Shown: piece after piece, positions 1-64,000 of the stretch
How positions within the stretch are numbered: the first letter of the stretch is position 1
How the letters are laid out: the number at the start of each line of letters is the position of its first letter
Assembly: GCA_030583665.1 (NCBI GenBank)
Contig: CP129469.1
Location: forward strand, 2,409,043-2,473,042
Length of the DNA stretch: 64,000 nt
Source: Candidatus Jettenia sp. AMX2
Lineage (GTDB): Bacteria; Planctomycetota; Brocadiia; Brocadiales; Brocadiaceae
Reading direction: 5' to 3'
Position numbers and translations under genes: made by a program
Notes under the pieces: generated by a model
Databases searched by the model: none
The model's input: the letters and a program-made list of their open reading frames with translations, nothing else
Told to the model about the DNA's origin: nothing

Positions 1-1
1 A

Positions 2-1945
2 GCTTGTCCTGTGTGCCAGGGTTTTGGAAATACCATTGCAATTAATCTGGATACTGTTATTCCGGATAAAGAAAAAACCCTGAATCAGGGGGCTATTGCA
101 CCGTGGAATACACCTGCCTACAGCATAATGTTTGAATCAATGAAAAAGGCAGCTTCCGCATATAACATCCCTTTAAATCTCCCTTTCCAAAAACTGTCAA
201 ATGAGCAAGTGAAATTAATTTTAGAGGGGACAAAGGATTTCTGCGGTATCTATGAATTCTTCCGGAAGCTGGAGCAACAAAAATATAAGATGCATATTCG
301 TGTATTCCTAAGTAAATACAGAGGATATACCTTGTGCCAGCATTGTAAGGGAACCCGTCTTAAGAAACAGGCACTAAATGTCCTGATTAAAAACAAAAAC
401 ATTCAGGATATTTGCACCATGACTGTCGATAAAGCCCATCAGTTTTTTGGAGAACTTCAGCTTACTGATTACGAAAGCGGTGTTGCCCATTTGCTCTTGC
501 AGGAGATTAAAAAAAGGCTTGCTTATATGATTAAAGTAGGGCTGGAATACCTTACGCTCGATCGTATGACGCGTACACTTTCGGGTGGAGAAGCACAGAG
601 AGTCAACCTAACGGCCTCACTTGGCTCTTCATTGGTAAATACCCTCTATATCCTGGATGAACCAAGTGTTGGGCTCCATCCAAAGGATACTGACAGGTTA
701 ATACACATCCTGAAGCAGTTACAGAATATCGGGAATACCATTGTTGTTGTGGAACATGAAAAGGAGGTCATCAGGAAAGCAGACAAAATTATTGATATCG
801 GACCAGGCGCAGGGGAAAACGGAGGTACCATTGTTTATCAGGGATCATTTGACAAATTACCTGCCAATAATTCTTCGCTTACCGGACAATATTTAAAAGG
901 GAATAAAGATATTAAAATACCCAAAATCCGGAGAAAGTTTTCTAAAAGGGCAGCAATTGTACTGCGCGGTGCTTCGCAAAATAATCTTAAAGGAATAGAT
1001 GTTGTTTTTCCTCTTCATATGCTTGTATGCATAACGGGTGTTTCAGGATCCGGGAAAAGCACCCTTGTGCAGGATACCCTCTATGGAGCAATAAAAAAGA
1101 AGAAAATGCAAAGATGCACAGGATTTGATGGAAAATATGAAAGCATAGAAGGTACACAATTGATTAGCGATGTTATTCTTGTAGATCAGACTCCTATAGG
1201 GCGAACACCCCGGTCAAATCCCGTTACCTACCTAAAGATATTTGATGAAATCAGAAAGCTTTTTGCATCAACCAGAGACGCCAGGCTACGGAAACTCGAC
1301 ATCGGTTCCTTCTCTTTCAACGTAGCAGGCGGAAGATGCGAGCATTGTGAAGGAGCAGGCTACATTACCGTTGATATGCAATTTCTCGCAGATATTGATA
1401 TTACTTGCGATAAATGCGGTGGGAAGCGATTCAGCAAAAGAGTACTTGATGTAAAATATAAGAATAAAAATATTCATGAAGTATTGGAAATGACTGTAGA
1501 CGAGGCTATCATCTTCTTTTACGACTCCCCGCGAATTACCAAAGGATTGCGGTTTCTTGAAGACACAGGATTAAGCTACCTGAAGTTAGGCCAGCCTGCC
1601 ACAACCTTGTCTGGCGGTGAGGCACAACGGTTGAAGATTTCCGCCCATATGGCGCAGGAAGAGGCGGACTCAATGCTCTTTATCTTTGATGAGCCTACTA
1701 CAGGATTACATATGGATGATATTCAAAAATTGCTCGCTTCCTTTCAGAAATTGATTGGAGCAGGCCACTCTTTAATTGTTGTAGAACATAATCTTGATAT
1801 AATTAAGTCAGCAGATTATATTATAGATATGGGACCCGAAGGAGGAAATGCAGGCGGATATATCGTTGCATGCGGCACACCGGAACAGATAGCTCAAGCA
1901 GAAACAAGCTATACAGGCAATTACCTGAAACCATACTTCCCGTAA
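2..1945 (+). CDS. uvrA: UvrA excinuclease ABC subunit A (5'-truncated by window edge)
   Basis: DNA-damage recognition ATPase of nucleotide excision repair. The reading frame is open from base 2, in front of the first possible GTG at 11, and those codons already encode the CPVCQG zinc-finger half, so the true start lies upstream. Visible in order: the rest of the first zinc module (CQHCKGTR), the first ABC signature LSGGEAQRVNL with Walker B LYILDEPSVGLHP, the second Walker A GVSGSGKST, the second zinc finger (CEHCEGAG ... CDKCGGKRF), then a second LSGGEAQRL signature and FIFDEPTTGLH. The C-terminus (YLKPYFP) matches the normal UvrA ending. Whether this is the main UvrA or a second paralogue cannot be decided without the N-terminus, where the UvrB-binding domain lies. 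Confidence 0.93.
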   Translation, partial: ACPVCQGFGNTIAINLDTVIPDKEKTLNQGAIAPWNTPAYSIMFESMKKAASAYNIPLNLPFQKLSNEQVKLILEGTKDFCGIYEFFRKLEQQKYKMHIRVFLSKYRGYTLCQHCKGTRLKKQALNVLIKNKNIQDICTMTVDKAHQFFGELQLTDYESGVAHLLLQEIKKRLAYMIKVGLEYLTLDRMTRTLSGGEAQRVNLTASLGSSLVNTLYILDEPSVGLHPKDTDRLIHILKQLQNIGNTIVVVEHEKEVIRKADKIIDIGPGAGENGGTIVYQGSFDKLPANNSSLTGQYLKGNKDIKIPKIRRKFSKRAAIVLRGASQNNLKGIDVVFPLHMLVCITGVSGSGKSTLVQDTLYGAIKKKKMQRCTGFDGKYESIEGTQLISDVILVDQTPIGRTPRSNPVTYLKIFDEIRKLFASTRDARLRKLDIGSFSFNVAGGRCEHCEGAGYITVDMQFLADIDITCDKCGGKRFSKRVLDVKYKNKNIHEVLEMTVDEAIIFFYDSPRITKGLRFLEDTGLSYLKLGQPATTLSGGEAQRLKISAHMAQEEADSMLFIFDEPTTGLHMDDIQKLLASFQKLIGAGHSLIVVEHNLDIIKSADYIIDMGPEGGNAGGYIVACGTPEQIAQAETSYTGNYLKPYFP

Positions 1946-2022
1946 TTCTCCTTTGTTAAAGATTAAAATTATATAAAACAATTCCACGCATCACCCGAAA
2001 TTACAAGAAAAGGTATTTTAAG

Positions 2023-3141
2023 GTGAAATTAAACAAAAAAAATATAGTTTTCCTGTTCAGTATTCTTGTCAGCATTGTTTGTTTATGGTTATTTGTCCGG
2101 AACATCGAATGGTCATTGTTGGGAAATGCCTTAAAAAACGCAAATTACTGGCCAATTATACCAACAATTATTCTCAATATACTCTTTTATGTTATCAGGG
2201 CATTCCGATGGCAAGGATTATTATCCCATATTAAAACCATCTCAATAACGAACCTGATATCCATTACTTGTATAGGATTTCTGGCAAATAATATCCTTCC
2301 TGCCCGTGTAGGCGAGGTTTTAAGACCATTCTTATTATGCAAAAAAGAGAATATAAGATTTTCAACCTCATTTGCAACGGTAGTCGTGGAAAGGATATTT
2401 GATATGCTGGGACTTATTCTATTTACCGCCGTCATCATAGCCTTACTGCCTTCACCTTCCACGAATCCGCATGATATTCACATGCAATTTTCTCCAAATG
2501 AATTGAACACGATGAAAGAGCCTGTCATATATTCTTTGAAGAAATGGACCGGACTATCGGCTGCAATAGGTTTTTTTACTATGGTTTCTCTCTTTTTAGT
2601 TATTCTTAAGCCAAATTTCTTTAAAAAGATCTTGTCTAAATTATGTTTTTTCTTAACAGAAAAACCGAAAGCCCGCATTTTTGGATTTTATGATTCTTTT
2701 ATTTATGGTTTAAAAATTCTGGAAAACTGGTCTCAAACTCTATGGATATTTCTGCTTTCTCTTATCATTTGTATTATGGGTGGAGGAGAGACATACCTTC
2801 TCAGCTTCTCTTTCAATATCCAGCTCTCGTTTGTAGCTGCCTGCCTTATTAGCATATGTCTGGCATTGGCAATTGCCCTGCCGCAGGCACCGGGATATAT
2901 AGGAGTCTTCCATATAGCGGTTTTAAAATCGCTGGAGATTTTTGGAATAGAATCTGCTGCTGCCCAAAGTTATGCTATTATCTTGTGGGCTGTTAATATA
3001 TTACCTCCTGTAATTATGGGTTTTCTTTTTCTGTGGAGGGAAGGTATTCCGTTCCGTGAAGTTGTCAGACTGGAAGAAGAGATCGCTGAAGGGAAATTGG
3101 AAGAGTTAGAGGGCATTCGCAAAGCCGCACCCGATGTATAG
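2023..3141 (+). CDS. YbhN/UPF0104 family integral membrane protein (lysylphosphatidylglycerol synthase TM-region type)
   Basis: Multi-pass inner-membrane protein of 372 aa with a GTG start. The hydrophobic pattern shows about eight membrane segments. Family hallmarks are an ANNILPARVGEVLRP stretch after the third segment, a VVVERIFDMLGL stretch, and a C-terminal ALPQAPGYIGVFH segment. These are characteristic of the flippase-like AglD/YbhN family (PF03706), related to the membrane half of MprF. The substrate is unknown; related proteins are implicated in lipid or glycolipid translocation. It lies 77 bp downstream of uvrA on the same strand and is probably an independent or read-through transcript. 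Confidence 0.82.
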   Translation: MKLNKKNIVFLFSILVSIVCLWLFVRNIEWSLLGNALKNANYWPIIPTIILNILFYVIRAFRWQGLLSHIKTISITNLISITCIGFLANNILPARVGEVLRPFLLCKKENIRFSTSFATVVVERIFDMLGLILFTAVIIALLPSPSTNPHDIHMQFSPNELNTMKEPVIYSLKKWTGLSAAIGFFTMVSLFLVILKPNFFKKILSKLCFFLTEKPKARIFGFYDSFIYGLKILENWSQTLWIFLLSLIICIMGGGETYLLSFSFNIQLSFVAACLISICLALAIALPQAPGYIGVFHIAVLKSLEIFGIESAAAQSYAIILWAVNILPPVIMGFLFLWREGIPFREVVRLEEEIAEGKLEELEGIRKAAPDV

Positions 3142-3168
3142 GATAAAATCATCCGGGAACATGCCATA

Positions 3169-3846
3169 TTAAACAGCATGACGTGCTTTGGGAAAAATCT
3201 TTATGATGGCCATGCCTATAAGAAACCCACCAATATGCGCCCACCATGCTATCCCCCCGCCTTCAACGGAGGTTATCGCTGCCGTACCACTAAAAAACTG
3301 GATAAGAAACCAAAAACCCAGCACAACAATCGCAGGGAGTTCAACAATTTGCCAGACAATAAACAGGGGTATAACGACCAGCACCTTTGCCCTTGGAAAA
3401 CTGACCATATAAGCCCCCAATACCCCGGCGACTGCCCCACTAGCACCAATGCAAGGAATACCTGACCGGCTGTTAAAATATACATGTATGGCAGCCGCTC
3501 CTATCCCGCAAACAAGATAAAAGATAATGAATTTGAGACGGCCAAGCATGTCTTCGATATTATCCCCAAAAATCCACAAATACCACATGTTCCCTATTAA
3601 ATGAATAAAACCTCCGTGAAGGAACATATAGCTAAAGAAGGGAAAATAGGCATCCAGAACAGTGACATCTGAAAAATCAGCATAATGAATTACCCTGACG
3701 GGAATAACACCAAATTGAAAAAGAAAGGCATCCAGCTGCCGGCCTAATGAAAGCTGGAAGAGGAAAACAATAACATTCAGACAAATAATACCAATAGTAA
3801 TGTATGGAAATATACCTGAAGGATTCCGGTCACGTATTGGTATCAT
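3169..3846 (-). CDS. Rhomboid family intramembrane serine protease
   Basis: Cleaves substrates within the membrane. The 225-aa protein has six or seven hydrophobic segments. The first conserved loop has HLIGNMWYLW; the catalytic serine is in GASGAVAG (Ser136 by counting) and the partner histidine is in WAHIGGF (His204), so the dyad is intact. Length and order fit the bacterial six/seven-TM rhomboids related to GlpG. It converges with the YbhN-type gene with a 27-bp gap, so the two are not co-transcribed. Its substrate is not predictable from the sequence. Confidence 0.9.
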   Translation of the reverse strand: MIPIRDRNPSGIFPYITIGIICLNVIVFLFQLSLGRQLDAFLFQFGVIPVRVIHYADFSDVTVLDAYFPFFSYMFLHGGFIHLIGNMWYLWIFGDNIEDMLGRLKFIIFYLVCGIGAAAIHVYFNSRSGIPCIGASGAVAGVLGAYMVSFPRAKVLVVIPLFIVWQIVELPAIVVLGFWFLIQFFSGTAAITSVEGGGIAWWAHIGGFLIGMAIIKIFPKARHAV

Positions 3847-4000
3847 GATTTAATAATGGAAAGGCAGGGAAAAAGCAACAACAGTAAAATATATAACAGC
3901 GCAATAAATAAGGTTGGGAATGACAGTGGCTTTTTTCAGTCTTGTCTTTCCAGATGTGACATAATAATTAAAACACCTTAACATTAGCAGAAGCGGAGAT

Positions 4001-4621
4001 TTACTGAATTTGCCTTGTCGTAAAAAATTCCTCCCGGTCGCTTTGAGCAAGCACATCATAATAAGGAAAGTTTTTTCCGGGACAATCCGTACCCTTAATG
4101 TGCTTGTGGGTAATAATACCCCTTGAAGTAATCCGGCAACGCTTTTGAAAGTATTCAATGAGTGCAAAAAGCGAAGACATTTGTGCCGGCGTTGGGTATG
4201 ATTCATTGAAATTTCCGATCAGGCATATGCCAATCCCATACTGATTATATTCCTTAACGCCAGCGTGTGCACCATCTATCTGGTTTATCCACCGGCTTCC
4301 TATCTCAATTTGCCCATCAGCAGAACCGTTGCCATTCCCGATAACAAAATGATATCCCAGTCCATTCTCCCATCTCTTTCTTTCCCTATGAAATTTATCA
4401 AACTCTGCAGCGCTACCGGATGCAGTAGCACTATGATGAATTACAATATACTTCCAGTCCCGGATAGCATACCGGTCTAATTGATTCCTGATGAATGACT
4501 CTCTGTCAGATATAGGTGGTCTCACAGGTGTTACGGGTTTAAAGGATGGGGTAGTACAACCATACAAACAAATTGTGGTAAGAAAGGATAAGCAAATAAT
4601 ACTCTTTGTCCTGGAGTACAT
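4001..4621 (-). CDS. N-acetylmuramoyl-L-alanine amidase (Amidase_2), predicted lipoprotein
   Basis: Peptidoglycan amidase or peptide-sensing protein of the T7-lysozyme/PGRP fold. I place the start at the ATG at 4621 rather than an upstream ATG at 4708. An AGGAGA ribosome site sits 7-9 bases before it, and the protein then opens with a short positive stretch, a hydrophobic core and a lipobox LYGC, i.e. a type II signal peptide. Zinc-ligand motifs are present: IVIHHSA, and later ITHKHI followed by GTDCPGKNFPY (His and Cys ligands). It supports the presence of a peptidoglycan wall, together with murA, murB and murI in this window. Confidence 0.85.
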   Translation of the reverse strand: MYSRTKSIICLSFLTTICLYGCTTPSFKPVTPVRPPISDRESFIRNQLDRYAIRDWKYIVIHHSATASGSAAEFDKFHRERKRWENGLGYHFVIGNGNGSADGQIEIGSRWINQIDGAHAGVKEYNQYGIGICLIGNFNESYPTPAQMSSLFALIEYFQKRCRITSRGIITHKHIKGTDCPGKNFPYYDVLAQSDREEFFTTRQIQ

Positions 4622-4637
4622 AAGCAATCTCCTAAAA
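4612..4637 (-). promoter_or_regulatory. Ribosome binding site that fixes the amidase start
   Basis: Read on the minus strand, AGGAGA stands just upstream of the ATG at 4621. The upstream ATG at 4708 has no comparable site, and its extra 29 residues would hide the lipoprotein signal peptide. Confidence 0.7.
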
Positions 4638-4826
4638 GATTTTTCAGCATGCGGGCACAATAAATGTTCGGCGAGTATATCATATGTGTTTTTTTTGTCA
4701 AATAACAAATTTATTTTGCTGAAAATTTCAATCGGCTTTTTTGTCTCTTCTCAAAAAACACTTCTTTTTTAAATTGACATAGAGTAGCTATGCGTAATTA
4801 TTTAAAACAGTATGCTTATGGATGCC

Positions 4827-5549
4827 TTATACTATGCCAAATTGTTTCCGTGGTTTATAAAACTTGTAATTTTTTAAGAGCATATCCATCAGACTCTTTG
4901 ATATTTCCTGCTTTGTTTCACACTCAAACTCAATTTTTTTTCCCGAATTTATTAAATACGCCTTATGTGTATTTCCGAAAATCCCTGTCTGATCATTGGC
5001 AACAATGAAGTCTGCGCCGCTTTCAATTAATGACGTATATGCTTTCTCTGTAAGTTCCTCCTTTTGTAAGCCTGCCTCCAGCTTAAAGCCCACCAAAAAG
5101 GCATGCTGCCATAATGCCCTTATTGTTCTTATAATCTTCGGTGTCTTTGTAAACGTTATGGTTAAAGTATCATTGTGAGAAGATATTTTACCCTGGGTTT
5201 GTTTTACAGGAACATAATCCAATACTGCCATAGCATGTATAATGGTATCAAATGGTATCTCCTTTAATCTTTCCAGAAGGGTTTTTAATAAGTCATCTAT
5301 CGTTTCTATTTCAATCAGGGTAAGCCGTCTGACACAATCGGTATCTAACAGACTCTTATCAGGAATAGCACTTCCCACTCCATAAACAAATGTAACAAAA
5401 GCGTTGTTTATGAGGGCTTCCGTTGCGATGGCAGCACCCAATCTACCCGTTGATCTATTACTGACATACCTGACAGAATCGATATAACCCCTCATTGAAC
5501 CAGAGGTTACCAAAATATTCATCCTTTCTGAACTTCCCATATTTCCCAT
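4827..5549 (-). CDS. Stand-alone phosphopantothenate-cysteine ligase domain protein (CoaB-like)
   Basis: Second half of the bifunctional Dfp/CoaBC enzyme of coenzyme A synthesis, joining cysteine to 4'-phosphopantothenate. The N-terminus ILVTSGSMRGYIDSVRYVSN and the following RSTGRLGAAIA match the CoaB nucleotide-binding start, and a DFIVAND stretch near the C-terminus is the typical late motif. At 240 aa it contains only this domain; no CoaC flavoprotein decarboxylase domain precedes it, and none is adjacent. The start is uncertain: ATG codons at 5549, 5540 and 5522 all fit, and MNILVTSG (5522) is the domain beginning. Confidence 0.8.
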   Translation of the reverse strand: MGNMGSSERMNILVTSGSMRGYIDSVRYVSNRSTGRLGAAIATEALINNAFVTFVYGVGSAIPDKSLLDTDCVRRLTLIEIETIDDLLKTLLERLKEIPFDTIIHAMAVLDYVPVKQTQGKISSHNDTLTITFTKTPKIIRTIRALWQHAFLVGFKLEAGLQKEELTEKAYTSLIESGADFIVANDQTGIFGNTHKAYLINSGKKIEFECETKQEISKSLMDMLLKNYKFYKPRKQFGIV

Positions 5550-5688
5550 TCCACTTTGCTTTCTGTACTCCCGCTATATACCTTTTTATACTAATACCTA
5601 ATACTGCCCTGCCAATTATCTGAATCGGCATTTTCCCCGATATTTCTTACGATTCTATTATACCCTGCCATCCCCCAAAGGTTTTCTG

Positions 5689-6144
5689 TTATTCTGCAGG
5701 ATTGACTACAAATTCTGCAAGTTCAGGACAAACCTTAAGTATCCCTTCCCGTGTGGATATTTTCTTCTTTCCGGAAGAAGTCCCTGACTTCGATGTTTGA
5801 AACAGGAAAGGGTCTGCAATTTTTTCCAACAAAGGTTCTATTTTGGTTCTCATACGGCAAGCATTACTCGGATGCAGACCGAAAATATCTCCCAGAACCT
5901 CATCAGTAGGGTGAAAACGGCGAAATACAAGAATAAATAAAACCTTATCTTCCATTGTATCAAGTTTATATCTTCTCCCCTGGCCAAGTGCATGCTTCCG
6001 GTTTCGCCTGGTCAGGCGTTCCTCTTCGGCTTTGTCCCAAAGAAGCTTAAGTTTTTCAGAAAACGCAGTAAATTGCTCAAGAGTCATGCCGGTAAACTGT
6101 AATAAGAGGTGCGGTTTTTGATAAATTTTCATAAAACGTAGCAT
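5689..6144 (-). pseudogene. IS5-type transposase N-terminal fragment (HTH_Tnp_4 / DDE_4 family)
   Basis: The 151-aa product matches, by its layout, the helix-turn-helix front of DDE_Tnp_4 transposases: an MLRF...K start, an RKHALGQGRRYKL basic patch, EDKVLFILVFRRFHPTDEVLGDIFGL and a KKISTREGILKVCPELAE linker. It then stops at VVNPAE, exactly where the first catalytic aspartate segment (typically VDATEQPIQRP) should begin. The bases beyond the stop do not continue the transposase in any frame I read. It still has an AGGAGA ribosome site, so a truncated DNA-binding protein could be made. I call it a broken transposase rather than a working one. Confidence 0.7.
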
Positions 6145-6443
6145 ACTTTAAATCTCCTATAAGAATTCTATAATAAGTATGCAATATTTTTCCTATTTGT
6201 GCAATAAATATAGCGGAAAAAAGCGCCGCCTTCCTTTAGATAAACGCAATTTTGGATATTGGTGATCCATTTTTAAATAAAATACCCTGAAGCGAAACTT
6301 CTTAGTTTTATCTCTTCTATTTTTTGAACATCAATCGCTATCAATGAAAGCTTTTTCTTGACCATAGCTCCATTTGAGAGTAATATTCCATAAAATTACC
6401 TGTTTTTCAAATACCCGCAGCTTTGTACTATACCCATATAACT

Positions 6444-7823
6444 ATGAAAAAGCCGAATTCCTTATTTTTAACCGATGATTCACTTGGGATTGTTACAGAT
6501 CTCTATCAGCTCACCATGGCTGCCGGCTATTTTGAGCAGGACATGCATGATATTGCAACTTTTGAACTCTTTGTCCGTAATTTACCAGAAAACCGCTCCT
6601 ATTTAATTACGGCAGGACTGGAACAGGTGCTTCACTATCTTACCCATATCTCCTTTTCATCGGAAGATATTCATTTCTTAAGAAAATTACCTATATTCAG
6701 CCATATTAGTAACAAATTCTTTGAATATTTAAAGAATTTTACATTTACCGGCACTGTCTATGCCATGCCGGAGGGAACTATCGCTTTTCCGGAGGAACCA
6801 TTGATCCGCGTTACAGCACCCATCATTGAAACACAAATTATTGAAACATATCTCCTGTCAATAGTTAATTTTGAGACGTCAATAGCGACCAAGGCTTCAA
6901 GGATCGTGTATGCAGCCAGGGGACTTGACGTAATTGATTTTGGCACCCGCCGTGCTCATGGCCCACAGGCTGGCGTTCTTGCAGCAAGATCCAGTTTTAT
7001 TGGTGGCTGCAAAAGCACCTCAAATGTTTTTGCATCCCGTAAATTAGGCATACCTGCCGTTGGAACCATGGCCCATTCTTGGGTTATGGCTTTTGAAAAT
7101 GAATTGGATTCTTTCTTTAAATTCCATGAGGCATTCCCTGACAACACAATACTGCTCATCGATACTTACGATACCCTGAAAGGAGCAAAGCATGTTGTGA
7201 ACATCGGCCGGGAATTAAAGGGAGTTCGAATAGATAGTGGTGATCTGGTAAAGCTCAGCAAAGAAGTACGGAGAATTTTAGATGCTGAAGGATTACAACA
7301 TGTTAAAATCTTTGCCAGTGGCGACTTGAACGAGTACCGAATAGATGACATCCTTCGGAAAGGCGCACCTGTTGATTCCTTCGGGGTTGGAACAGAAATG
7401 GTAACGTCAAAAGACGCACCTGCACTGGGCGGGGTTTATAAATTAGTAGAACAAATACATAGCTCAAAATGCTTACCAAGAATGAAATTCAGTAAGGAAA
7501 AAAGCACATACCCTTATAAAAAGCAGGTACATCGTATTCTTGATACGGATAATAAATTTGTAAAAGATATCATCAGTCTTGAAAATGAAGAGACGGAAGG
7601 AATACCTCTCCTTATACCCGTTATGAAAAATGGTAATTTATGCTATGATCTGCCGTCAATCTCAGAAGTCCAGCGCACTGCACTGGAAAACCTTGCCCAT
7701 TTACCAGAACCTTTCAAGCGTTTTACCGGTGCGGAAACCTACCCCATATTGAAAAGCCAGGGGCTTGAGACAAAGAAAAAGGATGCCGAAAAAATACTAA
7801 GAAATCTTAATATTTATACATAG
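6444..7823 (+). CDS. pncB: Nicotinate phosphoribosyltransferase
   Basis: Makes nicotinate mononucleotide from nicotinate and PRPP in NAD salvage. Family features: the opening SLGIVTDLYQLTMAAGYFE, an ATFELFVRNLPENRSYLI block, GTRRAHGPQAG, and the phosphate-site region GVRIDSGDL followed by FASGDLNEY and DSFGVGTEMVTS. The ATG at 6444 is preferred; an in-frame TTG at 6423 would add seven residues and neither has a strong ribosome site. The gene is followed 70 bp downstream by NAD synthetase on the same strand, making a functional pair. Confidence 0.93.
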   Translation: MKKPNSLFLTDDSLGIVTDLYQLTMAAGYFEQDMHDIATFELFVRNLPENRSYLITAGLEQVLHYLTHISFSSEDIHFLRKLPIFSHISNKFFEYLKNFTFTGTVYAMPEGTIAFPEEPLIRVTAPIIETQIIETYLLSIVNFETSIATKASRIVYAARGLDVIDFGTRRAHGPQAGVLAARSSFIGGCKSTSNVFASRKLGIPAVGTMAHSWVMAFENELDSFFKFHEAFPDNTILLIDTYDTLKGAKHVVNIGRELKGVRIDSGDLVKLSKEVRRILDAEGLQHVKIFASGDLNEYRIDDILRKGAPVDSFGVGTEMVTSKDAPALGGVYKLVEQIHSSKCLPRMKFSKEKSTYPYKKQVHRILDTDNKFVKDIISLENEETEGIPLLIPVMKNGNLCYDLPSISEVQRTALENLAHLPEPFKRFTGAETYPILKSQGLETKKKDAEKILRNLNIYT

Positions 7824-7893
7824 ATAACTCATAAATCAAAATAACAATGAAAATTTGTTTGATAAATAGGAATCTGCATAGTAAGTTATCCGT

Positions 7894-9534
7894 ATGAAAA
7901 TTGCGTTGGCCCAGATTAACCAGATAATTGGGGATTTCCGGAAAAATACTGAAAAAATTTGTTCTTACATGCGCCTGGCAAAGGAGCAGGGCGCAAACCT
8001 TGTTGTCTTCCCGGAATTGGCTGTTACCGGCTATCCACCGAGAGATCTTCTGGATATCCCGTCATTCATTGATCAGAATTTAAAGGCATTAAACAAGATT
8101 GTTCACAGGACATCCGATATTTCAGCCATCATAGGTTTTGTCGACAAAAACAAACGCCCCTACGGTAAACTTATACATAATGCAGCAGCACTTATTCAGG
8201 ATCAGAAGATTATCTCCGTCCATCATAAAACACTCCTGCCAACCTACGACGTCTTTGACGAACACCGCTATTTTGAACCGGCACATACTGTTTTTCCTTC
8301 AAAATGGATGGACCATACCCTGGGTATCTCTATTTGTGAAGACATTTGGAATGATGAGGAATTCTGGCCACGCCCCTTATATGAATCCGACCCTATCGGG
8401 AACCTGATCCTTCAAAAGGCCAACATCATTATAAATATCTCTTCATCACCTTTTACCGTAGAAAAACACGAAAAAATAAGACTACCCATGCTCATCCATG
8501 ATGCTTTGAAATACAAAGTCCCCCTCATTTATGTGAATCAGGTCGGAGGTAACGACGAACTTGTTTTTGATGGAAATAGTACCGTAATAAACGCAGAAGG
8601 CAAAATTATTGCACAAGCAGCAGCTTTTGAAGAGGATTTAATAATCGTTGACATCGAAAATCCAGCAATACAAAGGCAACCGAAAATCTACACCCCTGTT
8701 GAGGCTGTTTACAAAGCCTTAATCATGGGCCTTCGGGATTATGTGGAAAAATGCGGGTTTCAGAAAGTAGTTATCGGTCTCAGCGGAGGTATCGATTCCG
8801 CTGTTACAGCAGCGCTGGCTGTAGAAGCATTAGGAAACGATAAGATTTTAGGAGTACTTATGCCATCTCAATTCTCTTCACAAAAGAGTATCGACGATGC
8901 CATATCATTGGGAAAAAACCTTTCTATTTCTCATAAAATAATATCAATTAAAAAAATATTCAAAACATATCTGAACACCTTAAAGGAGGAATTTAAAGGA
9001 ACACCATTTGATGTTACGGAAGAAAATTTACAGGCACGCATTCGCAGTAATATTATCATGGCTTTTTCCAACAAATTTGGATATCTTGTTTTGACCACCG
9101 GGAATAAATCAGAATTAGCCGTAGGCTATTGCACCCTCTACGGGGATATGAGCGGCGGGCTTGCCTTAATTTCTGATGTTCCGAAAACTATGGTTTATGA
9201 TTTAGCCGGATATATTAATCGGGAGAAAGAAATTATTCCGCTGGGTATTATTGCAAGAGCTCCTTCGGCGGAATTAAAACCAAATCAATTTGACCAGGAT
9301 ACCCTTCCGCCTTATGACATTCTGGATGGTATCCTGAAGGCATATATCGAAGACTCCAGGAACATTACAGAAATTGTGCATATGGGATATGATGAAGAAA
9401 TTGTGCGTAGTATTGTGCACAAAGTAAAAAAAAATGAATACAAAAGAAGACAGGCAGCACCTGGTATTAAGGTAACATCAAAGGCATTTGGGTCAGGCAG
9501 GCGAATGCCTATTGCTCATAATTTTAGCTGTTAA
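7894..9534 (+). CDS. nadE: Glutamine-dependent NAD+ synthetase
   Basis: Amidates nicotinate adenine dinucleotide to NAD+ using glutamine. Two domains: an N-terminal nitrilase/amidase (about residues 1-250) with the Glu-Lys-Cys triad in FPELAVTGYPPRD, HHKTLLPTYDVFDE and SICEDIWND, and a C-terminal ATP pyrophosphatase synthetase with the P-loop IGLSGGIDSA near residue 293 and TTGNKSELAVGYCTLYGDM. The 546-aa length is normal for the two-domain form. It sits just after pncB, so nicotinate salvage and the last step of NAD synthesis are neighbours. Confidence 0.96.
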   Translation: MKIALAQINQIIGDFRKNTEKICSYMRLAKEQGANLVVFPELAVTGYPPRDLLDIPSFIDQNLKALNKIVHRTSDISAIIGFVDKNKRPYGKLIHNAAALIQDQKIISVHHKTLLPTYDVFDEHRYFEPAHTVFPSKWMDHTLGISICEDIWNDEEFWPRPLYESDPIGNLILQKANIIINISSSPFTVEKHEKIRLPMLIHDALKYKVPLIYVNQVGGNDELVFDGNSTVINAEGKIIAQAAAFEEDLIIVDIENPAIQRQPKIYTPVEAVYKALIMGLRDYVEKCGFQKVVIGLSGGIDSAVTAALAVEALGNDKILGVLMPSQFSSQKSIDDAISLGKNLSISHKIISIKKIFKTYLNTLKEEFKGTPFDVTEENLQARIRSNIIMAFSNKFGYLVLTTGNKSELAVGYCTLYGDMSGGLALISDVPKTMVYDLAGYINREKEIIPLGIIARAPSAELKPNQFDQDTLPPYDILDGILKAYIEDSRNITEIVHMGYDEEIVRSIVHKVKKNEYKRRQAAPGIKVTSKAFGSGRRMPIAHNFSC

Positions 9535-9673
9535 TAAAAATGAGCAAAATATTCGACAAAAGGTAAAAAATATTGTAATCTGAATAAGATAAACAAATGG
9601 ATTGTGAAAATCTTATACAGGAAACGTTTCTATGTGTTTTTCTAGGGTTATTTTACGATAATTACGATTATCA

Positions 9674-9687
9674 AGGAGGGTGGCATG
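9674..9687 (+). promoter_or_regulatory. Strong Shine-Dalgarno site of nifJ
   Basis: AGGAGG lies five bases before the ATG at 9685, close to ideal. Most genes in the window have weaker sites, so high translation of this oxidoreductase is likely. Confidence 0.7.
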
Positions 9688-12600
9688 GGCCAAAAGACAG
9701 TTACAGTCGACGGTTGTACCGCGTGTGCGCATGTGGTACATGCTGTTAATGAAATTATTACAATTTATCCTATAACTCCTTCATCGCCCATTGCAGAAAT
9801 CTGTGATGCAAAATCAGCTGCCGGAGAAGTAAATATATGGGGAACCGTACCGAAGGTGTGCCAGATGCAATCAGAGGCAGGTGTTGGAGGGGCAATCCAT
9901 GGCTCTCTCACGACTGGTGCATTAGCTACAACGATTTCATGTTCCCAGGGGTTACTGCTACTACTTCCCAACATGTATAAGATTGCCGGTGAACTTACTC
10001 CTACAGTTTTTCATATAACTGCCCGTTCACTGGCATGTCAGGGATTGTCTATATTCGGAGACCATTCAGATGTTATGGCTACCAGGGCAACTGGTTTTGC
10101 TATGCTCTGTTCAAAAAATGTCCAGGAATCCATGGATTTTGCCTTAATTGCACAAGCAGCTGCATTGGAAGCCAGGATACCATTTTTACATTTTTTTGAG
10201 GGTTTCCGGGTTTCCCATGAAATACAAAAGATCGAAGAGATTGGTTTTGATGATATGCGTACAATGATTCCCGACGATCTTATTATAGCACACCGCAAGA
10301 GAGGACTGACACCAGACCGGCCATGTATACGCGGGACATCCCAGAATCCCGATGTATATTTTCAGGGGCGGGAGACGGTGAACAAATATTACCAGGCTGC
10401 CCCCGCTATCGTACAAAAAGTAATGAATACGTTTGCCGGCATTGTTGGCCGTCAATATAAACTTTTTGAGTACTTTGGAGACCCAAATGCTGAACGTATC
10501 ATAATCACCATGGGTTCATCAGGAGAGACGGTATATGACACAATAAATACTTTAAATGCAAAAGGAGAAAGGCTTGGGCTTGTCCAGGTCAGACTATTCA
10601 GGCCTTTTGATGTCGAGGCATTTGCTGCTTCCCTGCCGGCGAGTGTGAAAGCAATTGCGGTTCTTGATCGCACTAAGGAGCCGGGAACAACGGGCGAACC
10701 CCTATACCTTGATGTCCGGACTGCTGTCGGCGAGGCAATGGAAAGGGAATTGACAGCATTTACCAGATACCCGACAATTGTCGGAGGCCGTTACGGTCTC
10801 GGTTCAAAAGATTTCACCCCTGCTATGGTAAAGGCTGTATTTGATAATATTTTACAAGGCAAACCAAGAAATCATTTTACGGTTGGTATTCATGATGATG
10901 TTACCGGCTCCAGTCTTGAGTACGATGAATCATTTACCATAGAAGAAAGTGATGTCTTTCGTGCCCTATTTTATGGTTTAGGTTCTGATGGTACCGTGAG
11001 TGCAAATAAAAATACCATTAAGATTATAGGAACGGAAACAGATAATTATGCACAGGGTTATTTCGTTTATGACTCAAAGAAATCCGGAGCTATGACCATA
11101 TCCCATGTCCGTTTTGGAAAAGAGAAAATACACAAGCCATATCTTGTTCCAAAAGCAAACTTTATAGCTTGCCATAATCCGACATTTTTAGAGAAGGTTG
11201 ATATGTTGTCCAACGCCGAAGAAGGAGCGACATTTCTTCTCACAACATCACAAAATAAAGATGAGGTCTGGGATACCCTACCCATTGAGGTACAGGAGCA
11301 ACTCGTCTCGAAAAAAATGAAGTTCTATATCATAGATGCCTTTTCTATTGCAAACGAACTTGCCCTTGGCACAAGAATCAACACGATCATGCAGACTGCT
11401 TTTTTCATTATTTCCGGAATCATACCAAAAGATGATGCTATTCAATCAATCAAATCGGAAATTAGAAAAACCTATATAAAAAAGGGTGAAGAAGTAGTCA
11501 GATTAAACTATAATGCCGTGGACAAAGCGATGCAAAGTATTGTTGAGGTGCCTGTGCCAGACAAGGCAACAAGCAGGATCAGGATGCGACAGATTATACC
11601 TGATGATGCACCAGAGTTTATTAAGCGTGTTACAGCACAGATGATCGCCAACAAAGGCGACTGCTTACCCGTTTCTGCCATACCTGATGACGGCACCTGG
11701 CCAACAGGAACCACGCAGTTCGAAAAGAGAAATATAGCAATTGAAATTCCTGTCTGGGAACCTGACATCTGCATACAATGCGGACAATGTTCATTTGTAT
11801 GCCCGCATGCGACGATCAGGATAAAGGCATATGATCCCGCTTTGCTAAAACATGCACCTTCTACTTTTAAATCTGCTGATGCTGCAGGAAAGGAACTCAA
11901 GGACCTCAAATTTACCGTACAGGTAGCACCTGAGGATTGTACGGGCTGTGGTTCCTGTGTATTTGTATGTCCTGGACGCAAAAAGGATGCTGAAGGAAAA
12001 AAGATACCGGACTTTAAAGCGATCAATATGAGACTTCAGGAACCACTACGGCAAAAAGAGGTTGAAAATTATAGATTCTTCCTCAGCTTGCCTGACCTTG
12101 ACCCGTCCAAATATAAGATTACAACGGTTAAAGGAAGCCAGTTTTCAAAACCCCTGATTGAATATCATAGTGCCTGTGCAGGTTGTGGCGAAACCCCTTA
12201 TATAAAACTGCTTACCCAATTATTAGGAGACCGCCTGATTATTGCAAACTCTACAGGCTGCTCCTCAATCTATGGCGGAAACCTGCCAACAACCCCTTAC
12301 ACGAAAAGGGATGATGGCAGAGGGCCTGCATGGTCAAATTCTTTGTTTGAAGACAATGCCGAGTTTGGCTTAGGCATGAGACAGACGATGGATAAATTCT
12401 ATGAAGAGGCCGTAGCGTTGATGGATACGCTTGCGGCAAATCATGCATATGCAGACGTAAAAGCGTTATTCAACTCAATCAAAAATGCAGACCAGTCTTC
12501 CCGTGAAGGTATTGAAGCACAGCGGGCACGCATTGAAGAGTTGAAAAAGAGGTTGTCAAATGACAACTCCGCTCACGCAAAACACCTTCTTTCGCTTGCC

Positions 12601-13266
12601 GATTATCTTGTAAAAAAATCCGTATGGGCAATCGGAGGCGACGGATGGGCGTACGACATTGGTTACGGCGGGGTTGATCATACGCTGGCGTCCGGAGAAA
12701 ACATAAAGATATTGATCCTGGACACAGAGGTCTATTCAAATACCGGAGGTCAGATGTCCAAAGCAACTCCTTTGGCAGCAATGGCCCAGTTTGCGGCAGG
12801 CGGAAAGAGGACCCCCAAAAAGAATATCGGAACAATTATGTCTACTTATGGAAATGTTTATATTGCACAGGTAGCTTTCGGGGCTAATCAATTACAAACG
12901 GTAAAAGCCCTCGCAGAGGCTGAGGCGTATAACGGACCGGCACTCATTATTGCCTATTCAACTTGTATAGCACATGGGATCGAGATGAGTAAAGGGGTTG
13001 AACAGATGAAAAAGGCTGTCGCCTGTGGTCACTGGCCTCTTTTCCGTTACAATCCGGAATTAGAGGCAGAAAGGAAGCCCCCGCTTGTTATTGACAGTGA
13101 TGAACCAACAATCTCATTTGCAGAATATGCATATCAGGAAAATCGCTATCGTGCACTAAGGGCAAGCAATCCCCAGTTGGCAGCAACGCTTATGGAACAG
13201 GCCGAAGCCGATGTAAAAAGAAGATGGAAAATATTAAAGCACATGGCAAAATGGTCTCCTGAATAA
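9685..13266 (+). CDS. nifJ: Pyruvate:ferredoxin (flavodoxin) oxidoreductase, single-chain
   Basis: Interconverts pyruvate + CoA and acetyl-CoA + CO2 with ferredoxin or flavodoxin; cytoplasmic. The 1193-aa chain has the usual order of a single-chain PFOR: pyrimidine-binding domain I (IYPITPSSPIAE), CoA-binding/gamma-type region, a two-cluster ferredoxin domain with CIQCGQCSFVCP and CTGCGSCVFVCP, and a TPP domain with CAGCGETPY, GGDGWAYDIGYGG and DTEVYSNTGGQ. A late cysteine (YSTCIAHG) would complete the proximal cluster. Gene-free DNA of 150 bp precedes it. It is one of three 2-oxoacid oxidoreductases in the window. The direction in the cell (pyruvate synthesis or oxidation) is not visible. 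Confidence 0.96.
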   Translation: MGQKTVTVDGCTACAHVVHAVNEIITIYPITPSSPIAEICDAKSAAGEVNIWGTVPKVCQMQSEAGVGGAIHGSLTTGALATTISCSQGLLLLLPNMYKIAGELTPTVFHITARSLACQGLSIFGDHSDVMATRATGFAMLCSKNVQESMDFALIAQAAALEARIPFLHFFEGFRVSHEIQKIEEIGFDDMRTMIPDDLIIAHRKRGLTPDRPCIRGTSQNPDVYFQGRETVNKYYQAAPAIVQKVMNTFAGIVGRQYKLFEYFGDPNAERIIITMGSSGETVYDTINTLNAKGERLGLVQVRLFRPFDVEAFAASLPASVKAIAVLDRTKEPGTTGEPLYLDVRTAVGEAMERELTAFTRYPTIVGGRYGLGSKDFTPAMVKAVFDNILQGKPRNHFTVGIHDDVTGSSLEYDESFTIEESDVFRALFYGLGSDGTVSANKNTIKIIGTETDNYAQGYFVYDSKKSGAMTISHVRFGKEKIHKPYLVPKANFIACHNPTFLEKVDMLSNAEEGATFLLTTSQNKDEVWDTLPIEVQEQLVSKKMKFYIIDAFSIANELALGTRINTIMQTAFFIISGIIPKDDAIQSIKSEIRKTYIKKGEEVVRLNYNAVDKAMQSIVEVPVPDKATSRIRMRQIIPDDAPEFIKRVTAQMIANKGDCLPVSAIPDDGTWPTGTTQFEKRNIAIEIPVWEPDICIQCGQCSFVCPHATIRIKAYDPALLKHAPSTFKSADAAGKELKDLKFTVQVAPEDCTGCGSCVFVCPGRKKDAEGKKIPDFKAINMRLQEPLRQKEVENYRFFLSLPDLDPSKYKITTVKGSQFSKPLIEYHSACAGCGETPYIKLLTQLLGDRLIIANSTGCSSIYGGNLPTTPYTKRDDGRGPAWSNSLFEDNAEFGLGMRQTMDKFYEEAVALMDTLAANHAYADVKALFNSIKNADQSSREGIEAQRARIEELKKRLSNDNSAHAKHLLSLADYLVKKSVWAIGGDGWAYDIGYGGVDHTLASGENIKILILDTEVYSNTGGQMSKATPLAAMAQFAAGGKRTPKKNIGTIMSTYGNVYIAQVAFGANQLQTVKALAEAEAYNGPALIIAYSTCIAHGIEMSKGVEQMKKAVACGHWPLFRYNPELEAERKPPLVIDSDEPTISFAEYAYQENRYRALRASNPQLAATLMEQAEADVKRRWKILKHMAKWSPE

Positions 13267-13365
13267 CTTTTCATATTTATACAGAAGGAAAGCTTATTGG
13301 CTCTTCATTTCTTCTGGATATCTGACGACCAATTACAGATTTTTGCCTGTTTAGGAATATGAATT

Positions 13366-13881
13366 ATGATTATTCTTATCATGGGGGTGTCCGGAAGTGG
13401 TAAAACTACCCTTGGAAAAGACTTGGCGGTACGTCTTGGTCTGCCGTTTTACGATGCCGATTCTTTTCATACATCCCAAAACATTGAAAAAATGAACCGC
13501 GGCATTGCATTGACTGATGAAGACCGTCTTCTCTGGCTTCAAAGGCTTGCATCAAAGATGAAACAATGGGAGGAGGCCGGTGGGGCTACTGTGGCCTGCT
13601 CTGCCCTGCGGGATAAGTACCGCACTCTATTGCAGGAGGAATCCGGAGCGGGAATCCTGTTCGTCTATATCAAAGGATCTCCGGCTATTATTCATGAACG
13701 CCTTACGAGGAGAACCGGACATTTTTTCAATCCGATTCTCCTGGATAGCCAGTTTTTGACATTGGAGGAACCCGCAGGCGCAATCGTCGTCGATGCCGGG
13801 CTTACGACGCAACAACAATGTGAAACAGTCATGCGTTCAGAATACCTTGCCAGATGGTATGTCAGCAGGAAGACCGATTAA
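13366..13881 (+). CDS. gntK: Gluconokinase (GntK-type carbohydrate kinase)
   Basis: Phosphorylates gluconate to 6-phosphogluconate. The 171-aa protein starts with a Walker A GVSGSGKTTLGKDLA, followed by the family-specific FYDADSFHTSQNIEKMNRGIALTDEDR (read as two pieces) and CSALRDKYRTLL; the LTRRTGHFF segment is the lid. Length is normal for the short P-loop gluconokinases. It follows nifJ by 99 bp on the same strand and may be transcribed with it. No gluconate transporter or dehydrogenase is nearby, so its physiological substrate is less certain. Confidence 0.86.
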   Translation: MIILIMGVSGSGKTTLGKDLAVRLGLPFYDADSFHTSQNIEKMNRGIALTDEDRLLWLQRLASKMKQWEEAGGATVACSALRDKYRTLLQEESGAGILFVYIKGSPAIIHERLTRRTGHFFNPILLDSQFLTLEEPAGAIVVDAGLTTQQQCETVMRSEYLARWYVSRKTD

Positions 13882-14055
13882 CAAGGTAAGGACATGGTTA
13901 ATGTAAAGGCACTTGTTCGTAATGCTGAATATTGGCAGAAAAGGGTATCCGCTTATAAGTGCAGAACAAATTATGGCATGCCCGTTATTATAAAAATATG
14001 AAGCAGCCCTGAGAAAAAGATACCGAATTACCATGCATGGTTTTGCAGGTATAAA

Positions 14056-14421
14056 CTATATTGTAATAGATTCTTTCCTGTTTTTTTCAACTTTCAGCCC
14101 AAAATATGTTATTACCAACTCAGAAGAAAACGTATTAATAATATTATGAATCTCACCGGGCTCAGTCATAATACAAAACCCTTTCTTTACCTGATATTCT
14201 CTATCTTCAATACGGATAATTCCTTCACCTGCTTCAACATAGAAAACCTCGTATAAATTCTCATGGGCATGTGCGCCGGATGTCTGGCCGGATTTAAATC
14301 GTGCCTGAGAAAAATTCGTTAAATAGGGTATTTCACCTTCCCTTAGCATCACCCTTTTCTTTATTTCAGGATTGTGGGAAACGGATTCATCTGGCAAATC
14401 AGAAAGAGAGATAATTTTCAT
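14056..14421 (-). CDS. Cupin-domain protein
   Basis: Small 121-aa single-domain cupin. The first motif lies around GQTSGAHAHENLYEVFYVEAGEG (histidines and glutamate of cupin motif 1, read in two parts) and the second around GFCIMTEPGEIHNIIN (motif 2 histidine). These residues would bind a metal. The family is functionally broad (isomerases, dioxygenases, sensors) and no pathway is implied by the neighbours, which are gluconokinase and divergently oriented proS. Confidence 0.72.
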   Translation of the reverse strand: MKIISLSDLPDESVSHNPEIKKRVMLREGEIPYLTNFSQARFKSGQTSGAHAHENLYEVFYVEAGEGIIRIEDREYQVKKGFCIMTEPGEIHNIINTFSSELVITYFGLKVEKNRKESITI

Positions 14422-14511
14422 AAACGATAGTATAGAAGATTTTTAACAAAATATACAGAAAGAAAAGCGCTTGTAATACTTTTTATTACTATTTTGTCAT
14501 TATTTTAATCC

Positions 14512-14539
14512 TTGAAAGCGAAAAATAAAGAACTATAAT
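14512..14539 (+). promoter_or_regulatory. Putative sigma-70 promoter of proS
   Basis: A -35 hexamer TTGAAA (14512-14517), 16-bp spacer and perfect -10 TATAAT (14534-14539) lie about 70 bp before the proS ATG. Confidence 0.6.
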
Positions 14540-14609
14540 TTATTCGTTACACTCTTGATTTTGAACGAAAGAAGACAGAGAGCAATTCTTTAATAAGGAC
14601 AGAAATATA

Positions 14610-16328
14610 ATGAAATGGTCGCAAACACTGATTCCGACACTCAAGGAGAACCCTTCAGAAGCAGAGATTGATAGTCATAAGCTCATGATCAGGGCAGGGC
14701 TTATCCGAAGGATTACTGCAGGGGCTTACGCATATCTGCCACTCGGGACACTGGTATTAAATAAAGTCATAAATATTATACGTGAAGAAATGAACCGTGC
14801 CGGAGCAGTTGAGACATTTCTCCCGACACTTCAACCATTAAACCTTTTAGAGCAAAGCGGACGTCTGAAAGTGTTTGGTGATGATTTAATCACTTTTAAA
14901 GACCGGCATGGTAAAGTAACTGCATTAGGTCCCACCCATGAGGAGATTATTACGGAAATTGTGAGAAATGAGATTAATTCCTACCGGCAGCTTCCTCTTA
15001 CGTTGTATCAGATTCAGACAAAGTTTCGTGATGAAACCAGACCCAGGTTCGGGGTCCTGCGCAGTAAGGAATTTATTATGAAAGATGCTTATAGTTTTGA
15101 TGTGGATTGTGAGGGGCTCAACAAAAGCTATAAAGCTATGTATGAGGCATATTGCCGCATCTTTGACCGATGCGGCCTTAAGTATCTTATTGTCGATGCG
15201 GACTCCGGCGCTATGGGAGGAGATGTCTCCCATGAATTTATGGTACCAAGTAATGTCGGCGAAGACATTTTGATTCGTTGTCTTAACTGCGGATACAGCG
15301 CCAATTGTGAACGTGCTGAATCTGCGCCCATTCCTCCGGAAAATGATGTAGTTTCCCAACCACTGCAGGAAGTACCTACTCCAGGTAAGCGCACCATTCA
15401 GGAAGTCAGTGATTTTCTAAACATAGAACCGTCCCGGATGGTTAAAACGATGATTTACATTGTTAACGGGCAATCTGTTGCCATACTTATCCGAGGCGAT
15501 CACGAAGTGAATGAGACAAAGCTGGCTAAGTTTCTTGGGCAAGAAACGATTTCTCTTGCAGATCACAATACAATAGAACATATCACGGGAGCACCAGTCG
15601 GATTTGCAGGCCCTGTAGGTCTGCCGGTAAAGATTATTGCCGACCAGGCCATTTCTTCGCTCAGTAATTTCGTTACCGGTGCTAATAAGGCAGATACCCA
15701 TTTGTTGCAGGTTAATCACGGAAGGGATTTTGTGATTGACCAGACTGCTGACATAAGATATGTAACCAAAGGTGATAAATGTCCGAAGTGCAATCAGGAA
15801 ATCAATATTTCAGAAGGCATTGAAATAGGTCACGTTTTCAAACTGGGAACAAAATACAGTGACGCGCTCAGGGCTAAATTCCTGGATACTGACAGTAAGG
15901 AGAAATCCATGATTATGGGATGCTATGGGATCGGCGTCAACCGTATCATTGCATCCCTTATTGAAATATCGCATGATAAAGATGGTATCATATGGCCGTT
16001 ATCGTTAACCCCATACCACGTCATTATCATTCCCGTGAATGTTAATGACGCTTATAGCATAAAAATTGCAAATCAGATTTATTATGATCTTACCAATAAT
16101 GCAGGCATGGAGGTATTATTGGATGATAGGGATCAGAGACCTGGGGTAAAGTTTAAGGATGCCGATTTGATCGGCATCCCCATTAAAATTATTCTTGGTA
16201 AGAAATTTGCCGATACAAAAGAGCTTGAAATAAAACTGCGAAAAAGTGGTGAGACATTCCTGGTACCAAGAGAAGAAGTTAAATCAAAATTGCATTATCT
16301 GTTTAATATGCTATCGGAGTCCTGTTAA
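14610..16328 (+). CDS. proS: Prolyl-tRNA synthetase, bacterial type with editing domain
   Basis: Charges tRNA-Pro. The class II core is split by the bacterial INS/YbaK-like editing insertion. Motif 1 region EMNRAGAVETFLPTLQP, motif 2 TKFRDETRPRFGVLRSKEF with KDAYSFD, the insertion (about residues 225-395, with FLNIEPSRMVKTMIY and AGPVGLPV), motif 3 MGCYGIGVNRI, and the C-terminal anticodon-binding domain with DRDQRPGVKFKDADLIG. At 572 aa it has the normal length for the ProS type 1 form. A sigma-70-like promoter precedes it. Confidence 0.97.
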   Translation: MKWSQTLIPTLKENPSEAEIDSHKLMIRAGLIRRITAGAYAYLPLGTLVLNKVINIIREEMNRAGAVETFLPTLQPLNLLEQSGRLKVFGDDLITFKDRHGKVTALGPTHEEIITEIVRNEINSYRQLPLTLYQIQTKFRDETRPRFGVLRSKEFIMKDAYSFDVDCEGLNKSYKAMYEAYCRIFDRCGLKYLIVDADSGAMGGDVSHEFMVPSNVGEDILIRCLNCGYSANCERAESAPIPPENDVVSQPLQEVPTPGKRTIQEVSDFLNIEPSRMVKTMIYIVNGQSVAILIRGDHEVNETKLAKFLGQETISLADHNTIEHITGAPVGFAGPVGLPVKIIADQAISSLSNFVTGANKADTHLLQVNHGRDFVIDQTADIRYVTKGDKCPKCNQEINISEGIEIGHVFKLGTKYSDALRAKFLDTDSKEKSMIMGCYGIGVNRIIASLIEISHDKDGIIWPLSLTPYHVIIIPVNVNDAYSIKIANQIYYDLTNNAGMEVLLDDRDQRPGVKFKDADLIGIPIKIILGKKFADTKELEIKLRKSGETFLVPREEVKSKLHYLFNMLSESC

Positions 16329-16423
16329 CCGGCCTTTATTTCTATTAGACGTAACTATTCAGCAAAATTTTCCATATTCCCCCTTATTAAAGGAGTTAGG
16401 GGGGTGTAATAAAAAGACCAATC

Positions 16424-16966
16424 GTGGGAACAATTTCTCTACCAAAACCTGCAAATCTGATTATCGGTGTACTCACCAGTATTCCAGAACTCCTGGTATG
16501 CATCGGTAAAATATTGGAAGAACATTTCGGACCCATTGACCTTCAAAGCGATATATTGCCATTTCCTTTCACTGATTATTATAATGAGAAAATGGGTAAG
16601 GGTATCCAAAGGCAATTTTATAGCTTTGAAAAGCTGGTTATGCCGGACGAGATCGCCCGAATCAAAGTACAAACAAACACAATAGAGGAACTTCTGGCAT
16701 CTTCAGAAAAATACCCCGTGAACCGGCCTATCAATATCGACCCCGGCTATATTAACGAGAGCAGGATTGTGCTGGCTTCTACAAAAGATTTTTCACATCG
16801 TATTTATTTGCGGGAAGGTATCTATGCTGAAGTAACCCTTAATTACCGTGGCGAAAGGTATGAAACCTTTTCCTGGACGTTCCCTGATTATAAAACCGTT
16901 GCCTACCACAGTTTTTTTCTGAAAGTAAGAGCACTCTATGTTAAAAAACTTAAAAGAAAGGAATAA
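16424..16966 (+). CDS. DUF4416 family protein
   Basis: 180-aa protein of unknown function. It matches the DUF4416 pattern: an opening KPANLIIGVLTS, then FGPIDLQSDILPFPFTDYYNEKMG, a basic FYSFEKLVMPDEIARIK, NIDPGYINESRIVLASTKDF, HRIYLREGIYAEVTL, and a C-terminal FSWTFPDYK. Start is GTG at 16424; upstream in frame there is an amber stop and no better start. It ends 6 bp before ndk and is probably co-transcribed with it. I know no assigned function for the family. Confidence 0.8.
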   Translation: MGTISLPKPANLIIGVLTSIPELLVCIGKILEEHFGPIDLQSDILPFPFTDYYNEKMGKGIQRQFYSFEKLVMPDEIARIKVQTNTIEELLASSEKYPVNRPINIDPGYINESRIVLASTKDFSHRIYLREGIYAEVTLNYRGERYETFSWTFPDYKTVAYHSFFLKVRALYVKKLKRKE

Positions 16967-16972
16967 CCTCTT

Positions 16973-17443
16973 ATGGAAAAAACCCTTATTATATTGAAGC
17001 CAGATGCTATTCAGCGGCGTTTATTAGGTAAGATTATTTCCCGGTTTGAAGAGAAGGGATTTCAAATATTGGGTTTGAAAATGACCCAAATACCGGAATC
17101 CTTGGCGAGAAAACATTATGCATCTCATGAGGGTAAGGATTTTTTTGAACCTCTTATCAGATATACTATTTCTGCGCCCGTGATACTCATGGTATTACAA
17201 GGCAAGAATGTCATTGAAATTGTACGGAAGATGATGGGGGCAACCTTCGGTTCCCAAGCTGAACTAGGTACTATTCGCGGTGATTACGCTGTCAGTAATC
17301 GCTTCAATCTTATTCATGGCTCAGACTCTTTGTCCTCCGCCGAGAATGAGATAGATATCTTTTTCTGTAAAAATGAACTTTTTGAATATAAACCTACCGA
17401 TATTCAATGGATCTACGATATGTCAGAGGAAAATGCTATATAA
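16973..17443 (+). CDS. ndk: Nucleoside diphosphate kinase
   Basis: Transfers the gamma phosphate between nucleoside di- and triphosphates through a phosphohistidine. The 156-aa protein begins EKTLIILKPDAIQR and contains the active-site histidine in NLIHGSDS (His115). The usual GSTDPxxAxPGTIR segment is altered to GSQAELGTIRGDYA, missing the AxPGTIR spacing of the consensus, but ligand arginine and threonine are kept. Overall length is normal. The gene follows DUF4416 by 6 bp. Confidence 0.92.
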   Translation: MEKTLIILKPDAIQRRLLGKIISRFEEKGFQILGLKMTQIPESLARKHYASHEGKDFFEPLIRYTISAPVILMVLQGKNVIEIVRKMMGATFGSQAELGTIRGDYAVSNRFNLIHGSDSLSSAENEIDIFFCKNELFEYKPTDIQWIYDMSEENAI

Positions 17444-17789
17444 AATAATTATGTTATTAACGTACCTTTTGGATAATAACGCATTTTCATTGCCATCCGG
17501 ACACCCGGTACTGCCATTATGGCACTTATTCCCTTTTGCAAGCCAAGCACCCTGTCTAGTCATAAGTACTATTTTAAAGGGATACTACACATACAGACAA
17601 CGATAATTAGATATTGGTATTATGTTTGCTAAATAGTTTTTATGAAAGTTTTAGAATAATTTAGCCTTATAAAAGCCGGAAATAAATGCCATGCTTTCCA
17701 AATAAATAGATTTTTGTCTAAATTTTTTGAAAGTATTATAATCAAATGAAGTTTTTTATAATTTTAATTTTTTTAAAAGGAGGTTTATT
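17444..17789. other. Intergenic region upstream of the Hsp20 pair
   Basis: About 345 bp without a gene. It is AT-rich, holds the sigma-70-like promoter for the first hsp20 gene near its end, and shows no CIRCE-type inverted repeat and no clear terminator after ndk. Confidence 0.6.
17714..17742 (+). promoter_or_regulatory. Putative sigma-70 promoter of the hsp20 genes
   Basis: TTGTCT (17714-17719), 17-bp spacer, TATAAT (17737-17742), about 48 bp before the hsp20 ATG. A housekeeping-type promoter and the lack of a visible CIRCE box suggest basal or otherwise controlled expression. Confidence 0.55.
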
Positions 17790-18245
17790 ATGGCCAGAGA
17801 ATTAGCAAAATGGACAACTTTACCTACCATCTCATCTTTTCAAAATGAAATGAACAGGATGCTGGATCGCTTTTTTGAGAGAGGAGATATTTTTGGTTCC
17901 AGAGGAGAAGCAGGAGCATGGTTGCCTGCTATTGATTTATCAGAAACGGCAGACAATGTGATTGTGAAGGCGGAAGTTCCCGGAGTGGACCCAAAGGAAA
18001 TAGATATTTCAATACAGGGAAACACGCTTGCCATTAAAGGCGAAAAGAAAGAAGAAAAAGAGGAGAAAGGCAAAACTTTTTATCGCATGGAAAGGTTGTG
18101 TGGCAGCTTTTTGCGCTCTATAGACCTCCCTGCTTCTGTAGACCCGAATAAGGTAACAGCGGAATACAAAAATGGTGTATTAGAGATTACCCTGGCAAAA
18201 AAAGAAGAAGTGAAGCCAAAACAAATTTCAGTAAAGGTAAGCTAA
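17790..18245 (+). CDS. Hsp20/alpha-crystallin small heat shock protein, copy 1
   Basis: ATP-independent holdase chaperone forming large oligomers. The 151-aa protein has an amphipathic N-terminal arm (FQNEMNRMLDRFFERG), the alpha-crystallin domain from about residue 45 (PAIDLSETADNVIVKAEVPG ... GNTLAIKGEKKEEKEE) and the conserved end of the domain GVLEITLAKKE. AAAGGAGG precedes the ATG. It is followed 84 bp downstream by a second copy with a nearly identical last 99 bp of coding sequence. Confidence 0.95.
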   Translation: MARELAKWTTLPTISSFQNEMNRMLDRFFERGDIFGSRGEAGAWLPAIDLSETADNVIVKAEVPGVDPKEIDISIQGNTLAIKGEKKEEKEEKGKTFYRMERLCGSFLRSIDLPASVDPNKVTAEYKNGVLEITLAKKEEVKPKQISVKVS

Positions 18246-18329
18246 CGATTTTATAAATTTAACTGTTAAGGAGAATCTCGGTAAAAGGGGAATTATTTTG
18301 ATTTTTTTAACTTTTAGGAGGAATATCTC

Positions 18330-18776
18330 ATGGCTAGAGAACTAATAAAATGGTCGCCAACTATTTCTTCTTTACAGGGAGAAATGAACCGTATGTTTGA
18401 CCGGTTTTTTAAGGGATGGGATTTATCTGAGCTTGGTCTCGATACAGGCGCCTGGGTCCCAATTGACTTGTCAGAGACAGCAGACAGTGTAATTGTAAAA
18501 GCAGAGGTCCCAGGAATCGATCCAAAAGAGATAGATATTTCAATACAGGATAGCATTCTTACCATCAAAGGAGAAAAGAAGGAAGAAAAAGAGGAGAAAG
18601 GCAAAACCTTTTACCGTATTGAAAGGCGGTACGGAAGTTTCTCGCGTTCCATCGACCTTCCTGCCTCTATAGATCCAAATAAGGTAACAGCGGAATACAA
18701 AAATGGTGTATTAGAGATTACCCTGGCAAAAAAAGAAGAGGTGAAGCCAAAACAAATTTCAGTAAAGGTAAGTTAA
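18330..18776 (+). CDS. Hsp20/alpha-crystallin small heat shock protein, copy 2
   Basis: Tandem paralogue of the preceding gene (148 aa) with the same arm and domain layout: a WSPTISSLQGEMNRMFDRFF arm, WVPIDLSETADSVIVKAEVP and GVLEITLAKKE. AGGAGG lies upstream of the ATG. The last 99 bp of both genes (18147-18245 and 18678-18776) differ at only two bases, while the first parts differ much more, which points to gene conversion. The two subunits could form mixed oligomers; that is inference. Confidence 0.95.
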   Translation: MARELIKWSPTISSLQGEMNRMFDRFFKGWDLSELGLDTGAWVPIDLSETADSVIVKAEVPGIDPKEIDISIQDSILTIKGEKKEEKEEKGKTFYRIERRYGSFSRSIDLPASIDPNKVTAEYKNGVLEITLAKKEEVKPKQISVKVS

Positions 18777-18810
18777 CCTGAAAAAAGGAAGTAGCGCTGG
18801 ATTATAGGTA

Positions 18811-18834
18811 GGGGCAGGCATAAAACCTGCCCTT
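18811..18834. repeat. Stem-loop between convergent hsp20 and murB
   Basis: GGGCAGG (18812-18818) pairs with CCTGCCC (18826-18832) around a short A-rich loop. No T-tract follows, so it may be a small dispersed palindrome or a weak bidirectional terminator for the convergent genes. Confidence 0.45.
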
Positions 18835-18838
18835 ACAA

Positions 18839-19744
18839 TTATAATTCTCCGACTATTGATATCTCTGTTTCCAGGGTATACCCTGATTTTTGCTTTACTT
18901 TTATTTGTATCTGCTTAATCAGTTCCAGTACATCACTCGCTTTGGCATTTCCTGTATTAAGAATAAAATTTGCGTGTTTTTGTGAAACTTTTGCACCTCC
19001 TATCCTTATACCTTTCAGTCCTGCCTGTTCTATTAACCTTCCGGCACCTATATCTTTAATCTTTTTAAAGACAGAACCACAATTGGGATATTCTGATAAT
19101 TGCGGCTGTTTTGAGCTGCGCCAAGCCATATTCACATCCATTACCTTCCGGATGTCCTCTTTTTTCTTAGACATAAGCTGAAATATAACGTCAAGCACTA
19201 TATCCTGACATTCCTGTAATATACTCTTATCATAACCAAACTGAAAGTACTCAACCCCAACCCTGGAGAATTGACCTTCTGCTGTATAAATTCTGCTTGC
19301 ATGGACGATTTCCCTGATATATACCATCTGCTGCCTGTCTGGTGATAAAAAATGCAGATTTTGCCACATCGCCCCGCCCACCGTACTGGGTATGCCGGTA
19401 AAATGTTCAAAACCGGACAATTCACGGTCATGGCATAGTTTTACAAGATCAGCTATTGTTGCGCCGCTTTCTGCCTGCACCCTATAGCTATCCAAAAAAG
19501 TGATTCTGTTTGCCAGGTTACGGATTACCAGCCCCCGGAATCCTTTATCAGTTATTAAAATATTAGCTCCACTACCAAGTAAGAAAAAAGGGATATGGTT
19601 CTGACGCGCCTCAGATAATGCGGTTACTAATTCTTGGGTTGAATGGACTTCAACAAAGAAATCCGCCGGCCCACCAATCTTATATGTCGTAAACGGGGCC
19701 AAGAGTATATTTCTTTTTAGATTGGGAATATTTAAAGACATCAC
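18839..19744 (-). CDS. murB: UDP-N-acetylenolpyruvoylglucosamine reductase
   Basis: FAD/NADPH enzyme making UDP-N-acetylmuramic acid, the second committed step of peptidoglycan synthesis. The 301-aa protein has the FAD-binding PLAPFTTYKIGGPADFF-like opening, LLGSGANILITDKGFRGLVI, GIPSTVGGAMWQN, and the later SVFKK and AGLKGIRIGGAKVSQKHANF segments. The size fits the short type II MurB. The tyrosine-loop differences of type I are absent as far as I can read. It is isolated from other mur genes here. Confidence 0.95.
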   Translation of the reverse strand: MMSLNIPNLKRNILLAPFTTYKIGGPADFFVEVHSTQELVTALSEARQNHIPFFLLGSGANILITDKGFRGLVIRNLANRITFLDSYRVQAESGATIADLVKLCHDRELSGFEHFTGIPSTVGGAMWQNLHFLSPDRQQMVYIREIVHASRIYTAEGQFSRVGVEYFQFGYDKSILQECQDIVLDVIFQLMSKKKEDIRKVMDVNMAWRSSKQPQLSEYPNCGSVFKKIKDIGAGRLIEQAGLKGIRIGGAKVSQKHANFILNTGNAKASDVLELIKQIQIKVKQKSGYTLETEISIVGEL

Positions 19745-19752
19745 CAGATTCG

Positions 19753-19880
19753 ATTGAAATTGTTTTTAAAACAAAGCGCACGAAGTTTACGAAGAACATG
19801 AAGAAAGACAGGATTTAGATTTGCTTTGTAATTACCCTGACAGGGTTTTCGGTGTTTTTCTCTTTGAGGCCTTCGTGGTA
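19753..19880. repeat. Long dispersed repeat, copy 1 (pairs with 39970-40124)
   Basis: The segment shares almost base-for-base blocks with 39970-40124: a GAAATTGTTTTTAA start, ACGAAGTTTACGAAGAACATG, AAGAAAGACAGGATTTAG, TTGCTTTGTAATTACCCTGA and a CCTTCGTGGTA end. Copy 1 lacks an internal 27-30 bp palindromic part present in copy 2. Confidence 0.8.
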
Positions 19881-19975
19881 AAAAAAAAGACACGAAGCAC
19901 ACAAAGTTTGCGAAGTTCACGAAGAAAATATTTTTTAAAAAATCTTTGGACAATATCCTTCTTCATGCCGCACCC

Positions 19976-20057
19976 GTCATTGCGAAGACGAAGCCTGAAG
20001 TAATCCCTCCCATATATAACCACGAGACTGCTTCATCGCTCCGCTCCTCGCAATGAC
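19976..20057. repeat. 82-bp palindromic element, GTCATTGCGA ends
   Basis: Perfect inverted ends GTCATTGCGA (19976-19985) and TCGCAATGAC (20048-20057), with an inner imperfect pair GAAGTAATC / GACTGCTTC. The same element or half-elements recur at 24935-24968, 27855-27886 and 39784-39930. Confidence 0.8.
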
Positions 20058-20073
20058 AGATACGGTTTTATTT

Positions 20074-20090
20074 GGTGGGCAATGCCCACC
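20074..20090. repeat. 17-bp palindrome GGTGGGCA-type
   Basis: GGTGGGCAATGCCCACC, a near-perfect palindrome; the same core occurs at 25043, 29723, 39947 and, changed, at 59493. Confidence 0.8.
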
Positions 20091-20219
20091 CTTATATGTT
20101 ATGGTGTATCTATTCAGCGTAATTTATAACACGCATTTTCTTTAAATCTGTGCAATCTGTGGTTTCGGCTTTCCTGCTCGTTTCTAAACTCTGTTTGGAA
20201 ACGTAATTGTCTTGAATAG

Positions 20220-21770
20220 TTACTTCTTTTTATCCTGGGCAAGTTGTTCCAATGCCATATGTTTCAGCTTCCGGTAATCTATTTTCCCTGATGGAAGTAT
20301 GGGAATAGCTTCTACTGAAATATAATAGTCAGGTTGCGAAAGTTTTGTGATGTGATGCGTATCGAGTCTGGCATTCAAAAAAAGCTTGTCAGGATTTTTT
20401 TGAACAACAAATGCCACGATTTGCTCTCCCTTCTGATCATGGGGAATGCTTACCACGGCACAATTTCTTTTTTCATGATCTGAGTGATCGTCCAGTATAA
20501 CTGATAATTTGTCTTCAACCGGTGAGAGAGGAACCATTTCACCTCCAATCTTTGCAAACCTTTTTAGACGGTCCGTAATAAAAAGAAATCCATTCTCAAT
20601 TTTTCCAATATCGCCTGTGATATAAAAGTCGCCGTAAAATGACTGTTTGTTCAAATCCGGAGACCTGTAATAACTACCAATAATATTTGGGCCTTTAATA
20701 AGTATTAATCCTTCTTCACCTTGCGAGACAACCTTGTAAGTCTCAGGATTTACTATCCTGCATTCAATATTGGGAAATATCCTGCCTACACTTCCATTAA
20801 CAAAATCATCCGGATAATTAACGCTTACGCATGAACAACTCTCGGTAAGTCCGTATCCCTCCAGGATGCGTATTCCAAATTTCCTGTAAAATTTTTCTCT
20901 TACCTGTTCCTGTAATTTTTCAGCGCCGGCAAATGCCAGGCGAACGCTCTGAACCTGCTCTTTTTTCCATTTTTTTGTAAATCCACGATAAAGGGTATTG
21001 GTTCCAATAAGGATAGTTACCTTGTGGTCGTGAACAATCCTGCCAAGCTTTTCATATTCTGTCGGGTTCGGATGGAAAACAACTCCGATATTTTTTATTA
21101 ACGGAAACCATAAACAAACGATGTAACCAAAGACATGAAAAAACGGCAATATGCCTAATATTACATCCTCCTGAACAGTTTTAAAAACCTTGCTGAAATT
21201 TTCGAGGCTTGAATATATGTTATAATATGTTACAGGAACACCTTTAGGACTCGATTCAGAACCAGAGGTAAACAGAATTGCAGCTGTCTTCCCAGGATCA
21301 TCGTATCCCTTAAATTCCTGAATGAGAGAATATTCAGACCTTATTTTGCATGATAGGTAAGTTTTTAGCTTTTGAACACCCGAAAACCTTTTTCGTACAT
21401 CCTCAATAAAAACCATGCGGGAATCGTGAGGTATTCCGGCTCTTTCTATAAATGCTTTAGAAGTAAAAACGGTCCCGACATCACAGAATTTCAGAATATA
21501 GTCCTGATCTTCCTTGCTTGCCAGAAAATTTAAACAGACAGGGGTCTTCCCGGTTAAAGCCGTTGCAATATATGCTAATGCACCGCCTGCCGAGGAAGGA
21601 AATAAAAGGGCAATGTTTTCTCCTCTAAAGTTACGGATTTGCTTTGATAACAGGACACTGGCTGTGAATATTTGTCCGAAATTCAGAGACATGCCGAGGG
21701 AATCTTTCATGACGGTTTTCTTAAAATTACTTTTTGTTGCAGCAATAAAGTTCTCTATGATCATAATCAC
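20220..21770 (-). CDS. AMP-dependent acyl-CoA synthetase / acyl-ACP ligase
   Basis: Member of the ANL adenylating superfamily, 516 aa. The P-loop-like AILFTSGSESSPKGVPVTYYN (read in two parts) is motif A3; GYGLTESCSCVSVN is A5; YITGDIGKIENGFLFITDRLKRF is A7-A8; LPSGKIDYRKL near the end holds the catalytic lysine region (A10). This suggests activation of a fatty or other carboxylic acid onto CoA or ACP; the substrate is not determined. No acyl carrier protein or acyltransferase is adjacent. The next minus-strand gene upstream (GNAT) is about 100 bp away. Confidence 0.88.
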   Translation of the reverse strand: MIMIIENFIAATKSNFKKTVMKDSLGMSLNFGQIFTASVLLSKQIRNFRGENIALLFPSSAGGALAYIATALTGKTPVCLNFLASKEDQDYILKFCDVGTVFTSKAFIERAGIPHDSRMVFIEDVRKRFSGVQKLKTYLSCKIRSEYSLIQEFKGYDDPGKTAAILFTSGSESSPKGVPVTYYNIYSSLENFSKVFKTVQEDVILGILPFFHVFGYIVCLWFPLIKNIGVVFHPNPTEYEKLGRIVHDHKVTILIGTNTLYRGFTKKWKKEQVQSVRLAFAGAEKLQEQVREKFYRKFGIRILEGYGLTESCSCVSVNYPDDFVNGSVGRIFPNIECRIVNPETYKVVSQGEEGLILIKGPNIIGSYYRSPDLNKQSFYGDFYITGDIGKIENGFLFITDRLKRFAKIGGEMVPLSPVEDKLSVILDDHSDHEKRNCAVVSIPHDQKGEQIVAFVVQKNPDKLFLNARLDTHHITKLSQPDYYISVEAIPILPSGKIDYRKLKHMALEQLAQDKKK

Positions 21771-21873
21771 CCCGTTCTTAAACTATTCGTATTTATCAAC
21801 CGGAGAGGGTTCTTCATAATGACACTTTCTTATTCTTACCTGCCAGAAAATCGCTTAAATAAAATATAATTTC

Positions 21874-22338
21874 CTATTTTACGTTTTTTTGTAATTCGTA
21901 AATTAAAGGAATTTCTCCGCAATCAGGGAATTTATGACATTTCACACATTCAGACCATATTTTATGAGGAAGGCTTTCCTTGTTTACCCTACAAAATCCA
22001 CACTTCTCAAAGAATTCAGGCACATAGGTAAGGACAAAAATCTTTGCGATGCCTAACTTGAGGGCCTCCCGTTTGCAAGCCGCTACAAGTTTTTTCCCGA
22101 TTCCGCCATGCTGGTGTGATTTCAATACCGCAACAGACTTTATCTCTGCGAGATTTTTCCAGAAAATATGCAAGGCCGCGCAGCCAACTATCGTATCATT
22201 TTGAGCGAATACAAAGAAATCCCTGATATTCTCGTAAAGTTCACTCAATGACCGCGGCAGCATTACGTCCTTTGATGCGAATTCATTGATAAGTTTGTAG
22301 ATCTTTTCTACATCTTCTATGGTTGCTTTTCGTAACAT
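21874..22338 (-). CDS. GNAT N-acetyltransferase, ArgA-like (putative N-acetylglutamate synthase)
   Basis: 154-aa single GNAT domain. The acetyl-CoA loop is HQHGGIGKKLV; the C-terminal part LTYVPEFFEKCGFCRVNKES followed by LPHKIWSECVKCHKFPDCGE carries the cysteine-rich tail seen in short ArgA-type N-acetylglutamate synthases of several anaerobes. I therefore favour glutamate N-acetylation (first step of arginine synthesis), though a different amine substrate is possible. It follows the TatD-radical SAM gene by 35 bp and is probably in the same transcript. Confidence 0.75.
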   Translation of the reverse strand: MLRKATIEDVEKIYKLINEFASKDVMLPRSLSELYENIRDFFVFAQNDTIVGCAALHIFWKNLAEIKSVAVLKSHQHGGIGKKLVAACKREALKLGIAKIFVLTYVPEFFEKCGFCRVNKESLPHKIWSECVKCHKFPDCGEIPLIYELQKNVK

Positions 22339-22373
22339 GTATGGAAAATCCGATGTGAATTACTTATGATAAA

Positions 22374-23759
22374 TTAACCGATTACGTTGTATTTTCTTAC
22401 CCTGAAATTGACGCCCAATTCTTTCGCTATTTGCCTGCATTTTTCTACGTCAACGCCAGGAATGTCTACAATGGAAACCAGCACATTAGGTATGACTTCT
22501 TTTGCGTCTTTGATAAACCGGAGGAGTGCCGGATACGCCTTTTTCCCAAATACAGGTTTACAAATTTCTTCATACTTTTCTGCTGTTTCAGCATTTAAGC
22601 TGATACAAATGGTATCAATAAGACCTCTTAATTCCTGTACAACAGGTCTTCCGTTGATAAGATCCCCAAGACCGTTGGTATCCAGCCGGATGCGTTTTCC
22701 TTTCGACTTAAGAAACTTAGCAACGGACAGTAACACATCCAACCGTTCCGTTGGTTCACCATAGCCACAGAAGACAATCTCTTCATACTCTTCGGGATCG
22801 CCAATAGCCCGTATTACTTCTTCTGCACCTGGTTCCCTTTCCAGTCTGAGATGGTGTCCCTTAACAACAGGGTAGGATTCTCTCATACAAAAGGTACATA
22901 GATTTGAGCACCGGTTGGTAAGATTTATGTAAAGAGATCCTCGTATGGCATAGGCAATCCTTCCTTCCTGTTCAAGCTTGCCTACTCCAAATAATTTGTA
23001 GGCATTAAAGGTGGTAATTCTCTCAATATCCTCTACCGATAATCCGTATATGCCGGCCAGCACAGGAATAATAAAGCACAGATAGGAAGGTTCATTTCGC
23101 TCTCCCCTTTTGGCCTGTGGTGACAGAAAAGGCGAATCGGTTTCCAAAAGAAGCCTTTCCGGGGGGACTGACTTAACAACCTCCCGCAAGCCATTTGCAT
23201 TGGGAAAGGTAACCGGCCCGGCAAACGAAAGATAGAAACCAGATTCTATAAGCCTTTTTGCTGCCTCTCTCGTTCCGCTGAAACAATGCACAACCCCCTT
23301 CAAGGCACCATTATACTCATCCATTATCGCCAGGCAGTCGTCACTGGCATCGCGGCAATGGATAATTACCGGTAAGTTATGAGTCACAGCCAGACCGAGA
23401 TGTTTACGGAAAATGTAATGCTGAACTTCACGGGGGCTGTGGTTGCGGTAGTAATCAAGCCCCGTTTCCCCGATTGCCACGACCTTCGGCTCTTTGACTA
23501 AAGATGCCAGGGTTTGCCAATTCTGTTCTGAAATTTTCGAGGCATCATGAGGATGAATCCCGATACTGGCATAGATATTTTCAAACCGGTTAGCCAGATC
23601 GATACTTTTCTGGCTTGAAGCAAGATTAGTGCCTACATTTATGATGTATCCTATGTTTGCCTCTTTTGCCCGTAACAGGACAGCATTCAAATCCTTCCTG
23701 TAGTCAGGAAAATCAAGATGCGCGTGCGTATCAATAATCATAATATTTTGTAAAGGCAT
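22374..23759 (-). CDS. TatD-family metal-dependent hydrolase fused to a radical SAM domain
   Basis: Two-domain protein of 461 aa. Residues ~7-265 are TatD DNase-like: IDTHAHLDFPDY (HxH), AIGETGLDYYR, PVIIHCRDA, VVHCFSGT and LLETDSPFLSP give the metal and catalytic residues. Residues ~270-461 are a short radical SAM domain with LYINLTNRCSNLCTFC (CxxxCxxC cluster) and EIVFCGYGEPTERLD. This matches the 'TatD-linked radical SAM' arrangement in which the two domains occur fused or adjacent. The reaction of the SAM part is unknown. The domain start is MIIDTHAH (ATG at 23741); the longer start overlaps yraN by 29 bp. Confidence 0.9.
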   Translation of the reverse strand: MPLQNIMIIDTHAHLDFPDYRKDLNAVLLRAKEANIGYIINVGTNLASSQKSIDLANRFENIYASIGIHPHDASKISEQNWQTLASLVKEPKVVAIGETGLDYYRNHSPREVQHYIFRKHLGLAVTHNLPVIIHCRDASDDCLAIMDEYNGALKGVVHCFSGTREAAKRLIESGFYLSFAGPVTFPNANGLREVVKSVPPERLLLETDSPFLSPQAKRGERNEPSYLCFIIPVLAGIYGLSVEDIERITTFNAYKLFGVGKLEQEGRIAYAIRGSLYINLTNRCSNLCTFCMRESYPVVKGHHLRLEREPGAEEVIRAIGDPEEYEEIVFCGYGEPTERLDVLLSVAKFLKSKGKRIRLDTNGLGDLINGRPVVQELRGLIDTICISLNAETAEKYEEICKPVFGKKAYPALLRFIKDAKEVIPNVLVSIVDIPGVDVEKCRQIAKELGVNFRVRKYNVIG

Positions 23760-24216
23760 TCTTAAAAAGCGTTATCGTCGGGTTTTCCCCGTGCGGCGGG
23801 TAGAGAATAGAAACGACATCAAAGCGCAAGTCAATATCATGAACCTTTTTCTTTGCAACATAGTACTTTGCCACTTTTATAATCTGCCTTTTCTTGGCCT
23901 CTGTGACGGAGAGTTCAGGTGGGCCATAAGTATCTGAATGGCGTGTTTTTACTTCAACAAATACAATTGCACCACGGTCATAACAAATAATATCAATCTC
24001 CCCACACCTGCAGGCATAATTTCTCTGAAGTATCTTAAATCCGTTTTTTCTTAAAAACTTAACGGCAAGATGCTCACCCTTTGCACCTACTTCTTTTTGG
24101 TAGGACAGTTTCTTATTCCGGTAACCAAATACCAGTTTCATTGAGACATAAAAAGACCGCATGGTTCCCGCTAAGAACAGAAACCATTGTCGGATATATT
24201 TGTAAGGGCTATTCAT
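23731..24216 (-). CDS. yraN: YraN/UPF0102 family predicted endonuclease-like protein
   Basis: 161-aa protein of the restriction-endonuclease-like YraN family. The core is GAKGEHLAVKFLRKNGFKIL, then NYACRCGEIDIICYD and IVFVEVKTRHSDTYG, giving the E...D-EVK nuclease-type residues, and KKRQIIKVAKYYV. About 38 extra residues precede the core, including a hydrophobic WFLFLAG patch. Biological role is not established; it commonly sits after rplS/rnhB as here. The stop overlaps the start of the TatD gene, indicating coupling. Confidence 0.88.
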   Translation of the reverse strand: MNSPYKYIRQWFLFLAGTMRSFYVSMKLVFGYRNKKLSYQKEVGAKGEHLAVKFLRKNGFKILQRNYACRCGEIDIICYDRGAIVFVEVKTRHSDTYGPPELSVTEAKKRQIIKVAKYYVAKKKVHDIDLRFDVVSILYPPHGENPTITLFKNAFTKYYDY

Positions 24217-24313
24217 TCTAATAAAATATCCCTTATTCCTTCGTTTCTTACCGGAAATGAAAAAACCACAATAACTATACTAATCGGAAAAGGTAATACA
24301 GTTTTTACAGAAA

Positions 24314-24709
24314 CTATGAGGGGGTATCTTCAGATTTTTTAAAGTTCTCAAATTTTTCCCGCAATCTTGTTCTTTTGCCAGTCCTGTTACGCATATAATA
24401 AAGTTTCGCCCGTCTCACCTTACCCGATTTTACAACCTTAATATCGGCAATTTTAGGCGAATGAACCGGGAAGACACGCTCCACACCTTCACCCTGTACA
24501 ATACGCCTTACCGTAAAGGTTTCCTGGATACTACCACCGTTCCTAGCAATTACTATTCCGCTGAAAACCTGAATACGCTCCTTATCGCCCTCGATAATTT
24601 TGACTGATACATCTACCTGATCTCCTATGGAAAAACGGGGGATTAATTTTTTCATTTGCTCTTTTTCAATCACATCAATAATATTCACAGCCTTGATCTC
24701 CTCATTCAA
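24314..24709 (-). CDS. rplS: 50S ribosomal protein L19
   Basis: 131-aa L19 at the 30S/50S interface. Hallmarks: FSIGDQVDVSVKIIEGDKER, QVFSGIVIARNGGS, TFTVRRIVQGEGVERVFPVH and KSGKVRRAKLYYMRNRTGK. The C-terminal tail (FENFKKSEDTPS) is slightly longer than the usual ~115 aa protein. In the usual order it would directly follow trmD, but here a 630-bp repeat-filled gap separates them, so L19 may have its own promoter. Confidence 0.97.
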   Translation of the reverse strand: MNEEIKAVNIIDVIEKEQMKKLIPRFSIGDQVDVSVKIIEGDKERIQVFSGIVIARNGGSIQETFTVRRIVQGEGVERVFPVHSPKIADIKVVKSGKVRRAKLYYMRNRTGKRTRLREKFENFKKSEDTPS

Positions 24710-24990
24710 ATTAGTTCCTCAAAGTCCCCCCTTAAAAAAGGAGGATTTAAGAGGTTGCCGTAAAACCGCTTAAATAAAATGAAATTTCCTATACAATTAA
24801 GTTACCTTTTCACAAACAGAATCAATAGATTTGTTTTATAATCTTTCTCTTCATAATTCTTCGGTGGTGTAAAAAAATACCCTAACATAACTAAGGACAG
24901 ACACCACCTGCCAAAAAATGAGCCCATCTGGTGGAGATTGCTTTGTCGCTTCGTTCCTCTCAACGATGTTGTTCCGCTTCACAACATGCA

Positions 24991-25067
24991 GGGCAGGCAC
25001 TGCCTGCCAATTACCATTTCTTTCATTTACAGTTTATTGTTTGGTGGGCAGTGCCCACCCTGCATTG
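24991..25067 (-). repeat. Bipartite palindrome repeat, complete copy
   Basis: GGCAGGCACTGCCTGCC (24992-25008) and GGTGGGCAGTGCCCACC (25043-25059) are two 17-bp palindromes joined by an AT-rich 34-bp linker. The inverted arrangement of the same two palindromes and linker is at 59493-59561. Confidence 0.8.
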
Positions 25068-25103
25068 TATTTTTTATAAAAACGGAAACTTTTTAATATT
25101 CTC

Positions 25104-25294
25104 TGCCACCTCTTCTGGGTTGAACCTACGTTTTGTATCTTTTACTATAATCATGCCACCCCTTCTGGGTTAAAAAAAGTAACAACTTATTAAATCCCAT
25201 TCCTAACCTGTGGGTAAATATGAGGTAACCCCGGATGGGTGAAATGATTATAGCCAATACATAACCATAGATTAACAACCCCGAAGGGATGGCA
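25104..25294. repeat. Three copies of a CCACCCCTTCTGGGTT-type repeat
   Basis: Direct copies at 25104-25121 and 25153-25171 (TGCCACCcCTTCTGGGTT) and an inverted copy at 25276-25294 (AACCCCGAAGGGATGGCAT). The second and third could fold into a long-loop hairpin. Confidence 0.65.
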
Positions 25295-25341
25295 TAAAAC
25301 AACTAATAGATAAAAATTACATGATGCTATTGTATTTATGT

Positions 25342-26019
25342 CTACTTATTCAGGAGGTCCGGTCGTTTTTCCTGAGTTCTTTTTATCGCCTCAGTTCTTT
25401 GCCACTCCTTTATTTTCTGGTGATTGCCGGACAACAGTATTTCCGGCACCCTCATACCCCTGAATTCTGCAGGCCGTGTATACTGCGGATATTCCAGCAA
25501 TCCGTCAGTAAACGATTCATGAACGGTCGAGGTATGGTCGCCAAGCACCCCCGGTATTAAACGGACCACTGCATCAATAACAACCATTGCGGGTATTTCT
25601 CCTCCGGAAAGGATATAATCGCCAATAGAAATTTCAGTTACATCCAATCCAGTCCGTACCCTTTCATCAAACCCTTCATAATGGCCGCATATAAGTATCA
25701 GGTGTGATTCTTTCGCCAGATTTGCAGCTACAGGCTGTGAGAGCCGGCAGCCCTGAGGTGTTAATAATATTTTTCGGGGACAGCCATCTTCCTGTTTTTC
25801 AATAAATTCAACCAGGGAAAAAATAGGTTCTGGCTTCATTACCATACCAGCACCGCCACCGTAAGGACGATCATCTACACAACGTCTGTTTTCAGCATAT
25901 TCCCGTATATCGTAGAGATTATACTGAACAACACCCTTTTCCCTTGCAATTCTTAGTATGCTATTCCTCAGTACATTTTCAAACATTTCGGGGAATAATG
26001 TTAAAATATCAATTCGCAT
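25342..26019 (-). CDS. trmD: tRNA (guanine37-N1)-methyltransferase
   Basis: SPOUT (knotted) methyltransferase forming m1G37 next to the anticodon, preventing frameshifts. Of 225 aa: MRIDILTLFPEMFE at the start, YNLYDIREYAENRRCVDDRP, YGGGAGMVMKPEP, LICGHYEGFDERV, EISIGDYILSGGEIPAMVVID (in two pieces) and RPAEFRGMRVPEILLSGNH. It lies 48 bp after rpsP. The rimM gene normally found between them is absent. A KH-domain (YlqC) gene is also missing. Confidence 0.97.
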   Translation of the reverse strand: MRIDILTLFPEMFENVLRNSILRIAREKGVVQYNLYDIREYAENRRCVDDRPYGGGAGMVMKPEPIFSLVEFIEKQEDGCPRKILLTPQGCRLSQPVAANLAKESHLILICGHYEGFDERVRTGLDVTEISIGDYILSGGEIPAMVVIDAVVRLIPGVLGDHTSTVHESFTDGLLEYPQYTRPAEFRGMRVPEILLSGNHQKIKEWQRTEAIKRTQEKRPDLLNK

Positions 26020-26067
26020 AATAGTGTAATTTTTTAAATTCTTCTGATTCTTAAGAAAAAATTCGAA

Positions 26068-26337
26068 CTATTTTTGATATGAGCCTTTTTTCAATACAAT
26101 GCCAAACCTTTTCAGAATACTTGCAACTGATTCTGATGGCTTTGCGCCCACACTTAACCAATATTCTACCCGGTCTTTTTTTAAAGTAACCTGTTTTTCT
26201 CTATCCGATTCCATCGGGTCGTATGTTCCCAGATTTTCGATGACATTCCCGTCTCTTTCCTCATGTACATCACATACACCAATTCTATAATAGGGCCTGT
26301 TTTTGCGCCCCATGCGCTTCATTCTCAGCCTTACCAT
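26068..26337 (-). CDS. rpsP: 30S ribosomal protein S16
   Basis: 89-aa S16 with the standard MVRLRMKRMGRKNRPYYRI opening, NLGTYDPME and YWLSVGAKPSESVASILKR. It lies 39 bp after ffh and before trmD, the classic ffh-rpsP-trmD-rplS order, all read on the minus strand. Confidence 0.97.
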   Translation of the reverse strand: MVRLRMKRMGRKNRPYYRIGVCDVHEERDGNVIENLGTYDPMESDREKQVTLKKDRVEYWLSVGAKPSESVASILKRFGIVLKKGSYQK

Positions 26338-26376
26338 ACTCTTCTCCTCACATAAATTTAAGTATCTTTAAAATTA

Positions 26377-27729
26377 TTAACGCATCATACCCTTGCCAAA
26401 GGGCAAATTGCCGGAAAACATTCCCATTTTCTTTAAACTCTTTTCATTTCCTTTTAAATGTTTTACCATCTTCTTCATTGATTTAAATTGCTTTAATAAC
26501 TGATTTACGTCCTGGGTTGTGGTTCCGCTTCCAACGGCTACCCGTTGTTTACGGCTCCCGTTAAAGATCTCCGGGTTTGATCGTTCTTTCGTTGTCATGG
26601 ATCTGATAATTGCTTCAACCTTTTGCAACTGCTTTTCGTCCACATTCAAACCTTCCACCTTGCTTCCCATGCCGGGAATCATTCCAAGGATTTCTTTGAG
26701 TGGTCCCATCTTCTTGATCTGCTGGAGCTGCACGAGAAAATCATCAAGGCTAAGGGTATCAGCATGGAGTTTTTTGCTAAGCTTCTGTGCTTCCTCAAGA
26801 TCAATAGCCTGCTGAGCACGCTCAACAAGAGACACAACATCTCCCATCCCGAGTATCCGGGAAGCCATCCGGTCCGGATGGAATTCCTCCAGCCTGTCCA
26901 GCTTCTCGCCGATACCGACAAATTTAATCGGTTTACCGGTAACAGCCCGTATTGACAAGGCAGCCCCTCCCCTGGTATCACCATCAAGTTTAGTCAGAAT
27001 CACCCCATCAAAGCCCAATTGGTTATCAAACTCTTTTGCACTGGTAACGGCATCCTGCCCTGTCATCGAATCACAAACAAAATAAATCTGATGCGGTTTT
27101 ATTTTCTCCTTAATCTCCAGTAGTTCAGCCATTAATTCCTCATCAATATGAAGCCTTCCTGCTGTATCAAAGATAACAACATCATTCATATTCTGTCTCG
27201 CATGTTTAGCAGCATCGTTACATATCTTTGCAGGTTGGGAATCAGGCTCAAAAAATACAGGTATATTGAGCTGTTTGCCCAGCACCTTTAACTGTTCAAT
27301 CGCAGCAGGCCGCTGTATATCAGCAGCTACTAAAAGTGGTTTCCGTCCCTTACCCAGCAACGTTTTGGCAAGTTTACCGGCGGTAGTAGTTTTTCCACTA
27401 CCCTGTAACCCTACAAGCATAATAAGCGTCGGCTCGTCATCTTTAAAAGGAATTGTTGTATCAGACTCCCCCATGAGGCTGACCAACTCGTCATGAACAA
27501 TTTTTATAATCTGCTGTCCCGGCGCAATACTCTTTATTACTTCTTCCCCAACAGAGCGATCAGTGACATGCTGAATAAAATTCTTAACAACTTTATAATT
27601 TACATCCGCCTCAAGGAGCGCAAGACGTACCTCGTGCAATCCTTCTTTAATGTTGGATTCCGTAAGGCGTCCTTTACCACGGAATTTACTAAAAACACTT
27701 TCTAAACTATTTGAAATTGCTTCAAACAT
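26377..27729 (-). CDS. ffh: Signal recognition particle protein Ffh (SRP54)
   Basis: GTPase that, with the 4.5S RNA, brings nascent membrane proteins to FtsY. 450 aa with N domain, G domain (MLVGLQGSGKTTTAGKLA P-loop; DTAGRLHID; TKLDGDTRGGAALS; KFVGIGEKLD) and the methionine-rich M domain (GMGDVVSLVERAQQAID, MIPGMGSK, MTTKERSNP, SRKQRVAVGSG). Length is normal. It heads a minus-strand ribosomal/tRNA-processing operon. No SRP RNA gene was recognised in the window. Confidence 0.97.
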   Translation of the reverse strand: MFEAISNSLESVFSKFRGKGRLTESNIKEGLHEVRLALLEADVNYKVVKNFIQHVTDRSVGEEVIKSIAPGQQIIKIVHDELVSLMGESDTTIPFKDDEPTLIMLVGLQGSGKTTTAGKLAKTLLGKGRKPLLVAADIQRPAAIEQLKVLGKQLNIPVFFEPDSQPAKICNDAAKHARQNMNDVVIFDTAGRLHIDEELMAELLEIKEKIKPHQIYFVCDSMTGQDAVTSAKEFDNQLGFDGVILTKLDGDTRGGAALSIRAVTGKPIKFVGIGEKLDRLEEFHPDRMASRILGMGDVVSLVERAQQAIDLEEAQKLSKKLHADTLSLDDFLVQLQQIKKMGPLKEILGMIPGMGSKVEGLNVDEKQLQKVEAIIRSMTTKERSNPEIFNGSRKQRVAVGSGTTTQDVNQLLKQFKSMKKMVKHLKGNEKSLKKMGMFSGNLPFGKGMMR

Positions 27730-27784
27730 AAAACTTATAACCCGTCAAATAAATGAAAAACTTTTGAATTTCCTTAACCTTAAG

Positions 27785-27886
27785 TTATGGTACTCAAAGT
27801 ATCAAACCGAACATATCTTTAATTGGCCAGAAAACTATTCCGCCGGTCATGAGAGATTGCTTCGTCGCTTCACTCCTCGTAATGAC
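27785..27886. repeat. 102-bp dispersed repeat ending in a GATTGCTTC...TAATGAC half-element
   Basis: Blocks ATCAAACCGAAC, GAAAACTAT and GAGATTGCTTCG are shared in the same order with 39714-39810. Its 3' third (27855-27886) is the right half of the GTCATTGCGA palindromic element. Confidence 0.75.
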
Positions 27887-28225
27887 ATTTTTTCAGGATT
27901 TATTATGTCCCATATACCTGTATACAAACCAAAGAAACAATAACCATATCCTGTTCGGTCTCATCTGTTAGATACTATAGTTCCGTAAAACCCTTCATTA
28001 ACCAAGGGGAATTTGTGCAGTTTCCGACATGCCGATACAACCTGAATGGGGTTTGTTGTATTACCGGTTTAAAATTTTCCAAGCGTAAAACTACAATTAT
28101 ATAAAATTCATGCCAATATTCAATGAATTTTATAATAAATTTTTTATTGCAGAATATTGTCTGGTTTGTTAGAATTTTAGCAGTTTCTAGGTAAAAAGAT
28201 ATATAATAATCTTAATATTCTCATG

Positions 28226-28242
28226 TGCGTTCTATGAACGCA
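28226..28242. promoter_or_regulatory. Inverted repeat in the rpmE leader
   Basis: TGCGTTC-TAT-GAACGCA, a perfect 7-bp stem with 3-nt loop, ends 23 bp before the rpmE ATG, just upstream of its G-rich ribosome site. It could be an operator, an L31-binding leader hairpin or a chance palindrome. Confidence 0.4.
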
Positions 28243-28265
28243 TAATTTGTTTTAGGGGGGGAACG

Positions 28266-28508
28266 ATGAAAAAAGGGATTCATCCTGAATATATGGAAAC
28301 TGTGGTAATATGTGGCTGTGGGGAGACTTTTAAAACACGATCAACAAAACAAAAAATCATGGTAGAAGTATGCTCAAAATGCCATCCATTTTATACAGGA
28401 AAGCAGAAAGTTTTAGATAGTGCAGGTCAGATAGAGCGGTTTCAAAAGAGGTTTCAAAAGACTCAAACGATTGAAGATTTGTTGGTAAAGAAAAACAAAA
28501 ATGAATAA
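28266..28508 (+). CDS. rpmE: 50S ribosomal protein L31 (zinc-binding type)
   Basis: 80-aa L31. [20 protein letters not shown] and then [16 protein letters not shown] supply the zinc-binding cysteines of the C+ type (C in CGCGE plus CSKC), which is the zinc-storing rather than zinc-independent form. The last 8 bp of the gene overlap the prfA start, so L31 and RF1 are translationally coupled. Confidence 0.95.
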
Positions 28509-29592
28509 TAATTTATTACAAAGATTGGAAAGAATGTATGCACGATATAACGAACTGGAGAAGTTGTTGTCAGACCCGGAAGTAATATCGGATTCAAGTC
28601 GTTATATGATATACATGAAGGAGCACGGCGGTTTATCCAAGGTTGTAAGTAAGTATATCCGGTTATTAAAGATCATGACGAGAAAGCAGGAAGCAGAAGA
28701 ACTTTTGTCTCTTGGTGAAACTGATAAAGAATTAGCCGGAATGGCAAGGGATGAGTTAAGGGAACTGGAAGAACAGGAAAAGGCTGCCTTTGATGAAATA
28801 GAAGATTTGCTTATTACGGATGAAAAAATCACCAGTAAAGATGTAATTGCCGAAATACGTGCCGGAACAGGCGGAGATGAGGCTGCCATTTTTGCTGCCG
28901 ACTTGTTTCGTATGTATACAAAATATGCTGAAAGGCAAGGCTGGAAGGTTGAGATATTTGATAGTAGTGAAACAGCTCTGGAAGGATTCAGGGAAATAAC
29001 TTTTTCCATCGAAGGGAAGAATGTATATGAAAAATTGCGTTTTGAGAGTGGTACACACCGCGTTCAAAGGGTTCCTTTAACGGAAACGAGCGGCAGGGTA
29101 CATACCTCAACAGCAACAGTAGCAATCTTACCGGAAATTGAAGAAGTAGAGATCGACATCAATCCAAATGACATAGTAATAGATACATTTCGTGCCTCCG
29201 GGCCAGGAGGACAGAAGGTTAACAAGACCAGCTCGGCTGTCAGGATTACTCATGTTCCCACCGGACTTATTGTAAAATGCCTGGACGAAAAATCTCAGCA
29301 TAAGAACCGCGCAAAGGCCATGCGTATTTTAAGAAGCAGGTTATATGAATTGCTCGAGGGAAAGAAGCGAAGTGAACGGGATCAAATCCGCCGTGATCAA
29401 ATTGGTACCGGAGACCGTAGTGAAAAGATACGCACTTATAACTACTCACAGAACCGTGTTACAGATCATAGAATAGCTTTTACCGTCCATAATCTTGATC
29501 AGGTTATGGAAGGGTACCTGGATGAGATAATCGATGCTCTGAGAAACCATTATAAAGAAGAGCGGCTGAAGGAATTAGCATCAGCCATTTGA
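28501..29592 (+). CDS. prfA: Peptide chain release factor 1
   Basis: Terminates translation at UAA and UAG. The 363-aa protein has domain I (coiled coil), the codon-recognition loop region [20 protein letters not shown] (PLT at 192-194, the RF1 'PxT' tripeptide) and the catalytic GGQ in [10 protein letters not shown] (residues 236-238). Gln238 is the site methylated by PrmC, whose gene follows on the same strand after about 315 bp. It overlaps rpmE by 8 bp. Confidence 0.97.
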
Positions 29593-29908
29593 GGTATTGC
29601 ATGACAAAAGCAGCAAATGCCGGTTTTCAGGGTAACACGAACCTCGTTGTGGGCGCTCAGCATTATGATAAATCTTGTCCCCGCACCTATGAACGAATAT
29701 ATTTGTCCGTGTCTTCATGCATGGTGGGCAATGCCCAGCTTACAGGTTTAATTTGACCACCAGAACACTTAAACCCTTTCTGCCGCCTAAGCAGTAAAAT
29801 AGTCGTTTAAAGAAATTACAACATTGCAGGAGCGGGGTTCACTCCCTTGCAATAGCAAAGAAGCTTGCTTAAAGAGTTTATAACATAGCAAGAGAGTATC
29901 TCTTTCCC
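29593..29908. other. Gap between prfA and prmC
   Basis: About 315 bp with no gene; it contains one copy of the GGTGGGCAATGCCCA palindrome (29723-29737). Nothing else recognised. Confidence 0.6.
29723..29737. repeat. GGTGGGCA-type palindrome, shortened copy
   Basis: GGTGGGCAATGCCCA; the last CC of the 17-bp palindrome is changed to GC. Confidence 0.7.
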
Positions 29909-30865
29909 ATGTCAGAAATCAGAGAATCCCCGGAAAATACCATTTTAAATAAATCTACCATATCCGGCCTTATTTCCTGGGGGAATAGAATATTGCAACA
30001 ACATGGCATTGATTCCTCACGCCTGGATGCAGAAATTATTTTATCACATCTCCTTGGCTGTAAACGTATCGACTTATATCTCCACCCTGACAAACCTGTA
30101 GGGAATACCATATCGGTAAACTATAAGAAGGGCATTCAAAAACGTGCGATGCATATGCCCGTTCAGTATATTACAAACCATGCAGAATTTATGTCTATGG
30201 ATTTCTCTGTTGACGAACGGGTATTAATCCCCAGACCGGAAACAGAATTCCTTGTGGAAGCTGTCATAAGGAAATCACAATTGCTTTCCAAAGAACAAGA
30301 AATCACCATCGTGGATATCGGCGCCGGCAGCGGTAATATTTCAATAACCCTAGTTAAACATATCGGTAACGCAAGGATATTTGCAACAGATATATCACCT
30401 GACGCTCTGGAGGTAGCGAAAGCAAATGCACGAAAACATCAGGCTCACGGCAAGATACTATTTTTGTGCGGTGATCTCTATAAACCTCTTGAAAAATGTA
30501 AGCTAGAATCTGGTGTGGATTTTATTGTTTCCAATCCCCCTTATGTTTCACACAGCGAGTTTGATGCCTTGCAGGAAGAGGTGAGGTGTTACGAACCTTA
30601 CGGGGCCCTTGTCAGCAGTCAGTACGGTTTGCAACTATTTAAACGCATTATTTCAAACGCACATGTATGGCTTAAGCCAGGTGGTTTTCTTACCTTTGAA
30701 GTCGGAGAGAAACAAGCACAAAAAGTAGCGCACCTTATAGAGGACACAGGATACTTTAAAAAATCGGAACTGATAAAAGACTATCAGCAGATATACCGCA
30801 TTGTCATTTCGCAAAAAAAAGAAGAAATCACACAAAGACCTGTAGTGAGTTTATCGAACATTTGA
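29909..30865 (+). CDS. prmC: Protein-(glutamine-N5) methyltransferase, release factor-specific
   Basis: Methylates the GGQ glutamine of release factors. The 318-aa protein has an N-terminal helical RF-binding domain and a Rossmann methyltransferase domain with ILIPRPETE, VDIGAGSGNISI (SAM motif I) and FIVSNPPYVS (NPPY, residues 209-212). The carboxy end includes about 10 residues after IVISQKK that are unusual and not conserved. It lies downstream of prfA, its substrate's gene, as in many bacteria. Confidence 0.95.
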   Translation: MSEIRESPENTILNKSTISGLISWGNRILQQHGIDSSRLDAEIILSHLLGCKRIDLYLHPDKPVGNTISVNYKKGIQKRAMHMPVQYITNHAEFMSMDFSVDERVLIPRPETEFLVEAVIRKSQLLSKEQEITIVDIGAGSGNISITLVKHIGNARIFATDISPDALEVAKANARKHQAHGKILFLCGDLYKPLEKCKLESGVDFIVSNPPYVSHSEFDALQEEVRCYEPYGALVSSQYGLQLFKRIISNAHVWLKPGGFLTFEVGEKQAQKVAHLIEDTGYFKKSELIKDYQQIYRIVISQKKEEITQRPVVSLSNI

Positions 30866-30949
30866 AAATTGGAATTTTGAATTTGTTCCAGATTTAGAAA
30901 TATCTTATTTCGTATTAATTATTACATCATTGTACACCGGAGGGAGATT

Positions 30950-32215
30950 GTGGATAAAATTGTTATTGAGGGAGGGCATCGCTTAGAAGGACGCGTGAGA
31001 ATCAATGGGGCAAAAAATGCTGCCCTGCCCATTATGGCCGCCTGTTTATTATTAAATGGCCCTTCACGTATAAGGGGAATACCGGATATTGTTGATATTC
31101 AGATACAATCGGAAATATTGAGAAATCTCGGTGGAGAAATAAAAAGGTGTGATGACAGAACCCTTGAAATAGAGTTCAGGGACGGAGAGAATGAGGATAA
31201 ATTTACTGCACCATACGGGCTTGTCAGTAAAATGAGGGCATCGATATGCGTTTTAGGACCTTTACTGAGCAAGAGGCGTAAGGCAAAGGTTTCCTATCCC
31301 GGCGGTTGTGTTATTGGTCAGCGTCCCATTGATTTACATATAAAAGGACTCAAGTCAATGGGCGCCCATATTGAAACGACGGAAGGGTATATAAATGCTG
31401 TGGCGGACAAGCTGACAGGGACAAATATTTCTTTTACAGGAAAAACAGTACTGGGTACTTGTAATGTAATGACAGCGGCGGTACTGGCGGAAGGTACCAC
31501 GGTGATCGAACATGCCGCCTGCGAACCAGAGGTTCAGGACCTCGCAAATTTTTTAAACAAGGCCGGTGCAAAAATTTCAGGAATCGGCGAGAGCAGGTTA
31601 ACTATTGAGGGTGTCCGGGAATTGCACGGTGTTGACTATGATATTATTCCGGATCGGATTGAGTCTGGTACATTTATGATTGCCGGCGCCATTACGAAAG
31701 GTGATATCACCTTAGAGCATGCAAGAGCGGAATATCTCGGTGCAGTAATCGAAAAGTTAGAAGAGATCGGCGTGAAGGTGAACATTACCAGTGATGGCAT
31801 CAGGGTACAGGGAAACGATACTTATCATGCAGCAGATCTTACAACATTGCCTTATCCGGGCATGCCTACCGATATGCAGGCGCAATTCATGGCCCTATTG
31901 TGTACGATAGAAGGAAAAAGTATTATTACTGAAAAAATATACCCTGAAAGATTTATTCACGCTGCTGAATTGAGAAGGATGGGGGCTGATATCTATGTAA
32001 GAGGAGATTGTGCAATCATAAGAGGCGTGCCCTTCCTGTCAGGCACCAATGTGATGGTTTCTGATTTACGTGCAGGTGCGGGACTGGTGCTCGCAGGGTT
32101 AATGGCAAAAGGAAGCACACATGTTCATCGTGTATATCACCTGGACAGAGGTTATGAACAACTTGAAAACCGGTTAGCCAGTTTGGGTGCAGTTATAAAA
32201 CGAATTCCTGATTGA
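30950..32215 (+). CDS. murA: UDP-N-acetylglucosamine 1-carboxyvinyltransferase
   Basis: First committed step of peptidoglycan synthesis: transfers enolpyruvate from PEP to UDP-GlcNAc. 421 aa with a GTG start preceded by GGAGGGAGATT. NGAKNAALPIMAA, the catalytic cysteine in SYPGGCVIGQRPIDLH (Cys120, fosfomycin target), CEPEVQDLANFLNKAGA and PYPGMPTDMQAQFMAL are all in place. The neighbouring order prfA-prmC-murA follows the common bacterial arrangement with rpmE at the head. Confidence 0.97.
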   Translation: MDKIVIEGGHRLEGRVRINGAKNAALPIMAACLLLNGPSRIRGIPDIVDIQIQSEILRNLGGEIKRCDDRTLEIEFRDGENEDKFTAPYGLVSKMRASICVLGPLLSKRRKAKVSYPGGCVIGQRPIDLHIKGLKSMGAHIETTEGYINAVADKLTGTNISFTGKTVLGTCNVMTAAVLAEGTTVIEHAACEPEVQDLANFLNKAGAKISGIGESRLTIEGVRELHGVDYDIIPDRIESGTFMIAGAITKGDITLEHARAEYLGAVIEKLEEIGVKVNITSDGIRVQGNDTYHAADLTTLPYPGMPTDMQAQFMALLCTIEGKSIITEKIYPERFIHAAELRRMGADIYVRGDCAIIRGVPFLSGTNVMVSDLRAGAGLVLAGLMAKGSTHVHRVYHLDRGYEQLENRLASLGAVIKRIPD

Positions 32216-32539
32216 TCTGATTATAGCATGCATTCCATAGTTATATAGAAAATATACTATTGTGTGTGGAATTAATGTAATAATTCCTGTTTACCTAAAT
32301 ATAATATCTTTTGTAACTATCTAACCAACTTTTCACTTACCATATATCACGTTTTTTTGTGTGGATACCTTATCTAATCATTCATGATAGCCGGATTCCA
32401 CGGGAATGACATTTTCATATCGTAATCTGTAATTCAATATGAAAATAAGGATGGGGAAACGCAAAGAAATGCTTTAATTGGTGCAACACTTATCTCTACT
32501 CCCCAAAAATAATCACCGTAAATGAACAAAACGATAATT

Positions 32540-32556
32540 GGCAAGCAGTGCCTGCC
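32540..32556. repeat. GGCAGGCA-type palindrome with its linker upstream
   Basis: GGCAAGCAGTGCCTGCC preceded by a linker that is nearly the same as at 59510-59544. The second palindrome of the pair is not kept. Confidence 0.7.
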
Positions 32557-32619
32557 CTACATACAAGGAATTATCATTGCTACAAACGGGAAAACTTGTC
32601 CTACGACAAATATATTCAC

Positions 32620-32643
32620 GGGGATGGCAGGTCAACCGTCCCC
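32620..32643 (-). terminator. Stem-loop downstream of the aldolase gene
   Basis: GGGGATGG (32620-32627) pairs with CCGTCCCC (32636-32643), with one G-T pair, around an 8-nt loop. It lies 28 bp after the aldolase stop on the minus strand. No strong T run follows, so termination is uncertain. Confidence 0.4.
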
Positions 32644-32670
32644 GGTTGGCATGATGATTTTACTTACGCA

Positions 32671-33729
32671 TTAAGCGATATCGATTTCTTTTGAAAGGCA
32701 CACATCCTGAACGGTATGGAGTATTTCAATTCCCTCTCTCATCGGTTTCTGGAATGCCTTTCTGCCGGTAATAAGCCCCATCCCTCCGGCCCTTTTGTTT
32801 ATTACGGCTGTTTTCACCGCTTGCTGTAAGTCGTTACTTCCCGAAGGGCCGCCGGAGTTAATGAGCCCGACCCTTCCCATATAACAGTTTATGACCTGAT
32901 ATCGCGTCAGATCGATAGGATGATCGGTCGTTAGTTTTTCATAAACAAAGGGGTGTGTTTTACCGAATTTCAGAACACTGTATCCGCCATTGTTTACCGG
33001 CAATTTCTGCTTTATAATGTCTGCTTCTATGGTAACCCCCAGGTGGTTTGCCTGACCGGTTAAGTCGGCAGATTCTTCATAATTATGGGTATTTTTCCTG
33101 AAGGCCTCGTTTCTCAAATAACACCACAGTACGGTAAACATTCCTAATTCATGCGCATATCTGAATGCGTCAGTAACTTCGCCAATCTGCCTTCGTGATT
33201 CCGCAGAACCAAAATATACCGTAGCGCCAATGCCTGCCGCCCCCATATCATATGCCTGCTTAACATCTGCAAACAATCTCTGATCATAAGTATTAGGATA
33301 GGAAAGAAGTTCATTGTGATTGATTTTCATGATAAAAGGAATCTTATGGCAGTATTTTCTTGAAACAATTCCCAGAACACCCAATGTTGAGGCAACCGCA
33401 TTGCATCCGCCTTCAATGGCAAGTTTTATAATATTTTCGGGATCAAAATACAGCGGATTCAGGGCAAAAGTTGCGCCTGCAGAGTGTTCTATACCCTGAT
33501 CTACCGGAAGTATTGAAAGATATCCTGTCCCGGCCAACCTTCCATGGTCAAAAACTGCCTGCAGATTTCTTAAGACCCTGTTTGACCGGTTGGAAACAGC
33601 AAAATTTCTATCGACAAAATCCGGTCCAGGCAGGTGCAGGTTATCTTTTATAGTGGTAGTACATTTGTGTTCAAGGAGATATTTCGCATAATTTCCCAAG
33701 ATTTCAGTAATTTTATCTATAGTTGTCAT
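32671..33729 (-). CDS. fbaB: Class I fructose-bisphosphate aldolase (FbaB/DhnA type)
   Basis: Schiff-base aldolase splitting or forming fructose 1,6-bisphosphate. The 352-aa sequence has the DhnA-family [20 protein letters not shown] opening of the barrel, [27 protein letters not shown]-like ([13 protein letters not shown]), [13 protein letters not shown] and [12 protein letters not shown] for phosphate binding. The Schiff-base lysine is expected in [12 protein letters not shown]. Found in gluconeogenic anaerobes. It lies 12 bp after the DJ-1/PfpI gene, ending a korAB-led operon. Confidence 0.9.
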
Positions 33730-33741
33730 TTTTATTCCTAT

Positions 33742-34248
33742 TTATTGTCTTAAAAATTTTACAATCTGGGCACAGAATGCAGGCAAATCATAGGGGTTAC
33801 GGGAGGTAATCAGGTTACCGTCAACAACAACCTCCTGATCAATAAACTCTGCGCCTGCATTTACAATGTCATCCTTTATAGCGTAAAAACATGTCACCTT
33901 TTTATCCTTTAACACCCCGGCTGACACAAGAACCCAACCGGCATGGCAAATTGCGGCAACAAGCTTTCCCTGCTGGTATATGTTTCTCACAAATGTGTTT
34001 ATTTCATCGTAACGCCTCAGAATGTCAGGTGCATATCCTCCTGGAATAACAACACCATCAAAATCGTCTATTGATGCTTTTTTTATGGAAAGTTCTTCCT
34101 GTGCAGGATACCCTTCCTTACTCGTATAGGATTTTTTTGTACCCGTTCCAACCAGCACCGTTTTAATACCCTCTTCACGTAACCGTAAATAAGGGTACCA
34201 TACTTCCAAAACCTGATAATGGTCTTCGATAAGTACAGCTACTTTCAT
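33742..34248 (-). CDS. DJ-1/PfpI family protein
   Basis: 168-aa protein of the DJ-1/PfpI superfamily (protease, deglycase or chaperone activities have been reported for different members). The nucleophile elbow is AAICHAGWVLVSAG (Cys101-His102), with the glutamate partner near LIEDHYQVLEVWYP. Size fits the single-domain PfpI group. Co-transcribed with a thiol peroxidase fusion, 15 bp apart, which suggests a role in protein or carbonyl stress; function remains an inference. Confidence 0.87.
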   Translation of the reverse strand: MKVAVLIEDHYQVLEVWYPYLRLREEGIKTVLVGTGTKKSYTSKEGYPAQEELSIKKASIDDFDGVVIPGGYAPDILRRYDEINTFVRNIYQQGKLVAAICHAGWVLVSAGVLKDKKVTCFYAIKDDIVNAGAEFIDQEVVVDGNLITSRNPYDLPAFCAQIVKFLRQ

Positions 34249-34263
34249 TCTTCACCTTCCTTT

Positions 34264-35124
34264 TCATTCGCCGTGTAAATCCTCGATAATCCTTGCCATA
34301 ATGAAGTCATTCTCTGTTAACCCGCCTGCTGCATGCGTGGTAAGGGTTATTTTCAATTTGTTGTATGCAAGCGTAAGGGTTGGATGGTGCCCCTGTTCTT
34401 CAGCAATAACAGAGACAAGATCGAAAAAATACTTTGCTTCTGTAAAATTCTTAAATTTAAATTCTCTCCTGAGTTTTTGTCCTTCAGCTAATTCCCAATT
34501 CTGATACTGAGGGAGTAATGCATCAATTTTTTCTTTCGGTAAAGGCGGTATGCCGCCTTCACAAGGTTTGCATCCTAGTGAAACCGGCTCCGCGCCGGGT
34601 AATTCCGGTTTTTTGATTACGTCGTCCAACGTTTTGAAAACATCCTCATAATCGGGTGGATTGGTGGCTTCATTGACTACCTGGATATGCCTGACTCTGT
34701 CGTTTTTATCCAGGATAACAACAGCCCGTGCAAGAAGATTAAGCTCCTTTATAAGAAGTCCGTAATTGATACCAAAAGAAGAATAGTGATAATCGGATAA
34801 AATTAAGGCATTTTTAATGGCGTTGGCTTCACAAAACCTTTTCTGAGCAAAAGGCAGGTCTTTGCTGATGCCTAAAATTACCACATCCTCCGATGCCTGA
34901 GAAGCCCTCCTGTTAAATTCACGCACCTGTAAATCGCAAACAGGGGTATCCAGGGAAAGGAAAGAGGTTATGACCTTTATTTTTCCTCTAAAATCTTTAA
35001 GCGTTATATCCTTTAATTCGCGGGACACAACCTTAAAATCCGGCGCCTTTGCCTCCTGTTTCAGTTTCCTTCCTACGAGGGTTAAGGGTTTTCCCTTAAA
35101 TTGTATGTTTCTTTGCATGGTCAT
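34264..35124 (-). CDS. Thiol peroxidase (Tpx) fused to pterin-4a-carbinolamine dehydratase
   Basis: Two complete domains in 286 aa. Residues ~5-170 are a Tpx-type peroxiredoxin: FKGKPLTLVG start, peroxidatic cysteine in SLDTPVCD (Cys63), resolving cysteine in FAQKRFCEANAI (Cys98) and IKELNLLARAVVILD. After a CKPCEGG linker, residues ~195-286 are a PCD/DCoH domain with EEQGHHPTLTLAYNKLKITL and THAAGGLTENDF, holding the histidine catalytic motif. Tpx removes peroxides; PCD recycles oxidised pterins. The start overlaps korB's stop by an ATGA, so it is coupled to the 2-oxoacid oxidoreductase. Confidence 0.92.
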   Translation of the reverse strand: MTMQRNIQFKGKPLTLVGRKLKQEAKAPDFKVVSRELKDITLKDFRGKIKVITSFLSLDTPVCDLQVREFNRRASQASEDVVILGISKDLPFAQKRFCEANAIKNALILSDYHYSSFGINYGLLIKELNLLARAVVILDKNDRVRHIQVVNEATNPPDYEDVFKTLDDVIKKPELPGAEPVSLGCKPCEGGIPPLPKEKIDALLPQYQNWELAEGQKLRREFKFKNFTEAKYFFDLVSVIAEEQGHHPTLTLAYNKLKITLTTHAAGGLTENDFIMARIIEDLHGE

Positions 35125-35984
35125 GTGAAATCCTCCCGTAATAAACCGCAGATATCTATATTCTCTATTTGTTCATCTACAAGGGGAATCCTGCCTTCAA
35201 GCCCTGTTTTTTCTTCAAAAGTCTTCTTTTCCACCTGGTAAATTATGCCGATAGGTATCCTGTCTCCCCATTCACATGACTTCTGAAAGGCAAGCATCTT
35301 GTCTTCCGGATTGTAAGACCCATCGTCGTTAACTTTGTAGATACTTTTTGAATACCATTCAAAGGTATTCTTTTTATTAAATGATACGCATGGCTGCAAT
35401 ACATCTATTAAGGCAAAACCTTTATGTTTTATTCCTTCAAGGATAAGCCAGGAAAGATGCTCATAATCTCCTGCATATCCCCTTGCAACAAATCCTGCCC
35501 CTAACGCAATAGCCATTTCCAGGGGGTAAAGTGGTTCTTCAATTACCCCTTCAGGCTGGAATTTTGTTTGATATCCAGGATCGGTTGTTGGTGATGCCTG
35601 TCCTTTTGTAAGACCATATATTTGGTTATCATGGACGATTAATGTTATATCTAAATTTCTTCGTATATTATGAATAAAATGATTTCCACCCTCACCATAG
35701 CAGTCTCCGTCTCCTGTAGTAATCACAACGGTTAATTTGCGATTGGCAATTTTTGCTGCAACGGCAACCGGCAAAGCCCTTCCATGGAGGCCGTTAAAAC
35801 AGTTACACCTGATATAATGAGGTAATTTTGCAGCCTGGCCTATCCCGGAAACAAATAAGATATCTTTCAGATCCCTGCCGAGTTTGGCAACAGATTTTTT
35901 CACCGCATTAAGAATGCCAAAATTCCCACATCCGGGACACCAGGCTATCTCATCGCTGCTTTTAATATCCTTAGCTTCTACCAT
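35121..35984 (-). CDS. korB: 2-oxoacid:ferredoxin oxidoreductase subunit beta (KorB-like)
   Basis: TPP-binding beta subunit. 287 aa with IAWCPGCGNFGILNA (first cluster/TPP cysteines), a GIGQAAKLPHYIRCN stretch and the TPP pyrophosphate motif TTGDGDCYGEGGNHFIH followed by DNQIYGLTKGQASPT. The 'GQASPT' signature and size fit 2-oxoglutarate-type Kor rather than Por, but substrate remains inferred. It sits 2 bp from korA and overlaps the Tpx-PCD start. Confidence 0.93.
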   Translation of the reverse strand: MVEAKDIKSSDEIAWCPGCGNFGILNAVKKSVAKLGRDLKDILFVSGIGQAAKLPHYIRCNCFNGLHGRALPVAVAAKIANRKLTVVITTGDGDCYGEGGNHFIHNIRRNLDITLIVHDNQIYGLTKGQASPTTDPGYQTKFQPEGVIEEPLYPLEMAIALGAGFVARGYAGDYEHLSWLILEGIKHKGFALIDVLQPCVSFNKKNTFEWYSKSIYKVNDDGSYNPEDKMLAFQKSCEWGDRIPIGIIYQVEKKTFEEKTGLEGRIPLVDEQIENIDICGLLREDFT

Positions 35985-35986
35985 AA

Positions 35987-37705
35987 TTATATCTCCTGTC
36001 CAATTTGCTGGATAAGAAGGTCTACATTAAAAGGTCTGCCATCGAATTTCAAGAGTGAACGGGTGGCTTTTATTCCTGTTTCACGTTTTAATAACCTAGC
36101 AAGCTGGGCGCCGGCATTGTTTTCCACAACAATAATTTTTTTCGCTCCCTTAAGCAATTCAATCATATCTGAAGCCGGGAAAGGCCAGACCTGTGGCAAA
36201 TGAATATATCCTATATTCTTATCTGGAATCGAATCCTTCATTTCACTTAACACCCCGTAAGTAGAACCAAAACCAATGAGGACACAATCGGCTCCTTCCA
36301 CATCAAACACTTTTGGCTTCTCTATTTCACCCGATAGGCCTGCCATCTTTTTGTAAAATCTTTTTTCAACCATCATGGTGCGTATCCAAGCATCTTCCGT
36401 AATATGCCCTTCTTCTGTATGTTCATCACTGTCTGCATAAATAGGATCTTCTATCCAGGAAGGGATTGCCCTGGGAGATATGCCTGATTCAGTGATCTGA
36501 TATCGTTTGTAATTTTTTACATTCTTAGACTCTTCCTTTGATACAATATATCTCTGTACTTTTATACTATCCGGATCAAATATTTCGACATTCCTGTAAG
36601 AATCTGCCAAATGCTGGTCTGACATAATAATGACAGGTATCTGATATTTTTCTGCCATATTAAAGGCCTTTACGGTTAAATAAAATGCCTCTTCAATTGA
36701 GCCGGGCGAGAATATAAGCCTTGCAAATTCGCCATGACCTGCGGAAATGAGAAAATCAAGATCCCCCTGTTCCGTGCGGGTAGGGAAGCCGGTTGCGGGA
36801 CCGGGCCTCTGCCCTTCGTAAATTACAATGGGGGTTTCCGTCATGCCGGCGAGGCTTAAACCTTCTGCCATAAGAGCGAACCCACCGCCAGAAGTGCCTG
36901 TCATTGACCGTACTCCTGTAAAAGATGCCCCGATTACCATGTTTACCGCTGCAATTTCATCTTCTGCCTGTTCGACAACCATGTTAAATCTTTTTGCATA
37001 ATGGGCCATAATGTTCGTAAGGTTTGTAGCTGGCGTCATGGGGTATGCTGAGTAAAATTTGCAACCTGCTTTAATTGCCCCTAACCCCACCGCATCGATA
37101 GCAGTCATTAAAAGGGTGTCTTTTGCATCGCCTTTTTTAATTTTAAATATGTCTTTCTTGAAATTATTTATTGAAAAATCATATCCGGCCCGGGCAGCTT
37201 CTATATTTTTTTCAATAATATCCTTTTTTTTATCTGAAAATGCGGTTCTCAACACCTTATCAACATAACGAAAATCCACACCGGTCATTTCTGCCAGGAA
37301 ACCACAGGCAACCGAATTAACAAATTTTTCATCGCCTCCAATCTCTTTTGCCATGTGGTACATCGGAATATCAAAAAATGCACTGTCTTCTCCGGTAATA
37401 TTAAATCTCTTTTTATCCAGAATGACTATCCCCTCTTTTGATATATCCTTTCTGTGCATATCGACACTTTTATTATCCAAGGCTACTACAATATCAGATT
37501 TCTGGCGCAGTGTATAGAGTTGCTTATTTGAGATTCTTATTTGAAAAAAGTTATTGCCTCCCCGTATCCTTGACATGTAATCCTGATTGGCAAAAATATA
37601 AAATCCCGAATCTTTGAATACATGACATAAGGCCCCTCCAACAGTCTGCATTCCCTGACCAGCTTCGCCTGCAATTTTTATTGTGAGTTCATTATTCATA
37701 TTCAT
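35987..37705 (-). CDS. korA: 2-oxoacid:ferredoxin oxidoreductase, fused gamma-alpha subunit (KorA-like)
   Basis: Single chain of 572 aa joining the gamma domain (residues ~5-190: IKIAGEAGQGMQTVGGALCH, ANQDYMSRIRGGNNF) and the alpha/pyrimidine domain (~195-572: YSAYPMTPATNLTNIM, MTGTSGGGFALMAEGLSLAG, PTRTEQGDL, VWPFPASDMIELLKGAKKI). This is the two-subunit layout of KorAB/OforAB types. Start is ATG at 37705 or the second ATG at 37699; no strong site decides. It heads the operon korA-korB-tpx/PCD-pfpI-fbaB. Confidence 0.93.
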   Translation of the reverse strand: MNMNNELTIKIAGEAGQGMQTVGGALCHVFKDSGFYIFANQDYMSRIRGGNNFFQIRISNKQLYTLRQKSDIVVALDNKSVDMHRKDISKEGIVILDKKRFNITGEDSAFFDIPMYHMAKEIGGDEKFVNSVACGFLAEMTGVDFRYVDKVLRTAFSDKKKDIIEKNIEAARAGYDFSINNFKKDIFKIKKGDAKDTLLMTAIDAVGLGAIKAGCKFYSAYPMTPATNLTNIMAHYAKRFNMVVEQAEDEIAAVNMVIGASFTGVRSMTGTSGGGFALMAEGLSLAGMTETPIVIYEGQRPGPATGFPTRTEQGDLDFLISAGHGEFARLIFSPGSIEEAFYLTVKAFNMAEKYQIPVIIMSDQHLADSYRNVEIFDPDSIKVQRYIVSKEESKNVKNYKRYQITESGISPRAIPSWIEDPIYADSDEHTEEGHITEDAWIRTMMVEKRFYKKMAGLSGEIEKPKVFDVEGADCVLIGFGSTYGVLSEMKDSIPDKNIGYIHLPQVWPFPASDMIELLKGAKKIIVVENNAGAQLARLLKRETGIKATRSLLKFDGRPFNVDLLIQQIGQEI

Positions 37706-37861
37706 ATTATTTTACCAACTATTTAGAAATAAAAAAGGATTGTAAGATTGCGAAGACAAGGCAACCGCGATGCTATCAAATATCTCTGTCTTCTGCAAGG
37801 ATAATTATTCGGGAGGAAGTGTTGAGGAAAAAACAAATTACGTAATTATTATGCGTGTTTA

Positions 37862-37999
37862 TTAAAGCCGACATTCGAGAGGTTTTTATATCTCTTGTAA
37901 TTTCAAAGGCTTATGAAACTGATATTTTATTGTTTAATTAGTTAAATCATTAAATAACAATGACTTAACAATTAGACTTCTCGAATGTCAGTTAAAGCC
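37862..37999. mobile_element. MITE-like element with terminal inverted repeats and flanking direct repeats
   Basis: GACATTCGAGAGG (37870-37882) and CTTCTCGAATGTC (37977-37989) form inverted ends matching at 12 of 13 positions. They are bounded by the same 8-bp sequence TTAAAGCC on both sides (37862-37869 and 37992-37999); two extra bases separate the right end from its direct repeat. The inside is AT-rich, non-coding, with a second inner hairpin around 37935-37975. No transposase. Confidence 0.65.
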
Positions 38000-38011
38000 T
38001 TGTAAATACTA

Positions 38012-38185
38012 TCATTTCAGTTCTCCATGCGTGTGATACAAGTTTGCCACCGTCTGTCGTTCCAGACTTTCCCGGCTTCCTGTTTCCGCAGAAATAACAT
38101 ATTCGTGTCTGATTGATGACTTTGTGTACAGTTCCTGTATTTTCTTAAAAATTCCAAGGCTTCCAATAAGAACCATTCCATCCAT
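38012..38185 (-). CDS. Possible small protein or gene remnant (57 codons)
   Basis: Open frame starting MDGMVLIGSLGIFKKIQELY and ending RQTVANLYHTHGELK; the frame is open for another 17 codons upstream without a start codon other than the ATG at 38185. The composition looks protein-like (amphipathic helix, charged C-terminal half), but there is no clear ribosome site and I recognise no family. It may be a relic of a longer gene. Confidence 0.3.
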   Translation of the reverse strand: MDGMVLIGSLGIFKKIQELYTKSSIRHEYVISAETGSRESLERQTVANLYHTHGELK

Positions 38186-38403
38186 AAGCTGTAGAATGGC
38201 TTTTCTCGTTAATAAGGGGTTTGAAATATTATACGCTTATTAGAAGCCCGTTTTATGCGAAATGAACGGTAAAATATCTTAACTGTACGATAAAATGCCA
38301 TGTTCCGTATAAATTATGGTTACTTTGTCTCCGGGCTTACACTGTGTAAAAACGAATGTACATCTCGCAGTAGAGCTGTCTCACTTCACAACGGATTCAG
38401 CAT

Positions 38404-38445
38404 GCAGGGAAACACTGTCTGCAAATTACCGTTTCGTTCATTTCT
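38404..38445 (-). repeat. Degenerate bipartite palindrome repeat
   Basis: GCAGGGAAACACTGTCTGC followed by AAATTACCGTTTCGTTCATT, an eroded copy of the GGCAGGCA palindrome and linker seen at 24991-25067 and 59510-59561 (inverted). Confidence 0.6.
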
Positions 38446-38480
38446 GGAAGTCATGTTATCATAATTTCTGTTTTGTTTGT

Positions 38481-38519
38481 AAAAGAAATGGCCCGTCATG
38501 CCGGCGGGCCATTTCTTTT
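38481..38519 (-). terminator. Rho-independent terminator of the di-heme cytochrome gene
   Basis: Perfect 15-bp stem AAAAGAAATGGCCCG (38481-38495) / CGGGCCATTTCTTTT (38505-38519) with a 9-nt loop. On the minus strand it ends in TTTCTTTT, 11 bp after the cytochrome stop. The AT flanks make it bidirectional. Confidence 0.85.
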
Positions 38520-38529
38520 CACGAATTTA

Positions 38530-39555
38530 CTATAGCGCCTTCATAAACTCTACCAGGTCTTCCATCTCCTGCTGTGTCAGATGGGATGTCCTGCCGTGCA
38601 TGTCCTTGTCATTCACCGTATTATTAATCGTGTCCATCAGCGTCCTTGCCCCACCATCATGAAAATAGGTGCCTGATGCATAAATATCCCTCAGCGTCGG
38701 CGTGTCAAACTCCTTCACCAGGTCTAACCCGATAATCGGCGTATCACTCTCTTCACCATAAGGATCTTCCCCTGCCTCCAGCGCTGCCTGGTTAAATACC
38801 TTACCCGGCGTTGAACGGAACCCCTTTACTCCTACCCTTCCGGTTCCTACATCATGCGTCTGTGCATCGCTAAACAGTGACCTCGTATCCAGCGCATCAC
38901 CAGGATGACACTCTGCACATCCTACCTTCGGATCGTTAAATATCTTCTCGCCACGCTTCTGCGCCTCTGTCAGACTCCCATCCGGATTTCTGAACGGACT
39001 ACCCGTAAACTCCAATGCCCTGATATAGCAAATGATCGCCTCAAGCCTCTCAGGTGAAAAGTTCTCACTCCTGAACACAAAACCAGGATCCCTTCCGCAT
39101 ACACGGTCCAGAGAACTCGTCGCTCCCACGATCTCATCAGGATGACCCGTGAAACCCTCATGCCTGAACGGCGGCAGATACCTTCCGCCACGAATGTACT
39201 TCGTGTTCTTCCAGCTCCCCCAGCCTTCATCTCCTAAATCCCAGATCAAACCCGTTGTCTGACCTCTCTCATAATGACAACTGGCGCATGCATACTCACC
39301 CTGCAGACCCCAGGAAGCATCATTGAATATAAACTGACCGTATCTCACCAGCTCACTCTTAAACGGTGAATGCTTTACCCGGTAATGTACCTCAGGCACC
39401 GTTAATGGCTCACCTCTTGGAAGCATCTCCCATTCCGGCCCCGTCTGAATCACCCCGATAACCTGTGGCATCCCCGCCATCAATTCACCGGTCGTTGCTA
39501 CCCCTGCAATACCAAGGGCTGCAACCAAACCTATCTTCAATGTCTTCGTAACCAT
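38530..39555 (-). CDS. Exported di-heme cytochrome c (cytochrome c peroxidase / MauG family)
   Basis: 341-aa protein with an N-terminal signal peptide (VAALGIAGVATTGELMAG region). Two heme sites: CASCH at the first domain and CAECH at the second, in the order of the CCP/MauG fold, with the later TLRDIYASGTYFHDGGARTL segment typical of the family. Family members reduce hydrogen peroxide or do long-range oxidation. Strong AGGAGG precedes the ATG, codons are more G+C-rich than in the neighbours, and a perfect terminator follows, which suggests high, single-gene expression. Located outside the cytoplasm. Confidence 0.92.
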   Translation of the reverse strand: MVTKTLKIGLVAALGIAGVATTGELMAGMPQVIGVIQTGPEWEMLPRGEPLTVPEVHYRVKHSPFKSELVRYGQFIFNDASWGLQGEYACASCHYERGQTTGLIWDLGDEGWGSWKNTKYIRGGRYLPPFRHEGFTGHPDEIVGATSSLDRVCGRDPGFVFRSENFSPERLEAIICYIRALEFTGSPFRNPDGSLTEAQKRGEKIFNDPKVGCAECHPGDALDTRSLFSDAQTHDVGTGRVGVKGFRSTPGKVFNQAALEAGEDPYGEESDTPIIGLDLVKEFDTPTLRDIYASGTYFHDGGARTLMDTINNTVNDKDMHGRTSHLTQQEMEDLVEFMKAL

Positions 39556-39713
39556 ATGAAACCTCCTTACTTAAATTACAAAATAAACAATACCGCCAAT
39601 AATGATAAGCCAGCTTCGTTCCTTACTTTTAATTACATTTTTTCCAGCATCACCTCCCTGTTTAGCTTATAAGTTCCCAAATAAACCTTACCCCCTATAC
39701 ATTAAAAATTAAA

Positions 39714-39810
39714 TTATAGTGCTTAAAATATCAAACCGAACGTATATTCAATCGATGAGAAAACTATCCCGCTGGCCATTAGAGATTACTTCGCTTACGC
39801 TCGCAATGAC
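39714..39810. repeat. 97-bp dispersed repeat, second copy
   Basis: Matches 27785-27886 in order: TATCAAACCGAAC, GAGAAAACTATCCCGC, AGAGATTACTTCGCTTACG and CTCGCAATGAC. Confidence 0.75.
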
Positions 39811-39865
39811 CGTGTGCTTGTCATTGCGCGGGTCTTATCCGAAGCAATCCCCCCCTGCCGCACCC

Positions 39866-39930
39866 GTCATCGAGAAGGCGAAGCCTGAAGCAATCCCAAA
39901 GACAAAGATTGCTTCGCTCCTCGTAATGAC
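39866..39930. repeat. Complete GTCATtGCGA-family palindromic element
   Basis: GTCATCGAG...GAAGCAATCC (left) faces GATTGCTTCGCTCC...TAATGAC (right), a compact 65-bp copy of the element at 19976-20057. An additional left half lies at 39820-39851. Confidence 0.7.
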
Positions 39931-39946
39931 AGAAACGGTCTTGTTT

Positions 39947-39963
39947 GGTGGGCAATGCCCACC
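39947..39963. repeat. GGTGGGCA-type 17-bp palindrome
   Basis: GGTGGGCAATGCCCACC, identical to the copy at 20074 and again followed within a few bases by the long repeat family. Confidence 0.8.
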
Positions 39964-39969
39964 CTACAT

Positions 39970-40124
39970 TGAAATTGTTTTTAACACGAAGTTTATGAAG
40001 AACATGAAGAAAGACAGAATTTAGATTTGCTTTGTAATTTCTCAGTAATTACCCTGACAGGGTTCTCAACCCTGTCAGGGTTTTCAGTATTTTTCTCTTC
40101 ATGAGCTTCGTGTCCTTCGTGGTA
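39970..40124. repeat. Long dispersed repeat, copy 2, with perfect internal palindrome
   Basis: Same sequence blocks as 19753-19880. It includes ACCCTGACAGGGTT (40051-40064), loop CTC, AACCCTGTCAGGGT (40068-40081), a perfect 14-bp inverted repeat lacking in copy 1, where only one arm is kept. Confidence 0.8.
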
Positions 40125-40136
40125 TTAGTTACTATA

Positions 40137-40237
40137 GATTCTTTGCTTCGCTCAGAATGACATAAAACGAAAGCTTGCTCTAAGCAAAATCAAAGGGAAT
40201 TACTTTGTTGTCATGCTAAACGAAGCGAAGCATCTCT
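40137..40237. repeat. Inverted pair of TTCGCTTCGCTCAGAATGACA-type sequences
   Basis: GATTCTTTGCTTCGCTCAG... (40137-40162) and TGTCATGCTAAACGAAGCGA... (40210-40237) are imperfect inverted copies; a third copy lies at 44063-44090. Confidence 0.65.
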
Positions 40238-40548
40238 CCTTTGGACCGTTGAAATTCTGTACATCAATCAATAAAAATCCTGATACTACAACTTGGAAAT
40301 GATTACGATTAAATCTTCATTCTTTGTGTAGTAAACATATCAGCAATGAGAATGCCAAAATATTATATTAAAAATCTATAGACATAACTATATATAATTA
40401 TATGATTTATGAATTTATAAATATTTATTCATAAAAAAGTGTTTATTGGATTTTTGACAGGAATAGGTCTGTATCTCATTACCTGGAGAATAAATCTTGC
40501 ATTAAATATTATATCTAAAAGACTTATATTAGTGCCTGAATATGGGCA

Positions 40549-41955
40549 TTAGTGCGCCCATTCGCTGGCAGAGGTACAAAGTCTTGCTATATTATACTTA
40601 GCAAGTTTATTTTGAAGTGTTGTGCGTGGTATACGTAATATCTCAGACATACGTACCTGATTGCCGTTTGTCTTTTGATAAGCCCATAAGAGGAGTTTTT
40701 TCTCTGCCTCGCAGAGTGTTTCCTGTAAATCAAGAGAGTCAATTGTTGAGAGTTCGACAGGAAATATCGAGGAGGCCGTCTCTTTTCCCGAAACAGTGCC
40801 GGGAAGGTTCTTTGGTATGATGGTATGGGAGGAACAAAAAGTAACGGCATGTTCAACAGCATTTTCCAGTTCCCTAATGTTTCCCGGCCAATTATACATC
40901 AGGAGCAGATTAAGCGCTTCATCGGATATAAAGTGGACATCGACACGTTGCCGTGTTGCATATTTTTTAATAAAGTAGTTTACCAGGAGTGGTATGTCTG
41001 CTTTTCTTTCCCTTAAAGGCGGAAGATGAATCGTAACAACATTAAGCCGGTAATACAGATCTTCACGAAAACAGCCTTCCAACACATGCTTTTTTAGATC
41101 TTTCTTGGTTGCGCAGATAAAACGCACATCGACAGGGATTGTCTCTTCGCCACCTACGCGTTCAAACTCTCTTTCCTGAATAATCCTGAGTAATTTAACC
41201 TGTATCTCCACTGGGATATCATCTATATCATCAAGAAATATCGTACCTCCGTTAGCAAGTTCAAAACGTCCCCGCCTCATCCTGATAGCCCCTGTAAACG
41301 ACCCCTTTTCATGTCCGAAAAGTTCACTCTCCAGAATTTCTTTATTTAATGTTGCACAACTGAGTTTTACGAAAGGTCCGTCACGGCGGTTGCTGTTGTA
41401 ATGAATTGCGCTGGCTGTAAGTTCCTTGCCTGTACCACTCTCCCCCTGAATAAGTATTGTTGTATCCCTGTTGGATACGGTTCCTATAATCTCAAATATC
41501 CGTTTCATGGCATCGCTTTTCCCGATAATATTGTCATAGCCATACTGGGTGAGTATCTGCTGTCTGAGCATACGGTTCTCTGTGACAACTGCTTTATGTT
41601 TGAGCGCCTTCTGAAGTTTAAGAATCAGTTCTTCGAGTGAAAATGGCTTTGTTACATAGTCATATGCCCCTTCTTTCATGGATACAACGGCATTCTCAAT
41701 AGAACCGTAAGCAGTCATAATGATAACGACTGCATCGGAGGACACTTTTTTTATTTCTCTCAGGAAATCAATACCATCCATCCTGGGCATGCGGAAATCG
41801 GTTATAACGGCATCAAAGTTTTTGGATTGTAATGCTTTAAGGCCCTCAATAGCATTGGACAAAGAGGTAACGTCATGCCCCTCCTTAATCAGCCTGTCCT
41901 CAAGGGACATGCGGATAAGTTTTTCATCATCGACAACAAGTATAGTGTTTTTCAT
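40549..41955 (-). CDS. Sigma-54-dependent response regulator (NtrC family), RR1
   Basis: 468 aa: receiver domain (phospho-accepting Asp53 in [12 protein letters not shown]), AAA+ sigma-54 interaction domain, Fis-type HTH ([20 protein letters not shown]). The Walker A is GESGTGKE, the loop that contacts sigma-54 is GSFTGA (variant of GAFTGA) and Walker B is [10 protein letters not shown] with Asp in place of the usual Glu, a form seen in a subgroup of these regulators. It follows its presumed partner kinase by 30 bp on the minus strand. No typical -24/-12 promoter was found for its targets. Confidence 0.93.
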
Positions 41956-41985
41956 TAAAAATATTTCTGCTGAAATTAGAACAAT

Positions 41986-43935
41986 TTATCTGTCCATCAG
42001 AGAGGCAACTAGAGAAGGAAGGCATATCTTAAAAGTCGTTCCTTCTCCAACCTTACTTTTAACAGATATTTTACCATGGTGGTCTTCTACGATCCTTTTC
42101 GAAATAGCCAGTCCCATACCAAGCCCATTTCCGCCTTCGCTATCCTTTTTTGTACTAAAGAAGGGTTCAAATATCCTGTCTGTAATTTCTTCACTAATAC
42201 CCCATCCGGTATCGGCAATAGTAACAGTAACATAATCCACATATTCTTTGCAAGTATCGGTCACTATCGTAAGGACTCCACCGTTTGGCATGCTCTCAAT
42301 CGCATTGATCATAATATTAATAAATACCTGGGATATATGATCGGCATCTATATACACCGGTTGAAGACATTCGTTGAGTTCTTTAGCAATGTGTACCTGT
42401 CCCGGTTCAATCCTATATTCGATAAATTCGAGAGAGGTATTGACTACCGTGTTAACATTACTTTCAGACAAACGGAGGGTGTATGGCCTTGAAAAGGTTA
42501 AAAGGCGTTTTACAATAATCTCGACACGTTTGAGACCTTCCAGCATAAGAGAAGAGTATTTTTTTGTTTGCGGTACGTTTTCCGGCTCGTTTTTCAGCAT
42601 GCTGGCAAAATTCTGTAATCCTCCCAGGGGATTATTAATTTCATGGGCAACATCAGCCGCAAGCTCTCCTACGGCAGCAAGGCGTTCTGCACGCAACAAT
42701 TGAATTGTCCGTTCATTCACTTTCTGTTCAAGGTTTGAATATGATTCCTTTAGTTTTGCTGCCATCCGGTTAAATTCTTGTGCAAGAAGGCCTACTTCAT
42801 TCTCTGACATAACAGATATCCGGTGATCAAGATTCCCTGAGGCAATAGCCTTTGCCCCTTCTGCCAATTGTAATATAGGTCTTGTAATCCGGTTTGTAAG
42901 TGATATCCCAAGGGTAATAACAACAGTAATGCAGATAATGATCAGCACAATTACACGTATTTTCAGCTCTTCAACAGGGGCAAAAGCCTCCGCCATATCC
43001 TGCTTTGCCACAAGTCCCCAATTAAGTATCGGGATATGCCGGTAGGCAGAGAGCACACGAATATTTCTGTAGTCCATTGACTCTTTAATACCTTCTTCTC
43101 CCCTGGAACTTAATACAGCGGAAATATCCCTGGTAGAATAGATAGGACTGATAAGCTTCATGGCTGATCCCTGTTTATGACGAAGGTTATTTAAATAAAC
43201 AATAGTATCCCTGTCCTTTCGTACAAGAAGTGTCTCTCCCGTATCACCCATTCCCGGCCAGTTCCTTATTAACGGTTCGATACTATTTTTAACATTGATA
43301 TCCAGCAAGATAACACCAACGATTATATTACTGGTTTCCAGGGTCATCGTATCTGTCATAAAGACAGGACAAAAATATGTCATATAATTCTGTCCCGTAA
43401 GTTCTGAGAAATGAATGTCTTTTACTGCTATATCCTTTTCCTGAAGGATTCGAATATAATCACCAAATGATTCTATAGTCTTGCCAATAATATTCGGATA
43501 GGTAGAAATAACTATCTCCCCATTAGCACCATCAATTATCGAGATGATATTATAATGTTTGTAAATCTGTTTAAGGACATGAAGGTTATCCAGAAGTCTT
43601 ATGTAGTTTATCCGGCCTGTTTCTGAGCTTACGAATTGTTCAACATTCTCAAACCTTCGCCTTTGCTGCAGAAGATTTGTTGCCGCTGCGGCAAGTACTT
43701 TATTCCGTGCAATTACCGATGTATCGATAAGTCTTTCATCCAGCCAGCTCATTAATTCATTCTTTTTCAGGTCGGCTATAGAGGTAAGCTGCTCAATAAC
43801 CCGCTGTTCAATTGCATTCTTTCCACTATAGTATTCCATGATACAAACAACAAGGAGTGGTACTGTAGTCAAAATGCAGATATAACAAATGAGTTGTATT
43901 TTAATGCTCTTGAAGAAATTCTTATTATATTTCAC
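41986..43935 (-). CDS. Membrane sensor histidine kinase, HK1
   Basis: 649 aa: TM1 about residues 13-34, extracytoplasmic sensor (cache-like) ~35-320, TM2 ~327-347, HAMP, dimerisation/phosphoacceptor domain with AAVGELAADVAHEINNPLGG (His431), ATPase domain with DTGWGISEEI, FEPFFSTK and GNGLGMGLAI. The gene is divergent from HK2 across a 477-bp gap. Probably phosphorylates RR1 encoded next to it. The signal is not apparent. Confidence 0.93.
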   Translation of the reverse strand: MKYNKNFFKSIKIQLICYICILTTVPLLVVCIMEYYSGKNAIEQRVIEQLTSIADLKKNELMSWLDERLIDTSVIARNKVLAAAATNLLQQRRRFENVEQFVSSETGRINYIRLLDNLHVLKQIYKHYNIISIIDGANGEIVISTYPNIIGKTIESFGDYIRILQEKDIAVKDIHFSELTGQNYMTYFCPVFMTDTMTLETSNIIVGVILLDINVKNSIEPLIRNWPGMGDTGETLLVRKDRDTIVYLNNLRHKQGSAMKLISPIYSTRDISAVLSSRGEEGIKESMDYRNIRVLSAYRHIPILNWGLVAKQDMAEAFAPVEELKIRVIVLIIICITVVITLGISLTNRITRPILQLAEGAKAIASGNLDHRISVMSENEVGLLAQEFNRMAAKLKESYSNLEQKVNERTIQLLRAERLAAVGELAADVAHEINNPLGGLQNFASMLKNEPENVPQTKKYSSLMLEGLKRVEIIVKRLLTFSRPYTLRLSESNVNTVVNTSLEFIEYRIEPGQVHIAKELNECLQPVYIDADHISQVFINIMINAIESMPNGGVLTIVTDTCKEYVDYVTVTIADTGWGISEEITDRIFEPFFSTKKDSEGGNGLGMGLAISKRIVEDHHGKISVKSKVGEGTTFKICLPSLVASLMDR

Positions 43936-44412
43936 GGGGATTTTTACCTGTTTCCACCTGCAATTGTTATTTCACACAAACAAAGAAAAAATTTTGTATT
44001 TTGATTGTATCAACAATCTGACACTGTTCAAGGGAATTCAACTTATGATGATATTGATGAATGAGATTCTTCGCTTCGCTCAGAATGACATGGAGGAAAC
44101 AGGTTGTCCGGGAATTCACTTTTTGTGATTAAGGTTAGCTAATTTTTATATAAACAAAACAATATTTGGTCGATGGGATAAATAATTACCTTTAAACCGG
44201 ATATCAACAAATACTTCGTTTCTCTTGTACCTAATTTAAATAAATTCACTGAACACATCACAGAATCCTGAACAAGTGCTCCGCTATCACTATTTACCGC
44301 TTGATGTTGCCAGTATTACTTTAGTAAAATTATTAAAGATCATTATGAAATTCCCATTTACCTTTTCTATACTTTCAATCCTTTCACAAGCGGAAGCTAT
44401 GAAGGACACCCT
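43936..44412. other. Divergent promoter region between the two kinase pairs
   Basis: 477 bp, AT-rich, with one TTCGCTTCGCTCAGAATGACA repeat (44063-44090). A 23-codon frame (44344-44416, MKFPFTFSILSILSQ...) ends in an ATGA overlap with HK2 but has no supporting ribosome site. I saw no clear sigma-70 or sigma-54 promoter. Confidence 0.5.
44063..44090. repeat. TTCGCTTCGCTCAGAATGACA repeat, third copy
   Basis: GAGATTCTTCGCTTCGCTCA followed by GAATGACA; cf. 40137-40162. Confidence 0.65.
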
Positions 44413-46899
44413 ATGATTAAAGGAGTAAATTTCTTTAGCGGCATTGGCAGAAAACTGCTCTGCTGGTTCCTAGTATTATCTATTTTACCCCTGGTAGCGG
44501 TTGCTATCCTTACCTATCGTTATGCACGAGAAACCATTACGAGCGAACTTCTTAAAGAGGAGGCATTCATTGCCGATGGGATCAAAAATCATATCCTGAC
44601 CATACTGAATGCAGGTGAATACTCATCACAATTTTTTGCATCTGATGAGTTTATCCGAAAACACGTGAACCTATTGAACCGCAACCCTGGCAATCAGCAC
44701 ATTATTAGAAGATTTAATGATTATATGGTATACAAAACAGACCTTAATAAGGACTTTCTTGAAACCTTCGTTTTAAATACGGAAGGTATTGTTGTCGCTT
44801 CAAGCAATAAAAACAAAATCGGTAAAATTGAATCAGATGCCGACTATTTTATCTATGGTAAACAAGGACCTTACGTATCTGATATTTACCGGGATAATAA
44901 TACAAAAGAATATTCTCTAGCTTTTGCTGCACCAATACAGGAAAAACAGAGAAAAACATTTCTTGGTGTCCTCGTAATAAGATTCGATGCAAATAAATTG
45001 AATGAAATTACTACAGGGAAGAGGCCCGACATAAGAAAGGATACAGGTACGTTTCTCAGAAGAGGCACAACAAGTGAGGCATATATTGTAAACAGAAACC
45101 GTTTCATGATCACCAATTCGAGATTTAAGGAAAATGCAGTCTTGTCAGTGACAGTCAATACGGACCCTATAACTGCTGCGTTCCATTCAGGAGAAGAAGT
45201 TGTCGGCGTATATGAAAATTATATGGGAAGGCGTGTGATTGGCGCCACGCGATATCTGGGAAAGATGCAATGGGTATTGCTTGTAGAAACGGATGAATCG
45301 GAAGCCTATTTCCCTGTAACAAAATTCAAATACCGGGCAAGCACCGCTGTAGGCATATGTATCATCGGTGTAATATTTATCTCATTTTTTGTATCGCGGG
45401 GAATCATTAATCCTGTCATTCTTCTCGCCAAAGGTATGAAAAAGATCGCAGAAGGTGATTTAAGTTTTCGGGTAAAGACACGCACAAATGATGAATTGGG
45501 GGAACTTACTGATTCTTTTAATCAAATGGCCGATGATATTAAAGATGCTCGGGAGAAATTCCTGAAATTAAAGGCGGCTCTTGAAGAAAGGAAGGAATAT
45601 TTAGAAAATATTTTAAAACATGCAAATGAATTGATATTCACCCTGGATGTTCAGGGAAACTTTACCTTTATTAATTCCAAAATCAAAGAACTCGGCTATG
45701 AAGAAAAAGAGTTGATAAACAGGCCTCTTACCTCAATTCTTTTTGATAAAAGGCAGGAGAATGTAGACCAAATCACCCTTGACGGCTCCAGGAAAATACT
45801 CAAGGTTGATGTATTGGATAAACAAAAAAATATTCGGAATATGCTTTTCAGCATCTCTGCTATTAAAAATAATGAAGGGCAGATAATAAGTATCCTTGGT
45901 GTTGCAAATGATGTGACAGAACTCAGACAACTGGAACAAAAACTTGTGCAGGCTGACAGACTTGCCTCAATCGGACAACTGGTTGCCGGAATTGCCCACG
46001 AGATTAACAATCCGATCGGAGTGATTTACCTTTATAGTACAGAAAGTTTAAAACTGTTTGAAAGGGTTGGTAACTCTCTCAAGCGTATAAGCTCCCTGCC
46101 TATTTCCAGAGATAGAGAACGATTGAATCGCCTTATTGCTTATCTCGATACAGATGCAAGCATCGAATTGAAAAAAGATACGTTAAAAAAAGAAATTCTC
46201 AGCATTGTTGAAGACTGGAGTAAAAACTGCAGGGATATGGAAGAAATTTATCATGCAATTAATAAGACAAGAGCTTATTTACATGAATATCTGGAAGGTT
46301 CCGTAAAAGAATCCATGCGATGCAAGGACCTGATCGGCAGCTTATTGAATTTCTCAAGGCAGAGAGAACCCCAGATGGGATTATTTAACGTAAATAGTTT
46401 GATAGATAATGTGCTCAGCATTGTGGAAAAGCAGTACCGGAAAGAGAAAATAGATGTAATACGCGACCTTGATCCTGACATCCCCGATGTAATGATGGAT
46501 GCCAGGCAAATGGAACAGGTTATCATTAACATCGCAAATAATGCATTTTTCTCGATGAAAGATTCCCGTGGAAAGGTAAAACACATTGGAGTGTACCGAA
46601 AGGGGGTGTTAACGGTTGGATCACGTTTTCATCCGGAAAATGAATTGATTGAAATATTTGTAAAGGATACAGGAATCGGTATCAACAAAAACGATTTAAG
46701 AAAAATATTCGACCCATTTTTCACAACCAGGCGGGATGGCATGGGAACGGGACTCGGATTAAGTATAAGTTACGGGATTGTAAAAATGCACGACGGAAAT
46801 ATTGAAGTACAAAGTGAAATCGGTAAAGGCACAATATTCAGAATATTTCTCCCTCTGAAAGCAAAACGGGAACAGGAGGTTTGTATAAGTAAAACATGA
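44413..46899 (+). CDS. Membrane sensor histidine kinase with PAS domain, HK2
   Basis: 828 aa: TM1 ~17-36, extracytoplasmic double-cache-like region ~37-300, TM2 ~311-329, HAMP, PAS (LKHANELIFTLDVQGNFTFI), phosphoacceptor with ASIGQLVAGIAHEINNPIG (His529), an extra ~100-residue stretch, then ATPase with DTGIGINKNDL, FDPFFTT and GMGTGLGLSIS. Larger than HK1 and carries an internal PAS, so probably a different signal. Ribosome site GAAGGA before the ATG. It is followed by RR2 after 25 bp. Confidence 0.93.
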   Translation: MIKGVNFFSGIGRKLLCWFLVLSILPLVAVAILTYRYARETITSELLKEEAFIADGIKNHILTILNAGEYSSQFFASDEFIRKHVNLLNRNPGNQHIIRRFNDYMVYKTDLNKDFLETFVLNTEGIVVASSNKNKIGKIESDADYFIYGKQGPYVSDIYRDNNTKEYSLAFAAPIQEKQRKTFLGVLVIRFDANKLNEITTGKRPDIRKDTGTFLRRGTTSEAYIVNRNRFMITNSRFKENAVLSVTVNTDPITAAFHSGEEVVGVYENYMGRRVIGATRYLGKMQWVLLVETDESEAYFPVTKFKYRASTAVGICIIGVIFISFFVSRGIINPVILLAKGMKKIAEGDLSFRVKTRTNDELGELTDSFNQMADDIKDAREKFLKLKAALEERKEYLENILKHANELIFTLDVQGNFTFINSKIKELGYEEKELINRPLTSILFDKRQENVDQITLDGSRKILKVDVLDKQKNIRNMLFSISAIKNNEGQIISILGVANDVTELRQLEQKLVQADRLASIGQLVAGIAHEINNPIGVIYLYSTESLKLFERVGNSLKRISSLPISRDRERLNRLIAYLDTDASIELKKDTLKKEILSIVEDWSKNCRDMEEIYHAINKTRAYLHEYLEGSVKESMRCKDLIGSLLNFSRQREPQMGLFNVNSLIDNVLSIVEKQYRKEKIDVIRDLDPDIPDVMMDARQMEQVIINIANNAFFSMKDSRGKVKHIGVYRKGVLTVGSRFHPENELIEIFVKDTGIGINKNDLRKIFDPFFTTRRDGMGTGLGLSISYGIVKMHDGNIEVQSEIGKGTIFRIFLPLKAKREQEVCISKT

Positions 46900-46924
46900 A
46901 CCTTTTTAGAGTTCTTCAATAAAA

Positions 46925-48316
46925 ATGAACGGTGTAAGAATATTGGTTGTCGATGATGAAATCGGATACAGGAGGGTATTATCCAACGCATTATCAGAAC
47001 GCGGTTTTATTGTTAAAACGGCTGAGTCTGGCGAAGAGGCACTGGAAGAACTTAAACAACAGGAGTTTCCTGTTGTTTTAATAGACATGAAACTCCCCGG
47101 AGGAATTGACGGACTGGAATTACTTCAGAGGATTAAAGGAATGTATAACTCTTCCGTATTAATCATGACTGCCTATGGAGGTATAGAAACCGCTGTGGAG
47201 GCCATGCGACGAGGGGCATATAATTATATCACAAAGCCCTTTAACCTCGATGAGATTATTCTGAACATTGAACGTCTGATTCTTCAACACAAGATTATCG
47301 AAGAGAATAAATACCTTCATTCAGAACTGGAAAAGGTTTATGGACTAAAAAGAATTATCGGAAATTCAAAGGAAATACAAAAGGTAATGGATATGATATC
47401 GAGAGTAGCTTTTAGCTCTGCTACGGTATTAATTACCGGCGAAAGCGGTACGGGAAAAGAACTGGCTGCCAGGGCAATTCATTTTACCGGAAACAGGAAA
47501 GACAAAAAATTTGTGGTAATCAATTGTGCTACCCTATCAGAAAACCTCCTTGAGAGCGAATTGTTTGGCCATGTGAAAGGTGCCTTTACCGGAGCGATTA
47601 AAGATAAAAAAGGCCTTTTTGAAGAAGCAGATGAAGGAACCCTGTTTATGGATGAGATTGGTGACATTCCAAAATCGGTTCAGGCTAAAATACTGCGTGT
47701 CTTGCAGGAAGGAGAGTTTATCCCCCTTGGAGATACCATCACAAAAAAAATAGATGTGCGTATTATTGCAGCAACGAATCAGGATTTGTTAAAAAGAGTT
47801 CAGGAAAAAGAATTCCGTGAAGATCTGTATTATCGCTTAAATGTAATCAACATCAAAATGCCACCATTGAGGGAAAGAAAAGAGGATATTCCGCTTCTGG
47901 TAAAACATTTTATTGAAAAGTACAACAAGAAGGAAAACAAACATATTAAAGGAATTTCTCCTGAAGTAGAGAAGGAATTTTATCAGTATAACTGGCCTGG
48001 CAATGTTCGCGAACTTGAAAATGCAATAGAAAGGGCAGTTACCCTGACGAATGAACAAATTATAACGATAAATGTAATCTTACCATTAGTAAAAGAAGAA
48101 GGAACCATTGAAAATACAGAAGACGACCTGTTTGCACAACAATACAAAGATGCGCGGAGAAGGACTATTGATTTATTTAATATAAAATATATAACAAATA
48201 TGCTTAACAAAACCAGCGGAAATGTAACCTATGCAGCAAAGGAAAGTGGAATAGAACGCCAATACCTCCAGCGCATGTTAAAGAGGTATAATATTAAAGC
48301 AAAAGAAATCTTTTAG
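46925..48316 (+). CDS. Sigma-54-dependent response regulator (NtrC family), RR2
   Basis: 463 aa. Receiver with phospho-accepting Asp54 (VVLIDMKLPGGIDG); AAA+ domain with GESGTGKE (Walker A), canonical GAFTGA loop (KGAFTGAIKDKKG) and LFMDEIGDIPKS (Walker B); Fis-type HTH YAAKESGIERQYLQRMLKRYN. Partner of HK2. All functional motifs are canonical, unlike RR1. It ends with a 227-bp gene-free stretch before the Por operon. Confidence 0.94.
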   Translation: MNGVRILVVDDEIGYRRVLSNALSERGFIVKTAESGEEALEELKQQEFPVVLIDMKLPGGIDGLELLQRIKGMYNSSVLIMTAYGGIETAVEAMRRGAYNYITKPFNLDEIILNIERLILQHKIIEENKYLHSELEKVYGLKRIIGNSKEIQKVMDMISRVAFSSATVLITGESGTGKELAARAIHFTGNRKDKKFVVINCATLSENLLESELFGHVKGAFTGAIKDKKGLFEEADEGTLFMDEIGDIPKSVQAKILRVLQEGEFIPLGDTITKKIDVRIIAATNQDLLKRVQEKEFREDLYYRLNVINIKMPPLRERKEDIPLLVKHFIEKYNKKENKHIKGISPEVEKEFYQYNWPGNVRELENAIERAVTLTNEQIITINVILPLVKEEGTIENTEDDLFAQQYKDARRRTIDLFNIKYITNMLNKTSGNVTYAAKESGIERQYLQRMLKRYNIKAKEIF

Positions 48317-48543
48317 TTGGGCTGCTTTTGTCAGCAACTATTCTATATAGCAACTTAAGTAATGCCGCATAATTTCCGTAATGTATAGTTCGGTTTTTCA
48401 TAATGTCAAAGATTTCAGGCATTATTTATGTCGTTATGTATAACTCCCCTCTAACGAAGATAAAACCAAGTTTGAAATTTCGTAATTGCGAAACCGGTAC
48501 AATCTGTAAACAAGTTTGTAAAACCTTGCTTCTTTGCATTTCA

Positions 48544-48753
48544 TCAAAAAGCAACTGCTTCTGATTGTTTTAGAGAAATGGCAAGCTTGGGACATTCAAC
48601 CTTGCAGAGGGCACACCCCTTGCATCTCTCTTCTGTAACAAAGGCCTTTTTTCTTTCTACGATAAACCTTATCGCATTCGGTTCAGGACATGCCTGAATA
48701 CACATCTTGCAACCTACGCATTTTTCTTCATCTACTACAGCTACTACATACAT
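48544..48753 (-). CDS. porD: 2[4Fe-4S] ferredoxin-like delta subunit of the Por-type oxidoreductase
   Basis: 69 aa with two CxxCxxCxxxC-type clusters: CVGCKMCIQACPEPNA and CKGCALCKVECPKLA. It is the last gene of the five-gene minus-strand operon 48544-52179, 4 bp after the gamma subunit. Electron acceptor or delta subunit of the oxidoreductase. Confidence 0.92.
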   Translation of the reverse strand: MYVVAVVDEEKCVGCKMCIQACPEPNAIRFIVERKKAFVTEERCKGCALCKVECPKLAISLKQSEAVAF

Positions 48754-48757
48754 TATT

Positions 48758-49447
48758 CTATACCTCGATTCTTTGTTTTTTGTTTGTTTTTACCAATGTC
48801 TCCCCCCTGTTGTAAGCCTCGGAGAGGACATCCATATTAGCGGCAATCAATTTCTCTACCTTATCGTACTGTTTTTTGATATGATCGTCCAGCGCTGCAG
48901 TTGAGCCTGATGCAACAAATTTCACCTTGCCACCGAACCTTTCCTTCAGGGACCCCTGCATTGCATCCATGCTGACAATATTTGTTATACCGAGGAGCGC
49001 CCCTAACATCGCTATATTTGTTGAGAGCTCCGTCCCGCCAACCTGCTTTGCAATCTCCGTAGCAGGGATAAAATATACACTAACATTCAGTTCGTTAAGC
49101 CTTCTTTCCTCATCATCTGTAAACCGAATTGCTTTCGGAGAATTGACAATAATAATTCCGTCCCTTTTTATGCCTGAAAAAAAGGGCATCGTGTAAGACT
49201 TACCCTGAAGGATAACGTCAGGGTGGAATATAAGTATCACATCGGGATATAATATCTCCCCCGTATCAAAAATCTGTTCATCAGATACTCTTACATAGCT
49301 CTCTGCCGGGGCAAGCCTTTTCTCTGCTCCAAAAAAAGGATTAACAAGGGCATTCTTTCCGTCCATAACAGCTGCTCCGCCGAGTATATGAGCGGCGGTT
49401 ACCGCCCCCTGCCCCCCAAGACCGGATATTCTCACGTAAATCTGCAT
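48758..49447 (-). CDS. porG: 2-oxoacid:ferredoxin oxidoreductase subunit gamma
   Basis: 229 aa. Opening ISGLGGQGAVTAAHILGGAA is the conserved gamma-subunit start (GxGGQG), followed by NPFFGAEKRLAPAESYVRVSD, PDVILIFHPDVILQ and IIIVNSPKAIR. Binds CoA and contacts alpha/beta. Single gene in the order E-A-B-G-D. Confidence 0.92.
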   Translation of the reverse strand: MQIYVRISGLGGQGAVTAAHILGGAAVMDGKNALVNPFFGAEKRLAPAESYVRVSDEQIFDTGEILYPDVILIFHPDVILQGKSYTMPFFSGIKRDGIIIVNSPKAIRFTDDEERRLNELNVSVYFIPATEIAKQVGGTELSTNIAMLGALLGITNIVSMDAMQGSLKERFGGKVKFVASGSTAALDDHIKKQYDKVEKLIAANMDVLSEAYNRGETLVKTNKKQRIEV

Positions 49448-49506
49448 TCCTTAATCTCCTGGTAAATGCTCTTATCAGTTCCATAACCTTGCGTATTCAG
49501 ACATTA

Positions 49507-50427
49507 TTAACTTCCCTCAAGGGGTATCTCTTTATCGTCAGATATTAAAACTGTTTCTGGCTCTATCGCTTGCTTTTTTATCCCGTCTTTACTGATCGCA
49601 AGGTATTCTTTCGCCTCGTCAGTTATGTGTTCCCTAAAGGTATAGTCACCTTTAAACCTCTCTGTAGCAATCTTCTTTGAATCGGATGGTTTTATCTTGA
49701 GATTGGTCGGACACGGAGTAAATATCTGAATGTAAGTCGGCCCAACCTCCCTCGCGATCAAAACAGCCTTTTTAAAACACTCACTTATGTTCTTCGGTTT
49801 CGCCGTGGAAACAACTGCAGCATAGGCACAACCGGAGGAAACAGCTAAATCATAAACATTGATCTTCTGGAATTTCTTTCCTGTCGGAGCCATATGCAGG
49901 ACCGCCCCGCACTGGGTCATCCCGCTCTCCTGTCCGCCTGTATTGGCATATAATTCGTTATCGAACATCACGGTAGTGATGTTCTCTCCCCTGAACCATG
50001 AATGAAGCGTCATATCAAGGCCTATATCTGCTGTAGCTCCATCTCCTGCCATGACAATAACATCTTTTATCTTATCAGGGAATCTCAGTTCCAATGCCCT
50101 CTTCAGCCCTGATGCCACGGCATTCTGGTTACCGAACAGGGAATGTATATTATGGAGGGCAAGCTGGGTAAATGCAAGACTGCTGCACCCTGTAGATCCC
50201 ACCATTATGGAGTCTTCTGGCCTTGGGAGAGAGGACACCAAAATACGAAAGGCCAGCGCCAGATGGCAGCCGGCGCACATGGGATGTTCCTCCAAAAGTT
50301 CCTTAAATGTCCCGAGGTCCCCCAACCTCTTTTCGCTGCCAAAAGAACCGTTCTTTACGAGATCTCTATATTCCTGAGGCATAACATCTTCAAAATAGGG
50401 GTTGATCCTTGTTATATCCAGCGACAT
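49507..50427 (-). CDS. porB: 2-oxoacid:ferredoxin oxidoreductase subunit beta (TPP-binding)
   Basis: 306 aa. Cluster/TPP cysteines in HPMCAGCHLALAFR, a GSTGCSSLAF cysteine, TPP motif AGDGATADIGLD and DNELYANTGGQESG. The NTGGQ motif resembles pyruvate-type Por beta subunits, so pyruvate is the likeliest substrate. It follows the alpha gene by 21 bp. Confidence 0.92.
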   Translation of the reverse strand: MSLDITRINPYFEDVMPQEYRDLVKNGSFGSEKRLGDLGTFKELLEEHPMCAGCHLALAFRILVSSLPRPEDSIMVGSTGCSSLAFTQLALHNIHSLFGNQNAVASGLKRALELRFPDKIKDVIVMAGDGATADIGLDMTLHSWFRGENITTVMFDNELYANTGGQESGMTQCGAVLHMAPTGKKFQKINVYDLAVSSGCAYAAVVSTAKPKNISECFKKAVLIAREVGPTYIQIFTPCPTNLKIKPSDSKKIATERFKGDYTFREHITDEAKEYLAISKDGIKKQAIEPETVLISDDKEIPLEGS

Positions 50428-50448
50428 TTGTTTATCTCCTTATTGATT

Positions 50449-51606
50449 TTACACGCCAACAAGAGCGCCTTCTTTGACAACCTGCACAATAACCTCCGGA
50501 GGCATAGTCATACCTCCGTAAACCCTCGGGCCGGGAACTATGCGGTTATTATTGGGTATCACTGACGCAACTTCCCTGCACAACCACCCAACTCTGTTAA
50601 ATTCAGGGATTATTATTTTTTCTGCACCGGAAAGAGCTGCTTTTACTTCGTTGCCAGGAAATGGCCGTATTACCTTTATCTTTATAAGTCCCGCATCAAC
50701 ACCTTCGGCCTTAAGCATTTTAATCGCTTCTCTGGACTGTGACACCGCAGTCCCTGATGCTACAATCTGTATGGGGGCATCAGGGTTCTCATGCTCAATA
50801 AAACCGCCAAGGTATTTCTTTATGTATCTCTTTGCCCTCTGGGCAGACGCCATTACCTCCTGCTGCCAGCTGGCATGGGCAGCATAGCTTATGTAATTAC
50901 TCTTCATCACAAAGGGATCGCGCATCAGTCTGAACGGCGGCGTCTCCATATCTATATGTGCAACGGGGGACATCCCCGGATTGTACGGTTTGAGCTTCAC
51001 ATCCTCAGTAACGATATTCACCTTCTGCCTTGTATGCGTCACAAAGAAACCGTCAACAAATACCCCCATAGGTATATGGACAGACGTCTGTTCTGCTATA
51101 TCAAAGCTCATAAGGAGCATATCATATAAATCCTGCGCCGCCTCGGCGTGCATCATCATCATACCCGTATCAAGAAGAAAACTCATCTCTATGGTATCGG
51201 GCTGGATACTCAAAGGGGCATTGATAACCCTGGTCATAAAGCTCATAACAATTGGCAGCCTTGCGCCTGACCACATGGGAAAGTTTTCAAATGCCCTGAG
51301 TGTTCCCGGCCCGCAGGTAGCAGTAAACGTCCGTACCCCAGCCATCGCAGCACCTGCAATCTCAGACATAACGGCAAACTCATTTTCACCCCGAAAGTAT
51401 TCCCTTACATATCCTTCAGCATAAAGATCACCCACCAGATGCATACTTTCGCTCTGCGGTGTTATAGGATAGGCTATAGCAATATCTATGTTTGCACGTC
51501 TGGCGGCCTCTTTTACCGCCTCACTGCCTGTTATAAATTGTTCTTCCCGCTTTGCTTTAAAGAGCATATATTCTGTAGATACTTCTCTCAATTCATTCGC
51601 CGGCAT
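50449..51606 (-). CDS. porA: 2-oxoacid:ferredoxin oxidoreductase subunit alpha
   Basis: 385 aa. AIAYPITPQSESMHLVGDLY, AGVRTFTATCGPGTLRAFEN, PIVMSFMTRVINAPLSIQPD (two pieces) and the late LIKIKVIRPFPGNEVKAALS and IIPEFNRVGWLCREVASVI match Por alpha subunits. It is directly abutted by the epsilon-like gene upstream (stop at 51607, start at 51606). Confidence 0.93.
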   Translation of the reverse strand: MPANELREVSTEYMLFKAKREEQFITGSEAVKEAARRANIDIAIAYPITPQSESMHLVGDLYAEGYVREYFRGENEFAVMSEIAGAAMAGVRTFTATCGPGTLRAFENFPMWSGARLPIVMSFMTRVINAPLSIQPDTIEMSFLLDTGMMMMHAEAAQDLYDMLLMSFDIAEQTSVHIPMGVFVDGFFVTHTRQKVNIVTEDVKLKPYNPGMSPVAHIDMETPPFRLMRDPFVMKSNYISYAAHASWQQEVMASAQRAKRYIKKYLGGFIEHENPDAPIQIVASGTAVSQSREAIKMLKAEGVDAGLIKIKVIRPFPGNEVKAALSGAEKIIIPEFNRVGWLCREVASVIPNNNRIVPGPRVYGGMTMPPEVIVQVVKEGALVGV

Positions 51607-52179
51607 TTATACATCTCCCCTTTTCATTTCTCTTATGACATTCAATAATGTTTTTAATGTATTGTTATCGGCATCTCTCAGTGAGGCATTTGCTTCCTCA
51701 TGGCCCTCCTCCGCGCATAATGCCACCGTGTAACAATCGGTCCCTCCCCGTATTATTTTTAGGGCAAGATTTGCCTGATGACAATGAACGCCAATGAAGA
51801 TACCCACATCTATTTTATTATGCCATATGGTAAGATTGGGATGATTGGGATTGATTTCCACCGCCGGATTGATCATGGGATATTTAGGCCTGTAATCTGG
51901 CATTGGGATAATATTTGCTTCAGTCTCTTTAGCTATCTCCCTGATAAGCCTTCCTCTCTCAAGAGCGTAATCCGTCGTCCTCCATATAACAAGGGGGCCT
52001 GGGAAAAAGGTGGGATTTTTTGCCTCCAGAAGGATTTTTGCAATGTGCTTTATACAAACGTCCCTAAGAACACACTCACCCTCAATGATAGCTTCATCTT
52101 TCTCAGGGAGACAAACGCCATGCATGGAAGCAGCCGGTGGCAGATAACCCTCCGGACCTTTTAAAACCTTGTAATTCAC
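51607..52179 (-). CDS. CO dehydrogenase epsilon/CdhB-like fifth subunit of the Por operon
   Basis: 190 aa. Sequence LLEAKNPTFFPGPLVIWRTTD, LIREIAKETEANIIPMPDYRP, INPNHPNLTIWHNKIDVGIF and VHCHQANLALKIIRGGTDCY resemble the CO_dh (CdhB/epsilon) family, a Rossmann-like subunit of CO dehydrogenase/acetyl-CoA synthase complexes. Here it heads a Por operon instead. I recall similar 'CO dehydrogenase beta subunit family' genes next to multi-subunit Por/For operons in other autotrophs. Likely structural or regulatory fifth subunit; no catalytic role can be seen. Confidence 0.65.
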   Translation of the reverse strand: MNYKVLKGPEGYLPPAASMHGVCLPEKDEAIIEGECVLRDVCIKHIAKILLEAKNPTFFPGPLVIWRTTDYALERGRLIREIAKETEANIIPMPDYRPKYPMINPAVEINPNHPNLTIWHNKIDVGIFIGVHCHQANLALKIIRGGTDCYTVALCAEEGHEEANASLRDADNNTLKTLLNVIREMKRGDV

Positions 52180-52539
52180 CCTTTCCTCCTCTTCAATCTA
52201 AGTTGCTCTGCAAACAGATAAATGAAATGGAAAATAATCATATAGCTCTTACCTCACTAAATGTTTTTAAAAGAGAAATTATAGGACAACAGCCGGCCTG
52301 CTGTCAACCATAAAGACGCAAAAATGTGGTTAAGCTAAAAGTTGATGGCGTTATTGTTTGACATGGTCTCCTGAATGTGATATTTTTGACCTGCAACATA
52401 CCTGTTTGGCAGATGAATCAGACTGTCTTTGGCAGCGACTCTTGCAATAACGATAACAATGGAGATATTTTACTGAAACACTCCCCTGGAAGGAAAACAA
52501 TGATTGAAATTCATAGATATAGATAATGTGGAGAAAAAA
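52180..52539. other. Divergent region between the Por operon and purE
   Basis: 360 bp. It holds the TTGACA-type promoter of purEK (52358-52386) and a GC palindrome around 52289-52308. No riboswitch motif for purines was found in the ~150-nt purE leader. Confidence 0.5.
52358..52386 (+). promoter_or_regulatory. Putative sigma-70 promoter of purEK
   Basis: TTGACA (52358-52363), 17-bp spacer, TATTTT (52381-52386; 4 of 6 matches) about 150 bp before purE. Confidence 0.55.
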
Positions 52540-53034
52540 ATGACCAGACCGCTTGTAGGTATAATCATGGGTAGCATAAGCGACCTCTCTGTTATGCAGA
52601 AAGCAGCTGATATATTGAAAGAACTAGAAATCCCGTATGAGATATCCATAAAATCTGCGCACCGGACGCCCGATGAAATGTTCCGCTACGCAGAGGGGGC
52701 AAAGGACAGAGGAATAGAGGTGATAATAGCAGGGGCAGGAGGAGCTGCACATCTGCCAGGTATGACTGCATCAAAAACACCCCTGCCTGTCATTGGTGTG
52801 CCTGTGCAGGCGACATCCCTCAACGGTCTTGATTCGCTTTTATCTATCGTCCAGATGCCCGCCGGTATCCCCGTTGCCGTTGTTGCAATCGGCAATGCGG
52901 AAAATGCCGGTCTTCTTGCAGCCCGGATACTCGGTATAAAATATCCGGAAATACAGAAAAAAGTTGCATCACACATGGAGATGTTAAAAGAGAAGGTTTT
53001 GAATATGAAAATACCGGAAAAAGAAGGGCCATAA
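52540..53034 (+). CDS. purE: N5-carboxyaminoimidazole ribonucleotide mutase
   Basis: Purine synthesis: moves the carboxyl of N5-CAIR to carbon 4 to make CAIR. Class I Pur[53 protein letters not shown] and PVIGVPVQ, with [12 protein letters not shown]. The start at 52540 (ATG) is chosen over an upstream TTG at 52504 because GGAG precedes it and the domain starts right after. It is followed by purK with 1 bp between. Confidence 0.95.
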
Positions 53035-53035
53035 A

Positions 53036-54154
53036 ATGCCGGTTCTGTATCCAGATTCCGGAATAGGTATAATCGGAGGCGGCCAGCTAGGAAGGATGAT
53101 TGTCCTTGAGTGCAGGCGGCTCGGGTATTCCACATCGGTTTTGGATCCCGACCCCGAATGCCCTGCCGCCCAGGTTGCAGAAAGGGCATTTCATCCCGAT
53201 AATGCCCATAGATTTGCAGATAACTGCAATATTGCAACCTATGAATTTGAGCATGTAGGTATTGACACTGTCAGGTACGTTGAAAGCAAGGTCAAGGTAT
53301 CTCCAGCAACCTCTGTTTTAAGCATAAAGCAGAGCAGGGTAACAGAAAAGACCTATCTGGCAGCCAGAGGATTTCCTGTCCCCCGTTTTTGGATTCTTAA
53401 TGACGGATCAGACATTAAGACACTGATAGAAAAGACTGCCATTGTCGCAAAGCTTTCAAGGGGAGGATACGACGGAAAAGGGCTATACGTCATAAAAGAC
53501 CTTAAAGATTTTGAAAGATGCAGGGATGCATTAAACACAGAGATGGTAGCAGAGGAGTTCGTGCCGTTTAAAAAAGAAATTTCTGTAATCTGCGTAAGAA
53601 ATGAAAAGGGCGACACCGTAACTTTCCCCATAGCAGACAATATTCATGATAAGGGAATACTTCTGTATAGTTCTGCCCCAGCCATTATAAGTAAAAAAGC
53701 TGAAAAAAGGGCATGCGAAATAGCGTCAGAGCTTGCCAAAGCCTTAGAACTCACCGGCATTTTATGTGTTGAGATGTTTCTGCTTGAGAACGATGACCTG
53801 CTTATAAATGAATTCGCCCCAAGACCACATAATTCAGGTCATTATACTATCGACGCCTGTGATATCTCCCAGTTTGAAATGCTCGTCAGGGCTATATGCG
53901 GACTTCCCATGACCAAGCCCGTTCTTCTCTGTCATGCCGCAATGCTGAATATCCTCGGCAAAGGTGCAAAAAACCTTGATTTCCCGAAACTGCTTTCTTT
54001 ACCGGGCATCAAGGTTCATCTTTACGGCAAAAAAGAGGTCCGGGAAAGAAGGAAGATGGGCCACATAAATATCCTTGGAAAAACATCGGAAGAGGTCAAA
54101 GAGAAGCTCGGTTGTATTCAAAGTTTGGTCACACAGGGTTATGGAGACCTTTAA
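53036..54154 (+). CDS. purK: N5-carboxyaminoimidazole ribonucleotide synthase
   Basis: ATP-grasp enzyme making N5-CAIR from AIR and bicarbonate, supplying PurE. 372 aa: GIIGGGQLGRMIVLECRRLGY opening (in two pieces), the ATP-grasp lysine region FVPFKKEISVICVRN, LTGILCVEMFLLENDDLLINEFAPRPHNSGHYTIDAC (read in parts). The pair purE-purK is co-transcribed. Confidence 0.96.
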   Translation: MPVLYPDSGIGIIGGGQLGRMIVLECRRLGYSTSVLDPDPECPAAQVAERAFHPDNAHRFADNCNIATYEFEHVGIDTVRYVESKVKVSPATSVLSIKQSRVTEKTYLAARGFPVPRFWILNDGSDIKTLIEKTAIVAKLSRGGYDGKGLYVIKDLKDFERCRDALNTEMVAEEFVPFKKEISVICVRNEKGDTVTFPIADNIHDKGILLYSSAPAIISKKAEKRACEIASELAKALELTGILCVEMFLLENDDLLINEFAPRPHNSGHYTIDACDISQFEMLVRAICGLPMTKPVLLCHAAMLNILGKGAKNLDFPKLLSLPGIKVHLYGKKEVRERRKMGHINILGKTSEEVKEKLGCIQSLVTQGYGDL

Positions 54155-54211
54155 CCAGTTGCAATTGCAACCCTTTTAAACAAAGAAGGTATTTGTCAGG
54201 TATTCCCTTTT

Positions 54212-54820
54212 CTACACAACCAGAGTCTTATAAGAATTTATTAAATCATCCTTTGTAAAAACGGATTCAAAGGGTATCCCCAATTTTTCGATGTTTTCTC
54301 TTCCACCCTCCTGTCGGTCTATTAAAGCTATAGCCTTCAAAATCTCAAGTTTCTCGCTTCTCGCTTTTTGAATAGCTTCGATCGTAGACTGGCCGGTAGT
54401 AACCACGTCATCAACGATTACCACCTTATCCCCTTCATGTATGTCACCTTCAATATCCCTCCTTAATCCGTGTTCTTTTGCCTTTCTCCTGACAACAAAT
54501 GCATTCAGAGGCTTACCTTCCATACCACTAACCATAGCACAGGCAAAAGCAATGGGATCAGCCCCCTGGGTTAATCCTCCAATAGCATTCACAGGAAGCG
54601 TCTTTATTTTCTCGTAGAATATGAGACCTATAAGATGCATAGCTTCCGAATCCATAGTCGTAGTCTTGCAATTAATATAATAGTTACTCATCCTCCCGGA
54701 AGCCAATTTAAACACCGGCTCTTCACTGTATTTAAAAGATTTTTTCAGTAATATTTCAAGTAATCGTCTTTTCACTTTCACAGTGCCCATTGGAAAACAC
54801 CTATCCACTTCTATCATCAT
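54212..54820 (-). CDS. pyrE: Orotate phosphoribosyltransferase
   Basis: Makes OMP from orotate and PRPP in pyrimidine synthesis. 202 aa: FKLASGRMSNYYINCKTTTM, a GGLTQGADPIAFACA loop, FVVRRKAKEHGLRRDIEGDI and the PRPP-binding VVIVDDVVTTGQSTI. The start is uncertain among ATG at 54820 and 54817. The gene converges with purK. No other pyr genes here. Confidence 0.94.
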   Translation of the reverse strand: MMIEVDRCFPMGTVKVKRRLLEILLKKSFKYSEEPVFKLASGRMSNYYINCKTTTMDSEAMHLIGLIFYEKIKTLPVNAIGGLTQGADPIAFACAMVSGMEGKPLNAFVVRRKAKEHGLRRDIEGDIHEGDKVVIVDDVVTTGQSTIEAIQKARSEKLEILKAIALIDRQEGGRENIEKLGIPFESVFTKDDLINSYKTLVV

Positions 54821-55009
54821 CCAACAATTGAAGGTATAAAATACGGTAATCTCTTAAAACAGAAAACAAAAACCATGAAAATTCCTACTTCAGTTTTCTG
54901 TTACTTAAAACAGGAAAGGCAACAATCCCTTTCCGGTCAGGCTATACAACTAAATGTTCTCTTTCTTCAATTCTCTCAACACATTATGGCTTGATATTAC
55001 CTTTACAAG

Positions 55010-55666
55010 TCACGCTAGTTTGTCTACTTTATCTGCCATTTCTCTCATTGTTTTTTCCAATAACAATCTATAGTATTCTACATCTTCTTTCCCCGGCTCA
55101 GAGGGAATATAAATAGGCTCACCATACATAATCAATGCCCTGGAAAATGGTTTGGGAATGCGGAATCTGTCCCAACTTCGCAACTCCCAGTAACCTGACA
55201 GACCGATCACAATGGGGATAATAGGTAATTGTGTTTTTTTACCAAGATAAATGCCCCCAGATTGAACGACAAACCGGGGCCCCCGCGGCCCGTCGGGTGT
55301 TATTGCAAGCGAATATCCTGCTTTTGCTTTATCAATCAGGGCTTTTAAGGCCCGCATACCACCCCTTGTTGTTGATCCCCGTATAACACCAAAACCAAGC
55401 CGTTTAACTACCTGTGCAATATATTCACCGTCTGAGTGCTGACTAATCAGTACCTGTACATTGCTACCTTTCCCGGTATAAGCAGGTGCAAGTATCATAC
55501 AATGCCATACAGCATAAATGGCATGGATGTTTTTTATCTTTTTAGTAAACCCTTCCGGGACATCTTTAACACGAATTGTAAAAACTAATAATCTTATTAT
55601 GCATGCCCCCAGAACTCCTATGATTAATAATGTTAATTTTCTCACATTAAAACCCCTTACTATCAT
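55010..55666 (-). CDS. Lysophospholipid acyltransferase-like protein (DUF374)
   Basis: 218 aa with an N-terminal membrane segment (LLIIGVLGACIIRLLVFTI). HAIYAVWHCMILAPAY, SQHSDGEYIAQVVKRLGFGV, GSTTRGGMRALKALID and ITPDGPRGPRFVVQSG are the DUF374 motifs of the LPLAT superfamily; the HxxxxD pattern is not intact as such in this family but the H/D positions in WHCM and SDG fit. It could acylate lipid A/lysophospholipid-like acceptors at the membrane; the substrate is inferred only. Confidence 0.82.
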   Translation of the reverse strand: MIVRGFNVRKLTLLIIGVLGACIIRLLVFTIRVKDVPEGFTKKIKNIHAIYAVWHCMILAPAYTGKGSNVQVLISQHSDGEYIAQVVKRLGFGVIRGSTTRGGMRALKALIDKAKAGYSLAITPDGPRGPRFVVQSGGIYLGKKTQLPIIPIVIGLSGYWELRSWDRFRIPKPFSRALIMYGEPIYIPSEPGKEDVEYYRLLLEKTMREMADKVDKLA

Positions 55667-55794
55667 TCCTGGTAAGACGAAGAATTCCGCTTCTTCAGGA
55701 TTGATTCACCCGGGAATGCCATTATCTTCATCCCATTTTGCACAAAATTACCATCAGATGTGTTTCAATTTCTTTACTGTTTGGGAAACTGGTA

Positions 55795-57411
55795 TTAACA
55801 GCTTTTATTTTTAACCATAGACAAATAAAGAGCGCATGTATTACAACTTGTAGTATCGTTCTCACAAAAATCCCTGAAAAGTTGATAGAGTCCTTGCTGC
55901 CTTCTGGCAGAGTTAATGATTTTTTTTGATGCCTTTGATTGTCCCAGGATACGGTCTTCCATAAATCTTATTACGCTTGTTATGGGAAGCGGCGCATAGT
56001 TTGTATATGTAAGATGGAGAATCTTTTCTAATTTGAGGTCATTCTGTTTTCTTGCATATATAAGCAATATAGGAATAATAACGTTAACAAGAATATGAGA
56101 AACTCTTTCCTTGCCAAGTAGTTTTTGCGATTTTTTCAATTTTTTCCCGCCTATTCTATAATGAAAAGACCAATAGGGATCCTGAATAGTAAGAAAGAGC
56201 GACAGGGTACTTTTTGTTACTGTAGGTATGGTGGATACATTTTCATTATCTCCTGCACGGAAAATACTGAGTAAATGATGAAATAATCCTTCTGACATAT
56301 ACTGAGAAAGAAGATGAGCAACAGCTACAATTCGTCTTTCCGGAAAATTTGCAGGCCTTATTCCGGAATAAACCCATTCGTTTTTTGACATAGAAACCTT
56401 ACCGAGTTTTTGCTTTTGCACATACCATGCCTGCTCGATGGTGTTTGCATATTGCATCGTCTCACTATCAAAAACACCTGGCATTTTTGAATTGCTTTGG
56501 TATGGAAGCAATCCGGCTATTCCTAATAACAATGATTGTATTTGTATTGCTTTTTCCTGAACGGGAACATCTTCGGGAATCAGAGAACGGATATCCTTCA
56601 GCGGCATGCGGGAAGCCAGTGTTAAAAACGGCTTTTTGTTTTCCTTATACCCCAATGATTCCATGACAGCCTCGTAGAGGGCTTGGTCAAAAGGGATAAT
56701 TTCCATCCACCTCTCATACCTTTTCGCCTTCCGGATGATACGTTCATCTCCTGCAAAATCAAGAAAACGACCCAACCATTGCTCATCTACTGTACGATTT
56801 TCCAGTTCTGTTTTACAATGCCCGGGATGTATCCTTCCACCTTTCAGGGCGGACTCAACATCAATCAAATCAATTATGTCATCAAGTTCAGTATTTAAGT
56901 ATCTCGATAACGTTAGCTGTGGAATTAATTGTCCGGCAAAATTCTTAACATACTTCTCCTCCTGGTCATTCCACATAACAACATGCAAACAGACACTGTT
57001 ATATGTTTCCTGTTTATCATGCAGGTGTCTCCTCCAGTCAGATGCAAAAACATGGATCTCTGTATTTCCTTTTACGAGGCCCTTACCTTCCAAAAGGATT
57101 TCCGTAAGCCTGAAATCCGGTCCCCCTTCAGAATTCCACCAGCCTGGCGACAATACCTCTAAACGTAAGCCATCATCAGTATGAAGTTTATCTTTTTTAA
57201 TATGCTGTCCGAACCAGATACACCGTACCAATTCTTCCTTAATGAGCTTCTCTGTTCCCTCAAGAATAAAAAGGGGAAAACGGTGATGCATTCCCCCTTT
57301 TTTCAAATCCGCATACAGGGAAATTATTCCTTGTTGATAGACATTTGAAAAGTAATTTGCAACATACCCGCGTTCCATATATTCTGAGATACACTTCCTG
57401 ATGTTAAGCAT
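55795..57411 (-). CDS. DUF2851 family protein
   Basis: 538-aa protein of unknown function. DUF2851 motifs: LSPGWWNSEGGPDFRLTEIL, KGNTEIHVFASDWRRHLHDK, YNSVCLHVVMWND and a C-terminal CNTCALY cysteine pair. The N-terminal part has a PD-(D/E)xK-nuclease-like look (GPDF ... E-I-H motif), which is inference. Stand-alone, transcribed on the minus strand between the DUF374 gene and era. Confidence 0.8.
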   Translation of the reverse strand: MLNIRKCISEYMERGYVANYFSNVYQQGIISLYADLKKGGMHHRFPLFILEGTEKLIKEELVRCIWFGQHIKKDKLHTDDGLRLEVLSPGWWNSEGGPDFRLTEILLEGKGLVKGNTEIHVFASDWRRHLHDKQETYNSVCLHVVMWNDQEEKYVKNFAGQLIPQLTLSRYLNTELDDIIDLIDVESALKGGRIHPGHCKTELENRTVDEQWLGRFLDFAGDERIIRKAKRYERWMEIIPFDQALYEAVMESLGYKENKKPFLTLASRMPLKDIRSLIPEDVPVQEKAIQIQSLLLGIAGLLPYQSNSKMPGVFDSETMQYANTIEQAWYVQKQKLGKVSMSKNEWVYSGIRPANFPERRIVAVAHLLSQYMSEGLFHHLLSIFRAGDNENVSTIPTVTKSTLSLFLTIQDPYWSFHYRIGGKKLKKSQKLLGKERVSHILVNVIIPILLIYARKQNDLKLEKILHLTYTNYAPLPITSVIRFMEDRILGQSKASKKIINSARRQQGLYQLFRDFCENDTTSCNTCALYLSMVKNKSC

Positions 57412-57513
57412 GATATACCTTAAGCAATTGCATATTATGCATTAAAAAACCTACCTGCATGGAAATAGTAAGGCAGTTGTTTCTTTTGCCTCCGGCATTA
57501 TCCGTTTTCAATA

Positions 57514-58413
57514 TCATTTGTATCCTAATCTCTGCAGTTTATTCTTGTCTTTCCTCCATTTCCCCATAACTTTAACCCGTAATTCCAGATATACATTTTT
57601 ACCTGTTTGCTTTTCTATCTCTTTTCTTGCAATTGTTCCAAGATGCTTCACTGATCTTCCATCCTCTCCAATAATAATACCTTTTTGGGATTCGCGTTCC
57701 ACGTAAATAATAGCCTTTATAAAATCCTTCCCCGCTTCCCGTTCCTTAAATTCTTCTATCTCAACCGCCGTGGAATATGGGATCTCCTCACCATACAATT
57801 CAAATATTTTTTCCCGGACTACCTCGGCAGCAAGAAACCTCTCATTGTAGTCGGTTAAATAGTCCTCAGGATAGAAAGGTTCACCTTCCGGCAAATATTT
57901 CACAAGCAAGGTAAGCATCAAGTCAATGTTAATTCCCTTCAAAGCTGAAATAGGTACGATCTCCGCAAAATTCATCTGTTCATTATATGCTGCAATAACA
58001 GGGATCAGATCGTCTTTTTTTACCAAATCAATCTTATTCATGGCCAATATAACAGGGATGTTAAGTGATGATAGTTTCTTTAGTACTTCCTCATCCTCAC
58101 CCGCAGGCGGTTTAAAAGGTTCGGCAAGCAAAAGAATTACATCGGCGTCTTTTACCGCATTGTAGGCTTCTTTTACCATATATCTTTGCAGTTCATATTT
58201 TGGCTCAATAATACCAGGGGTGTCATAAAAAACAATCTGAAAATCATCACGAGTCAACACCCCCATAATCTTTTTTCTTGTTGTCTGTGGTTTGGGAGTG
58301 ACGATAGATAATTTGCATCCCAAAAAGCCATTAATCAATGTTGATTTACCAACATTTGGTTTTCCTATAATGGCTGCATAACCAGCCTTAAAGCTTCTTT
58401 TATTTGACTGCAT
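57514..58413 (-). CDS. era: GTPase Era
   Basis: Ras-like GTPase with a C-terminal KH domain that binds the 3' end of 16S rRNA during 30S assembly. 299 aa: G1 IIGKPNVGKSTLINGFLG, G2 region TTRKKIMGVL, G3 YDTPGIIEP, G4 AMNKIDLVKK, G5 ISALKGINID; KH part KGIIIGEDGRSVKHLGTIAR. Normal length. Confidence 0.97.
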   Translation of the reverse strand: MQSNKRSFKAGYAAIIGKPNVGKSTLINGFLGCKLSIVTPKPQTTRKKIMGVLTRDDFQIVFYDTPGIIEPKYELQRYMVKEAYNAVKDADVILLLAEPFKPPAGEDEEVLKKLSSLNIPVILAMNKIDLVKKDDLIPVIAAYNEQMNFAEIVPISALKGINIDLMLTLLVKYLPEGEPFYPEDYLTDYNERFLAAEVVREKIFELYGEEIPYSTAVEIEEFKEREAGKDFIKAIIYVERESQKGIIIGEDGRSVKHLGTIARKEIEKQTGKNVYLELRVKVMGKWRKDKNKLQRLGYK

Positions 58414-58957
58414 AATAGTATTGAAATCAAATTAGTAAGTACCAAGTAGCAAAGAAAGATAAAATTTATTCTATGAAAATAAAGCTGTACCAAACTGCCA
58501 CATTGTAAACATTCCACAATCCTGAATCAAGTATTTTAGCGGGCATCCTTTAATTTATCTAATTATCAGAATCAGTACCTAATAGAATTGTATAATAGAT
58601 TTTCAAACTTTATTTATCACCAAACATCACGAACAATTCAACATTTACTACTCAAATTAAATATTTGACATACCCCTAATTTTTTCTATAATGGTTTTTT
58701 TGTGCTATATACGTTTTCTGTACAGACCTGGTACATTTTTCAACCCATATGGTTAATATAAGCCAATATTAAAAAAATACGAACCATTTGTATTTTTTAT
58801 AATAATACCAACTTGTCTTTATTAAACAACTTAGTATTTTATTAATTATGGCATAATATGTGCTATTTTCCACGTGAATAGACTTTTTAGCGTATCTGTG
58901 GAGACGTTGTGTATGTTTTTTAGGAACATTATTTACTGAGTGATGGAGGTAAGAGAG
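58414..58957. other. Upstream region of the cytochrome c cluster
   Basis: About 540 bp, very AT-rich, containing a near-perfect promoter (58665-58692) and a weak A/T hairpin around 58775-58795. The ~255-nt distance from promoter to the cytochrome start is a long untranslated leader. No other gene seen. Confidence 0.6.
58665..58692 (+). promoter_or_regulatory. Consensus sigma-70 promoter of the first cytochrome c gene
   Basis: TTGACA (58665-58670), 16-bp spacer, TATAAT (58687-58692): both hexamers are perfect consensus. Confidence 0.8.
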
Positions 58958-58960
58958 TTG
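58944..58960 (+). promoter_or_regulatory. GGAGG site that sets a TTG start
   Basis: GGAGG at 58944-58948, 9 bp before TTG 58958. The ATG at 58943 overlaps the site and cannot be used with it. Confidence 0.7.
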
Positions 58961-59437
58961 TCGAAAAAGTTTTTTTTGCTAAGTTTAATGGTTGCTATTG
59001 GCATGTGGACTACCGGAACATATGGTTTTGACGAAGCGATATCCTCTGATGTGGAAAAGGAAAAAAGTGAACTGGCAAAGATTATGGGCGAAATAGATAA
59101 GCATTACAAGGCGGTTGAAAGAATATCGGGATATTATAAGTATAGTGATACTGATTGGAAGGATATAGAAGAGGCAAGCGAAAGAATTGCTCAATTGACA
59201 AAGGTCGTCATTCGTAAGTTTTCCCGGCCTGATGATAAAAAATATGAAGACCTTAATAAAACTATGCTCAAAGAAGCAGAGAAGATGCTGGAGGTTGTAG
59301 AGCACAAAAACGAACCGGGTGCACTGGAGGATGCCCAGTGGCAGGTTCGCCGGTTAAGACAAACTTGTGCCCTTTGTCATAAGCACCTGGGCATACATAT
59401 TTATCCGCAATTGTATCCAGGTAGTAATAACAAATAA
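58958..59437 (+). CDS. Exported mono-heme cytochrome c, class II-like (cytochrome c' type)
   Basis: The start is TTG at 58958: a strong GGAGG lies 9 bp upstream and the protein then begins with an N-terminal signal peptide (KKFFLLSLMVAIGMWTTG). The in-frame GTG/ATG further up overlap the ribosome site. The mature part is mostly helical (long charged helices) with one heme site near the C-terminus, RRLRQTCALCHKHLG, the position expected for four-helix-bundle class II cytochromes. About 160 aa. Probably periplasmic/anammoxosomal electron carrier or NO-binding protein; the ligand is not known. Confidence 0.86.
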   Translation: MSKKFFLLSLMVAIGMWTTGTYGFDEAISSDVEKEKSELAKIMGEIDKHYKAVERISGYYKYSDTDWKDIEEASERIAQLTKVVIRKFSRPDDKKYEDLNKTMLKEAEKMLEVVEHKNEPGALEDAQWQVRRLRQTCALCHKHLGIHIYPQLYPGSNNK

Positions 59438-59492
59438 TAGAAAATTACCGTAAGGAATGAAAAGAGTTATCTTTTCTCCCAAATATAGATAC

Positions 59493-59561
59493 GGTGGGCG
59501 TTACCCGCCAAAAATAAGCACCATAAACAAACTAAACGGTGATTGGCAGGCATTGCCTGCC
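59493..59561 (+). repeat. Bipartite palindrome repeat (intact order)
   Basis: GGTGGGCGTTACCCGCC (59493-59509), an AT-rich linker of 35 bp, then GGCAGGCATTGCCTGCC (59545-59561). Same pair and linker as 24991-25067, in opposite orientation. Confidence 0.8.
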
Positions 59562-59728
59562 ATACTGGCTGAACAGAATGAAGCAGCCTAATTCTGGATA
59601 GTTTGAAATTCCTGAACATAAATTTAGATATAAAAATTGTATTACACACTACATTTTATAGTAGTTATAAAGGATCGTAAAAAGGGGAAAAAAGGGTTGT
59701 TTTTTAACTTAATAGGCAAAATTTTTGC

Positions 59729-59757
59729 TTGACTCATTTTTCATTCAGTGCTATAGT
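59729..59757 (+). promoter_or_regulatory. Near-consensus sigma-70 promoter without a downstream gene close by
   Basis: TTGACT (59729-59734), exactly 17-bp spacer, TATAGT (59752-59757). The next start codon of a real gene is more than 600 bp away. Confidence 0.75.
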
Positions 59758-59763
59758 GTAAAA

Positions 59764-60176
59764 AATTTTGTCTATAAAATTGGCTCTGGCATTGTTTCGA
59801 GATTCCCGAACAGCAATCCTTTGAAGGTGTAGAAAGGCGTTGGTTAAGCGGGCTGCTGCTCTTATTGCAGTAATGAATTACCCCTAAGCTACATGTTCTG
59901 CGTTTTTTCGTGCTTCTTTAATATTCTAGGTTCATAAGAATTTCAAGAATTCTATTAGCCCTGCAACACAACAACCTGTGTCCGTCCTTATATCAATCGG
60001 AAAGAAGCTTTAAGCCAGATAGAGTAGGGGGAAAATCAGGAAATATAGGGAATAATCCTGTTGTGCTTTTTATCTGTCGATCACGTTAGGATTCTTTAGA
60101 TAGCGAGGTTACAATGTAGAGTATTTGCTATATGCCAAATTGTCTTATACTGCTCTACGCTATCCATGATTTTTTT
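59764..60176 (+). ncRNA. Candidate structured non-coding RNA (~410 nt), unknown family
   Basis: Bounded by the promoter at 59729-59757 and by a terminator-like hairpin: GATAGC (60099-60104) and GTAGAG (60116-60121) pair with the continuous CTCTACGCTATC (60153-60164), followed by seven T (60170-60176). There is no long reading frame. I looked for RNase P, tmRNA, SRP and 6S hallmarks (e.g. the GAGGAAAGTCC core, T-loop plus CCA end) and did not find them. It could alternatively be a long leader. Confidence 0.4.
60099..60176 (+). terminator. Terminator-like hairpin of the candidate RNA
   Basis: 12-bp stem with a 10-11 nt bulge on the 5' arm, five bases, then TTTTTTT. Confidence 0.5.
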
Positions 60177-60372
60177 GGTATGAAGGGAGGTGAAGCAATA
60201 GGTTTAAGATTGGAGGGCGTATATCACAACATTTTAAAGATTTAAAAAGTATGGTGCCCTACCTGCTGTTATATTGGTTTATTACGGAAAATTGTATTAA
60301 CGAAGTTGGATAATTGTAATATTATGGTACTAGCATATAAGTTCTTTTAACAAGGAAAGTGAGGAAGGAAAA

Positions 60373-60780
60373 ATGAGGCTGAAAACAGGTATTCTTGCCG
60401 GAACGACTGCATTGTTTGTGACTGCGATGGCATCAATTAGTTACGGGCAAACCCAGGGTGAATTATGCAAAAAGATGTGGGATAGCTTTCAGGGAATGAG
60501 AGCGATGACAGGCCTTGCAGTTGCTGAAGACTCAGATTTTGCAAAGTTCGCCGAGTGCGCAAAAGTAATTAATGCTGAGACAGCAATTTCTCTTGAAAAA
60601 ATTTCTCCTGATAAAAACTATAAGGTTTTGAACGAAGAGGTTATCTATCATGCAACAGAAATTGAGAAAGCCTCTGCTGATAAGGACTTAGAAGAGATTC
60701 AGGTACAGTTCAGAAGGCTCACTATTGCTTGCAGAAATTGTCACAAGATTTATAAATCAGAGATGAATCTCGTTCCGTAA
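60373..60780 (+). CDS. Exported mono-heme cytochrome c, class II-like
   Basis: 135 aa with a clear signal peptide ending near SISYGQT. One C-terminal heme site in RLTIACRNCHKIYKSE. Otherwise helical and charged, with heme near the C-terminus as in cytochrome c' types. GAGGAAGG ribosome site. 47 bp upstream of the class I cytochrome; probably co-transcribed, perhaps functioning as a pair. The ligand and partner are not known. Confidence 0.87.
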   Translation: MRLKTGILAGTTALFVTAMASISYGQTQGELCKKMWDSFQGMRAMTGLAVAEDSDFAKFAECAKVINAETAISLEKISPDKNYKVLNEEVIYHATEIEKASADKDLEEIQVQFRRLTIACRNCHKIYKSEMNLVP

Positions 60781-60827
60781 TAATTTAACATGTCTTGTAA
60801 TCACAATAATGAGAAGGGAGCAGAATA

Positions 60828-61211
60828 ATGAAAATATTTCGTTTATCATATGTAATACCTATAATTGCAGGTTTAGGGTTATCCTTATCAAGTTCTGCCT
60901 GGGCAATAAAAGAACATACGGCTGGTGATACAACGAAGAGTCCTTATACAATTTTTGCTGGTCTTGGTTTTGCCGTTCAGGAAAGCTGTTATTATTGTCA
61001 TGGAAATGGCGGCAAAGGTACAACGAAAGGACGCGAGTTTGGTACGCCTGATTTTACTGATCCAAATTTCCAGTCTTCCAAAACGGATGAGGATTTGGTA
61101 AAAAGCATCAATAGCGGCAAAGGGAACCACATGCCAAGCTATCAGGGAAAGATGTCACCTGAGATGATCGAAAAAATGGCAACGGTTGTAAGAAATTTTG
61201 CAAGCCACTAA
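60828..61211 (+). CDS. Exported mono-heme cytochrome c, class I
   Basis: 127 aa with a signal peptide ending near SSAWA. The heme site is N-terminal in the mature protein, QESCYYCHGNGGKGTTKG, and a methionine ligand is likely in GKGNHMPSYQGKMSPEMIEK. This is the small c-type fold of cbb3-type/c553-like soluble cytochromes. It ends with a terminator, closing the cytochrome cluster. Confidence 0.9.
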   Translation: MKIFRLSYVIPIIAGLGLSLSSSAWAIKEHTAGDTTKSPYTIFAGLGFAVQESCYYCHGNGGKGTTKGREFGTPDFTDPNFQSSKTDEDLVKSINSGKGNHMPSYQGKMSPEMIEKMATVVRNFASH

Positions 61212-61258
61212 CAACAAAGCATTATAATATTTAGAAATTTCAAATTCTAAGTGAAAAC

Positions 61259-61300
61259 AAAAGGGCATGTGAACTGAATTTCATATGCCCTTTTTATTTT
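61259..61300 (+). terminator. Rho-independent terminator after the class I cytochrome
   Basis: AAAAGGGCATGTGAA pairs with TTCATATGCCCTTTT with a short loop, followed by TTTATTTT. It lies 47 bp after the cytochrome stop and before murI. Confidence 0.85.
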
Positions 61301-61330
61301 GGTACTTAGTAAAACTGTTTTGAATTATTA

Positions 61331-62152
61331 ATGAAGGATTCAAAAGCACAATTACCAATAGGTATATTTGATTCCGGAATTGGTGGCATATCGGTTCTTG
61401 CTGAATTAATAAAGATACTACCAAAGGAAAAATTTATTTATTATGCTGACACCCTTAATACGCCATATGGAATTAAATCAGAAGAGACAATCCAATCATT
61501 AACGATCCAGGCAACTAATTTTTTGTCTTTCATGGGTATTAAATCACTTGTTGTGGCGTGTAATACCGCGACAAGTGTTGCGATTGACAAAATTAGAAAT
61601 ATTTGTACTTTTCCCGTAATTGGCATGGAACCGGCAATAAAAACAGCTACAAAGTTAGATTTGCCTGGCAAAATTATTATTATGGCAACCCCTCTTACTC
61701 TCGGGAGTAAAAAATTTAATTCACTTGCATGTCATTATAAGCACGTAGCGGAAATTATCCCCTTCCCCTGTACCGGCCTCGTGGAAATCATCGAAGAAGG
61801 CTATATCATGGGGTATAAAATCGAAAGGTATCTGGCAAATTTATTCTCTTCAATAAGAAAAGATGAGATTTCTGCCATTGTACTTGGTTGCACCCATTAT
61901 ATACTCATAAAAAAGGAAATTACAAAAATAACTGGTAGTAAAATACCTGTTATAGATGGGAATTATGGAACAGCCAAACATTTGGAGGCAGTACTGAAAG
62001 ATAAACACCTTCTTAATAATACAATGGCAGAAAAGCCGCTGGCTCCTTTAAAAGCAAATATACAGTTTTACACATCCAAAAACGAAAAAAAAGAAGAGAC
62101 CTTAATCAGATTTAAACAATTGTTATTCACAGAGGGAATTATATGCGAATAA
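61331..62152 (+). CDS. murI: Glutamate racemase
   Basis: Makes D-glutamate for peptidoglycan. 273 aa: PIGIFDSGIGGISVLAEL, YYADTLNTPYG, first catalytic cysteine in VVACNTATSVA and second in LGCTHYILIKKEI. Overall size typical. Supports a peptidoglycan-containing envelope. The gene follows the terminator by 30 bp and is 42 bp from rubrerythrin. Confidence 0.95.
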   Translation: MKDSKAQLPIGIFDSGIGGISVLAELIKILPKEKFIYYADTLNTPYGIKSEETIQSLTIQATNFLSFMGIKSLVVACNTATSVAIDKIRNICTFPVIGMEPAIKTATKLDLPGKIIIMATPLTLGSKKFNSLACHYKHVAEIIPFPCTGLVEIIEEGYIMGYKIERYLANLFSSIRKDEISAIVLGCTHYILIKKEITKITGSKIPVIDGNYGTAKHLEAVLKDKHLLNNTMAEKPLAPLKANIQFYTSKNEKKEETLIRFKQLLFTEGIICE

Positions 62153-62194
62153 GATTCTATTTGATGACTTTGGGAATGGAACAGGAGAAAAAAT

Positions 62195-62683
62195 ATGACA
62201 ACAAAGGATAATTTAAAAAGCGCTTTTGAAGGTGAATCATGGGCTCATAGAAAATATCTAGCCTTTGCAAAAAGGGCGGAGGAGGAGGGATTCAAACAAG
62301 AGGCAAAGCTCTTTCGTGCAATGGCTGAGTCAGAAGCAGCACATGCAAATTATCACTTGAGGATACTTGGAGATATTATGAATACAAGAGAAAATATTAT
62401 ATATGCCCGTGATTTGGAAACACAGGTAACCACAAAAATGTATCCCCAGATGATTGAAGAGGCAGAAAAGGAAGGGAATAAGGAGGCTTCACAGAGCTTT
62501 CGTCATATAAAAGATGTAGAAAAGGGCCATGTCAATCTTTGTCAAAAAGTCTTGGACAATTTAGGCAAGAATAAGAATGCCGACTATTTTGTATGCCAAG
62601 TCTGTGGCAATATTCTTGAAGAAAGTCTACCCGACAAATGTCATATCTGCACAACCGAAGCTACATTCATAAGAATTAGTTAA
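62195..62683 (+). CDS. Rubrerythrin
   Basis: Peroxide-reducing non-heme iron protein of anaerobes. 162 aa: ferritin-like diiron domain with EGESWAHRKYLAFAKRAEE, ESEAAHANYHLRIL and the HIKDVEKGHVNLC part giving the E/ExxH ligands, then a rubredoxin-like domain with FVCQVCGN and DKCHICTT. Cytosolic. It is 42 bp downstream of murI and probably in the same transcript, though without functional connection. Confidence 0.95.
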   Translation: MTTKDNLKSAFEGESWAHRKYLAFAKRAEEEGFKQEAKLFRAMAESEAAHANYHLRILGDIMNTRENIIYARDLETQVTTKMYPQMIEEAEKEGNKEASQSFRHIKDVEKGHVNLCQKVLDNLGKNKNADYFVCQVCGNILEESLPDKCHICTTEATFIRIS

Positions 62684-62697
62684 ATAAGATATTCTCA

Positions 62698-62726
62698 TTG
62701 ACAAAAAAATATACATACAGTACACT
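62698..62726 (+). promoter_or_regulatory. Putative sigma-70 promoter of the TonB-like gene
   Basis: TTGACA (62698-62703), 17-bp spacer, TACACT (62721-62726; 4 of 6), 175 bp before the ATG at 62902. Confidence 0.5.
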
Positions 62727-62901
62727 TTAAAAGATATTGTTGAGGATAATTTCTTTATTACGCCAAAATCACCTATACCTATACAATCTCATATGCTATA
62801 GTTTTTAATGTACAAAACCAGTCATAACCAGTCTAACTATTCACGAAAATAATTTATAAATAATATTTAAAACATATGTATTTGATGCCATTCATAAAAA
62901 T

Positions 62902-64000
62902 ATGTCACAAAAACCCTGGAAAGAATTTTTTCATAAAAACCTCTTTTCTTTTGTTATCCTTGCATCCCTGGCAATCCACGCCGTTATAATCCTCTTGTCG
63001 CCATGGGCAAACCAGATTTTTCATGTTAATTCATTTCGGGATAGTATTATCAGGGAACCAGGCAGCTACGCAGTTATCCTTGAATTTGAGAGAGAAAGCA
63101 ATTTTTCAAAACAAACTTCTGAAATTCAGCAAGTAGAAAAAGAGATTAAAGAGGAAAAAAAATATAAGATCTTTACTGATACCTCTGACTCTCCGGAAGA
63201 TGAAGACATACAAGTTGATACCGATAAGATCGGAGAAAAGGGAACGGTAGCAAAGGATAATTTCCCCGATGATAAACGATCGGTCAACAGTGAACCACAC
63301 TCTGAAGGATTTACCAAAACACCACTATTGGGAAAAGAAGGTACAAGAGACTCACCAATTATTGATATAAAACAGAACCAGGAACACGACACCAAAACAC
63401 AGGTATTCGTATCTGGTGCTGGTACCAGTAATAACAGCGCTCCGCCACTCTATGATCATCAGCTCAATGAACTCAACAACCAAAAGGAAACTACAGCCTC
63501 TTCTCAAACACCTTTGATAACACATGAAAAAGTTATAGAAAAAACTGAAGAAATCAAAACCGTTGAACCGGACAAGACCGCAAAACAGGAGACGGTTACA
63601 CAAACAACAAAAAGAGAGCGGCTCATTTTAGGCCGCAGTATCAGGCAAGAAGAAACGGAAACCCCCTTTACTCACGAAGGGATGCTTTTCCCAGACAAAC
63701 AAGATGAGATAACAAATAAATCAGAAATAAAAACCGAATTACTCCTTGAGGGAGAAAAATTCGCTGAAAGAGAACAGGAGATGGCAATAGCTGAAAAATC
63801 CGATGAAATGCCTATTCAAACAAAAGAACCAGAAATGCAGAAAACGAATCTGCCTCTGTTCCCTTCAGAAATGAAAGACACCGAAGCACGGCAGGAGTTT
63901 CAGAGGGGATTAAGTAAACAGGAAAACAAAGGAGATTTTCATGATGCACAGGCTTCATTTGGCGTTAGTGCAAAGACAGATAGTACCCGCAAAGAGCCGG
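62902..64000 (+). CDS. TonB-like energy transducer / TonB-family protein (3' end outside window)
   Basis: Open frame from ATG 62902 to the edge (366 codons, no stop). It has a short basic N-terminus, one membrane segment VILASLAIHAVIILL carrying the TonB-type S-x-x-x-H motif (SLAIH), then a long hydrophilic, charged, low-complexity part rich in K, E, T and Q. The C-terminal TonB domain, if any, is out of view. No in-frame start codon exists upstream. No good ribosome site. Could also be a TolA-like or other anchored protein. Confidence 0.6.
   Translation, partial: MSQKPWKEFFHKNLFSFVILASLAIHAVIILLSPWANQIFHVNSFRDSIIREPGSYAVILEFERESNFSKQTSEIQQVEKEIKEEKKYKIFTDTSDSPEDEDIQVDTDKIGEKGTVAKDNFPDDKRSVNSEPHSEGFTKTPLLGKEGTRDSPIIDIKQNQEHDTKTQVFVSGAGTSNNSAPPLYDHQLNELNNQKETTASSQTPLITHEKVIEKTEEIKTVEPDKTAKQETVTQTTKRERLILGRSIRQEETETPFTHEGMLFPDKQDEITNKSEIKTELLLEGEKFAEREQEMAIAEKSDEMPIQTKEPEMQKTNLPLFPSEMKDTEARQEFQRGLSKQENKGDFHDAQASFGVSAKTDSTRKEP

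What the first reader, a model, noticed from the sequence alone, without database searches (positions are those of the whole stretch)
59729..60176. Orphan near-consensus promoter and terminator around a ~410-nt ORF-less interval
TTGACT-17-TATAGT directs transcription into DNA with no reading frame that ends in a 12-bp stem plus T7. The size resembles known housekeeping RNAs but none of their hallmarks is visible. It lies between two exported cytochrome c genes.
Basis: partly seen in the sequence, partly recalled or inferred. Interest (0 to 1): 0.6.

Follow-up and report, generated by a model that had tools for sequence, protein, structure and literature searches.

The report
Orphan ribosome-binding box in anammox leaders
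The "orphan" promoter really drives a long untranslated leader of the naxLS cytochrome genes in an anammox bacterium, and that leader holds a strongly kept ribosome-binding sequence with no start codon after it; the same odd element recurs ahead of the hydrazine-making, hydrazine-oxidising and ammonium-uptake genes, which points to a shared RNA-level way of keeping core anammox messages productive.

Summary
The promoter is real and conserved: TTGACT-17-TATAGT at 59729-59757 lies in a near-invariant block in 20 genomes from 11 genera of the anammox family. The interval is non-coding. The 12-bp-stem terminator is not supported: no scan hit, it does not form in the fold, and by eye it is absent from the nearest leaders. 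The interval is not a free-standing ~410-nt RNA. Its length varies (141-423 nt from -10 to the box) and its sequence is not kept. It is the 5' part of a long leader of naxL-naxS (PDB 6r6m/6r6n). It pairs over 12 nt with this genome's 16S 3' tail. Similar orphan boxes precede hydrazine synthase beta and gamma (gamma inside this window), hydrazine dehydrogenase and two Amt transporters. In hzsB, leader-bearing copies carry the box (14 of 15 strong); 11 of 11 operon-internal copies lack it. Best reading: a STAB-SD-like element holding 30S subunits on the mRNA, to protect or load it. RNase J, the nuclease of the classic STAB-SD model, was not found. Function is inferred.

The parts
59719..59760 (+). 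Conserved naxLS promoter block: A/T-rich AAATTTTT, -35 TTGACT (59729-59734), conserved spacer, -10 TATAGT (59752-59757)
   Evidence: 10/12, TG before the -10; only match in window; near-invariant in 18 leaders; 20 genomes, 11 genera
59764..60372 (+). Predicted 5' leader of naxLS, about 609 nt (transcription start inferred from the -10, not measured)
   Evidence: promoter plus absence of a supported terminator before naxL; synteny of promoter, box and gene start
59764..60169 (+).
   Evidence: (z -0.17), (141-423 nt from -10 to box in relatives; 22-54% three-way identity in most 50-column blocks)
60099..60176 (+). Claimed terminator: bulged, wide-looped 6+6 bp stem and T7; not supported. A T-run just before the box is however kept in relatives
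   Evidence: T-run
60182..60195 (+). Orphan anti-16S box GAAGGGAGGTGAAG: extended Shine-Dalgarno without start codon, 191 nt upstream of the naxL ATG
   Evidence: 19 genomes, 117-214 nt before ATG; 14 adjacent columns at 94-100%, flanks mostly 30-60%; own 16S tail GATCACCTCCTTTCT; -21.2 kcal/mol, strongest in 64 kb
60214..60260 (+). Possible helix AGGGC (60214-60218) with GCCCT (60256-60260) just downstream of the box; most relatives can form it, L014 and L020 lack it
   Evidence: 6 pairs, one with changes on both sides, covariation term +0.2: not proof
60361..60369 (+). Ordinary ribosome-binding site of naxL (GAGGAAGGA)
   Evidence: kept in relatives as GTGAGGAGGGG
60373..60780 (+). naxL, class II (c'-type) cytochrome subunit of the NaxLS complex
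   Evidence: PDB 6r6m_A, E 1.2e-35; PF01322
60828..61211 (+). naxS, class I cytochrome subunit (Kusta0088 homologue)
   Evidence: PDB 6r6n_B, E 2.3e-49
58940..59437 (+). Upstream gene: exported CxxCH protein, distant NaxL paralogue, kept in synteny
   Evidence: 27% identity to NaxL; orthologue in all 20 loci; weak PF01322
39648..39661 (-). Second orphan anti-16S box of the window (ACAGGGAGGTGATG), 106 nt upstream of hydrazine synthase gamma
   Evidence: -17.8 kcal/mol; distance; GGAGGTGAT kept in two relatives
38530..39555 (-). hzsC, hydrazine synthase gamma subunit
   Evidence: (PDB 5c2v_C, E 1e-199)

Best explanation
The feature is the conserved promoter and long untranslated leader of the naxLS operon. 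The working part of the leader is an orphan anti-16S box, GAAGGGAGGTGAAG at 60182-60195. In the mRNA it can pair with the 3' tail of 16S rRNA over 12 nt, but no start codon follows, so a 30S subunit bound there is not expected to start translation. Proposed mechanism: the bound 30S subunit shields the mRNA from decay entering from the 5' side and/or stays as a nearby reserve for the true naxL start, so that a very abundant protein keeps a long-lived, well-loaded message. The same device sits in leaders of hydrazine synthase beta and gamma, hydrazine dehydrogenase and ammonium transporters. Shown: promoter and box conservation, synteny, 16S complementarity, recurrence, and presence in leader-bearing but not operon-internal hzsB copies. 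Inferred: transcription through the region, 30S binding, and the effect on stability or translation.
For: Box at 94-100% identity over 14 adjacent columns with flanks mostly at 30-60%, present in all 19 loci that reach it, 117-214 nt before the ATG. Own 16S ends GGATCACCTCCTTTCT; duplex -21.2 kcal/mol, strongest in the window. No kept start codon after it. Of 19 AARGGAGGTGA sites in the genome, 2 are antisense to 16S, 4 lie inside ORFs, 3 have a normal start, about 10 are orphans, ahead of HZS-beta (5c2v_B), HDH (6hif_G), two Amt and naxLS; the reversed control pattern gives 4 sites. hzsB: 15 leader-type copies carry it (14 strong, 1 partial), 11 operon-internal copies lack it. Departures from perfect complementarity at box positions 1-11 keep a G-U pair in 15 of 23 distinct cases. 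[quoted passage not shown] A closely similar layout is described for cry3A STAB-SD (PMC4113751).
Against: No transcript or ribosome data. RNase J, whose block explains STAB-SD in Bacillus, was not found in this genome, so the nuclease being blocked is unknown. The box is no more accessible than in shuffled contexts. Some orphan boxes elsewhere are followed by 3-13 codon ORFs. G-U-keeping changes are A-to-G transitions, which are common anyway. Two orphan sites (CRISPR leader L043, mobile element L051) do not precede a long gene.
Confidence: 0.6

Rival explanations
1. Free-standing ~410-nt non-coding RNA with its own promoter and terminator.
For: Strong conserved promoter; ORF-less interval; a T-run is kept before the box. 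Consensus folding of the three nearest leaders slightly beats column shuffles (4 of 100 reach it).
Against: Interval length varies threefold and sequence is not kept across the family; no supported terminator; no unusual fold; no Rfam match; conserved box and gene follow directly in synteny.
Confidence: 0.07
2. Ribosome standby or loading site: the box raises translation initiation at the weaker naxL site by holding 30S subunits nearby, without any role in mRNA decay.
For: Very strong anti-16S pairing beside ordinary proximal sites; no RNase J to block.
Against: 100-200 nt is far for a standby site as generally described (my knowledge); distance to the start varies from 117 to 214 nt.
Confidence: 0.25
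3. The box is the ribosome-binding site of a short upstream ORF or leader peptide that controls naxLS.
For: Window ORF 60132-60245 contains MKGGEAIGLRLEGVYHNILKI; some orphan boxes elsewhere have ATG/TTG plus 3-13 codons; cobalamin-riboswitch leaders have a 5-codon ORF after a similar box.
Against: In naxL leaders the ATG overlaps the box and is ACG or GCG in several relatives, and no start codon is kept at ribosome-binding spacing.
Confidence: 0.05
4. The box is a DNA element (regulator site or second promoter), and its resemblance to a Shine-Dalgarno sequence is accidental.
For: It sits between promoter and gene; A/T-rich promoter-like sites exist nearer naxL.
Against: In the naxLS, hzs, hdh and amt leaders it is in the sense orientation downstream of the leader start; its consensus across unrelated genes is the exact complement of the 16S tail (GAAAGGAGGTGATC).
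Confidence: 0.06

Closest known systems
STAB-SD of Bacillus thuringiensis cry3A (described in PMC4113751; original Agaisse and Lereclus 1996)
   Same: A Shine-Dalgarno-like sequence in the 5' leader, far upstream of the true start (-129 in cry3A; -117 to -214 for naxL), complementary to the 16S 3' end, not starting translation, below a more distal promoter, ahead of very highly expressed genes.
   Different: Different phylum; longer complementarity; recurs across a functional set of catabolic genes; RNase J, the 5'-3' exonuclease it blocks in Bacillus, was not found here.
Ribosome standby sites in structured bacterial 5' UTRs (PMC3936740)
   Same: Ribosome contact upstream of the true ribosome-binding site.
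   Different: Here a conserved, extended 16S-complementary motif at 64-214 nt.
NaxLS operon of Kuenenia (PDB 6r6m, 6r6n; PMC7438415)
   Same: The downstream genes are NaxL and NaxS.
   Different: I found no description of its leader in the held library.

Membership tests
STAB-SD 5' mRNA stabiliser | Extended complementarity to the organism's own 16S 3' end, within the 5' leader | tested here: met
   12 pairs with GATCACCTCCTTTC, -21.2 kcal/mol
STAB-SD 5' mRNA stabiliser | Does not direct translation (no start codon at ribosome-binding spacing) | tested here: met
   no kept start codon in 19 naxL leaders (sequence evidence only)
STAB-SD 5' mRNA stabiliser | Distal promoter giving a longer transcript that includes the element | tested here: met
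   conserved promoter 141-423 nt upstream of the box
STAB-SD 5' mRNA stabiliser | Stable transcript 5' end just upstream of the element; loss of stability on mutation | not testable with these tools
   needs 5'-end mapping and decay assays
STAB-SD 5' mRNA stabiliser | Blocks the 5'-3' exonuclease RNase J1 | tested here: not met
   best RNase J (TIGR00649) match 22 bits against a cut-off of 400 in a 99.99% complete genome
Known housekeeping RNAs (RNase P, tmRNA, 6S) or any Rfam family | Covariance-model match over the interval | tested here: not met
   RNase P and tmRNA found elsewhere; 6S none in genome
Small RNA gene with intrinsic terminator | Terminator hairpin plus T-run | tested here: not met
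Leader peptide / upstream ORF | Kept start codon and reading frame after the ribosome-binding sequence | tested here: not met
Ribosome standby site | Unstructured, accessible ribosome contact region upstream of the true site | tested here: inconclusive
   opening energy about 4 kcal/mol, same as shuffled contexts

The most novel reading that the evidence does not exclude
Bacteria of the Brocadiaceae use an orphan 16S-complementary leader box as a shared post-transcriptional device for core anammox catabolism (HZS beta and gamma, HDH, Amt, NaxLS), stabilising or loading these mRNAs by 30S binding without RNase J.
Probability: 0.45. Interest if true: 0.75.

Novelty: new variant of a known kind. 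Interest (0 to 1): 0.58.

Why it matters
Anammox bacteria grow slowly yet keep very high levels of hydrazine synthase and its partners; how those messages are kept is open. A short, testable RNA element shared by these genes would be a handle on that, would extend STAB-SD-like elements beyond the Gram-positive bacteria in which the review read here describes them and to an organism where RNase J was not found, and gives natural paired controls (hzsB copies with and without the box in the same genome).

Tried and rejected
Free-standing ncRNA, RNase P, tmRNA, 6S and other Rfam families: rejected. Terminator: rejected. Small ORF over the box: start codon not kept. Conserved structure after the box: a 4-6 bp GGGC/GCCC helix is possible but without real covariation; one pair-count call failed because my structure string had the wrong length. 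Accessibility of the box: no signal. Shared promoter motif elsewhere in the genome: none within 3 mismatches. Control for the orphan classification on Bacillus phage SPO1 (50 kb): no exact 11-mer there, and with an energy threshold many strong sites lack a start too, so it is a weak control; I lean on orthologue conservation and the hzsB copy comparison instead. Other phage accessions were not held.

Full report
WHAT IS THERE. The window lies in a complete 3.46-Mb genome. Its downstream genes identify an anammox bacterium: 60373-60780 is NaxL (PDB 6r6m_A, E 1.2e-35) and 60828-61211 is NaxS (Kusta0088, PDB 6r6n_B, E 2.3e-49). The same GTDB family includes Candidatus Brocadia pituitae: genome G040 has the 4,075,302-base contig length of AP021856.1. 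I did not determine the genus of the window's genome.

PROMOTER. TTGACT-17-TATAGT at 59729-59757 is the best promoter-like site in the region and the only such match in the window. Searching relatives with the region found it in 20 genomes of 11 genera, always upstream of naxL, except one contig that ends before the gene (L013). Anchored without gaps, the promoter and even its spacer are near-invariant. It is not an orphan: it is the naxLS promoter.

THE INTERVAL. It has no long ORF, no Rfam match, and folds no better than shuffles. The terminator is not found by scan or fold. Between the -10 and the conserved element the distance varies from 141 to 423 nt among relatives, and in the three closest distinct leaders three-way identity falls to 22-40% across most of the middle. 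RNase P RNA and tmRNA are elsewhere in the genome, and the 6S model finds nothing.

THE CONSERVED BOX. It is present in all 19 loci that extend to it, 117-214 nt before the naxL ATG. No start codon follows at ribosome-binding spacing in a kept way. Both 16S copies of this genome end GGATCACCTCCTTTCT; the box pairs with that tail over 12 nt (one G-U) at -21.2 kcal/mol, the strongest site in the window. naxL keeps its own ordinary site next to the ATG.

RECURRENCE. AARGGAGGTGA occurs 19 times in the genome against 4 for the reversed pattern. Two are antisense to 16S, four lie in ORFs, three precede a start normally, and about ten are intergenic orphans (one of these, L044, has an 8-codon ORF at looser spacing). 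The genes downstream of orphans include hydrazine synthase beta (5c2v_B, E 6e-200), hydrazine dehydrogenase (6hif_G), two ammonium transporters and naxLS. One further orphan lies in the window itself: 39661-39648 (-), 106 nt upstream of hydrazine synthase gamma, with GGAGGTGAT kept in the leaders of two relatives. Orphans also precede Amt in G005 and G008 and an HDH-like gene in G020. Family-wide, the pattern exceeds its control in nearly all genomes; part of this is ordinary sites and mobile elements (for example about 17 copies of one element in G010).

A NATURAL CONTROL. In 48 hzsB loci from named genomes, the copies with their own leader downstream of an NtrC-type regulator gene carry the box at -105 to -150: 15 leader-type copies counting this genome's, of which 14 are strong and L189 is partial. 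The 11 copies that lie about 50 nt behind a 180-residue gene lack it. Nine genomes hold one copy of each kind. No strong box was seen in the Scalindua or Anammoxibacter loci (L215 is borderline and L220 was mis-anchored). This ties the box to being in an mRNA leader, not to the coding gene.

HOW IT MAY WORK. A 30S subunit is expected to bind such a site but not to initiate there. In Bacillus thuringiensis cry3A the same arrangement, STAB-SD, stabilises the message by blocking RNase J1, with a distal start at -558 and a stable 5' end at -129 (PMC4113751). The layout here is strikingly similar. RNase J, however, was not found in this genome, so the shielding would have to act on another nuclease, or the box acts as a ribosome reserve. 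Both predict higher output for very abundant proteins; NaxLS and HZS messages are among the most highly expressed in Kuenenia, and naxLS is also strongly regulated (PMC7438415). I rate 30S binding with a gain in output as most likely, and I cannot separate shielding from loading.

LITERATURE. Searches of the held library for anammox leaders, STAB-SD, Shine-Dalgarno in Kuenenia or Planctomycetes, and anammox mRNA stability found no description of this element. Subscription papers are mostly not held, so absence is weak evidence.

LIMITS. The classification of orphans was automatic and then read by eye; the SPO1 control was not informative; accessibility gave no support; transcription start, ribosome binding and function are inferred.

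Noticed in passing
L121, L143, L152, L163, L177, L178 (relatives), near locus position 1500: Tandem cobalamin riboswitches (RF00174) are followed by AAAGGAGGTGA, a five-codon ORF starting TTG or GTG (TTA in L178), then an apparent terminator; the mini-ORF may be part of the switch.
   Followed up: partly
L043, 1501-1511 (own genome C1:1311225): An orphan AAAGGAGGTGATC lies in the leader of a CRISPR array downstream of Cas1-like and Cas2-like ORFs; no protein is made from such a transcript, which would favour a stability role if not chance.
   Followed up: no
window 59729-59757 and L002-L020: The spacer of the naxLS promoter is conserved too and in many relatives holds TCATT...AATGA, a possible operator; naxLS is reported down 10- to 20-fold on NO in Kuenenia.
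   Followed up: no
L051 (own genome) and L146 (G010): Same orphan box and context (cgcttgacagAAAGGAGGTGAAGGAATAG) at the end of a transposase-like ORF in two genera: a mobile element.
   Followed up: no
L044 1966-1870 (-): c-di-GMP-I riboswitch (RF01051, 60.6 bits) in the own genome near a pilin-like gene.
   Followed up: no
L188-L235: Most hzsB leader-type copies lie behind an NtrC-type regulator gene, as hzsC does in the window (40549-41955, -), which suggests sigma-54-linked control.
   Followed up: no
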